DNA of 40,288 nucleotides, from positions 1 through 40,288 of the forward strand of contig JACRDS010000050.1 of assembly GCA_016212825.1 (NCBI GenBank), in the 5' to 3' direction. Of this stretch, positions 1-40,288 are shown piece by piece. The notes under the pieces were generated by a model. It had not been told where the DNA came from. It was given only the letters and a program-made list of their open reading frames with translations, and searched no databases. A program made the position numbers and the translations under genes. The stretch's first letter is position 1. Each line of letters starts with the position of its first letter. This DNA comes from Elusimicrobiota bacterium (GTDB lineage: Bacteria > Elusimicrobiota > Elusimicrobia > UBA1565 > UBA9628).

Positions 1-1953
1 CCAGAAAGCGATGGTGCTCAGCACCGCGGTGGCCCAGAGCAGGTATTCCTGGACCAGACCCCGCCGCACCAGCCAGCGCAGGGCTCCCCCCACGGACACG
101 CTCAGGCCGCCGGTCTCGTCCACCAGGCGGTCCACGAAGAGCGCGTCGAATATGTTCCCCAGTTGGGCGGCCAGCACCGTCACCAGGCCCCAGCCGTCCA
201 CGAAGATGCGGTCGAGGACCTGCGAGTCGAACCAGAAGGCCAGGCGCGCCAGGCGGTCGCCCAGGTCCACCAGCCACAGGAAGATGTCGTCGAGGTAGTA
301 GCGGCGCTCCAGGAGGCTGAAGGCCGGCGCCAGGCGCCGCTTGAGCTCCTCGGCGGCCCGGAAGTCGTGCCCGGCGTAGAGCCAGTAGGAGAGCAGGAAG
401 GCGCAGACGGACGCCGCGAAGACGCCCCAGCCCAGGCCGTGGGGAGCCTCGTGGATGAGGACGCCGGCCGGCCGCTCGAAGCCCGCCAGATGCTCGAAGA
501 GGTGGTCGTGCTCCAGGCCGAAGCCGGCGACGATGGAGAGGGCCGCCAGGACGGCCAAGGGCAGGGTCATGACCGCCGGCGATTCATGAGCGTGCTGGTA
601 GCGCTCCAGGTCCCGCTCCGTGCCGGTGAACGTCAGGAAGATCAGGCGGAACATGTAGAAGCAGGTCAAGGCGGCGGTGAAGGCGAGGATCAGGAAGAGC
701 CGGGGGTCGGCTTCATAGACCCGTTCGAGGATCATGTCCTTGGAGTACCAGCCCGCCAGACCGGGGAAGCCGGCGATGGCCAAGGCGCCGATGAAGGTGG
801 CGGCGAAGGTGTAGGGCATCTTCTTGGAGAGGTTGCCCATCTGGCGCATGTCGTTGGTGTGCACCGCGTGGATGACCGAGCCGGCGCACAGGAAGAGCAG
901 GGCCTTGAAGGCCGCGTGCGTGGTCAGGTGGAAGAGCCCGGCGGTGTAGCCCCAGCAGCCCAGGGCGCACATCATGAAGCCCAGCTGGGAGACCGTGGAG
1001 AAGGCCAGGACCCGCTTGATGTCGTAGCAGGCCAGGGCCATGGTGGCGGCCATGAACGCGGTGATCGCCCCGGCCCAGGCCACGGCCGACATCGCGACGG
1101 GGCTGAAAGCGTAGATGAAGTAGCACTTGGCGACCAGGTAGATGCCGGCCGCGACCATGGTCGCGGCGTGGATGAGGGCCGAGACCGGGGTCGGGCCCTC
1201 CATGGCGTCGGGCAGCCAGATGAAGAGCGGGAACTGGGCGGACTTGCCCGCCGCGCCGCAGAGCAGGCCCAGGCCGATGGCCGTGGCGGCCCACATCGGC
1301 ATGTCTCCGTCCTCCACGAACATCTTGATCTGCGGGATCTGGAAGCTGCCCACCTGCGCGAAGACGAGCAGCAGCGCCAGGTAGAGGCCCAGGTCGCCGA
1401 GCTTGGTGGTGACGAAGGCCTTCTTGGCCGCGTAGGGCGGGTCCTTCTTCTCGAACCAGAAGCCGATGAGGATGTAGGAGGAGAAGCCCACCAGTTCCCA
1501 GCAGCAGAAGGTCACCAGGAGGTTGCTGGAGACCACCAGGCCGAGCATGGAGGCGGTGAAGAAGGAGAGGTAGGCGTAGTAGCGTTTGAAGCGGGCGTCG
1601 CCGTGCATGTAGCCCAGGGAGTAGACCTGGACCAGGAAGCTCACCAGGCAGACCACGACCAGCATGACCGCGGCCGGTCCGTCGATGAGCACGCCGATGG
1701 GCATGTCGTAGAGGAACGGCCTGCCCGCGACCGTGGCCCCGAAGGAGAACCAGCTCCAGTCCATCTGGTAGGGGAGGTGGAGGGAGCCTGCGGCTGCGCC
1801 CCAGAAGATGGCGACGGACTGGACCAGGCACCAGCCGATGGCGAAGATGCTGACGAAGGGCATGGGCGAGTGCGGGTCCTCCGGCGCCAGCAGGAGGATG
1901 ATCACGGAGGCGACCAGCGGGATGAGCGGGATGAGGTGGACGTTCTCGAGCAT
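1..1953 (-). CDS. nuoL: NADH-quinone oxidoreductase subunit L, 3' end off the window
   Basis: Antiporter-like proton-pumping membrane subunit of respiratory complex I. The reading frame is open from an ATG at 1953 to base 1 (651 codons) without a stop, so only the last part of the gene is missing. The N-terminus (MLENVHLIPLIPLVAS) leads into successive hydrophobic helices. Family-typical stretches include SLGYMHGD, the conserved E of CCWELVGFSSYILIGFW and the A-KKAFVTTKLGD segment. It starts one base after the nuoK stop, with an AAGGGAT ribosome site inside the nuoK end. It is distinguished from nuoM/nuoN by its position after nuoK and by the N-terminal sequence. The last residues seen (LLWATAVLSTIAFW) look like a C-terminal helix. 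nuoM and nuoN would be expected to follow to the left. Confidence 0.95.
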   Translation of the reverse strand, partial: MLENVHLIPLIPLVASVIILLLAPEDPHSPMPFVSIFAIGWCLVQSVAIFWGAAAGSLHLPYQMDWSWFSFGATVAGRPFLYDMPIGVLIDGPAAVMLVVVCLVSFLVQVYSLGYMHGDARFKRYYAYLSFFTASMLGLVVSSNLLVTFCCWELVGFSSYILIGFWFEKKDPPYAAKKAFVTTKLGDLGLYLALLLVFAQVGSFQIPQIKMFVEDGDMPMWAATAIGLGLLCGAAGKSAQFPLFIWLPDAMEGPTPVSALIHAATMVAAGIYLVAKCYFIYAFSPVAMSAVAWAGAITAFMAATMALACYDIKRVLAFSTVSQLGFMMCALGCWGYTAGLFHLTTHAAFKALLFLCAGSVIHAVHTNDMRQMGNLSKKMPYTFAATFIGALAIAGFPGLAGWYSKDMILERVYEADPRLFLILAFTAALTCFYMFRLIFLTFTGTERDLERYQHAHESPAVMTLPLAVLAALSIVAGFGLEHDHLFEHLAGFERPAGVLIHEAPHGLGWGVFAASVCAFLLSYWLYAGHDFRAAEELKRRLAPAFSLLERRYYLDDIFLWLVDLGDRLARLAFWFDSQVLDRIFVDGWGLVTVLAAQLGNIFDALFVDRLVDETGGLSVSVGGALRWLVRRGLVQEYLLWATAVLSTIAFW

Positions 1954-1954
1954 G

Positions 1955-2269
1955 CTATCCCTTCAGGAGGTGGAAGTCCTCGACGTAGGCCGTGGCCGAG
2001 TTGCGGTAGATGGCCAGGACCAGGGCCAGGCCCACCACCACCTCGGCCGCGGCCACCGTGATGACGAAGAGCGCCGTGGTCATCCCCGCGACGCCGCCCG
2101 GGTGCAGGTGGTGGTTGAACGCGGCCAGGTTGATGTTGGCGGCGTTGAACATGAGCTCGATGGACATCAGGATGCCGATGATGTTGCGGCGCGTCAGGGC
2201 CCCGAAGAGCCCGATGAGGAAGAGGACCGCGCCCAGGACGAGGTAGTGGCTCAGGCCGATGGTCGTCAT
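1955..2269 (-). CDS. nuoK: NADH-quinone oxidoreductase subunit K
   Basis: Small membrane subunit of complex I, 104 residues, the usual family length, with three hydrophobic helices at about 5-25, 30-52 and 63-88. The family core is clear: GALTRRNIIGILMSIELMFN, with the helix-2 glutamate (E38) used in proton transfer, then A-E-VVVGLALVLAIYR with the second membrane glutamate (E76). A longer open frame continues upstream but reads as a shadow of nuoJ. The ATG at 2269 overlaps the nuoJ stop (ATGA) and is preceded by AGGAAAGAGAT, so it is the natural start. nuoL follows after one base. Confidence 0.96.
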   Translation of the reverse strand: MTTIGLSHYLVLGAVLFLIGLFGALTRRNIIGILMSIELMFNAANINLAAFNHHLHPGGVAGMTTALFVITVAAAEVVVGLALVLAIYRNSATAYVEDFHLLKG

Positions 2270-2754
2270 ATCTCTTTCCTGGAGAAGAAGACCGCGCCGA
2301 GCAGCGCGGCGAGCAGGACCAGGGAGATCAGCTCGAAGGGCACGGCGTATTCGCCCAGCATGAGCAGGCCGATGGCGCGCGTCTGGGCCGCGTGGGGCGT
2401 GTCCCCGGTCCCGGCGCCGAAGAACGAGGTCAGGCGCCAGAGGCCGGCGCCGGTGATGGCGCAGACCAGCAGGGCGGCGCCCCACAGCTCGTTGACCTGG
2501 CGGTTGTGCAGGTCCGTGGTGCGGCCCAGGAGCATGACCACGAAGACGATGAGGATGGCGATGCCGCCCACGTAGATGAGCAGCTGGGCCGCGAAGAGGA
2601 AGTCGGCGCTGAGGCAGGCGAACACGCCCGCCACCCCGGCGAGGCTCAGGCCCAGGGCCAGGGCCGAGTGCACGGTGTTGCGCAGGGTCACCACCAGCAG
2701 GGCTCCGGCCACGGCCACCGCGGCCATCGAGTAGAACGCTATCGTTTCAAGCAT
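2266..2754 (-). CDS. nuoJ: NADH-quinone oxidoreductase subunit J
   Basis: Membrane subunit of complex I, 162 residues with about five hydrophobic segments. The family core is visible in RNTVHSALALGLSLAGVAG, then the FLFAAQLLIYVGGIAILIVF block with the conserved tyrosine and glycines of the pi-bulge helix, and FVVMLLGR. The frame is open ten codons further upstream, but those codons are encoded by an inverted-repeat-like sequence (2759-2785), so the ATG at 2754 (MLETIAFYS) is preferred. The C-terminus overlaps the nuoK start by four bases. This is the only nuo junction here with a real gap, 33 bases, filled by the repeat. Confidence 0.94.
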   Translation of the reverse strand: MLETIAFYSMAAVAVAGALLVVTLRNTVHSALALGLSLAGVAGVFACLSADFLFAAQLLIYVGGIAILIVFVVMLLGRTTDLHNRQVNELWGAALLVCAITGAGLWRLTSFFGAGTGDTPHAAQTRAIGLLMLGEYAVPFELISLVLLAALLGAVFFSRKEI

Positions 2755-2758
2755 GGGT

Positions 2759-2785
2759 TCGTGAAGTTCGTGAAGGCCTGACACC
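2759..2785 (-). repeat. Half-site of the GTGTCAGGC intergenic repeat between nuoI and nuoJ
   Basis: Read on the minus strand it begins GGTGTCAGGCCTTCACGAAC. It matches, with two differences over about 29 bases, one arm of the complete inverted repeat at 32347-32417. It fills nearly the whole gap between nuoI and nuoJ inside an otherwise overlapping operon. Only one arm is present here. No transposase is nearby. Confidence 0.7.
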
Positions 2786-2787
2786 GT

Positions 2788-3297
2788 TCATATTCGGGCC
2801 TGGACCTCCCGGACGGAGATATGGCTCTCCGGGTCCCGGAAGGCCTTCTGGACGGGGTCCCAGACCCGGCCGGCCAGGGGGAAGCCCGGCTTCCAGCAGC
2901 GCACCATGTCGTCGCGCGTGGAGAAGGCGAGCTCGTAGTCCAGGGAGTGCCAGACCGACTTGGGCTTGGTGGGGCAGGCCTCCTGGCAGAGGCCGCAGAA
3001 ATTGCACTTGCCCAGGTCCAAGGAGTACCATTCCGCCTTGGGGACCCGCTTCTTGGTCTCGGGATGGGTCTGGGCCTCCAGGGCGATGCAGGCGGAGGGG
3101 CAGGCCTTGGCGCAGAGACCGCAGGCGATGCAGGTGGCGGCGTCGAAGAGCAGGAGGCCCCGGAATCGCTCGTAGGGCACGAGCTTCTCCGTGGGGTACT
3201 GCACCGTGACCGAGGGCTTGAAGAGGTAGCGCAGGGTGATCCAGAGCCCTTCGCAGAAGGCCCAGGAGGCTGAGGAGACTTCCTTGAAGTAGCCCAT
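2788..3297 (-). CDS. nuoI: NADH-quinone oxidoreductase subunit I (2x 4Fe-4S)
   Basis: Peripheral-arm subunit of complex I carrying clusters N6a and N6b, which pass electrons towards NuoB. 169 residues. Two ferredoxin motifs are intact: C56-x2-C59-x2-C62-x3-C66-P and C98-x2-C101-x2-C104-x3-C108-P. The N-terminal amphipathic region (FCEGLWITLRYLFKPSVTVQYP) is typical of the family. The ATG at 3297 overlaps the nuoH stop (ATGA). The upstream extension of the frame is a shadow of nuoH. Confidence 0.97.
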   Translation of the reverse strand: MGYFKEVSSASWAFCEGLWITLRYLFKPSVTVQYPTEKLVPYERFRGLLLFDAATCIACGLCAKACPSACIALEAQTHPETKKRVPKAEWYSLDLGKCNFCGLCQEACPTKPKSVWHSLDYELAFSTRDDMVRCWKPGFPLAGRVWDPVQKAFRDPESHISVREVQARI

Positions 3298-4574
3298 CAG
3301 CGCAGCCCCCAGCCGCGCTGCATGAGGAAGAGCAGGATCCCGGCGAAGGCGATGTTGGCGAAGGACCAGGGCAGCAGGAACTTCCAGTTGAAGTCCATGA
3401 GCTGGTCCACGCGCAGGCGGGGGAAGGTCCAGCGGAACCAGAGGAAGACGAACATCATGAGCATGGCCTTGCCGGTCATCCAGATCCAGCTCGGGATGCC
3501 GACCAGCCAGGGCAGGGGCGCGGCCCCGCCCCCGAGGAAGAAGACCGCCAGAAGGAAGGAGGAGAGCAGGACGTAGCCGTATTCCATGAGGAAGAACAGG
3601 GACCACTTCATGCCCGAGAACTCGGTGTGGAAGCCGGCCACCAGCTCGGACTCGGCCTCCGGGATGTCGAAGGGGGTGCGGTTGGTCTCGGCCACCGAGG
3701 CGATGAGGAAGAACAGGAAGGCCAGCTGGCCCACCACCGGGTAGAACACGAACCAGCGCGGAAGGAAGCCGAACCAGTAGCCGGCCTGGGCCGCGTCGAT
3801 GACCGCCAGGTCCAAGGAGCCCGCGAACATGAGCACCGGGACCACGGAGAAGCCCCGGGGCAGCTCGTAGCTCACGATCTGGGCCGCGGCGCGCAGGCCG
3901 CCGAGCAAAGAGTACTTGTTGCCCGAGGCCCAGCCCGCCATGACCACGCCGATGACCGAGATCCCGGCGAAGGCGAAGATGTAGAGGACCCCCACGTCGA
4001 GCTTGGCCGCGGCCAGCTCCGTGCCGAAGAGCACCGGGGCGAAGGCCATGACGCAGGGCGCGATGGCCACGACGGGGGCCAGCGTGTGCATGACCTGGTC
4101 GGCCGCGGCCGGGGTCACGTCCTCTTTGAGGAGCAGCTTGACGGTGTCGAGCAAGGTCTGGGCCCAGCCGTGGAAGCCGCCCGCGTACATGGGCCCCACG
4201 CGGGACTGGATGTGGGCCGAGATCTTGCGCTCCCACCACACGGCCCAGAGGCCGTTGGCCACGATGACGCCGATGACGCAGCCGAGCTTGATGAGCACCC
4301 AGGCCCAGGCGACCGCGGCCGGGGGCAGGCCCGAGCGGTTGAGCAGGGCCAGGAGCTTCTCCCCCCATCGCGCCAGCTCGCCGACGCCGGCGCCTATGGC
4401 TAAGAGGCCGATGATGATGCCGGCCAGCCACAGCGCGCCGGCCCGATAGCGGGGCAAAGACCAGGGGCTCTTCCAGAGCTCGGTGGGCCAGTAGCGCGTG
4501 TCGGTCAGCAGGCGCCCCCCCGCCTTGCGGTTGAGGACGGGCTGCGGATAGGCCGGCTTCTCCGCCGCGCTCAC
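3297..4574 (-). CDS. nuoH: NADH-quinone oxidoreductase subunit H
   Basis: Membrane subunit forming much of the quinone-binding chamber of complex I, 425 residues with about eight or nine helices. Recognisable blocks are WWERKISAHIQSRVGPMYAG (the conserved E-R-K-I...Q-R-G/V-GP segment), KEDVTPAAADQ, the YSLLGGLRAAAQIVSYELP block and AETNRTPFDIPEAESELVAG. The start is taken as GTG at 4574: it overlaps the nuoD stop (GTGA) and no ATG gives the full N-terminus. An N-terminal extension of about 45 residues precedes the first helix. The gene follows nuoD directly, where nuoE, F and G stand in 14-gene nuo operons. Confidence 0.95.
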   Translation of the reverse strand: MSAAEKPAYPQPVLNRKAGGRLLTDTRYWPTELWKSPWSLPRYRAGALWLAGIIIGLLAIGAGVGELARWGEKLLALLNRSGLPPAAVAWAWVLIKLGCVIGVIVANGLWAVWWERKISAHIQSRVGPMYAGGFHGWAQTLLDTVKLLLKEDVTPAAADQVMHTLAPVVAIAPCVMAFAPVLFGTELAAAKLDVGVLYIFAFAGISVIGVVMAGWASGNKYSLLGGLRAAAQIVSYELPRGFSVVPVLMFAGSLDLAVIDAAQAGYWFGFLPRWFVFYPVVGQLAFLFFLIASVAETNRTPFDIPEAESELVAGFHTEFSGMKWSLFFLMEYGYVLLSSFLLAVFFLGGGAAPLPWLVGIPSWIWMTGKAMLMMFVFLWFRWTFPRLRVDQLMDFNWKFLLPWSFANIAFAGILLFLMQRGWGLR

Positions 4575-5704
4575 CGGTCCACCTCGCCCAGCACGATGTC
4601 GAAGGAGCCCAGCACCGCGATGACATCCGCGACTTTCTTGCCCACCAGGATGTCCTGCAGGATGGCCAGGTTGATGAAGCAGGGGGCGCGCACGTGCAGC
4701 CGGTAGGGGGCGGTCCCGCCGTCGGAGACCAGGAAGATGCCCAGGTCGCCGCGCGAGGCCTCCACATGGGCGTAGGCCTCTCCGGCCGGCGGCTTGGGGA
4801 GCTTGGCGATGCCCTTGGCCATGAGGTCTCCGCCGGGAAGCGCCGCCAGGGCGGCCTCCACGATGCGCACGGACTGGCGCATCTCCTGGACCCGGCAGAA
4901 GTAGCGGTCCCAGCAGGAGCCGGTCTCGCCCAGGGGCACGTCGAAATCGTACGTCTCGTAGCCGCAGTAGGGCTCGGACTTGCGCACGTCGTAGGCCGCG
5001 CCCGAGCCGCGCAGGTTCGGCCCGGAGAGGCCCCAGGCCGCGGCCGTCTCCTTCGGGATGACGCCGATGCCTTTGGTGCGGGCCAGGAAGATGGGGTTGA
5101 AGGAGAGCAAGGTGTCGTACTCGTCGAGGCGCGGCTTGAAGAACTCCAGGAACTCCCGGCACTTGGCGGTCCAGTCCGCGTCCACGTCCGAGGCCACGCC
5201 GCCGAGGCGGATGTAGTTGTAGGTCAGGCGCGCGCCGCAGAGGGCCTCGTAGAGGTCGAGGATCATCTCGCGCTCGCGGAAGGCGTAGAGGAACGGGGTG
5301 AAGGCGCCGATGTCGATGCCGTAGGTGCCCAGGAAGATCAGGTGGCTGGCGATGCGGTTGAGTTCGCACGTGATGACGCGCAGGGCCTGGGCCCGCGGCG
5401 GCGCCTGCACGGCCATGAGCTTCTCGGCCGCCAGGCAGAAGGCCAGGTTGTTGGGCATCGCGGAGCAGTAGTCCCAGCGGTCGGTGAGGACCACGCACTG
5501 GTGATAGCTGCGGGTCTCCATGAGCTTCTCGGTGCCCCGGTGCAGGTAGCCGATGTCCGGGAAGGCCTTGGTGATGACCTCCCCGGCCAAGGTCAGGCCC
5601 AGGCGCAGCACCCCGTGCGTGGAGGGGTGCTGGGGCCCCAGGTTGACGAACATGGTGTCCATCTCGAGGCCCGGGCCGCTCACCAGAGGCTCTTCAGTCT
5701 TCAT
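4571..5704 (-). CDS. nuoD: NADH-quinone oxidoreductase subunit D (49-kDa type)
   Basis: Quinone-site subunit of the complex I peripheral arm, 377 residues, ending in the family-typical GEVDR. The quinone-binding histidine (H30 in [13 protein letters not shown]) and tyrosine (Y79 in TDRWDY) are present by comparison with mammalian NDUFS2. R56 in YLHRGTEKL aligns with the NDUFS2 arginine that NDUFAF7 dimethylates; the NDUFAF7 homologue is encoded in this same operon. The start overlaps the end of nuoC by 11 bases, and the gene is separate from nuoC, not a nuoCD fusion. Confidence 0.97.
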
Positions 5705-6263
5705 CGTAGGCGTCCTTCTCGTGGGCGTAGTCCTTGCGCAGGGGGTGGCCTTTGAGGAAATCGGGGGTCAGGATCTTGGTCAGGTTGGGATGGCCGGAGA
5801 AGCGCACGCCCAGCAGGTCGAAGGCCTCGCGTTCCTGCCAGTCCGCGGCCGCGAACAGGCTCGTGAGGCTGGGCACCTCGGCGTTGTCGCGCGGGACCTC
5901 CAGGCGCAGGAAGACCTTCTGCCCGGTCTGGAGGTTCCCGAAGGACCAGAGCATGTCCAGGACCGGGCGGTAGGCGATGCCGGCGCCCGCGGCCGGGGCC
6001 ACGGGCGGGGGCGGGGCCTTCTTGGTGAAGGGGCTGGGGTTGGCGCTGGAGACGAATCCCGCCAGGCTCACCGGGCCCAGCCAGTCCACGGCCGTGACCA
6101 TCTCCAGATAGGCGAAGCCCAGCTCGTCCTTGAGGATGCGCGCCGCGGCCAGGATGTCCGCCGGCGCGGCCAGCCGGAGCGTGGGATAGTCCTTGACCGG
6201 CGAGGCCGCGGACTCGGCCCTGGGCAAGGCGGCCAGGAGCCTGGCCACGGGGTCGGGCTTCAA
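5694..6263 (-). CDS. nuoC: NADH-quinone oxidoreductase subunit C (30-kDa type)
   Basis: Peripheral-arm structural subunit of complex I, 189 residues. The C-terminal signature is clear: [20 protein letters not shown] followed by [15 protein letters not shown]. An alanine/proline-rich insert lies at about residues 78-97 ([15 protein letters not shown]), between the strand-rich N-terminal part and the LRLEVP block; such an insert is not typical and probably forms a surface loop. The ATG at 6263 overlaps the nuoB stop by four bases. Confidence 0.94.
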
Positions 6264-6820
6264 GCCGCCTCCCCGGTCAGGTCGCGGCTGCCCTTCTCGG
6301 CCTGAGCGGTCGCGCCGCCGCCGCGTTCGAGCTTCATGCCCATGATCTTCTTCTGCAGCTCCATGAAGCCGTAGATGAGGGCCTCGGGCCGGGGCGGGCA
6401 GCCCGGCACGTAGACGTCCACGGGCACGATGCGGTCCACGCCCTTGACCACGGAATAGGAGTCGTAATAGGGGCCGCCGCAGCTGGCGCAGCTGCCCATG
6501 GCGATGACGAAGCGGGGCTCCGGCATCTGGTGGTAGATCTCCACGATGGGGGCGGCCATCTTCTTGGTGACCGTCCCGGCGATGAGCAGGAGGTCGGCCT
6601 GCCGCGGGCTGGGGCGCGGGATGACGCCGAAGCGGTCGAAGTCGAAGCGGCCGGCGTAGGCCACCATCATCTCGATGGCGCAGCAGGCCAGGCCGAAGGT
6701 GAGCGGCCAGACCGAGTACTTGCGGCCCAAGTCGACGATGTAGTCGGTGCTGGTCAGCAGGACCTGGCCGCCCGGCACGGCCTTGGCCACCACCGGGAAC
6801 TTGTCGAGGACTATTCCCAA
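6260..6820 (-). CDS. nuoB: NADH-quinone oxidoreductase subunit B (cluster N2)
   Basis: Carries the terminal 4Fe-4S cluster N2 next to the quinone site. The ligand pattern is intact: the tandem cysteines of [11 protein letters not shown], the cysteine of MGSCASCGG and that of [14 protein letters not shown]. There is no ATG near the expected N-terminus. The best start is TTG at 6820, which follows AAGGGAG by seven bases and lies inside the 3' end of nuoA, giving 186 residues ([14 protein letters not shown]...). An internal GTG a few codons on is possible but lacks a ribosome site. The tail after residue 165 is Gly/Ala-rich and non-conserved. Confidence 0.95.
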
Positions 6821-7167
6821 ACCAGGGCTCCCTTGCGCCAGGCGAAGAGCAGCCCCAGGAAGAGGACGGCCAGGAAGACCGCCATCTCGGCCAGGGCCAG
6901 GGTCCCGACCTCCCGGACCGTGACCGCCCAGGGATAGACGTAGAGGATCTCGACGTCGAAGATCACGAAGAGCAGGGCGAAGACATAGAAGCGGATGTTG
7001 AGCTTCACCTCGCTGGAGCCGGTGGGCTTGATGCCGCACTCGTAGGTGCTGAGCTTGCGGGCGTAGGGCAGGCTGGGGCGCAGGAGCTTGGCCGCGACGA
7101 GGGCCCCGGCGCCGAACGCGACCCCGACGCAGACGAACAGGAAGACGACGACGAACGGGCTCAGCAT
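6811..7167 (-). CDS. nuoA: NADH-quinone oxidoreductase subunit A
   Basis: Small membrane subunit of complex I, 118 residues, three helices at about 4-28, 62-82 and 88-110. The loop signature [20 protein letters not shown] and the [12 protein letters not shown] block are both present; the loop cysteine (C44) is conserved in the family. The ATG at 7167 lies seven bases inside the end of the upstream methyltransferase gene. Everything upstream in this frame is a shadow of that gene. Confidence 0.96.
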
Positions 7168-8228
7168 CGGCTGACCCGCTTCGTCTGCACGAGGACTTTG
7201 AAGGCTTCGCCCATGCCTTCGGGGTGGACCAGGGTCTTGAGCTTGGCCCGGTCGGTGACCGTGCCCGCGTCCGAGCCGGCCGGGAGCCAGTCCAGGATGC
7301 CGCAGTCGAGGAGGAAGCGGGCCATGGAGGTGAAGGAGGCGCAGCGCAGGCCGAGGCCCTCCCCTTCCTCTATGAGGGCGGAGAAGTCCACCGGGCAGGT
7401 GAGGTCGCGGTCCCCGGGGTCGGCGAGGAGCCGGGAGCCCACGGTGTGGAGATGGTAGCTGCGCGGGGTGTTGACGTCTCCGGGGGCGAAGCGCTTGCCG
7501 TAGTCGATGGTGGCCAGGACCCCGCATTCCAGGCGCCCGGCCGCCTCGCGCAGCCAGGAGCGGGCCTCCAGGCAGACGGCATGGCGCCGGCCTTCCTGCA
7601 GAGTGTCGGCCACGGCCCGCGCGTGCGGCTCGAGTCCGCGGGTGGAGAGCTCTCCCAGGACCGCGTCGCCGGCTCCGTCGGTGTAGAGCTCCAGGACCCG
7701 TCCGCCGCGCTTCTCCAGGACATGGAAGGGCAGGGCGTCGACCAACTCGTTGGAGAGGAACACGCCGCGGAACGCGGGGACCTCGGCCAGCCGTTCGCAG
7801 GCCAGCACCCGGCCGGGAACGTCCTCGAAGCCGGCGAGGCTCTCCAGGAGGCGCTCCCGGCTGCGCTCCACCAGGACCCAGCAGAGGTCCGCGGCCAGCT
7901 CGGGCCGCTCGCGGTTGAGGCCCTCGCGCAGCTGGCGCGCCAAGAGGCCCGAGCCGGAGCCCATCTCCACGATGGTGTAGGGCGGCGGCACGCTGCGGGA
8001 GCGCAGCTCGTCGAGCCACTTGGCCAGGGCCCGGGCCAAAGACATGCCGAAGGCGGGGTGCAGCTCGGGCGCGGTGTAGAAGTGCTCGGTCGGCCGGCGC
8101 CGGGCGTAGAAGCCGCGCTCTGGATGGTAGAGCGCGGTCTCGCAGAATTCCCGGAAGGTGCGCAGGCGGCCGCCGTGAGTCTGCTGGCGGCCGCTCCGGA
8201 CGGACCGGTCGCGTTCCTGGACCCTCAT
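7161..8228 (-). CDS. SAM-dependent methyltransferase, MidA/NDUFAF7 family
   Basis: About 355 residues. The N-terminal family block is present ([17 protein letters not shown], then [19 protein letters not shown]). It is followed by motif [17 protein letters not shown], for S-adenosylmethionine, and the family hallmark [16 protein letters not shown]. Mitochondrial members (NDUFAF7) symmetrically dimethylate an arginine of NDUFS2, the NuoD homologue, during early complex I assembly. Here the gene overlaps nuoA by seven bases, which strongly suggests the same role (inference). Starts at ATG 8228 or GTG 8234 are both possible, neither with a strong ribosome site. No other methyltransferase family fits as well. 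Confidence 0.9.
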
Positions 8229-8240
8229 GCCCACGACTGC

Positions 8241-8260
8241 GGTCCCGCGCGAGCGGGGCC
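8241..8260 (-). other. GC-rich stem-loop between histone and methyltransferase genes
   Basis: GGCCCCGC-TCGC-GCGGGACC on the minus strand forms an 8-bp stem with one mismatch. It sits in the short gap before the methyltransferase start. No T-run follows, so it is not a classical terminator; it could slow readthrough or protect the mRNA. The evidence is weak. Confidence 0.3.
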
Positions 8261-8281
8261 GTGGAGTCTTTTAGGGGATGA

Positions 8282-8464
8282 CTACTGCAGGTCCTCGGCG
8301 CCGAGGGTCTTCTTCTTGCCGTCGGCCTTGACGCGCTCGATGGAGGCGCTGACCATGGCGTTGATCTTGCCGGAGAGGGCTTCCACGTAGTCGCCGCCGG
8401 TGCGGAAGCCGGCATCCTTGACCATCTTCTTGACCTTGCTCACCACGACCATAACCTCGGACAT
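8282..8464 (-). CDS. Bacterial histone-fold protein (Bdellovibrio Bd0055-like)
   Basis: 60 residues, starting MSEVMVVVSKVKKMVKDAGF and ending KTLGAEDLQ. The pattern is that of a minimal histone fold. A short helix 1 (SEVMVVVSKVKKMVKDAG) is followed by loop 1 (FRTGGD), a long helix 2 (about 26-48, YVEALSGKINAMVSASIERVKAD), a basic loop 2 (GKKKT) and the start of a short helix 3 (GAEDLQ). The K-(T)-(L)-x-A-E-D ending matches the loop-2/helix-3 signature of archaeal histones (K-T-I-x-A-x-D-I). The opening V-VVxSKVKK matches the single-histone-domain proteins known from Bdellovibrio. The frame is open for 33 codons upstream, but ATG 8464 has AGGAGG six bases ahead, so the short form is real. It probably binds and compacts DNA as a dimer. 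Conserved position just ahead of the methyltransferase/nuo operon suggests co-transcription. Confidence 0.85.
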   Translation of the reverse strand: MSEVMVVVSKVKKMVKDAGFRTGGDYVEALSGKINAMVSASIERVKADGKKKTLGAEDLQ

Positions 8465-8508
8465 GAATTCCTCCTGGAAAACTTCGGCGTTGTCAAAGAA
8501 AGGCGATA

Positions 8509-8538
8509 TATATAATGAAATACGGAAGGAGCTGTCAA
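8509..8538 (-). promoter_or_regulatory. Sigma70-type promoter of the histone gene (and perhaps the nuo operon)
   Basis: On the minus strand TTGACA (8538-8533) is followed after 18 bases by TATATA (8514-8509), in an AT-rich island within a very GC-rich region. The predicted start gives a leader of about 35-40 bases before AGGAGG and the histone ATG. A consensus -35 suggests strong expression, as expected for an abundant chromatin protein. Confidence 0.7.
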
Positions 8539-8581
8539 ATTCTCGGATAAAACGGTTGGCCACCTAACGGAACCGCCGGCC

Positions 8582-9307
8582 TTATTTGTCCTTAGGCAGA
8601 AACTCCTTGACCGCCTCGGCCTGCTTGGGGTCGAGTTCCACGGCCCTCGCCGCGTCCTTGAGCGCCTGGCCGCGCCGGCCCAGGGCCGCGCTGGCGCGCG
8701 CGCGCAGGGCGAAGAAGGCGCCGGTCTTGGGGGAGAGGAGGACGGCCCGGTCGAGGTCCGCGAAGGCCTGGGCCGGCCGGCGCAGGGCCAGCAGGGCCGC
8801 GGCCCGGTTGGCGTAGGCCGGGGCCAGGTCGGGGTCGAGCTTGACGGCGCGGTCGAAGTAGTCCAACGAGGTCTCGTTCTGCTTGCCGCGCAGGGCCAGG
8901 TAGCCCAGCTCGTTGTAGGCCAGGGCGTTCTTTCGGTCGAGGCGCACCGAGGCGTAGAGGGCTTCGGCCGCCTGGTCCTCGGCCCCGGCTTCGACCAGGC
9001 GCAGGCCGCGCTGGTAGTAGGCGTCGCTCATGGATGGGGCCAGGGCCGGCTTGACGTCCGGCTTGAGCTTGACCGCGGCTTCGAAGTCCGAGATGGCTTC
9101 CTCATACTGCCCCAGTTTGTAGCGGGCGGTGCAGCGGTTGGCCAGGGCCGCCGCGTCGTCCGGGCGGCGTTTGAGGTCCGCGTCGAGGGCCGCGGCCGCT
9201 TCCTGATAGCGGCCCTGCAGGAGCAGGACTGCGCCCAGGCTCCTGTCTTCCGCGGCCCGGGACGGGAGCGCGGCGAGGCACAACACGGCCGAGAGCAGCG
9301 CTTTCAT
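8582..9307 (-). CDS. Secreted or periplasmic TPR-repeat protein
   Basis: 241 residues with a signal peptide (MKALLSAVLCLAALPSRAA) followed by about five to six tetratricopeptide units. Recognisable repeats include A-L-A-N-R-C-T-A-R-Y-K-L-G-Q-Y-E-E-A, ALAYNELGYLALRGKQNETS and PAYANRAAALLALRRPAQAF. Such proteins act as periplasmic scaffolds; the partner is unknown. The gene lies between tRNA-Met and the histone gene on the same strand. The 117-base gap to the histone gene contains its own promoter, so it is probably a separate unit. No enzymatic domain is seen. Confidence 0.85.
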   Translation of the reverse strand: MKALLSAVLCLAALPSRAAEDRSLGAVLLLQGRYQEAAAALDADLKRRPDDAAALANRCTARYKLGQYEEAISDFEAAVKLKPDVKPALAPSMSDAYYQRGLRLVEAGAEDQAAEALYASVRLDRKNALAYNELGYLALRGKQNETSLDYFDRAVKLDPDLAPAYANRAAALLALRRPAQAFADLDRAVLLSPKTGAFFALRARASAALGRRGQALKDAARAVELDPKQAEAVKEFLPKDK

Positions 9308-9324
9308 GAGGGAATGCGAGATCG

Positions 9325-9397
9325 TGGCGCGGGGTGGAATCGAACCACCGACCTATCGCTTATGAAACGACCGCTCTAACCTCTGAGCTACCGCGCC
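9325..9397 (-). tRNA. tRNA-Met (CAT), elongator type
   Basis: 73 bases with acceptor GGCGCGG/CCGCGCC, D-stem GCTC/GAGC, anticodon loop TTCATAA giving CAT, and T-arm GGTGG-TTCGATT-CCACC. The paired first base (G1-C72) argues against an initiator tRNA. The body resembles elongator tRNA-Met rather than tRNA-Ile(CAU), but the two cannot be separated with certainty by eye. CCA is not encoded. Confidence 0.93.
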
Positions 9398-9407
9398 TAG
9401 GGCGAGA

Positions 9408-9413
9408 ATTATA
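9408..9413 (-). promoter_or_regulatory. -10 box of the tRNA-Met promoter
   Basis: A consensus TATAAT on the minus strand lies ten bases upstream of the tRNA 5' end, the right distance for tRNA transcription. The -35 region (about 9430-9435, TGCAAC) is poor. It faces the divergent promoter of the response regulator. Confidence 0.55.
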
Positions 9414-9430
9414 TCAAAAAGTTCCGCGCG

Positions 9431-9460
9431 TTGCATTCCAAGATAATTTGATATCATACT
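9431..9460 (+). promoter_or_regulatory. Putative promoter of the response regulator gene
   Basis: TTGCAT, 18 bases, CATACT, ending 29 bases before the start codon. The -35 with its next three bases (TTGCATTCC) is identical to that of the tRNA-Lys promoter at 32226, which supports it as a real promoter element of this genome. Confidence 0.45.
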
Positions 9461-9489
9461 GGCGCACTTTACAGCACGGGAGACCAGCC

Positions 9490-10161
9490 ATGGCAGCCAA
9501 GAAGAAGATCAGCGTCCTGATCGCGGACGACCAGACCCTGTTCCGCGAGGGCATCAAGGACCTCCTCGATGGCGAGAAGATGATCGAGGTCGTGGGCGAG
9601 GCCGCCGACGGCGTGGAAGCCCTGCGCATGGTCAAGAAGCTCAAGCCCAACGTCATCCTGCTCGACATCAAGCTCCCGCACATGGACGGCATCGAGGCCG
9701 CGCGCCAGATCCACCGCGACTGCCCCTCCACCAACGTGCTCATCCTCTCCTCCTACGAGGACGAGGCGCACGTCATGGAAGCCATCCAGGCCGGCGCCAA
9801 CGGCTACCTCTCCAAGATGCTGCCCGCCGTGGAGCTGGTCAACGCGCTCAAGGCCTTCGCCAACCAGGGCGTGATGATCCCCCAGCCGGTGATGAGCAAG
9901 CTCATCGAAGGCCTGCGCCAGATGGGCGGCGCCTCGGCCGAGGCGTCCTTGGTGGCGCTGACCAAGACCGAGATCAAGGTCCTGGCTTTGCTCGGCCGCG
10001 GCCACTCCAACAAGGAGATCGCGGCGCAGTTGCAGTGCAGCGTCAAGACGGTCAAGAACCACCTCAACAGCGTCTTCCAGAAGCTCAGCGTGAGCAACCG
10101 CACCGAGGCCGTGGTCAAGGGCATCGACCTGGGCCTCATCTCGGCCGAGAAGAACGACTAG
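9490..10161 (+). CDS. NarL/FixJ-family response regulator
   Basis: 223 residues. The receiver domain (about 7-125) has the acidic pair D13/D14, phosphoacceptor D59 in ILLDIKLPHMDG, S87/S88 and K109 (GYLSKM), so all phosphorylation residues are intact. The C-terminal LuxR-type helix-turn-helix (about 155-217) reads LTKTEIKVLALLGRGHSNKE and AAQLQCSVKTVKNHLNSVFQ. The start is ATG 9490 with GGGAGA upstream; the open frame before it covers the tRNA and is not coding. No histidine kinase is adjacent, so it is an orphan regulator here. The downstream protease operon has its own promoter but is a plausible target (inference). Confidence 0.95.
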   Translation: MAAKKKISVLIADDQTLFREGIKDLLDGEKMIEVVGEAADGVEALRMVKKLKPNVILLDIKLPHMDGIEAARQIHRDCPSTNVLILSSYEDEAHVMEAIQAGANGYLSKMLPAVELVNALKAFANQGVMIPQPVMSKLIEGLRQMGGASAEASLVALTKTEIKVLALLGRGHSNKEIAAQLQCSVKTVKNHLNSVFQKLSVSNRTEAVVKGIDLGLISAEKND

Positions 10162-10187
10162 GCCTTCCGTCCGCCGGGTCCGGGACT

Positions 10188-10213
10188 ATTAGGAAATAGG
10201 CTTATTTCTTAAT
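10188..10213. promoter_or_regulatory. AT-rich dyad upstream of the protease promoter
   Basis: ATTAGGAAATA-GGCT-TATTTCTTAAT is an 11-bp inverted repeat with one mismatch, ending 11 bases before the -35 box of the protease promoter. It could be an operator for a dimeric regulator or the stem of a weak terminator for the response regulator gene. The lack of GC pairs and of a T-run makes an operator more likely. Confidence 0.4.
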
Positions 10214-10223
10214 ATCCAGGACA

Positions 10224-10252
10224 TTGACTTTCCCCCCCCGCCGGTCTACACT
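10224..10252 (+). promoter_or_regulatory. Promoter of the protease/PorV operon
   Basis: TTGACT, a 17-base C-rich spacer, TACACT. The predicted start point leaves a leader of only about 20-25 bases before the ATG at 10282, which has no strong ribosome site. Confidence 0.6.
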
Positions 10253-10281
10253 TCCCAGATAGCCTGAAAAACCCTCGACTT

Positions 10282-13200
10282 ATGTCCAAAAACCACCGCC
10301 TCAGCGGCGGCGCGGCGTTGTTGTTCTCGTCCCTCTTCTGGCTCTGTCCCGGACAGGGCGCCGCGGCTCCCCCCAGGAGGCGCGCCGGCACGGAGCCAAC
10401 GGACCGGATCATCGTCAAGTTCCGCGACCAGAGCCGGATGCGGGCCGCCTCCTTGAGCGCCGCCTCCCTGGCGCCATTGAACGCCCGCGCGGGCGTGGCG
10501 CTGGCGCACCATCGGCGCATGTCCGGAGACGCCCAGGTCCTCCGTCTGCCGAGTCGCATGCCTTTGGAGCAGGTTGAGGCCGTCCTGGACAAGATCCGTC
10601 GGGACCCTTCCGTGGAGTACGCGGACCCTGTGCGCCGGCGCGTGCCGCAACTCAACCCCAACGACACCCAGTACGGCAGCCAGTGGCACTACACCGCCCC
10701 GGCCTCCAATGCCGGAGGCGCGAACCTCCCGACGGCCTGGGACATCACCACCGGCAGCTCCAGCGTGGTGGTGGCCGTCCTGGACACGGGCTGGCTCAAC
10801 CATGCCGACCTCGCCGGACGCAGCGTCGGCGGCTACTGCTTCATCAGAGACTCCACGATGGCCAACAATGCGAGCTGCACCCCGGGACAGGCCGTCAGCG
10901 ACCCGTCCGACACCGGCGATTTCATAACCCTGGGCGACATCGCTTATTTTCAGAGCACCTATGGTTGGAATAGTTGCGGCTGCGGCCAGTACGGGGACCA
11001 GCCCTGCAACAGTTCCTGGCACGGGACCCATGTCTCCGGCACCATCGGCGCCGCGAGCAACAACGGCGCGGGTGTGGCGGGGGTCAACTGGGTCTCCAAG
11101 ATACTCCCGGTCCGGGTCCTCGGCAAATGCGGCGGCACGGACGACGATATCATCGACGGAATACGCTGGGCCGCGGGCCTGGCGGTCTCCGGCCTCCCCA
11201 CCAACCCCAACCCGGCCAAGGTCATCAACATGAGCCTCGGCGGAGCCGGGGCCTGCCCGGCGTCGTGGCAGTCCGCCATCGACGACGCGGTCAACGCGGG
11301 GGCGACCGTGGTCGTGGCCGCGGGCAACGACTGGACCAACATGGACGGGACCCCCTACACGCCGGGCAGCTGCAGCAATGTCGTCTCGGTGGCCGCCGTG
11401 GAGCCGGCCGGCAGCCTGGCCTGGTACAGCAATTTCGGAAGCGCCGTGGCGCTTTCCGCGCCAGGCGGGCAGACCTGCTATGACTGGGATGTCGACGGCA
11501 ACTGCATAGACAGCCGGCCCACCTCCGGCGTGCTCTCCACCGGCGATTCCGGCACGCAGGGGCCGTCCAACGACAACGTCTATACCTATAAGCAAGGCAC
11601 CAGCATGGCCGCCCCGCACGTGGCCGGGGTGGCATCCCTCATGGTCTCGACCAACACCTCCCTGACGCCGTCCCAGGTCAGGAGCATGCTGCGCTCCACG
11701 GCCCGCAGCTTCCCTGATTCGACCTGCAACACCGGCATCTGCGGGGCCGGGCTGCTCGACGCCTCGGCCGCGGTCCGGGAGGCCCTGCGCCCCAGCGACC
11801 TCCCGTCCAACATCACCGCGGCCACCCAGGGCACCAGCTCCATCACCTGGACCTGGGGCAGCGTGCCGCGGGCCCTCTACTACAACGTCTACTTCGGGAC
11901 CAACCCCACCCAACTGGCCGGCAGCACGTTCGGCAGCGCGACCAACCAGGCGTTCACCCTCAACTTCCCCTCCAACACCCTCACCAACGTCATCGTCAAG
12001 GCCGTCAACACGGGCGGCGAAGGGCCCGGGGGCGCCTCGCCGAGCACCACCACCCTGGCCGCCCCCCTGACCTCCGTGAACTCGGCCGACGCGCACATCA
12101 CCAGCATCACCGTCACCTGGACCCCGTGCCTGGTCAACGCGTGCGCCGGCTACGTCCTGCAGGCCTCCCCCAACGCCGACTTCTCCCCGCCGCTCTTCTC
12201 CAGCGTCACCTTCAGCTACACCGTGGGCCGGCTCCAGGTCTTCGGCCTCTCCAAACTGACCGACTACTACCTGCGCCTGGCCACCTTGAACTGGTCCAGC
12301 GGCCCGAGCTTCTACAGGCTCCCTGGGACCGTGCAGACCCTCACGGACCTGGTCCCTCCGGGGCTCGGAGCGCCGCCTTTCTCCAACATCGCGGAGCAGG
12401 CCATCCGCTTCAACTGGACCAGCAGCGGCAACCCCTCGCCCGTGACCTACCAGGCCGACGTCTCGAGCATGCCGGGCTACATCCCCCTGTCCGGGTCGCA
12501 GTCGGGCAGCGAACTCTTCACCGCCCTCTTCTCCGGCCTGCTCCCCAACACCAGCTACTACTTCAAGGTCCGCGTCCTGGGAGGCGGCGCCACCACCTAC
12601 GCCGGCCCGACCGCGACGCTGGCCGCCGCGCCCGCGGCCGCGGCCGCCCCATTCTTGGCCGTCTACGTCAGTTCCCTGACCATGGCGTGGGCCGCCAACG
12701 GCAACGCCCCGGACACCCTGTACCAGGCCGAGCTGTCCTCGGATGCCTTCTCCCATATCGCGGTCTCCTCGCTCACCCGCAACACCTATGCCGCCTTCCC
12801 GCCGGCTCTGGACTCGAACACGGCCTACTCCGCGCGGGTCTTTGCCCTCAACCGCACGGGCGGAGCCTCCGCGCCCTACGTCCTGGGCTCCACCCTGACG
12901 CTGGTCCAGTCCCCCGGGGGGCCCTATTCCTTCTCCGGCCTGGGCTCCTCCGGCTTCGCCTTCTCCTTCACCGGCAACAACCCCTACCCGACCCAGTACG
13001 TGGTGCGCGCCTGCCTCTCTCCCTCCTGCTCCTCCGTGGCCGCCTCCTCGAGCACTTTGGCGGAGTCGGCCGCGTTCTCCGGCCTGCTCTCCAACGCGAC
13101 CTATTACGTGTCCGCGGCGGCGCTCAACGGGGCCGGCACTCCCACGCTCTACACCGCGGCCCAGGCCACGGCCACGCTGGCGGTCGCGCCGGCAGCGCTC

Positions 13201-14496
13201 GCCTCCCCCGTGACCAACCGCAGCAGCGCGACCTTGGGCTTCTCCTGGAGCGCGGGGACCCTCTCGCCCGGGACCACCTACCTGGCCGAGGTCTCCAGCT
13301 CCGCGTCCTTCGCCTGGGCCGTGCAGAGCTCCGCCACCATGAACACCAGGGCCCTGTTCACCGGCCTCCAGCCCAACACTCCCTACTACGGGAGGGTGCG
13401 CGCGCTCAGCGTGAGCCAGGCCCCGGACGGGCCCACCCTGGACGCCGGCGGCTTTGCCGCGACACTGCCCCTGCCGCCTCCGGCGGCCGCCTTCCAGTCG
13501 GTCTTCTTCACCAGCGCCACCGCGGTCTGGCAGGCCCTGCCCCTGTCGCCTTCCAGCGCCGCCTGCCAGGGCTACCGGCTCGAGCTCTCCGCCTCCCCCG
13601 GCTTCACCGGGACCGTCTACTCCAGCGCGGTCGCGCCCGGCGTCTCCACGGCCACGCTGACCGGACTCGGCTACGCGACGGTCTACTACGCGCGCCTGGC
13701 CTCGCTCAACGCCGAGGGGCAGGGGAACTACATATCGCTGGCCTCGACCGCCACCGCCGCGCCCCCCTTCTCCTCGGGCACGGTGAGCGGCTCCGCCGGG
13801 CTGACCCTGCTGCTGCCGCCCGCCTTCCCGGAGCTGAGCACGGTGACGCTGACGGTGCCCGTCGGCGCCTTCCCGGCGGGCACCAGCATCAGCGCCGTGG
13901 CGCAGATGACGACCGACCTGACCGCGGCGCGCTCCAACCAGGTGGCGGGCATGACGCCCTTCGGCGCCAACGTGGGGCTCGAGCTCTCGGCCGGGGGGCT
14001 GCAGCCGGCCGTGCCCGTGCTGCTGAGCCTGGACTACGACCCGGCGCGCGTGCCGCTGGGCCAGGACCCCAAGACCCTGCGCCTGTTCACCTATGACGCG
14101 GCTGGGGGGCAGTGGACCATGCTCCTCTCCCAGGTCGACGTCCGGGCGCGCAAGCTGACGGCCCTGCTCTACCACTTCTCGCTCTTCGCGCCCTTCTTCG
14201 TGACGGCCGGGACGGACCTCTCCGCGGTGCAGGCCTTCCCGCAGCCCTGGGAGATCGGCGACGCGGCCAGCCCCTACTGGGCCGCCGCCCTGCAGTTCAC
14301 CAACATGCCCGCCGACGCCACCGTCAAGATCTTCACCGTGACGGGGGAGCTCGTGGTCGAGGAGGCGGCTGCCGGGGGAGTGTTCGCCTGGAACGGCAGC
14401 AACCGGTTCGGCCGCAAGGCGGCCTCCGGGACCTACCTCGTGGTCGTCTCGGCCGGCGGCGGCACCATGGTGCGCCGGGTGGTGCTCATCCGATGA
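10282..14496 (+). CDS. Secreted subtilisin-like serine protease with Fn3-like repeats and FlgD-like C-terminal domain
   Basis: 1404 residues. A signal peptide (about 8-28) and an I9-like propeptide (about 38-125, with DRIIVKF and DPSVEYADP) precede an S8 catalytic domain with the complete triad. These are D168 (VVVAVLDTG), H247 (SWHGTHVSG) and S441 (GTSMAAPHVAG), with oxyanion N349 (VVAAGND). About 80 residues, including a Cys-rich stretch (CGCGQYGDQPC), lie between D and H. Residues from about 510 to 1165 hold roughly seven fibronectin-III-like units, each with a TYYxRVxALN-type strand. A beta-rich ZU5/big-like segment follows (about 1170-1300). The last 85 residues (VKIFTVTGELV...GSNRFGRKAASGTYLVVV) form a FlgD-like Ig fold of the kind found as a C-terminal sorting domain. 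It probably degrades extracellular protein. The PorV-like gene overlaps its stop. Confidence 0.93.
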   Translation: MSKNHRLSGGAALLFSSLFWLCPGQGAAAPPRRRAGTEPTDRIIVKFRDQSRMRAASLSAASLAPLNARAGVALAHHRRMSGDAQVLRLPSRMPLEQVEAVLDKIRRDPSVEYADPVRRRVPQLNPNDTQYGSQWHYTAPASNAGGANLPTAWDITTGSSSVVVAVLDTGWLNHADLAGRSVGGYCFIRDSTMANNASCTPGQAVSDPSDTGDFITLGDIAYFQSTYGWNSCGCGQYGDQPCNSSWHGTHVSGTIGAASNNGAGVAGVNWVSKILPVRVLGKCGGTDDDIIDGIRWAAGLAVSGLPTNPNPAKVINMSLGGAGACPASWQSAIDDAVNAGATVVVAAGNDWTNMDGTPYTPGSCSNVVSVAAVEPAGSLAWYSNFGSAVALSAPGGQTCYDWDVDGNCIDSRPTSGVLSTGDSGTQGPSNDNVYTYKQGTSMAAPHVAGVASLMVSTNTSLTPSQVRSMLRSTARSFPDSTCNTGICGAGLLDASAAVREALRPSDLPSNITAATQGTSSITWTWGSVPRALYYNVYFGTNPTQLAGSTFGSATNQAFTLNFPSNTLTNVIVKAVNTGGEGPGGASPSTTTLAAPLTSVNSADAHITSITVTWTPCLVNACAGYVLQASPNADFSPPLFSSVTFSYTVGRLQVFGLSKLTDYYLRLATLNWSSGPSFYRLPGTVQTLTDLVPPGLGAPPFSNIAEQAIRFNWTSSGNPSPVTYQADVSSMPGYIPLSGSQSGSELFTALFSGLLPNTSYYFKVRVLGGGATTYAGPTATLAAAPAAAAAPFLAVYVSSLTMAWAANGNAPDTLYQAELSSDAFSHIAVSSLTRNTYAAFPPALDSNTAYSARVFALNRTGGASAPYVLGSTLTLVQSPGGPYSFSGLGSSGFAFSFTGNNPYPTQYVVRACLSPSCSSVAASSSTLAESAAFSGLLSNATYYVSAAALNGAGTPTLYTAAQATATLAVAPAALASPVTNRSSATLGFSWSAGTLSPGTTYLAEVSSSASFAWAVQSSATMNTRALFTGLQPNTPYYGRVRALSVSQAPDGPTLDAGGFAATLPLPPPAAAFQSVFFTSATAVWQALPLSPSSAACQGYRLELSASPGFTGTVYSSAVAPGVSTATLTGLGYATVYYARLASLNAEGQGNYISLASTATAAPPFSSGTVSGSAGLTLLLPPAFPELSTVTLTVPVGAFPAGTSISAVAQMTTDLTAARSNQVAGMTPFGANVGLELSAGGLQPAVPVLLSLDYDPARVPLGQDPKTLRLFTYDAAGGQWTMLLSQVDVRARKLTALLYHFSLFAPFFVTAGTDLSAVQAFPQPWEIGDAASPYWAAALQFTNMPADATVKIFTVTGELVVEEAAAGGVFAWNGSNRFGRKAASGTYLVVVSAGGGTMVRRVVLIR

Positions 14497-15524
14497 GAGC
14501 CGCGGCCATCGCCGTCATGCTGCTCCTGGCCCAGGACGCGGCCGCCCTCCAGAAGGAGGTCGGGACCTCGGCGGCGGAATTCCTGCGCCTGGGGGCGGGG
14601 GCGCGTTCGCTGGGCATGGGCGAGGCCTCCACCGCCGTGGCCGCCGGGCCGGAGGCGGTGTATTGGAACCCGGCCGGGCTGGCGCGCCTGGCGCGGCCGG
14701 AGGCCGCCTATTCGCGCACGGAGCTCCCTGTCGGGATGCATCAGGACTACGGCGCCGTGGCCGTGCCGGTCCGGCTGCTGCGCGGGACCCTGGCTTTCGC
14801 CATGACCCGCTTCTCCCAGGACGGCATCGACATGGTCGACGCGAACAACCGCGCCCGCGGCAGCTTCGCCCCCCACTCCGAGGTCTACGCCCTGGCCTAC
14901 GGCCACCAGTTCGCTGGCGGCGACCCGGTGGAGGACTCGCGCGACTTCTTCGGCGAGACCTGGAACGTGCCGAACATGGCGCGCCCCTTGGGCTACGAGA
15001 ACGAGCCCTGGACCGGGGAGATCTCGGCCGGCCTCTCGTTCAAGATGATCGACGAGTCCCTGGGCCCCCGGCACGCCGCCGCCGTGGCCGTGGACGCAGG
15101 CGGCCTCTTCCGGCCCGTGGACCTGCATGACCTCACCCTGGCCGGGGCCGTGCGCCACCTGGGCGGCCTGCAGCGCTTCATCAACGAATCCGCGCCTCTG
15201 CCCGTGGAGTTCGCGGCGGCCGCGGCCTATGAGTTCCGCCTGGAGCGCGCCTGGCGCTTCCTGCCCGTCCTGGAGGCCGACGTGCCCTATGCCGGCAACC
15301 CCTACGGCAAGCTCGGCGTCGAGGTCGAGCACGTGGCGGCCGAGGCGGTCCTGGCGGCCCTGCGCCTGGGCTACTGCGGCCGCACCGCGCCCGATCTCGG
15401 CCCCCTGTCGGGCCTGACGGCCGGCGTCGGCCTGCAGGTCAGGAGGTTCTCCTTCGACGCGGGCTTCCAGCCCATGGGCGCGCTGGGCCAGAGCTTCAGG
15501 CTCGGGGTGGGCTGGAAGTTCTAG
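14493..15524 (+). CDS. PorV/UPF0164-family outer-membrane beta-barrel protein
   Basis: 343 residues with a signal peptide ending near AQDAAA. The family N-terminal hallmark is GTSAAEFLRLGAGARSLGMG, followed by EASTAVAAGPEAVYWNPAGL. The rest is alternating beta-strand with a terminal strand ending in phenylalanine (LGVGWKF), as in outer-membrane barrels. Homologues include PorV/PorQ of type IX secretion, which shuttle cargo bearing C-terminal Ig-like sorting domains. The ATG at 14493 overlaps the protease stop (ATGA), so the two products are made together. A role in export or surface attachment of that protease is inferred. It could instead be a FadL-like transporter. Confidence 0.85.
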   Translation: MRAAAIAVMLLLAQDAAALQKEVGTSAAEFLRLGAGARSLGMGEASTAVAAGPEAVYWNPAGLARLARPEAAYSRTELPVGMHQDYGAVAVPVRLLRGTLAFAMTRFSQDGIDMVDANNRARGSFAPHSEVYALAYGHQFAGGDPVEDSRDFFGETWNVPNMARPLGYENEPWTGEISAGLSFKMIDESLGPRHAAAVAVDAGGLFRPVDLHDLTLAGAVRHLGGLQRFINESAPLPVEFAAAAAYEFRLERAWRFLPVLEADVPYAGNPYGKLGVEVEHVAAEAVLAALRLGYCGRTAPDLGPLSGLTAGVGLQVRRFSFDAGFQPMGALGQSFRLGVGWKF

Positions 15525-15530
15525 CGCGCG

Positions 15531-17159
15531 TCAGTGGGAGTGGACGCGGGCGGCGCGCTTGCTCGGGGGCATATAGGGCGAGGGGTCGATGGTCTCGCCG
15601 GTGAGCTCCCGGTAGAACTCCATGACGCGGGTGACGTAGTTCTTGGTCTCCCTGATATTGGGCACGCGGCGTACCCGGTCCACCGGCTTCTCCCCGGCGT
15701 TGTAGGCGGCCACGGCCAGGACCTTGTTGCCGTCGTAGTTCTCGAGCAGGTACTTGAGGTGCTTGGCCATGCCCTTGAGGTTCTGGGCCGGGTCCTGGGA
15801 ATCCCTGACCCCCAGCATCGCGGCGGTGCCGGGCATGAGCTGGCCCAGGCCGACCGCGCCCTTGGGCGAGACCGCCTTGGGGTCGCCCCAGGGGTTCTCC
15901 TGCATGACCATGGCCTCCATGAGGTCCGCGTCCACGCCCACGAGCTCGGCCGACTTCTTGATGAGGGGCCGGTAGCGCGCCACCCGGGGGTTGCCGCGGC
16001 TCAGGTCCACGAGCTCGGCGGCCTGCTCCTGGACCTCGGCCGCGATCTCCTTGACCATGTTGTGCTTGGGGGGCACCACCGCCTGGACCGAGCGCTTGGG
16101 CATGGTGCCGCGGTACGCTTTCTGGAAGGCGCCGAGGAAAGCCTTGACCTCGGGGTCGTTGGGGATGCCGCGGCTCTTGAGGACCGCGGCCGGGCCGACC
16201 TGATAGGCGGCCAGGGCCCTGTGGATGTCCCCGTCGAACTGCTTGATGAGCTCGGCCAGGAGGCGCGTGCCGACCCGGATGTTGACCGCGGGGTCCAGGA
16301 CGTCCTTGGACTTGTAGCCGTAGGCCTTGGCCACGCCGGCGGAAACGCCCATGAGGTTGCGGCTGCAGGTCTCCTGCCCGGTGCCGCAGTTGGCCTTGGC
16401 GCCGATGACGGCCCGGACCACGTCCGGGGAGACTCCGTACTCGTCGGCGATGGGGACGATCACTCCTTCATAGAGGCCGCCCGGCTGCTGCTCCGGCAGC
16501 GGGGACATGTCCACGACCGGGGTCTGCTTCAAGGGGGCCTGCACGAAGCGGGGGACGGGCTTGACGGCCGGCGGCGGGGCGCCCAGGACGGCCGCGGCAT
16601 AATGGGGGATGATTGGTCGGCCGGCGGCCATCACGGCGGGCGCCTGGCCCGCGGAGGCGCGGCCGTTGTCATAGGCTTGGGTGAAATCGCCGGAGCGGAA
16701 GGCCGGGGTGTTCGCGAGGCCGAGGGCTTTGAAAGCGGGCTTCCAGGCTTCTTCCTTCTTAGGCTGCAGGTAGGCGGCTATGGCCTGATAAGGGTCGGGC
16801 CGGACCTGCACGTCCGGGCTCTCGATGGTGAGGAGCGGGCCCCAGAGCTTGAGCAGTCCGGCGCGGGCCGTCTCGCGCTGGGACGGGTTGGCGGCCGGGT
16901 TCCAGGCCGCTGCCTGGTAGCGCAGGACCGAGCTCTTGTCCAGGGGAGAGGAAGACGGGACGAAGGACGCCTGGACCCTGGCTCCCAGCAGGACCTTGGC
17001 GAACTCCTCGGTCTTGCCGAGCTTCTCTCCGACCGCGGTCCCTTCCGGGACGCGGATCGAGATCTTGACCAAATCTGCGGCCACCGAGAACGAGGGGGAC
17101 GCGCACAGCGCCAGCCCCACAGCGACCGCGACCCAACCGCGCTGGACCGTCATGCCCAT
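15531..17159 (-). CDS. Lytic transglycosylase with two SLT domains, the first degenerate
   Basis: About 542 residues from ATG 17159 (ATG 17153 also possible; 17183 would extend it before the signal peptide). The signal peptide ends near SFSVAA. An uncharacterised N-terminal region is followed by a first SLT-like domain (about 230-350: YGVSPDVVRAVIGAKANCG ... ALAAYQVGPAAV). There the catalytic glutamate expected after AVI-x-x is replaced (AVIGAKANC) and a Cys pair (NCGTGQETC) is inserted. The second SLT domain (about 395-525) keeps the glutamate in MVMQENPWGDPKAVSPKGAV, plus GLGQLMPGTA and VAAYNAGEKPV. It should cleave peptidoglycan glycan strands through the second domain, with the first perhaps binding glycan. 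It converges with the PorV-like gene. Confidence 0.88.
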   Translation of the reverse strand: MGMTVQRGWVAVAVGLALCASPSFSVAADLVKISIRVPEGTAVGEKLGKTEEFAKVLLGARVQASFVPSSSPLDKSSVLRYQAAAWNPAANPSQRETARAGLLKLWGPLLTIESPDVQVRPDPYQAIAAYLQPKKEEAWKPAFKALGLANTPAFRSGDFTQAYDNGRASAGQAPAVMAAGRPIIPHYAAAVLGAPPPAVKPVPRFVQAPLKQTPVVDMSPLPEQQPGGLYEGVIVPIADEYGVSPDVVRAVIGAKANCGTGQETCSRNLMGVSAGVAKAYGYKSKDVLDPAVNIRVGTRLLAELIKQFDGDIHRALAAYQVGPAAVLKSRGIPNDPEVKAFLGAFQKAYRGTMPKRSVQAVVPPKHNMVKEIAAEVQEQAAELVDLSRGNPRVARYRPLIKKSAELVGVDADLMEAMVMQENPWGDPKAVSPKGAVGLGQLMPGTAAMLGVRDSQDPAQNLKGMAKHLKYLLENYDGNKVLAVAAYNAGEKPVDRVRRVPNIRETKNYVTRVMEFYRELTGETIDPSPYMPPSKRAARVHSH

Positions 17160-17261
17160 AGCGTAGCGGGCCGGAGGGCCCATGTCCTGGGCCAGGGGCC
17201 CTGGCCGCGGGTGGGCCTTTGGGCCTACGCGCCAGGATGGCTAAAAGGTAGAATCAACCGC

Positions 17262-17873
17262 ATGCCGATGCGCGCCGGAAAGCTCACGATGCCTCCCAGG
17301 CCCGCGCTGCTGGGCTGCCTGGTCTGGCTTCTCATCCCCGTCGAATTCCTCGGCGGCGTCTGGCTGGTGGTCTGGACGGCACAGCGCCTGGGTATCGACA
17401 GCAATAGGGTCGGCGTCCTGATCATGATCGGCTTTGTCGCCATGGCGGTGGGCATGGCCGTCGTATCCATGAGCGCCTCCCGCATGGGCAGGGGCGGGAT
17501 GAAAAGCCCTCGGGCGCTGCTGGCGGCTCTCGGGTGCGTCCTTCTCTTGCCGGTCATCGGGGTCTTGGCCGCGGTGGCCGACGTGAGCCTGGACCCCTCG
17601 CCGCCGCGCACCGAGACCTTTTTCGTCGTGTACAAGGTCAAAGGCTGCGTGGGCATCCATTTTCCGCAAGCGCCTTGGGGACACGACCTGCGCCCCCCCA
17701 TCATCAGCCCGGAGTTGCTGCAGAGCGCCGGCACGGGCTTCCCGTTGAGGATCACCTGGCGCGCGGGCGCCCTGGGCCTGGCCTGGATCCAGAGCGTGGC
17801 GGCCGCCGAGAGATATCCTCTCGTCGTGCCGGAGACCGCCGGACCGCGCCCGCTTCCCGCCGTGGAGCGCTGA
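17262..17873 (+). CDS. Unknown membrane protein
   Basis: 203 residues from ATG 17262 (ATG 17268 is an alternative). AAAAGGT lies about 11 bases upstream. Three hydrophobic helices at about 14-38, 46-70 and 84-106 precede a C-terminal soluble part of about 95 residues with a single cysteine (VKGCVGIHFP). I do not recognise a family. It is read divergently from the transglycosylase and converges with the lipoprotein gene. The long open frame upstream of 17262 is an antisense shadow of the transglycosylase. Coding is supported by hydrophobic periodicity and codon pattern only. Confidence 0.6.
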   Translation: MPMRAGKLTMPPRPALLGCLVWLLIPVEFLGGVWLVVWTAQRLGIDSNRVGVLIMIGFVAMAVGMAVVSMSASRMGRGGMKSPRALLAALGCVLLLPVIGVLAAVADVSLDPSPPRTETFFVVYKVKGCVGIHFPQAPWGHDLRPPIISPELLQSAGTGFPLRITWRAGALGLAWIQSVAAAERYPLVVPETAGPRPLPAVER

Positions 17874-17921
17874 GCGCGGCCTCGACCAAGGCGCTGCTGG
17901 CCCGAGGCTTAGGGAAGTGCG

Positions 17922-18113
17922 TCAGCCGTCATGGGAGGAGCCGTCGACGGGCTGCTGGCTGGCCGGGGCCGGCAGCGGCCCGTTGGACACGCACTTGTCC
18001 CCTTCCTGGTGCGTGCCTCTCGCGCAATCCGGGGGCGGAGGCGGGGCTTCTTGCTTCTTCGCGCAGGCCATGAAGCCGGCCAGGGCCAGCGTCAGCAAGA
18101 GGGCGTTCTTCAT
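17922..18113 (-). CDS. Small putative lipoprotein
   Basis: 63 residues. A signal peptide (MKNALLLTLALAGFMAC) ends in a lipobox-like F-M-A-C, followed by a charged KKQE and a proline run (APPPPPDC). Two further cysteines (C30, C41) could form a disulfide. The ATG at 18113 overlaps the stop of the acid phosphatase gene and has GGAGG about eight bases upstream. No function is recognised. Anchoring in the periplasmic face of a membrane is inferred from the lipobox. Confidence 0.7.
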   Translation of the reverse strand: MKNALLLTLALAGFMACAKKQEAPPPPPDCARGTHQEGDKCVSNGPLPAPASQQPVDGSSHDG

Positions 18114-18829
18114 CGGGGAGCCTCCATGGGCGCGGCCAGATACCCGCGCATCCGCTCGAGCTGAGCCGCGAAGGCGGGGTCGCGCTTGAGCGACGGATAG
18201 AGCATGTCCGCCAGCCGCTTGCCGGCCGCGATGTCCGAGGGGTGGTGCAGCCCGCCGATGACCCGGTTGAGGGCCGCGTCGTTGGCGCGCGTGATGTACT
18301 CGTTGCGGCGGCCGGGCGCGATGTCCGTGAGGGCGAGCGCGTAGGCCCGGGAGATGGCCGCGTGGCCGCTGGGATAGGAGTAGCCGCCGGGCTTCTTCAG
18401 GCCCGGGCAGGGTTCGATGCTGGGATCGCGCCGGAAGGGGCGCGGGCGCTTCTCCCGCTCCTTGACGTCCCATACCGCCGTGTCCACGTCGATGCCGACC
18501 TGCAGGAAGAAGTCGGCCGCCTCCTGGGGCAGGGGCCGGGCGAAGGGGCTGATGTCGCCGAACAGCTCCTCGAAGGTGGCGGTGGCCTGGGCCGCGGCGT
18601 CCCGGCACTGTCCTTCGGTGCGCCGCTTCTGCCAGGAGCGGACCTCCTCCAGGTCGGCCTTGTCCACGGCGGAGTCCGCGGCCGGGGCCGGCGGGAACTC
18701 CAGGGCCGAGAGCTTGGCCCGGTCCAGGTACAGGGGCGGCTGGCGCTCGTAGCCCTTGGCTCCGGCCGTCCCCGCCGCGAGCAGCAGCGCGAGGGCGGCG
18801 GGGCCGGTGAGCCGTCGAATCATGCCCAT
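18110..18829 (-). CDS. Class A acid phosphatase (PAP2 superfamily), periplasmic
   Basis: 239 residues with a signal peptide (about 7-24). The three phosphatase motifs are present: K123-x6-R130-P131 (KEREKRPRP), P-S-G-H at 153-156 (GYSYPSGHAAISRAYALAL) and R189-x5-H195-x3-D199 (NRVIGGLHHPSD). H156 and H195 are the expected catalytic histidines. The match is to the PhoN-like soluble class rather than to membrane PAP2 lipid phosphatases. It releases phosphate from organic phosphomonoesters in the periplasm. It starts two bases after the acyl-CoA dehydrogenase stop and overlaps the lipoprotein gene. Confidence 0.9.
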   Translation of the reverse strand: MGMIRRLTGPAALALLLAAGTAGAKGYERQPPLYLDRAKLSALEFPPAPAADSAVDKADLEEVRSWQKRRTEGQCRDAAAQATATFEELFGDISPFARPLPQEAADFFLQVGIDVDTAVWDVKEREKRPRPFRRDPSIEPCPGLKKPGGYSYPSGHAAISRAYALALTDIAPGRRNEYITRANDAALNRVIGGLHHPSDIAAGKRLADMLYPSLKRDPAFAAQLERMRGYLAAPMEAPR

Positions 18830-18831
18830 GC

Positions 18832-20070
18832 CTAATCCGCGTGCAGCTTGTGGGCGGCCGCTTCCTTGATGACCATGGCGGCGATCTCGTTGCGCTGGAT
18901 CTGGTTGGTGCCCTCGTAGATCTGCGTGATCTTGGCGTCGCGCATGTACTTCTCCACGGGGAAGTCGCGCATGTAGCCGATGCCGCCGCACATCTGCACG
19001 CAGTCCGTGCTCACCTTCATGGCCGTGTCCGAGCAGAGCACCTTGCACATGGCCGACTCCTTGGTGTAGCGCCGGATCTTGAGGCGGCTGGTCTCGTCGA
19101 ACACCACGGTGCCGTTGGCCATGGCCGCGTCGATGGCCGGCTTCATCGCGGCGTCCATCGCCTTGGTCGTGGAGTAGAGCAGGGCCCGGCTCGCCTCGAT
19201 GGCGGTGGCGCAGTCCGCGATCATGTGCGCGATGGCCTGGTGGCTGGCCACGGCCTGGCCGAACTGCCTGCGTATGCGGGTGTAGGCCAGGGTCTCGTCG
19301 AGCGCCCCCTGGGCGATGCCCAGGGCCTGCGCGGCCACGCCCGGCCGGGACATGTCGAAGGTCATCTGGGCCACGAAGAGGCCGTAGCCTTCCTTGTAGA
19401 GCAGGTTGTCCTTCGGGATGCGGCAGTTCTGGAAGACCAGCTCGTAGGTCGGGTTGGCGCGGATGCCCATCTTGTGCTCTTTTTTTCCGAAGGTGAAGCC
19501 CGGCGTGCCCTTCTCCACGACGAACGCTCCGATCCCGCGCGCTCCGCGCGCGGGGTTCGTCGTGGCGAAGATCACATAGGTCTCCGAGACCTCCCCGCCC
19601 GAGATGAAGACCTTGGAGCCGTTGAGCACGTAGTGGTCCCCGTCGCGCCGGGCCGTGGTCTTCATGGCCGTGGCGTCGGAGCCGGCCTCGGCCTCGGTGA
19701 TGGCGAAGGCCGCGATCTTCTGCCCCGAGGCCAGGCTGGGAATCCAGCGCTGGCGCTGGGCCTCGCTGCCGAAGAGCAGGATGGGGATGGTGCCCAGGCC
19801 CGAGCCGGCCACGCACAGGGCGATGCCCGCGCAGCCGCGGGAGAGCTGCTCCACGGCCAGGCACAGGTCCAGCGTCCCGCCGCCCATGCCGCCGTACTTC
19901 TCGGGCAGGTAGACCCCGAACAGGTCGGCCTTGCGGATGTCCTCGATGACGGGCCAGGGGAACTGTTCGGTCCGGTCGTACTCCTCCCGCACCGGGCGTA
20001 TCTTCTCGCGGGTCAGCTCGTAGGCGACCTCGAGGATGGCGTGCTGCTGCTCGTTGAGACCGTAGTCCAT
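18832..20070 (-). CDS. Acyl-CoA dehydrogenase
   Basis: 412 residues with the full family layout. The N-terminal helical domain starts MDYGLNEQQHAILEVAYEL and contains YLPEKYGGMGGG. The FAD/substrate motif AFAITEAEAGSDATAM follows. The C-terminal part contains RRQFGQAVASHQAIAHMIAD, the CGGIGYMRDFPVEKYMRD block and the catalytic-glutamate motif IYEGTNQIQRN. It oxidises acyl-CoA to enoyl-CoA, passing electrons to ETF. The glutamate position matches short- and medium-chain enzymes, so butyryl-CoA type is plausible. No etfAB or other beta-oxidation gene is in the window. The ATG at 20070 has AAGGGGA upstream and starts one base after the rnc stop. Confidence 0.95.
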   Translation of the reverse strand: MDYGLNEQQHAILEVAYELTREKIRPVREEYDRTEQFPWPVIEDIRKADLFGVYLPEKYGGMGGGTLDLCLAVEQLSRGCAGIALCVAGSGLGTIPILLFGSEAQRQRWIPSLASGQKIAAFAITEAEAGSDATAMKTTARRDGDHYVLNGSKVFISGGEVSETYVIFATTNPARGARGIGAFVVEKGTPGFTFGKKEHKMGIRANPTYELVFQNCRIPKDNLLYKEGYGLFVAQMTFDMSRPGVAAQALGIAQGALDETLAYTRIRRQFGQAVASHQAIAHMIADCATAIEASRALLYSTTKAMDAAMKPAIDAAMANGTVVFDETSRLKIRRYTKESAMCKVLCSDTAMKVSTDCVQMCGGIGYMRDFPVEKYMRDAKITQIYEGTNQIQRNEIAAMVIKEAAAHKLHAD

Positions 20071-20071
20071 T

Positions 20072-20788
20072 TTATTCCCCTTCCCCCATGCGGGATTCCG
20101 GCGCGGCCAGCTTCTGCAGGGCGTCGCGCGCGGCCGCCTGCTCGGCCTCCTTCTTGCTCTTCCCCGCGCCCAGGCCCAGCATGCGCTTGCCGAAGTGCAC
20201 CCGGACCTGGAAGGTCTTGTCGTGATCGGGGCCTTCCGTGCTCGTGGTCTCGTAGCTCGGCGGGGCCTTGTACTTCTTCTGCAGGACCTCCTGCAGGAGG
20301 CTCTTGTGGTCGGCGTCGGCCGCGGGCCTCCGGCGGTCCAGGCAGCGCCGGATGAAGGCCGCGGCCGGCTCATAGCCGCCGTCCAGATAGACCGCCCCCA
20401 CGAGGGCTTCGAAGGCGTTGGCCAGGAGGCTGGCCCGGCCGCGTCCCCCGGAGGAGTCCTCGCCGACCCCGAGGAGCAGGTGGTCGCCCAGGCCGAGGTC
20501 CCTGGCCCAGTGCGCCAGGGTCGGCCGCGAGACGAGGAGCGCCTTTTTCTTGGAAAGCGCCCCCTCGGCTTCCTCGGGATGCCGGACGTAGAGCTCGTGC
20601 GCCACCACGGCGGCGAGGATGCTGTCTCCGAGGAACTCCAGCCGCTCGTTGTGGATCGCGGTGCGGCTTTCCGAGGCGTAGGACTTGTGGGAGAGCGCCT
20701 CTTCGAGCAGCTTCCGGTTGCGGAAGCGGTAGCCGATGGCGTCTTCCAGGGGCTGGGGGTGGCTCACGCGGGTTTTAGCACGACGCAC
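20072..20788 (-). CDS. rnc: Ribonuclease III
   Basis: Double-strand-specific endoribonuclease for rRNA and mRNA processing, up to 238 residues. The catalytic signature HNERLEFLGDSIL and the second acidic site (LLANAFEALVGAVYLDGG) are intact. A C-terminal dsRNA-binding domain (about 158-228) ends with AGKSKKEAEQAAARDAL. The longest start is GTG 20788, which lies inside an 18-bp hairpin (20784-20824). GTG 20767, giving MSHPQPLEDAIGYRF, leaves the hairpin in the leader and is at least as likely. Neither has a clear ribosome site. The gene lies just downstream of acpP. Confidence 0.95.
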   Translation of the reverse strand: MRRAKTRVSHPQPLEDAIGYRFRNRKLLEEALSHKSYASESRTAIHNERLEFLGDSILAAVVAHELYVRHPEEAEGALSKKKALLVSRPTLAHWARDLGLGDHLLLGVGEDSSGGRGRASLLANAFEALVGAVYLDGGYEPAAAFIRRCLDRRRPAADADHKSLLQEVLQKKYKAPPSYETTSTEGPDHDKTFQVRVHFGKRMLGLGAGKSKKEAEQAAARDALQKLAAPESRMGEGE

Positions 20789-20824
20789 CCCCCGCGGACG
20801 AGGTGATCGTCCGCGGGGGGTGCG
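20784..20824 (-). other. 18-bp perfect hairpin in the rnc leader
   Basis: The arms CGCACCCCCCGCGGACGA and its exact complement flank a five-base loop (GGTGA on plus). It lies 15 bases after the acpP stop and covers the longest rnc start codon. No T-run follows on either strand, so it is not an ordinary intrinsic terminator. It is an obvious potential RNase III substrate or mRNA-protecting structure. Confidence 0.8.
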
Positions 20825-20839
20825 GCTCGGTGCCGGGGC

Positions 20840-21091
20840 TTACTTCTTGGCGTGAGAGTTGATGTAGTCGACGGCCTGGCCGACGGTCTGGATCTTCTCG
20901 GCCTGTTCGTCCGGGATCTCCATGTCGAACTCTTCCTCGAGGGCCATGACCAGCTCCACGGTGTCGAGGGAGTCGGCGCCCAGGTCGTTGACGAAGTGGG
21001 CTTCCGGCTTGACCTCCGAGGCGTCCACTCCGAGCTGCTCGACGATGATCTTCTTGACGCGGTCTGCGACGCTGAGGCTGGTATCCGCCAT
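20840..21091 (-). CDS. acpP: Acyl carrier protein
   Basis: 83 residues, acidic, with the phosphopantetheine site S41 in [19 protein letters not shown]. It carries acyl chains during fatty acid synthesis. Length and sequence are typical. The ATG at 21091 has AGGAGG upstream. It follows fabG after a gap filled by an inverted repeat and precedes the rnc hairpin. Confidence 0.98.
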
Positions 21092-21117
21092 TGGTATCCT
21101 CCTACGCTGCTATGAAC

Positions 21118-21189
21118 AGGTGCCAGGCATTGACTTTTGATTCTCCAACATTTTTGGGTCGGCTGTCAAAAGTCAATGCCGCGGCACCT
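21118..21189. repeat. Inverted repeat with 23-24-base arms between fabG and acpP
   Basis: The left arm starts AGGTGCCAGGCATTGAC and ends TTTTGA (21118-21140). The right arm (21166-21189) is its reverse complement with one insertion and one change, across a 25-base spacer. The right end forms the stop codon of fabG. The core GGTGCCAGGC resembles the GGTGTCAGGC core of the elements at 2759, 24692 and 32347. In RNA it would form a long hairpin between fabG and acpP. Confidence 0.8.
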
Positions 21190-21952
21190 ACATGTACATC
21201 CCGCCGTTGACTCCGAGCACCTGCCCGGTGATGTAAGATGAATCCTCGCCGGCCAGGAACAGGGCCGCGCGCGCGATGTCCTCCGGTTCGCCCATGCGGC
21301 CGAGCAGGATGGCCTCCAGGAGCTTCTTCTTGGCCTCCTCCGGGATGGCGTCGGTCATGCGCGTGCGGATGAAGCCGGGGGCTATGGCGTTGACCAGGAC
21401 GCCGCGGGAGGCGAACTCGCGCGCGCAGGTCTTGGTCAGCGCGATGACCCCGCCCTTGGAGGCGGAGTAGTTGGCCTGCCCCGCGTTGCCTTGCTGGCCG
21501 ACGATGGAGGCGATGTTGATGATGCGCCCCGCGCGGGCCTTGAGCATGGGCCGGGCCACGGCCTTGGTGAAGTTGAAGACGCCCTTGAGGTTGATGCCGA
21601 GCACGAGGTCCCAGTCCGCGTCGGCCAGGCGCATGACCAGGTTGTCCCGGGTCACGCCGGCGTTGTTGACCAGGATGTCCACCTTGCCGAACTTCTCCAG
21701 GGCGGCCTTGACCACGGCTTCGCAATCCTCGTACCGGGAGACGTCGGCCTTGGCGGAGAGGGCCGGCACGCCCGCGGCGGCGAGCTTGCCGACGGCTTCC
21801 GCCGCCTTGGCCTCGTCGACGTCGACGATGAACACGGAGGCCCCTTCGCGGCCGAAGAGCTCCGCCATGGCGTAGCCGATGCCCTGCGCGGCCCCGGTGA
21901 TGACGGCGGCCTTCCCCTCCAAGCGGCGGCTGGCGGCGGCGGATTCAGGCAT
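21188..21952 (-). CDS. fabG: 3-oxoacyl-[acyl-carrier-protein] reductase
   Basis: 254-residue short-chain dehydrogenase. The NADPH-binding GAAQGIG, the NNAG motif (ILVNNAGVTRDNLVMR), the catalytic serine (IINIASIVGQQG) and Y-x3-K (NYSASKGG) are present. The VTRDNL segment and adjacency to acpP and plsX identify it as FabG rather than a generic SDR. It reduces beta-ketoacyl-ACP. A nine-residue N-terminal extension precedes the first strand. AGGAAGA lies just upstream of ATG 21952. The stop codon is supplied by the inverted repeat. Confidence 0.95.
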   Translation of the reverse strand: MPESAAASRRLEGKAAVITGAAQGIGYAMAELFGREGASVFIVDVDEAKAAEAVGKLAAAGVPALSAKADVSRYEDCEAVVKAALEKFGKVDILVNNAGVTRDNLVMRLADADWDLVLGINLKGVFNFTKAVARPMLKARAGRIINIASIVGQQGNAGQANYSASKGGVIALTKTCAREFASRGVLVNAIAPGFIRTRMTDAIPEEAKKKLLEAILLGRMGEPEDIARAALFLAGEDSSYITGQVLGVNGGMYM

Positions 21953-21976
21953 GGTCTTCCTCCTGGTTCGGCGGCA

Positions 21977-23008
21977 TCATAGGGGCTGGAGCCCGGCGGT
22001 CTCGAGGCCGGACTGCATCTGGGCCAGCGCTCTCTGGATGTGGGCCGGAAGGCCGTTCTCGGAGAGCCGCTGGGCGGCGCGCAGGGCGCTGGCCATGGCC
22101 TTGGCGTTGGAATCGGCGTGCGCGACCACGACGCTCCCCCCCACGCCCAACAGGGGCGCCCCTCCGTGCTCGTCCGGGTCGAGGCGCTTCCTGAGCCGGT
22201 TGAAGGGCGCGCGCAGGAGGAGTCCTCCGGCCTTGTAGATGCGGCTGCGCCGCATCTCCGCCTTGAGGGCGTGGAAGATGGAGGCGGCCATGCCTTCGAT
22301 GAGCTTGACGGCGACGTTGCCCACGAAGCCGTCGCAGACCGCCACGTCCACGGTCCCGGCCGGGATGTCGTGGCCCTGCACCATGCCGCGGAAATCCAAT
22401 CCGCTGGCTTTGAGCAGCGGGGCCGTGGCGCGCACGAGGTCGTTGCCCCGGCTCTGCGCCTCGGCCACGGAGAGCAGGCCCACCGAGGGATGGGCGATCC
22501 CCAGGGCATGGCGGCAGTAGAGCACGCCCATGGCCGCGAACTGCAGGAGGTGCCAGGGCTTGCAGTCCGCGTTGGCCCCCACGTCCAGGAGCACGGTCTG
22601 CCCCCGGACCGTGGGCACGGCCACGGCCAGGGCGGGCCTCAGGACGCCGGGCAGGCGTTTGAGGTGCCAGAGCCCCGCGGTCACGGCCGCGCCGGGGTGG
22701 CCGGCCGAGACCAGGGCCGCGGCCCGGCCTTCGGCCATCAGCCGGGCGCAGACCAGGATGGAGGCGTTGGGCATGTCCCGGCAGGCCGCGGCCGGGTCCG
22801 CGTCCACGGGCACCACCCCGCCGGCGTCCACGATCTCGAAGCGCCGGTCGCTCTGGGGGATGCCGCGAGCGGTGAGCTCGCCGCGGATGACTCCGGCGGG
22901 GCCGACCAGGACCGGCTCGACTCCCCAGGCGTTGGCCGCCGCGATGGCGCCCTCTACGTTGGGCGCGAGACCGAGGTCTCCCGCGGCGGCGTCGAGCGCG
23001 ATGCGCAT
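21977..23008 (-). CDS. plsX: Phosphate acyltransferase PlsX
   Basis: 343 residues. It makes acyl-phosphate from acyl-ACP for phospholipid synthesis. Family features are the N-terminal MRIALDA, VSAGHPGAAVTAGLWHLKRL with the conserved G-x-T/A-GA element, LLDVGANADCKPWHLLQFA and VCDGFVGNVAVKLIEGM. The N-terminal motif is DAAAGD where most members have DAMGGD, a divergence at a normally conserved site. It starts seven bases after the rpmF stop, the usual arrangement. It is followed by fabG, with no fabH or fabD between. Confidence 0.95.
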   Translation of the reverse strand: MRIALDAAAGDLGLAPNVEGAIAAANAWGVEPVLVGPAGVIRGELTARGIPQSDRRFEIVDAGGVVPVDADPAAACRDMPNASILVCARLMAEGRAAALVSAGHPGAAVTAGLWHLKRLPGVLRPALAVAVPTVRGQTVLLDVGANADCKPWHLLQFAAMGVLYCRHALGIAHPSVGLLSVAEAQSRGNDLVRATAPLLKASGLDFRGMVQGHDIPAGTVDVAVCDGFVGNVAVKLIEGMAASIFHALKAEMRRSRIYKAGGLLLRAPFNRLRKRLDPDEHGGAPLLGVGGSVVVAHADSNAKAMASALRAAQRLSENGLPAHIQRALAQMQSGLETAGLQPL

Positions 23009-23015
23009 CAGGCCG

Positions 23016-23240
23016 TCACTTCTGCTGCTGACCGCCCTCGCCTTCGGAGGCCTTCTCCTTCTTCTTCTGCGCGACGATGAGCTTCCCGTTGTACCAGCCG
23101 CAGCTGGGGCAGACGGTGTGGGAAGGCTTGAGGCTCTTGCAGTTGGGGCAGGTGCCGGCGGCGGTCCGGTCCAGGCGCCAGTTCTGGGCGCGGCGGCTGT
23201 CGCGGCGGGACCGAGTGTGCTTGCGTTTTGGGTTTGGCAT
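23016..23240 (-). CDS. rpmF: 50S ribosomal protein L32
   Basis: 74 residues. The basic N-terminus MPNPKRKHTRSRRDSRRAQN is diagnostic, followed by a zinc-binding set C31-x2-C34 and C44-x2-C47. The Lys/Glu/Gln-rich C-terminal tail of about 15 residues is longer than in many species. It sits between the YceD-family gene and plsX, its usual neighbourhood. GAGGAGAG lies upstream of the ATG. Confidence 0.97.
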   Translation of the reverse strand: MPNPKRKHTRSRRDSRRAQNWRLDRTAAGTCPNCKSLKPSHTVCPSCGWYNGKLIVAQKKKEKASEGEGGQQQK

Positions 23241-23260
23241 AACTCTCCTCTCTCTCTATC

Positions 23261-23680
23261 CTAGCTCCCGCAGGCGCAGACCCGTTCGTTGCGGTTGCCC
23301 CCGCACCGGGGGCACAGGCCCTTGCAGTCCTCCCGGCAGCGGGCGTTGCCGGGCAGGGCCAGGACCAGAGCCTGGCGCACCTCCTCGGTCGCGTCCAGGG
23401 TTCCGGCGCCTAACGGCGCCTCACCCTGGACCTCGGTGCGGAAACGCTGCCGGGCCGGGCCCAGGCACCGGACGCAGGTGAGTTCCCACTCTCCCGCGAC
23501 CGTGCCCGAGAACGAGGCCTCGGACCCGTGCCGAGCGACGCTCAACTGCACTTCCAGCGGCCCGGTGAGGACCGCGGAGCCGGCCATGAGGTCCTGCAAC
23601 TGGGCCGGCTCCAGGCGGCGCTCCAAGGCCAAGACGGCCTCTTCCGCCAGACCGCTGAGGTCGAACTGCAAGGGGGTCAT
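23261..23680 (-). CDS. YceD/DUF177-family protein
   Basis: 139 residues. It has the conserved CVRCLG motif (C69 region) and a C-terminal cysteine cluster (CREDCKGLCPRCGGN, then CACGS) able to bind zinc. Members of this family lie next to rpmF in most bacteria and are linked to 23S rRNA metabolism or ribosome assembly. The 20-base gap to rpmF and GGAGA upstream of ATG 23680 fit that operon. Confidence 0.92.
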   Translation of the reverse strand: MTPLQFDLSGLAEEAVLALERRLEPAQLQDLMAGSAVLTGPLEVQLSVARHGSEASFSGTVAGEWELTCVRCLGPARQRFRTEVQGEAPLGAGTLDATEEVRQALVLALPGNARCREDCKGLCPRCGGNRNERVCACGS

Positions 23681-23704
23681 GATAGCTGTTTCTCCGGCGA
23701 GAAG

Positions 23705-24664
23705 TCAATTAAAACCGACTGTTTCCCGGATGAAGTAGGGGGGCTTGTCCTTGATGTCGAAATAGACCCGGATGAGGATCTCCGCCACCAGTCCTAGAAG
23801 CAGGAGCTGGAGTCCGGCCAGGGCGAAGAAGATGGAGACCTGGAACAGGGGCTGGTCCTTGACGAAGACGTGGTCGTGGAACTTGTGGTAGAGGGTGTAG
23901 CAGGCCATGAGCACGCCCAGTCCGCCCATGAGCAGGCCGGAGCCTCCGAAGAGGTAGATGGGCTTGGCCATGTAGGAGTCCATGAACTTGACGGTCATGA
24001 GGTCCAGGATGACCTTGAAGGTCCGGCCGAGGCCGTACTTGGAGACGCCCAGGGCGCGGGCCCGGTGGTTGACCGGGACCTCGACGATGCGGGCGCCCAA
24101 AAAGCCCGCGAAGGCGGGGATGAAGCGGTGCATCTCGCCGTAGAGGCGCACCGATTTCAGATAGACGGCCCGATAGAGCTTGAGGGTGCAGCCGTAGTCG
24201 TGCAGGTGCACGCCGGTGGCCCAGGAGATGATCCCATTGGCGATGCGCGAGGGCAGCACGCGCGTGAGGCCCGGGTCTTGGCGGTCCTTGCGCCAGCCGC
24301 TGACCACGTCGTAGCCCTCGTCGAACTTGGCCAGGAGCATGGGGATGTCCTTGGGGTCGTTCTGACGGTCGGCGTCGAGCATGCCGATGATCTCGCCATG
24401 AGCCTGGGCGATGCCGGCCGAGACCGCGGCGGTCTGTCCCACGTTGCGGCCCAGGCGCACGCCCCGGAAGCCCTGGTAGCGCTTGGTCAGGTCCTGGATG
24501 CCGGCGAAGGACGAGTCCGTGGAGCCGTCGTCGACGAGGATGACCTCGTAGGGCTTCTGGAGGCTCTCCATGACCGCGGAGAGCTCCTCTCCGAGTCCGG
24601 GGAGGCTCTCTTCCTCGTTGTAGACCGGGATGATGACGCTCAGGTAGGGCTTGGCATCGGCCAT
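23705..24664 (-). CDS. Family 2 glycosyltransferase, polyprenyl-phosphate sugar synthase type
   Basis: 319 residues. A GT-A domain opens with LSVIIPVYNEEESLPGL, has VDDGSTDSS and the metal-binding D-x-D in MLDADRQNDP. The loop GWRKDRQDP and the RxxSRI-N amphipathic helix are typical of DPM1/GtrB/ArnC-like enzymes. Two C-terminal membrane helices (about 235-262 and 272-298) complete that architecture. It probably transfers a sugar from a nucleotide donor to polyprenyl phosphate at the inner membrane. It lies 24 bases upstream of the YceD-family gene and may head that operon. Confidence 0.92.
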   Translation of the reverse strand: MADAKPYLSVIIPVYNEEESLPGLGEELSAVMESLQKPYEVILVDDGSTDSSFAGIQDLTKRYQGFRGVRLGRNVGQTAAVSAGIAQAHGEIIGMLDADRQNDPKDIPMLLAKFDEGYDVVSGWRKDRQDPGLTRVLPSRIANGIISWATGVHLHDYGCTLKLYRAVYLKSVRLYGEMHRFIPAFAGFLGARIVEVPVNHRARALGVSKYGLGRTFKVILDLMTVKFMDSYMAKPIYLFGGSGLLMGGLGVLMACYTLYHKFHDHVFVKDQPLFQVSIFFALAGLQLLLLGLVAEILIRVYFDIKDKPPYFIRETVGFN

Positions 24665-24691
24665 AAGGCGATGATTTTACCAAATCTTCCC

Positions 24692-24701
24692 GGTGTCAGG
24701 C
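24692..24701 (+). repeat. GGTGTCAGGC core, single copy
   Basis: GGTGTCAGGCCTCAACTTAT starts here in the gap between the amidase stop and the glycosyltransferase start. It shares only the ten-base core with the elements at 2759 and 32347, and no second arm was found. It may be a decayed element. Confidence 0.4.
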
Positions 24702-24733
24702 CTCAACTTATCGGACTTTTCGGGATCTCCCGT

Positions 24734-25345
24734 CTATTCGCCGGATGGCGGGGATATCTGGACCGAGTTCAAGGCCGGCGCGTCCGGGTCCCAGACGTTG
24801 TCCAGATAGAGACCGGGGCAGACCGTGTGCTTCATGCGGTAATGCCCGTGGACCTTGTCCGCGGGGATGTCGAAAAACCGGCGCAGCCAGGCCAGCAGGC
24901 CCTTGAGGCTGGCCAGCTGCTTCTTGGTCGGCGTCTGCTTGGAGAAATCGCCCATGAGCACGACGCCGATGCTGCCGGTGTTGTTGTTCTCCACGTGGGC
25001 GCCGAGCCGGTCCAGGGGCCGGCCCTCGAATATGCGCCCCTCCCAGTCGATCATGTAGTGGTAGCCGGCGTATTGCCAGCCCCGGATGTGCCGGTGCAGG
25101 TGCTGGACCTGGCGCGCGTGCGCGATGGCGGCTTGCCAGCTCTTCTTGCCGCGCAGCCGCTTGACCTTGTCCGTGACCGGGAAGGCCGTGTGGTGGACCA
25201 CGATGCGCTGTTTGGGCATGTCCACGGGGATGTCCCCCAGCTTCTCGGGACACCACTCGGAGCGGCGGTGGATGGCCGGCTGGGGCGCGGGCCGGGCCGC
25301 GGGCGCCGCTGGAGCCAGGGAAGCCCAGACGGCGAGGATAATCAT
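24734..25345 (-). CDS. N-acetylmuramoyl-L-alanine amidase, PGRP/amidase_2 type
   Basis: 203 residues with a short hydrophobic N-terminus (MIILAVWASLAPAAPAA) acting as a signal. The zinc amidase fold is shown by IVVHHTAFP (H51/H52), GYHYMIDWEGRIFEGRP, the AHVENNNTGSIGVVLMGDF block and H168...C176 (GHYRMKHTVCPG), eight residues apart as in T7 lysozyme. It cuts the lactyl-amide bond of peptidoglycan. The frame is open far upstream through the tRNA and the next gene, but ATG 25345 is the first plausible start. It is read away from the tRNA-Asp locus. Confidence 0.92.
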   Translation of the reverse strand: MIILAVWASLAPAAPAARPAPQPAIHRRSEWCPEKLGDIPVDMPKQRIVVHHTAFPVTDKVKRLRGKKSWQAAIAHARQVQHLHRHIRGWQYAGYHYMIDWEGRIFEGRPLDRLGAHVENNNTGSIGVVLMGDFSKQTPTKKQLASLKGLLAWLRRFFDIPADKVHGHYRMKHTVCPGLYLDNVWDPDAPALNSVQISPPSGE

Positions 25346-25402
25346 AGCGGATGTCGTGGCATGGAACTTTCTCGGCTTTGATTCGTATGTATGAGTAGGA
25401 CT

Positions 25403-25475
25403 TGCGGGGTAGTTTAACTGGTAAAACGGCTGACCGTCAATCGGACAGATGTGGGTTCGAATCCCACCCCCGCAG
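25403..25475 (+). tRNA. tRNA-Asp (GTC), atypical
   Basis: 73 bases. Acceptor TGCGGGG/CCCCGCA, D-arm GTTT-AACTGGTA-AAAC, T-arm GTGGG-TTCGAAT-CCCAC and discriminator G. The anticodon loop is CCGTCAA, giving GTC by position, but base 33 is C instead of the near-universal T, and the anticodon stem has a G27-A43 mismatch. T1-A72 is typical of tRNA-Gln rather than tRNA-Asp. Identity is therefore by anticodon only. The segment carrying the oddities, GCTGACCGTC, is repeated inverted at 25531-25563. Confidence 0.8.
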
Positions 25476-25530
25476 GTCTGTCGTGAGGCGCGCCATGTGG
25501 TCTTGACAGGAGGGCAGCGACCTGTTAATC

Positions 25531-25563
25531 TTAGGGCGACGGTCAGCTGAGTTGAACTACCCC
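25531..25563 (-). repeat. Inverted partial copy of the tRNA-Asp 5' half
   Basis: On the minus strand this reads GGGGTAGTTCAACT, then CA, then GCTGACCGTC. The tRNA has GGGGTAGTTTAACT, nine further bases, then GCTGACCGTC. The two blocks match 13 of 14 and 10 of 10. The rest of a tRNA is absent, so it is a fragment, not a gene. On the plus-strand transcript it lies between the tRNA and the terminator and is complementary to the tRNA's D-arm and anticodon region. Confidence 0.65.
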
Positions 25564-25595
25564 AAGGCCCCGGGAGACCGGGGCCTTTCTTTTTT
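25564..25595 (+). terminator. Intrinsic terminator downstream of tRNA-Asp
   Basis: AAGGCCCCGG-GAGA-CCGGGGCCTT is a 10-bp perfect stem with a tetraloop, followed by TCTTTTTT. It terminates plus-strand transcription of the tRNA locus. No T-run on the minus strand, so the convergent glycosyltransferase gene is not served. Confidence 0.92.
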
Positions 25596-25599
25596 GGGA

Positions 25600-26745
25600 T
25601 CAAAGTCGACCAGCGGCGCCAAGAAGACGGAGATAGAGCTCCTCCTGCCGGCGCACCATGCCGTCGATGTCGAACTCCGGCCCGATGGAGGCGGCGGCCG
25701 CGGCGCCGAGCCTGCGGCGCAGGGCCTCGTCTCCCAGCAGGTCCTTGACGCGCTGGGCCAGGGCCGCGGCGTCCCTCTGCGGCACCAGGATGCCGTTCTC
25801 CCCGCTGCGGACGAGGTCCTTGACCCCGTCGGTGGCGTAGCAGACCGGGACCACGCCCGACTTCATGGCTTCCACCAGGGCCCGCGGCAAGCCTTCCCAC
25901 AGGGACGTCAGCACGAACACGTCCGCGGCGGCCAGCAGCTCGGCCACGTCCCGCCGCCAGCCCGGCATCACGAAGCGCGGCTTGAGCTCCCCCGCCTCGG
26001 CTTCCAGCTTGCCGCGCAAGGGCCCGTCTCCCACGAACACGAACGCCGCGTCGGGCCGCGCCCGCGCCACGAGGCGGGCCGCGGCCAGGAAATCCTCCGG
26101 GTTCTTCTGCGGCTTGAAGTTGCCTACGCTCAGAACGAGCCGCGCCGAAGCCTCGAGGCCCAGGCTCCTCTTCTTCTCGGCCGCGTCGCAGCGCGCCGGG
26201 AAATCCGAGAGCGTCACGCCCGAGCGGATGAGCTCGTAGCGCTCGGGCTTCCCCACTCCGTAGCCCTTGGCGTAGCGCTGGTTCTCCCGGGACACGAACA
26301 CCAGGGCCGTGGACACGGCCGCGGCCAGGCGCTCGGCCAGGACATAGAGCCATCGTACGGCCAGGCCCTGCCCCTCGTGGAAGCCGAAGCCGTGGAAGGT
26401 GTGGACGATGACCGGCACGCCCGCGGCCCAGGCCGCCAGGCGCCCCAGGATGCCCGCCTTGGAGCTGTGCGTGTGCACCACCGCCGGCTTTTCCTTAAGA
26501 AGGAGGCGGCGCAGCTCCAGGAAGGCGCGCAGGTCGCGCCAGGGCGAGATCTCCCGGACCAGGCTCTCCACGAAGACCCGGCGGGGAGAGGCCTCCGCGT
26601 CGAGCACCCCCCCCGGTCCGCAGAGCAGGACCGCTTCGAAGCGCTGCGCATCCAGAGTGCGCACCGTGTGCAGCGTGTTCTGCTGGGCCCCGCCCAGGTC
26701 CAGGCGGGTGACGATGTGGACGACCTTGATCCGCTCCAAATTCAC
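25600..26745 (-). CDS. Family 4 glycosyltransferase (GT-B)
   Basis: 381 residues. The N-terminal domain has VVHIVTRLDLGGAQQNTLHT and VVHTHSSKAGILGRLAA. The C-terminal domain has LVLSVGNFKPQKNPEDFLAA, FVFVGDGPLRGKLEAEA and the donor-binding E-x7-E region SLWEGLPRALVEAMKSG. The nearest resemblance is to enzymes of cell-surface polysaccharide or lipid glycosylation; substrates cannot be told. The start is GTG at 26745, overlapping the SpoIID-gene stop (GTGA). It is the last gene of a minus-strand run. Confidence 0.92.
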   Translation of the reverse strand: MNLERIKVVHIVTRLDLGGAQQNTLHTVRTLDAQRFEAVLLCGPGGVLDAEASPRRVFVESLVREISPWRDLRAFLELRRLLLKEKPAVVHTHSSKAGILGRLAAWAAGVPVIVHTFHGFGFHEGQGLAVRWLYVLAERLAAAVSTALVFVSRENQRYAKGYGVGKPERYELIRSGVTLSDFPARCDAAEKKRSLGLEASARLVLSVGNFKPQKNPEDFLAAARLVARARPDAAFVFVGDGPLRGKLEAEAGELKPRFVMPGWRRDVAELLAAADVFVLTSLWEGLPRALVEAMKSGVVPVCYATDGVKDLVRSGENGILVPQRDAAALAQRVKDLLGDEALRRRLGAAAAASIGPEFDIDGMVRRQEELYLRLLGAAGRL

Positions 26746-28967
26746 TTCTGCTGCTTCTTGTTCCAGCGCGGGTTCTTGGGCTTCTTGAAATGGCCCACCG
26801 GGAGCTTGGCCGGCTCCGGAGCGAGATGCTTCTGGAACGGGTCCATCAGCTTCAGGTTAGGGAAGTAGTGCGACAGGATGACCGGCCACTTGCGGCCCAT
26901 GCGCGCCTGGCCCAGCAGGCCCGCGCGGCACAGGCCCACCCCGTGCCCCGTGCCCGCGCCCCAGAGGATGAAGCTCTCCGCCTTGGAGCCCGCCATCAGC
27001 GGCTGGACCGTGAACAGGGTCGAGCGCAGGGAGCCCGGCGAGAGCACGGAGGCGATGGCCTTGAAGCCGTCGAGCCTCACCGAGCCCCGCGAGCCCACCA
27101 CCTCCAGGGACTTCACCCGGCTCGTGCTCGTCCGGCTCAGGACCCGCAGGTGCCGGACGGGTCCGATGTCCTTGACGCGGCGGGCGCGCGCCGTGACCGC
27201 CGCGGCCGGGATGAAGCGGACCCAGCGCGACTCGGCCGGCGGGGTGATGCCGCTGGCCTCGCAGTAGCGGTCCTGCCCCGGGTACTCGTGCATCCAGAGC
27301 TCGAGTTCCAGGGGCGAGTGCCCGATCCCCACCGGGCGTTCGCCGTCCGAGACGGAGAGCAGGTGCGCCGTCCCCGGCTCCTCGGAGTCCCGGCCGTTCT
27401 CGGTCACGCCGCCGCAGTTGTCGTGCTGCAGGACCAGCACCGCCTCGCCGTCCTGGGTCAGGGTGATGCCGGCCGTGGCGCGGACCGCAGCCCCGGCTTC
27501 CTGCATCTCCTCGCTGAGGCCCAGATACTTCTGGCAGGCCTCCGCATCGCAGATGTCCGTGCGCTCCAGGTTCTCGGCGCGGTGGGCCTTGAACCACAGG
27601 GCGCGCGTGCGCGAGACCACGGCCTGGGCCTTGTAGGCCTCGCTGTCGCTGCCGTGGGGCAGGGCCACGGAGACCGCGCCGTAGAGGTACTCCTCCAGGC
27701 CCACCTCGTTGACCAGCTTGAATCCGTACGGGTTGGGGATGACCTCGATGCCCCCGCGCACCTCCCGGTCCCCTATGTCGAGGCCCACGGGGTCGGTGAG
27801 GCGCACGTTCTTGACCAGGACCGAGGGCTGGGGCGCCGAGGGGATGATGCGGAAGGACTGCTTCGTCGTGTAGACGATGTTGCGCGCGTTGTCGCGCAGC
27901 TCCACGAGGTTGTTCTCCGGGCGGTAGGCCACCTCCCATTGATGCATGGCGCGGCCGTCGTCCTTGACCACGTCCCCGGACTGCGCCACGATCTTGAAGT
28001 CCGAGTTGGTCACGAAATAGGCCCGCAGGGCCGTGGCCGGACGCCCGTCCGGAGCCGTGAAGAGCCCGACGCGCAGGGTCGGACCGGCGGGCCCGGCCGC
28101 GTCCTCTCCCGCCTGGGGCGGCAGCAGCGGGCGTCCCAGCCGGCGGATCGGGAGGGCCGCTTCGGGGTCGCCGGTGATGAACTGCCGCAGGCGCTTGACC
28201 TGCTTTGGGAACTCGGCGTCCGCCGGGTCCATGGCCTCCAGGCCCTGGTACGAGTACCAGGCCGCCCGGTTCTCCCCCACCTTGGACTGGAGCTCGGCGA
28301 GGTCCTTGAGGCATTCCAGGTTGCGGGGGTCCAGGCTCAGGCACTGGCGCAGATAGGCCATGGCCGGGTAGCGGTCGCCGCTGCCGCCAGTGGTCCGGGC
28401 GGCCTCGGAGTTGGCCGCGGCCATGATGTAGGGGCTCTTAAGCGGGGCGTTCTGGTCGAACGGATTCTGCTCGAGCAGGGTGCGCAGAGGGGCCAGAGCC
28501 TTCTTGGGCTCCGCGGCCAGGCGCAGGGACACCGCCAAGCCCAGCTGCGACTCCGCGGAGTCCGCGGTGGTGGCGGAGCGGTCTAAAGCCTTGAGGAAGG
28601 AGGAGCGGGCCTCGGAGAGCCGGTCCAGGGCCGCGTAGGACCAGCCCCGCTGGTTCCAGACGAAGCCGCGGGCGTCGTCCTTGACCGAGGTCTTGACCCA
28701 GGCGGCCACGGCCTCGTCGTGCAGCCCCCGGTCGCGCGCCATGAGCGCCAGGTTCGCGTCGGGGTCCGGGGACGCCGTTCCCAGGGTGGAGAGATACCGG
28801 TAGGAGGCCGCGACGCTCTCCAGGTCCCCGGCGAGGAAGGCGTTCCAGGCCGATTCCGCGGCGGCCGCCGCGCCGGCGGCATCGGTTCCCGGCGCCGCCG
28901 CGCCCGCGTAAGCGAGCCCGGCGCCCAGGCACAGCGCGGCTGCGAGGAGGCCTCGCACGGGTCTCAT
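26742..28967 (-). CDS. TPR-SpoIID/LytB-domain fusion protein
   Basis: 741 residues. A signal peptide (about 5-24) precedes TPR-like helical repeats (about 35-265). A beta-rich region follows (about 297-405), then a SpoIID/LytB domain (about 410-715). The catalytic glutamate of that family is E443 in SEAYKAQAVVSRTRAL. The HDNCGGVTENG segment and the C-terminal AGTGHGVGLCRAGLLGQA are family hallmarks. SpoIID enzymes are lytic transglycosylases acting on denuded glycan strands; outside spore-formers they occur in LytB-type proteins. The basic C-terminal tail ends KKPKNPRWNKKQQK. It overlaps both neighbours (ATGA at 28964, GTGA at 26742). Confidence 0.9.
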   Translation of the reverse strand: MRPVRGLLAAALCLGAGLAYAGAAAPGTDAAGAAAAAESAWNAFLAGDLESVAASYRYLSTLGTASPDPDANLALMARDRGLHDEAVAAWVKTSVKDDARGFVWNQRGWSYAALDRLSEARSSFLKALDRSATTADSAESQLGLAVSLRLAAEPKKALAPLRTLLEQNPFDQNAPLKSPYIMAAANSEAARTTGGSGDRYPAMAYLRQCLSLDPRNLECLKDLAELQSKVGENRAAWYSYQGLEAMDPADAEFPKQVKRLRQFITGDPEAALPIRRLGRPLLPPQAGEDAAGPAGPTLRVGLFTAPDGRPATALRAYFVTNSDFKIVAQSGDVVKDDGRAMHQWEVAYRPENNLVELRDNARNIVYTTKQSFRIIPSAPQPSVLVKNVRLTDPVGLDIGDREVRGGIEVIPNPYGFKLVNEVGLEEYLYGAVSVALPHGSDSEAYKAQAVVSRTRALWFKAHRAENLERTDICDAEACQKYLGLSEEMQEAGAAVRATAGITLTQDGEAVLVLQHDNCGGVTENGRDSEEPGTAHLLSVSDGERPVGIGHSPLELELWMHEYPGQDRYCEASGITPPAESRWVRFIPAAAVTARARRVKDIGPVRHLRVLSRTSTSRVKSLEVVGSRGSVRLDGFKAIASVLSPGSLRSTLFTVQPLMAGSKAESFILWGAGTGHGVGLCRAGLLGQARMGRKWPVILSHYFPNLKLMDPFQKHLAPEPAKLPVGHFKKPKNPRWNKKQQK

Positions 28968-29437
28968 CGGCGCCTCTTCCCCTTCCCGCCCGTGATCAGG
29001 GGGCGGACGTCGGACGGGATATCCTCCTCGTCGTCCGCCGTGGACACGGCCATGTACTGGACTTTCTTGTGCGGGATCGCGAGCGCGACTTCCGCCAGCA
29101 GGGCCACCCCCTTGCGGCGGGAGCGCGGCTCGTCGAGCTGCAGGGCGGACTCGGCCTTGCGGCGCAGGGCCGAGACGTCGAACCCTTCGGCTTCGGCCCG
29201 GGACAGCAGCTCCTGGACCCGCCGATAGCGGCGGGCCAGGTCCGCGGACCCGCGCTGCTCCTGGAGCCTCATGATCTCGTCGCCCGAGGCGGGGGCGCGG
29301 CCCTGCGGGGGATAGCGCCACTCTCGGACCCAGCGCCGGGGATGCTCCTGGAAGCGGGCCGCGAGGGAGACCGCCCCGGCCGCCAGGACGGCCAGGACCA
29401 GGTTGCGCCAGGTGCACACCTTGAAGAGCAGTTCCAT
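28964..29437 (-). CDS. Unknown membrane-anchored protein
   Basis: 157 residues. One N-terminal hydrophobic helix (about 10-28, WRNLVLAVLAAGAVSLAA) is followed by an Arg-rich, probably helical soluble part (about 50-110, with LARRYRRVQELLSRAEAEG) and a basic tail GGKGKRRR. No family is recognised. The stop overlaps the start of the TPR-SpoIID gene, so the two are translationally coupled and the product may anchor or regulate that enzyme (inference). Confidence 0.75.
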   Translation of the reverse strand: MELLFKVCTWRNLVLAVLAAGAVSLAARFQEHPRRWVREWRYPPQGRAPASGDEIMRLQEQRGSADLARRYRRVQELLSRAEAEGFDVSALRRKAESALQLDEPRSRRKGVALLAEVALAIPHKKVQYMAVSTADDEEDIPSDVRPLITGGKGKRRR

Positions 29438-29473
29438 GCGGGGACCACCGTTGAGATTCTACGCTTCCGCGCC

Positions 29474-30127
29474 TTACGGCGCGGCTTCGGGAGGCTTCTC
29501 CTCGCCGGGCGCGCCGGGGAGCGGCGGCCGCTCCGGCATCAGCAGATTCTCTTCCTCCCCGGGCGCCGGCGGGGGCGGTTCCGGGAGCTCGACGCCCTCG
29601 GTCCCGGGCGGCAGGGGCGTCCGGTCCATCGGGTTGATCTTGAGCAGGATGTTGTGGCAGCGCAGAGGCACCGCCACCGTCTCCTTGGCCCAGGCTTCTA
29701 TCTCCTGGGCCAGGAACCAGGCGTCTATCTTCCACTCCGCGACCTTGAGGTGGTTGTGCGCGATCTGGATGGGCGCCAGCAGGGTCAGGACCACCTGTTG
29801 GAACTGGCTGGCGCTGCGCGTGAGCTTCACGGCGAGGTCGGTGAGTTCCGGCTGAGGCCTGGTGTAGCGCTCGATCTTCGCCAGCCAGAGCGGGAGGTAG
29901 GCGAAGTCCTGGATGATGCGCTTGACGTCGCGGCGCAGGAGTTTGAGGTCGTCCGGGAATATGCGGTCCGGCGGCACGGCCCGGGTGCTGGTCCGGTTCT
30001 TGAACCAGGTCTCCAGCCGGTGGGCCCGGTACTGGATGTCCTCGAACCGGCCGTGGGTGGCCTTGATCTTGTTGGTGAACTCGTCCACGGTCTGCACGAT
30101 CTGCTTGAACAGTCTGCTCTGGTCCAT
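29474..30127 (-). CDS. Unknown helical protein with Pro/Glu-rich tail
   Basis: 217 residues, no signal peptide and no membrane helix. Residues 1-165 look helical (MDQSRLFKQIVQTVDEFTNK, then RRDVKRIIQDFAYLPLWLAK and a long SASQFQQVVLTLLAPIQIAH stretch). The last 45 residues are proline/glutamate-rich. No family is recognised. It lies 36 bases upstream of the membrane-anchored gene and about 50 downstream of the GYF_2-like gene on the same strand, so an operon is likely. Confidence 0.75.
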   Translation of the reverse strand: MDQSRLFKQIVQTVDEFTNKIKATHGRFEDIQYRAHRLETWFKNRTSTRAVPPDRIFPDDLKLLRRDVKRIIQDFAYLPLWLAKIERYTRPQPELTDLAVKLTRSASQFQQVVLTLLAPIQIAHNHLKVAEWKIDAWFLAQEIEAWAKETVAVPLRCHNILLKINPMDRTPLPPGTEGVELPEPPPPAPGEEENLLMPERPPLPGAPGEEKPPEAAP

Positions 30128-30180
30128 GACAGCACCATACCAAATTCCGGCGGCGTATGGTGAATCCCGGCCGGGCCGGG

Positions 30181-32127
30181 CTACTCGAGGAGGTCGTCGA
30201 GCAGCTTGGCGTCGTCCGGCGACTTGGCCGGCTTCTTGTCCTCGCCCGCCTGCCGGCGCGGGGTCTTGCGCGCCGGCTTCTGGGCCGGCTCCGCCGCGCC
30301 GGGCTCGGCCGGAGGCTGTCCCGCCGGCGGGGCGGTCAGCCCCGCCCCCGCGTCGTCTTCGCCCAGCAGCTGGTCCAGGCTCTCGCCGGCGGGCTTGGCG
30401 GCGGTCGGCGCCTGGGACGGAGCGGGCTCCTTGGGCTTGACTTTGACCTTCTTGCCCTTGGCCGCGGGAGGCTCCCCGAAGAGGATGAGCTTGGCCGCGG
30501 GGTCGTTGTTGTAGGGCGCCACGGTCTTCTGGTTCAGGTCGACCTGGAACATGTGGACGGACTGCTTGCCGGTCTCGGACTTTCCCCCGTAATAGTTCAC
30601 CTGGAAGGTCCCTTCGGCCAGCTTCTCCGACATCCAGGAGAGGTCGGGGTTCGCTCCCGGGGCGGCGGAAGCCTCGAGGCGCTGGCCCAGCAGGGTCGTC
30701 TTGTCGCTGCTCGGCCAGTTCTTCACGAATTCGATGGCTTGGCGCTTCTGCTCCTCGGCCAGGGCCTCGGGCGACGACGCCTGAGGCGTGATGTCGGCCG
30801 CGGGCGGCGGCAGCGGAGTGCTGGCGGCCGGGTTGGCGGGGCGCGACGCCGGCCTGAGCCCCGGTATCATCCCGGCCTGGAAGGCGAGCGCGCCTCCGGC
30901 CACGAGCCCGAAGGCGACCAGGGCCAGGACCAGCCCCTTCTTCTTAGCGGGCGGCTTGGCTGGGCCAGTCGCGATGTCGGTGATGCCCGGCTTGGCGCCC
31001 GATGGGGCCGGCGCGGCGGGAAGTCCCGGCAGCATGGCCGGGGCGGGCAGAGGGGCGCTCATGGCGGAAGGCCCGAACGGCGAGCCTTCGGGGGATGCGC
31101 TCGCCGGGGCGCCGCCGAACGGCGGGGAGAAGGAGGGCGCGGCCGCCTGGCCGGGGAAGAGCGGGGCCGGCGCCGGAGCGGGCGCGCCCAGGGGGGGCAG
31201 CGGGGCCGGGACTCCTGCCAGCAGGGGCGGCGGCTCGAGCCGCATCGGCGCCAGCGAGGATTCGAGCTTGGCCGGCTCGGGAGCCGCTCCGAACAGCGGG
31301 GCGGGCGGGGCGGCGGCCGGCTCGAGCGGGGCCACGGGAGGGGGCGCTCCCCCCAGGAGCGGCTCCTGCTTGAGAGGTTCCGGCCTGAGAGGCTCTGGCC
31401 GGAGAGGTTCGGGGCGCGAAGGCAGGCCCGGCGCCGCGGCGGGTTCGGCCTTGAGGCGCTGGATCTCGGCCATGAGCTCCGAGATCCGCTGGCTCTGCTT
31501 CTCCAGGGCGGCCTCGATGTCCTTGACCGATCCGCTGACGCCGGAGATGGAGGTCTTGACGTCCTGCACGGTCGACTCCACGCCGTGCACGGCGCTCTCC
31601 ACTCCCTTGACCTCGGATTCCACGGATCTCTCCGCGGCGACCGCGCTGTCGATGGTCGCGCGCAGTTGGCCCACGGCGCCCAGGCGCCCTTCGAACTCCT
31701 GGATCTTGGAGTTGAGGTCGGCCTCGATGCTCTTGCGCAAGTCGATCTCGCGGTGCAGGCTGAGCAGCTCCGTCTCCTTGCTCTGCATCCCCTCCTGGAA
31801 CTGGGCGATGGAGCTCTCCAGCAGGGCGACCTTCTCCTGCAGGCTGCCCAGGGCGGCGAGGTCCTTGAGCGTGGGCTCGGGCGGCAGGCCCGCGTAGATG
31901 GCGCTGGCGGGCGAACTGCTCCTGCCCGCGGTCGCGAGCTGGGTGGCCTTGACCAGGGAGATGGAGAGGGCGGGGACCATGCCGGCGCGCTGCCAGTCGC
32001 CCATGCGCGTGCCCTTGCGCCCCTCGGGGCAGACCAGGGCCTCGGCCGAGTAGCCCGGCAGCTGGCAGAGATCGTCGGGGTCGTAGGGGCCGCAGACCTC
32101 GTTGTTCTGGAATATCCAATATTTCAT
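30181..32127 (-). CDS. GYF_2-like/coiled-coil/Pro-rich single-pass membrane protein
   Basis: 648 residues. An N-terminal GYF_2-like module (about 1-55: MKYWIFQNNEVCGPYDPDDL ... GDWQRAG) is followed by a coiled coil with heptad pattern (about 85-228). A Pro/Ala-rich linker (about 232-395) contains the tandem RPEPLRPEPLRPEPLKQEPL. Then come a lysine-flanked membrane helix (about 398-420) and a C-terminal domain with a globular part (about 450-560) and a second Pro/Lys-rich tail. GYF_2 modules usually bind proline-rich peptides or act as input domains, so self-association with its own linker is conceivable (inference). Function unknown. Start ATG 32127; promoter just upstream. Confidence 0.8.
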   Translation of the reverse strand: MKYWIFQNNEVCGPYDPDDLCQLPGYSAEALVCPEGRKGTRMGDWQRAGMVPALSISLVKATQLATAGRSSSPASAIYAGLPPEPTLKDLAALGSLQEKVALLESSIAQFQEGMQSKETELLSLHREIDLRKSIEADLNSKIQEFEGRLGAVGQLRATIDSAVAAERSVESEVKGVESAVHGVESTVQDVKTSISGVSGSVKDIEAALEKQSQRISELMAEIQRLKAEPAAAPGLPSRPEPLRPEPLRPEPLKQEPLLGGAPPPVAPLEPAAAPPAPLFGAAPEPAKLESSLAPMRLEPPPLLAGVPAPLPPLGAPAPAPAPLFPGQAAAPSFSPPFGGAPASASPEGSPFGPSAMSAPLPAPAMLPGLPAAPAPSGAKPGITDIATGPAKPPAKKKGLVLALVAFGLVAGGALAFQAGMIPGLRPASRPANPAASTPLPPPAADITPQASSPEALAEEQKRQAIEFVKNWPSSDKTTLLGQRLEASAAPGANPDLSWMSEKLAEGTFQVNYYGGKSETGKQSVHMFQVDLNQKTVAPYNNDPAAKLILFGEPPAAKGKKVKVKPKEPAPSQAPTAAKPAGESLDQLLGEDDAGAGLTAPPAGQPPAEPGAAEPAQKPARKTPRRQAGEDKKPAKSPDDAKLLDDLLE

Positions 32128-32171
32128 AGCTGGTCTCGTTGCGCTGGCGCGGTTATCCTCGGCGTCGGTAA

Positions 32172-32199
32172 AGTATATCAGCGCTCCCGGAAAAATCAA
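32172..32199 (-). promoter_or_regulatory. Promoter of the GYF_2-like gene and downstream run
   Basis: On the minus strand TTGATT, 16 bases, TATACT, about 40 bases before the ATG at 32127. It lies in an AT-rich strip back-to-back with the tRNA-Lys promoter. Confidence 0.55.
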
Positions 32200-32225
32200 T
32201 GACAAAGTTGTTAAATCCCGGGAAG

Positions 32226-32255
32226 TTGCATTCCGCGAGCCCGCGTTGCTATAAT
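32226..32255 (+). promoter_or_regulatory. Promoter of the tRNA-Lys/tRNA-Leu/tig unit
   Basis: TTGCAT, 18 bases, TATAAT, ending ten bases before the first base of tRNA-Lys. The -10 is consensus. TTGCATTCC is shared with the response regulator promoter at 9431. Confidence 0.75.
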
Positions 32256-32264
32256 TCCTCGGTC

Positions 32265-32336
32265 GGGCTATTAGCTCAATGGTAGAGCAGGTCCCTCTTA
32301 AGGACAAGGTTATAGGTTCGAGTCCTATATAGCCCA
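32265..32336 (+). tRNA. tRNA-Lys (CTT)
   Basis: 72 bases. Acceptor GGGCTAT/ATAGCCC, D-stem GCTC/GAGC, anticodon loop CTCTTAA giving CTT, T-arm ATAGG-TTCGAGT-CCTAT, discriminator A. A G27-A43 mismatch closes the anticodon stem, as in tRNA-Asp of this window. CCA not encoded. Confidence 0.95.
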
Positions 32337-32346
32337 GATTTGATAC

Positions 32347-32417
32347 GGTGTCAGGCTTTCACAAAGTTCATCCCAGACTCCGCTTCCAGTTCGTGAACTT
32401 CGTGAAAGCCTGACACC
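32347..32417. repeat. Complete GTGTCAGGC inverted repeat between two tRNA genes
   Basis: The left arm (32347-32370) starts GGTGTCAGGCTTTCAC and the right arm (32394-32417) is its reverse complement, 24 bases with a single mismatch, around a 23-base spacer. It lies between tRNA-Lys and tRNA-Leu. It is the fullest copy of the element also seen at 2759 and, more distantly, at 21118 and 24692. Confidence 0.85.
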
Positions 32418-32422
32418 ATTTG

Positions 32423-32504
32423 GGGCGGGTGGCGGAACCGGCAGACGCGCACGGCTTAGGACCGTGTGCCGAAAGGCATGGGGGTTCAAGTCCCCCCCCG
32501 CCCA
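32423..32504 (+). tRNA. tRNA-Leu (TAG)
   Basis: 82 bases with a class II variable arm (TGCCGAAAGGCA). Acceptor GGGCGGG/CCCGCCC, anticodon stem CACGG/CCGTG around CTTAGGA giving TAG, T-arm GGGGG-TTCAAGT-CCCCC, discriminator A. It ends 17 bases before the trigger factor start, so the tRNA must be cut from the tig mRNA if co-transcribed. Confidence 0.95.
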
Positions 32505-32521
32505 CCCCCTCAGGAGGATCG

Positions 32522-33793
32522 ATGGGACTCTTCACGGCATCGGACAAGGTCCGCTTCAAGCTGGTCAAGGAGGAGGCCTGCACCGCGGTCTTCTCGGTGG
32601 AGGTGCCCGCCGCCCAGGTGGAGGCGGAGAGCCACAACACCTTGCTGCGCTTCCAGCAGCGCGCCAAGCTGCCCGGCTTCCGGCCGGGCAAGGCTCCGCT
32701 GGACATGGTGCGCCAGCATTTCAGCGGCCATCTCGAGGAGGAGGTCGTCGACCATTTCGCGCGCAAGCACGTCCCCGAGGCCCTGCGCGAGCTCAAGCTC
32801 AGCCCCGTGGCCCCGCCGGTCATCACCGAGGTCTCGCGCGACGCGGGCAAGCCCATGCAGTTCCAGGTGCGCGTGGAGGTCCCGCCGCGCGTGGCGCCCA
32901 AGGACTACTCCGGCATCAAGCTCCAGAAGGCCGAGTACCCCGCCACCGACGAAGCCGTGGCGGCCCGGCTCGAGGAGCTGCGCGAGGCCCACGCCCGGCT
33001 CGAGGCCGCCTCCGATGCGGCCGTGGGCAAGACGCACTACGTCGTGGTCGACTACACCGCCTCCCGAGGCGGCAAGCCCCTGGCCGACGCCAAGGGGACG
33101 GGCGAGCTGGTGGACATGTCCTCCGAGCAGACCGTGGCCGGGCTGACCGACGGCCTGCTGGGCCTCAAGCGCGGCGAGGCCAAGGACATCACCGTCAAGC
33201 TCGGCGGGCAGGACACGCAGCTCAGCGTGACGGTCAAGGAGATCAAGACCAAGATCCTGCCCGCCCTGGACGCGGACTTCGCCAAGGACATGGGCCTCGA
33301 GACCCTCGACGAGCTCAAGGCCAAGCTGCGCGAGGTCATCGCCGAGGAGGGCAAGGCCCGCACCGAGCGCGAGCTCGCCGAGCAGCTCGAGGCCGGACTG
33401 CTGAAGTCCAACCGCATCCCGGTGCCGCCCTCTTTGGTCGAGGCCCAGCTCGAGCATATGATCGAGCGCCTGCAGCGCCAGCTCCTGGGCGGCCGCGGCG
33501 AGTTCTCCGCCAAGCAGGTCGAGGACCTCAAGGTCAAGCTCAAGCCGCAGGCCGAGGACCGCGTCCGCGTCTCCTTCCTCCTTCCGGCCATCGCGGCGCG
33601 CGAGAAGCTGGAGGTGCCGGAGTCCGAGCTGCAGGCCGAGCTGGAGAAGAGCCTGGCCGCCGTGGAGGCCGACGAGAAGAAGGCCGGCGTGCGCCAGGCC
33701 TTCACGGAGAGGCGCGACGAGATCCTGGGCATGCTGCGCGACCGCAAGACCCTGGACTTCCTGCGCGCCAAGGCCTCCGTCACCGCGCCATGA
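32522..33793 (+). CDS. tig: Trigger factor
   Basis: Ribosome-associated chaperone, 423 residues. The ribosome-binding signature is GFRPGKAP (52-59). The central FKBP-like domain (about 160-248) reads [16 protein letters not shown] ... [20 protein letters not shown] and is short and divergent at peptidyl-prolyl isomerase positions, so isomerase activity is doubtful. The helical C-terminal chaperone domain follows (about 250-415). ATG 32522 has AGGAGG upstream, and the frame before it runs through tRNA-Leu and is non-coding. The stop overlaps the clpP start (ATGA). Confidence 0.95.
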
Positions 33794-34388
33794 TCATCCC
33801 GACCATACTCGAGCGCTGGAACCAGGGCGCGGCCGTCGGCTACGACATCTTCTCGCGCCTGCTCAAGGACCGCATCGTGTTCGCGGGCGGCTTCGAGGGG
33901 GCGGTCACCACGGACTCCGCCAACATGATCATCTCCCAGCTCCTCTACCTCAACGGCGAGGACCCGGAGAAGGAGATCAGCCTCTACATCAACTCGCCGG
34001 GCGGCATGGTCTCCGCCGGCTTGGCCGTCTACGACACCATGCAGTACATCAAGGCCCCCCTCGTCACCATGTGCATGGGCATGGCCATGTCCTTCGGCGC
34101 CGTGCTCCTGGCCGCCGGGACCAAGGGCAAGCGCTTCATGCTGCCCCGGGCCCGGGTCATGATCCACCAGCCCCTCGTCCGCGGCGGGCTCTCCGGCCAG
34201 GCCGCGGACATCGTCATCGAGGCCGAGGAGATGGTCAAGACCAAGGCCAAGCTCGTCGACATCCTGCACAAGCACACCGGCCAGGCCAAGGACAAGCTGA
34301 CCGCGGACATGGAGCGCAACTACTACATGTCGGCCGAGGAAGCCCAGGCCTACGGCATCATCGACCATGTCCTGCCCGCGCGCAAGCC

Positions 34389-34392
<4 letters not shown>
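33790..34392 (+). CDS. clpP: ATP-dependent Clp protease proteolytic subunit
   Basis: 200 residues, with catalytic S101 ([17 protein letters not shown]), H126 ([11 protein letters not shown]) and D173 ([15 protein letters not shown]). The serine motif is GMAMSFGA where most ClpPs have GQAASMGA, a mild divergence with the serine kept. The INSPGG oxyanion-strand motif is standard. The product forms the 14-mer barrel and needs an AAA+ unfoldase. No clpX or clpA is adjacent: lon follows directly, overlapping by four bases. Confidence 0.96.
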
Positions 34393-36794
<2,402 letters not shown>

Positions 36795-36799
36795 GCGCC

Positions 36800-37534
36800 A
36801 TGCCCGCGTCTCTGGAGTTCCGCAAGGTCACCAAGACCTACATCAGCTCGCACCTGGGGCGCACCCGGAGCAGCCGCGGCATCGTGGACCTGGAGTGGGA
36901 GGTCCCGGAAGGCGAGTCCTTCGGCCTGCTCGGCCTCAACGGCAGCGGCAAGACCACCACCTTCAAGCTGGCCCTGGGGCTGCTGCGCCCGACCTCCGGG
37001 GAGGTGCGCATACTCGGCCGCGCCCCGGCCGACGCCGTGGCCATGGCCGAGGTGGGCTTCCTGCCCGAGCTCCCCTACTTCTACCCTTTCCTGACCCCGC
37101 GCGAGTCCCTGCGCTTCTACGGCCGGCTCTCCGGACTGCCCGAGCGCGAGTTGCCTGAGCGCATCGCCAGGACCCTCTCGGCGGTGGGGCTCTCGGAGCA
37201 CGGGGACCGGCGCCTGGGCGAGTTCTCCAAGGGCATGGTCCAGCGCGTGGGCCTGGCCCAGGCGGTCCTGCACGACCCGCGGCTCATCGTCCTCGACGAG
37301 CCGGTCTCGGGCCTCGACCCCCTGGCCATCCGCGAGTTCCGGGAGCTGCTCGGGGTCCTGCGGGGCCGGGGCAAGACTTTGGTGGTCTCCTCCCACAGCA
37401 TCTCGGAGCTGGAGAAGCTCTGCGACCGCGTGGGCATACTCAAGGACGGCCGCCTGGCGCGAGTCATCGCGCAGAAGGAATGGGAGGCCGCGCCCGAGGG
37501 GCTCGAGGGGCTCTTCGTGGAATCGGTGCGGTGA
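36800..37534 (+). CDS. ABC transporter ATP-binding protein
   Basis: 244 residues. Walker [10 protein letters not shown] (45-53), signature FSKGMVQR (142-149), Walker B RLIVLDEP with catalytic E167, D-loop SGLDPLA and H199 (VVSSHSISE) are all present. The sequence is typical of ABC-2 type exporters (NatA/NosF-like). It pairs with the permease four bases downstream. The substrate is unknown. The gene may be read from the lon transcript. Confidence 0.93.
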
Positions 37535-37538
37535 GCGG

Positions 37539-38303
37539 ATGAGGAACATCGCCATACTCGCCTGGACCGGCTGGCAGGAGAACCTGCGGCGGCGCTTCTA
37601 TCTGGTCTCTTTGGCCTTCGCCGGGGTCTTCCTTTACATGAGCCTCATCCTGGGGGTGCTGGCCGTGGAGCAGGAGACGCGCGTCCTCTTCGACTTCGGC
37701 CTGGGCTTCATCGAGCTCATGGGCCTGGCCGGCGCGCTCTACGGCGCCACCACCGTGGTCCTGCGCGAGATGGAGACCAAGACGGTCTATCTGGTCCTCT
37801 CCCGGCCCGTGGGCCGCGGCGAGTATCTCGTCGGGCGCTTCGTCGGCCTGATGCTCTCGGTGCTCTGCTCCATGGCCCTGATGGCCGCGTTCCACCTCGT
37901 CATCCTCAAGGCCAAAGGCTGGCAGGGCCCGGAGCCCTACCTGGCGTGCTTCTGCGGCGCCTTCCTGAAGGTCCTGGTGACCGCCTCCCTGGCCATGTTC
38001 CTCGCCATCTTCTCGTCCTCGGTCCTGACCGCCGGCGTCATCTCCGGCGTGATCTGGACTCTGGGGCACTTCCTGCCGGAGATCCGCTTCCTCATCACCC
38101 ACGGAGCCTCCCGGCCCCTGCTCGCTCCCCTGCACCTCCTCTCCTGGGTGGTCCCCGACCTGCAGCTGCTCAACCTGCGCGACCGCGCCGCGTCCCTCTC
38201 CGGCCCGGAGGCGGGCTGGGCCTGGCTGCTGTGCTACGCGGCCCTCTACTGCGCCGTCTGGCTGTCTTCGGCCTGGGTCCTGCTGCGCCGCAAGGAGTTC
38301 TGA
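37539..38303 (+). CDS. ABC-2 type transporter permease
   Basis: 254 residues with six hydrophobic helices (about 20-42, 52-75, 98-124, 138-159, 161-180 and 226-249). ATTVVLREMETKTVYLVLSR is the coupling region typical of NosY-like ABC-2 permeases. It forms the membrane part of the exporter with the preceding ATPase. The stop overlaps the ATG of the next gene (ATGA-type TGATG). Confidence 0.9.
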   Translation: MRNIAILAWTGWQENLRRRFYLVSLAFAGVFLYMSLILGVLAVEQETRVLFDFGLGFIELMGLAGALYGATTVVLREMETKTVYLVLSRPVGRGEYLVGRFVGLMLSVLCSMALMAAFHLVILKAKGWQGPEPYLACFCGAFLKVLVTASLAMFLAIFSSSVLTAGVISGVIWTLGHFLPEIRFLITHGASRPLLAPLHLLSWVVPDLQLLNLRDRAASLSGPEAGWAWLLCYAALYCAVWLSSAWVLLRRKEF

Positions 38304-38998
38304 TGGGCTGGGCCGGGGCGGCGCTGGTCCTGTGCCTCATCCTCAATGCGCTCGCCGCGCAGGTCCGTCCGACCCTGTTCCCCATGCGCCAGGGCCTCTC
38401 CGGGGAGGGCGCCCTGGAGACGGCGGCCCTGGTCTCTCTGGGCATGCGGCGCCTGGCCGCGGACGTGGGCCTGGTCCGGCTTCTGGTCTACTACGGCTCG
38501 TCCGAGGCGGAGCCGGACGGACACGGGCACGGGCACGAGCCTTTCGACCCGGAGCATCCGGAGGAGTCATGGGGCGGCGGCCGCTACGCGGAGCTGGGCC
38601 CGCGCGCCCTGCGCATCCTCGACGCGGATCCGGCCTTCAGCTACGCGGCGCTCTTCGCCGCCGGCGCGCTGGCCTTCAACCTCAACCGTCCGGACGATGC
38701 CCTGCGGGTGCTCGACTACGCGCTCAGCCGCGACCCCCGAAACCACGAGTACCAGGCCTACGTGGCCGCCATCGGCTTCCACAAGCATGGGGACGCCCAG
38801 GGCGTGATCAAGCGGCTCGAGCCGTTCCTCGGCAGCGCCGACTGCCCGGTCATGATCCGGCACATGGTGGCCTTCCTCTACGAGCGCACCGGCCAGCGGC
38901 GGCGCGCCGCCGAGCTCTACCGCGGGATCTTCGAGACCAGCAAGGACCCGGGCTACCGCGGCCTGGCCGCGGCGGCCCTGAAGCGGCTCGCGGACTGA
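38303..38998 (+). CDS. TPR-containing membrane-anchored protein of the ABC operon
   Basis: 231 residues. An N-terminal hydrophobic stretch (about 2-19, GWAGAALVLCLILNALAA) acts as signal or anchor. TPR-like repeats follow (about 98-225, with DPAFSYAALFAAGALAFNLN, RPDDALRVLDYALSRDPRN and RTGQRRRAAELYRGIFE). Between them is a His/acidic cluster DGHGHGHEPFDPEHPEE that could bind metal. The start overlaps the permease stop, so it is probably an accessory of the exporter; homologous trios are not something I can name. Confidence 0.75.
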   Translation: MGWAGAALVLCLILNALAAQVRPTLFPMRQGLSGEGALETAALVSLGMRRLAADVGLVRLLVYYGSSEAEPDGHGHGHEPFDPEHPEESWGGGRYAELGPRALRILDADPAFSYAALFAAGALAFNLNRPDDALRVLDYALSRDPRNHEYQAYVAAIGFHKHGDAQGVIKRLEPFLGSADCPVMIRHMVAFLYERTGQRRRAAELYRGIFETSKDPGYRGLAAAALKRLAD

Positions 38999-39035
38999 CC
39001 GGCGCGCGCGAAATCTGCTATCCTATCCAGCGTCC

Positions 39036-39836
39036 ATGGCCAAGCGCTGTCCTTCCTGCCGCACCGAGGTCGCCGACGACGCGCGCGTCTGCCCCAACTG
39101 CCCCTGGATATTCCCCGAGGAAGAAGCGGAGAATCTCCCCGCGCCCGCGGTCGCGACAGGCTGGTCTCCCCTGCCTCTGGTCCTCACCGCCCTGGTCGCC
39201 GCGGCCGTCGGCCTGGGCTGGTTCTTCGTGGTGAGGGTGTATCGGGAGGAGACGGTCCCGGAGTCCGCGGCCAAGCCGGCTCCGGCGCCCGCTCCGGCCC
39301 CGGCGCCCGCTCCCGCCCCGGACGCCGCGCCGCCGCGGACGACCGTCTCGGGCGCCATCAAGACCGGCAAAGAGCCGGCCCCGGCGCCTAAGTACGAGGA
39401 GCCTGTCGAGCCCCCGCCCGCCGTGACCGTCATCAAGGAGCCCCCGGCGAAGAAGGTCAAGCCGGTCAAGGAATGGAAGCTCCGGGGGTTCGTCTACGAC
39501 CTGATGACCCTCCAGCCGGTCCCGCGCTGCCAGGTCAAGCTCTACGACATGGATACCAACGCGAACTTCGAGACTTCCACGGACGCGAGCGGACGCTACC
39601 GGGCCATCCTCCCGCCGCTCCCGGGCCGCGGCTACCTCATCGACATCTCCAAGTCCGGCTACGCATCCTCCTATCTCGACCCCGGCACGGAGGGAGTGCG
39701 CGAGAAATCAGCCGACGACCGGCAGAGGCTCTGCAAGGAGCTGGCTTCGGCCGTCGCGCAGCCCAGCAGCCTCCAGCCGCATGGGGCGGACCCGCTGATG
39801 ACCGACTTCTACATCGCCCCCGAGTCCTGCCGCTGA
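39036..39836 (+). CDS. Zinc-ribbon membrane protein with carboxypeptidase-regulatory-like domain
   Basis: 266 residues. A cytoplasmic zinc ribbon (C5-x2-C8 and C19-x2-C22 in KRCPSCRTEV ... VCPNCPW) is followed by a membrane helix (about 47-66) and an Ala-Pro repeat linker (PAPAPAPAPAPAPAPD). A beta-rich C-terminal domain (about 145-215: LRGFVYDLMTLQPVPRCQVK ... SGYASSYLDPG) resembles CarboxypepD_reg-like folds. It probably spans the inner membrane with the beta domain outside. Function unknown. The short gap before it has TGCTATCCT, a possible extended -10, about 15 bases from the ATG, so the mRNA may be nearly leaderless. Confidence 0.8.
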   Translation: MAKRCPSCRTEVADDARVCPNCPWIFPEEEAENLPAPAVATGWSPLPLVLTALVAAAVGLGWFFVVRVYREETVPESAAKPAPAPAPAPAPAPAPDAAPPRTTVSGAIKTGKEPAPAPKYEEPVEPPPAVTVIKEPPAKKVKPVKEWKLRGFVYDLMTLQPVPRCQVKLYDMDTNANFETSTDASGRYRAILPPLPGRGYLIDISKSGYASSYLDPGTEGVREKSADDRQRLCKELASAVAQPSSLQPHGADPLMTDFYIAPESCR

Positions 39837-39854
39837 GCGCGGCGCCGGCGGACC

Positions 39855-40288
39855 TCAGGGCTTGCCGGCGGGCTTGTCGAGGAACCGGAGCACCGCGTCG
39901 CGGTAGGCCGCCTTGGCCTGTTCCCGCTCCGCCACCGTCTCGTACTCCACGGTGTAGACGGCCCGGTCCTCGTCCGGGTGCAGCCAGGACAGTTCCGAGC
40001 CGATCAGGGCCACGCCGAGCCGGACCGGCTGCGCGCGGCCGGTGTTGAGGCGCGCCAGGCGCGCGGCGATGGTCGCCGCCTCGCAGTCCGCCGTCTCGAC
40101 GCCGCGGCGGCGGGCGGACTCGAGCCACGAGCTGGTGACGAAGAGCGGGCTGGCCGCGCTCTGGTGCCGGCCGCTCTGGTGGCGGCGCAGGTTCAGGGAG
40201 TTGGCCAGGGGGATGGGCGCGCCCTCGGGGTCCAGGAACTCCCGGGGGACCTGGAGGCGGTCGGCGGGGGCGTCCGCCGCGGTCTGGG
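39855..40288 (-). CDS. Unknown protein, 5' end off the window
   Basis: The frame is open from the right edge to a TGA at 39855, about 144 codons. The visible part includes PREFLDPEGAPIPLANSLNL, then PLFVTSSWLESARRRGVETA, LGVALIGSELSWLHPDEDR and ends RFLDKPAGKP. Codon use and mixed hydrophobic pattern look coding. No family is recognised and no membrane helix is seen in this part. It converges with the zinc-ribbon gene; the 18-base gap holds no clear terminator. Confidence 0.65.
   Translation of the reverse strand, partial: QTAADAPADRLQVPREFLDPEGAPIPLANSLNLRRHQSGRHQSAASPLFVTSSWLESARRRGVETADCEAATIAARLARLNTGRAQPVRLGVALIGSELSWLHPDEDRAVYTVEYETVAEREQAKAAYRDAVLRFLDKPAGKP

Follow-up and report, generated by a model that had tools for sequence, protein, structure and literature searches.

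The window analysed here is a 40,288-nucleotide stretch of DNA, contig C181 of a 3.56 Mb assembly of an uncultured Elusimicrobiota bacterium that comprises 186 contigs and is 86% complete. An open reading frame on its minus strand (8282-8464), with an ATG start and a TAG stop, encodes a 60-residue product, MSEVMVVVSKVKKMVKDAGFRTGGDYVEALSGKINAMVSASIERVKADGKKKTLGAEDLQ, which its sequence matches, predicted fold and homologues place among the alpha3 'bacterial-dimer'-type histones. Homologues with about 60-93% identity are spread through the class and an alignment of 35 family sequences contains 18 invariant columns, which on comparative grounds make this frame a real gene. An earlier note on this DNA had described a methyltransferase and nuo genes within about 50 bases of the histone, and this arrangement is indeed what we find. 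A MidA/NDUFAF7-type methyltransferase gene (7161-8234; PF02636, 1.4e-34), putatively the second gene of an operon, starts either at a GTG at 8234, 47 bases past the histone stop, or at an ATG at 8228, 53 bases past it. It is followed by nuoA (6811-7161; PF00507), nuoB (6260-6811; PF01058), nuoC (5694-6263; PF00329), nuoD (4571-5704; PF00346), nuoH (3297-4571; PF00146), nuoI, a 4Fe-4S ferredoxin-type subunit named by its place in the cluster (2788-3300), nuoJ (2266-2784; PF00499) and nuoK (1955-2269; PF00420), all on the minus strand. The gap between histone and methyltransferase holds a GC-rich inverted repeat (8237-8264), and the hairpin of this gap has a z of -2.4 for 53 bases. We rejected this repeat as a histone terminator because it has no T tract on the minus strand and is terminator-like only in the plus direction; the window showed no intrinsic terminator on the coding strand. 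On the other side of the histone lies a tRNA-Met (CAT) gene at 9324-9397 (-), and 22 of the 34 nuo-linked relatives have a tRNA-Met no more than 1.3 kb upstream.

Upstream of the histone, a -35 hexamer TTGACA (8533-8538, minus strand) matches the consensus at 6/6 positions and is kept in near relatives; an 18-base spacer separates it from a -10 hexamer TATATA (8509-8514, minus strand; 4/6). A Shine-Dalgarno sequence AGGAGG, also reported earlier, occupies 8475-8470 on the same strand and ends 5 bases before the ATG. A stricter promoter scan, in which T was required at position 6 of the -10, did not list TTGACA-18-TATATA. Across 57 distinct homologues, 26% had upstream promoter matches scoring at least 10/12; only 1.3% of dinucleotide shuffles reached this score, and sigma-70-like promoters thus occur upstream of homologues more often than by chance. 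A promoter at this place before the histone is a credible prediction, and a common one among near relatives. The histone had been credited with its own strong promoter, and the enrichment of sigma-70-like sites bears out the promoter, while 'strong' was somewhat generous for a site with a moderate -10 (4/6). A second TTGACA lies in the predicted 5' leader (8491-8496, minus strand), with no evident -10 at the proper distance before the start codon.

A search of the PDB with the 60-residue sequence matched four distinct sequences, all of them histones: two versions of HBb/Bd0055 from Bdellovibrio (8fvx/8cmp; 1.3e-7, with the alignment beginning at residue 1), HLp from Leptospira (9qt0; 1.2e-6) and HTkC from Thermococcus (9f2c; 3e-5). 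No Pfam or NCBIfam model matched the protein, and PF00808 (CBFD_NFYB_HMF), the model for archaeal nucleosomal histones, matched neither the protein nor the genome, with control archaea positive. We also searched viral contigs for histone relatives and found none. The AlphaFold monomer model (pLDDT 84.5, pTM 0.57, from a shallow alignment of 35 homologues) has helices at residues 2-17, 24-48 and 56-59, a short-long-short pattern in which the long central helix lies between two loops. Its top Foldseek matches were again HLp, HBb and HTkC, with probabilities of 0.99-1.00 and TM scores of 0.69-0.76, and a best E-value of only 3.7e-3 for this short chain. The identification as a bacterial histone, first made from the letters of the DNA, is thus borne out, and a histone fold for the 60-residue protein is well supported by both the sequence matches and the model. 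By analogy with its relatives, the protein would be expected to dimerize and to bind DNA.

The named genomes that carry homologues are nearly all metagenome assemblies of Elusimicrobia/Elusimicrobiota. Among 57 relatives, the histone query matched 46, of which 45 have the family of the window and one (G042) has a distant paralogue only; across the phylum it matched 62 of 248 sampled genomes. The histone was missing from all of the small genomes (1.3-1.7 Mb) of family f12 among the rows listed for the phylum sample, and one member of that family (G054) was also without complex I markers. HU was found in 54 of the 57 relatives, suggesting that the histone normally works beside HU; in the window's own assembly, 86% complete, HU was not found. 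Five genomes (G010, G015, G021, G025 and G027) carry the histone without a high-scoring nuo cluster, genus g6 has neither, and outside the class the histone lies near NrdR in Endomicrobia. Given the five genomes without nuo and the other neighbours outside the class, the histone does not depend on complex I, and the coupling is a property of the class. We also observed, outside the window's class, Rex on one side of the histone and an rpsB-tsf-like cluster on the other (by reading, ribosomal S2, EF-Ts and UMP kinase), in L085:1728-4922 and L079.

The linkage to complex I, for which a high-scoring nuoA served as the marker, was found to be consistent across the class. In all 40 relatives that have both genes, from ten families, nuoA lies 110-1272 bases downstream of the histone on the same strand, in keeping with the earlier placement of the histone at the head of a complex I region. 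PF02636 is present in 36 of the 57 relatives, never in one that lacks the histone, and in 33 of these 36 it is the gene immediately after the histone. Of the 49 loci in named genomes, 39 have nuoA downstream of the histone; this sample is not independent, since the loci were found via the histone and related genomes have a common history. What stands between the two genes in these 39 loci is MidA in 23, a UbiE-type methyltransferase (PF01209) in 12 and neither in 4. In most cases 5-35 bases separate the histone from the gene that follows it, with a median of 20 among the scored MidA gaps; the overlap of stop and start in L047/L067 was set aside because the MidA start is ambiguous. Upstream neighbours vary and include tRNA-Met, a response regulator, a TPR gene, Rex, a biotin ligase and a JAB-type gene. 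This turnover upstream against a constant order downstream argues for something beyond slow rearrangement in keeping the downstream genes in place. One apparent exception, G042, has a high-scoring nuoA and no family histone, and we set it aside because this nuoA is divergent (40% identical to that of the window) and in another setting, in an assembly that is 77% complete and 6% contaminated. Four further genomes with nuo and no histone found (G001, G003, G040 and G052) are uninformative as counterexamples, as their nuo genes lie at or near contig ends.

Given the short gaps and the lack of a T tract in the coding-strand hairpin, the histone and complex I are likely to be co-transcribed, and the order kept in 40/40 relatives suggests that a nucleoid protein and a respiratory chain probably share one message. 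Cells require far more copies of a nucleoid protein than of complex I. In 19 of the 21 relatives scored, the histone has a stronger predicted Shine-Dalgarno sequence than the gene after it, with medians of -9.5 kcal/mol for the histone and -4.7 kcal/mol for MidA, whose start codons were partly guessed, that of the window included. One message could thus plausibly give unequal output, and the earlier suggestion that chromatin protein and respiratory chain levels would be linked if co-transcribed was too simple. We consider it quite probable that this gene encodes an Elusimicrobiota alpha3 'bacterial-dimer' histone, a DNA-coating homodimer, as the first cistron of a complex I operon whose output is made unequal by ribosome-site strength. 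In such an operon, a sigma-70-like promoter would drive one transcript running from the histone through the methyltransferase (MidA in the window) to nuoA and onward, and the strong ribosome site of the histone followed by a weaker one at the next gene would give, per message, many copies of the histone and few of the complex I subunits. The homodimer would coat and bend DNA without sequence preference, contacting it with the surface formed by loops 1 and 2 and with the lysine-lined beginning of helix 1, and would serve as a general nucleoid protein alongside HU. The coupling itself may be of benefit to the cell.

The operon reading has to be weighed against a histone unit of a single gene, transcribed alone from its own promoter, whose neighbourhood is kept by descent only. 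Nucleoid proteins, alpha3 histones included, are generally found in single-gene operons, with the exception of the RdgC and IHF histones, which lie inside conserved multi-gene operons, the RdgC histone as the first gene (Schwab et al. 2024, PMC11390915); these are different histone types with different partner genes. A stand-alone unit would also fit the GC-rich hairpin past the window's histone, the GC-rich repeats that we read in L026 and L055, and the five genomes in which the histone lies elsewhere in the absence of a high-scoring nuo cluster. However, the hairpin has no T tract on the coding strand, the 5-35 base gaps of most relatives leave little space for a terminator, the downstream side is constant while the upstream side reshuffles, and the placement before nuo is kept in 40/40. 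We therefore regard a histone transcribed by itself as unlikely.

As to the type of histone, bacterial dimers have been defined by helix-1 lysines, an RKTxxxD motif in loop 2 with an R-D clamp, and missing face-to-face (FtF) tetramer residues, with Elusimicrobiota among the hosts (Schwab et al. 2024, PMC11390915). One such dimer is HBb/Bd0055, an alpha3 histone of Bdellovibrio bacteriovorus (PDB 8fvx, 8cmp, 9ezz, 9f0e), with which the Elusimicrobiota protein shares the helix pattern, a one-turn helix 3, the KT loop-2 motif, the helix-1 lysines and, as had been noticed before, the N-terminus MxEVxVVxSKVKK. The lysines K10, K12 and K16 are invariant in 35 sequences, and across the family there is little or no variation at the equivalents of the HBb DNA contacts (S9, K10, K12, K16, K52, T53 and the loop-1 Thr). 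Compared with HBb, loop 1 is one residue shorter and loop 2 one residue longer, N22 is replaced by Arg, the chain terminates directly after EDL, and the gene is linked to nuo in this class. Loop 2 reads KKTLGAED, keeping the KT and the D, with Lys at the position of the HBb clamp Arg (R51) in 35/35 aligned relatives; L026, one relative beyond the 35, has Arg there. Glu replaces R57, a major DNA contact of HBb, in 35/35, and archaeal HMfB likewise has Glu at this position. With both residues changed in this way, DNA binding may differ from that of HBb, and we file the protein, going by its residues, as a putative bacterial-dimer-type histone with a modified clamp. Elusimicrobiota bacterial-dimer histones have already been published (Hocher et al. 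2023, PMC10627809; Schwab et al. 2024, PMC11390915); they are probably the same family as the one described here, and the persistence of histones in Elusimicrobia has been noted (Hocher et al. 2023, PMC10627809); the Lys-for-Arg clamp is the twist of the present protein.

The protein could instead form an FtF tetramer that wraps about 60 bp of DNA in the manner of HLp. HLp of Leptospira perolatii (PDB 9qt0, a bacterial FtF) and HTkC of Thermococcus kodakarensis (PDB 9f2c, an archaeal FtF) are among the best structural matches, HLp with a common fold, a single-turn helix 3 and, by sequence alignment, a loop 1 of the same length, and HTkC with the same fold and 38% identity in the structural alignment. 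Yet the FtF tetramer residues of HTkC are not retained, and the R49/N53/R55 network of the HLp tetramer is absent from the family, the aligned positions being K/R44 (or V45), mostly D/E48 (or G49), and K51. The R-x3-N-x-R pattern is carried instead by a separate paralogue in some relatives, which makes a tetramer of this kind quite improbable for the window's protein. This second histone, with NGRKTVRxHDF-like ends and the R-x3-N-x-R FtF pattern, occurs in L098, L099, L101, L104 and L105 (G042, G047, G038, G043 and G017) and was not found in the window's genome.

It is less probable still, and only a slim chance in our estimate, that the chief role of the histone is to regulate its own operon, locally or in a redox-linked way, coupling respiration genes to nucleoid state, as the adjacency to Rex in other lineages would then reflect. 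Rex, an NADH-sensing repressor (PF06971 + PF02629), is encoded immediately before the histone in L041, L046, L064, L069 and L079, and by reading also upstream in L085-L087. Against such a role, known relatives bind DNA without sequence preference, the histone lies beside unrelated genes outside the class, and the search for Rex found none in the genome of the window. Adjacency to Rex was also dropped as a general feature, the Rex family being matched in only 2 of the 57 relatives. Likewise, we found nothing beyond adjacency for the idea that MidA methylates the histone. Finally, a small helical protein that resembles a histone by chance would agree with the silence of Pfam and NCBIfam, but with only histones at the top of both the sequence and the structure searches this is extremely improbable.

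Bacterial histones are few and have mostly been described as stand-alone genes. The neighbourhood here is more interesting than the protein itself. In the openly readable papers searched, the main texts of Hocher et al. 2023 and Schwab et al. 2024 among them, a link between a histone and complex I is nowhere mentioned, and the order of the histone gene before complex I appears to be new and unreported. Its class-wide placement at the head of a probable complex I operon offers a concrete and testable link between chromatin and respiration, and the genomes with and without nuo, and with and without the histone, form a natural set for asking why bacteria keep histones beside HU. A bolder proposal, which we think doubtful, is that respiratory gene expression sets the degree of DNA compaction via the shared message, as does NADH state where Rex is adjacent; if true, this would be a direct, operon-level wiring of chromatin to energy metabolism in a whole bacterial class.

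Two further features were observed in this genome. A second, lower-scoring NuoA/NuoD-like locus is present at G000:C130:8132-10750, and such a locus is common to nearly all relatives, including those without a histone-linked cluster. In the window itself, an open reading frame of 1404 residues on the plus strand (10282-14496) reads like a secreted subtilisin-type protease, with what appear by reading to be fibronectin-like repeats and a sorting-type domain at the C-terminus.
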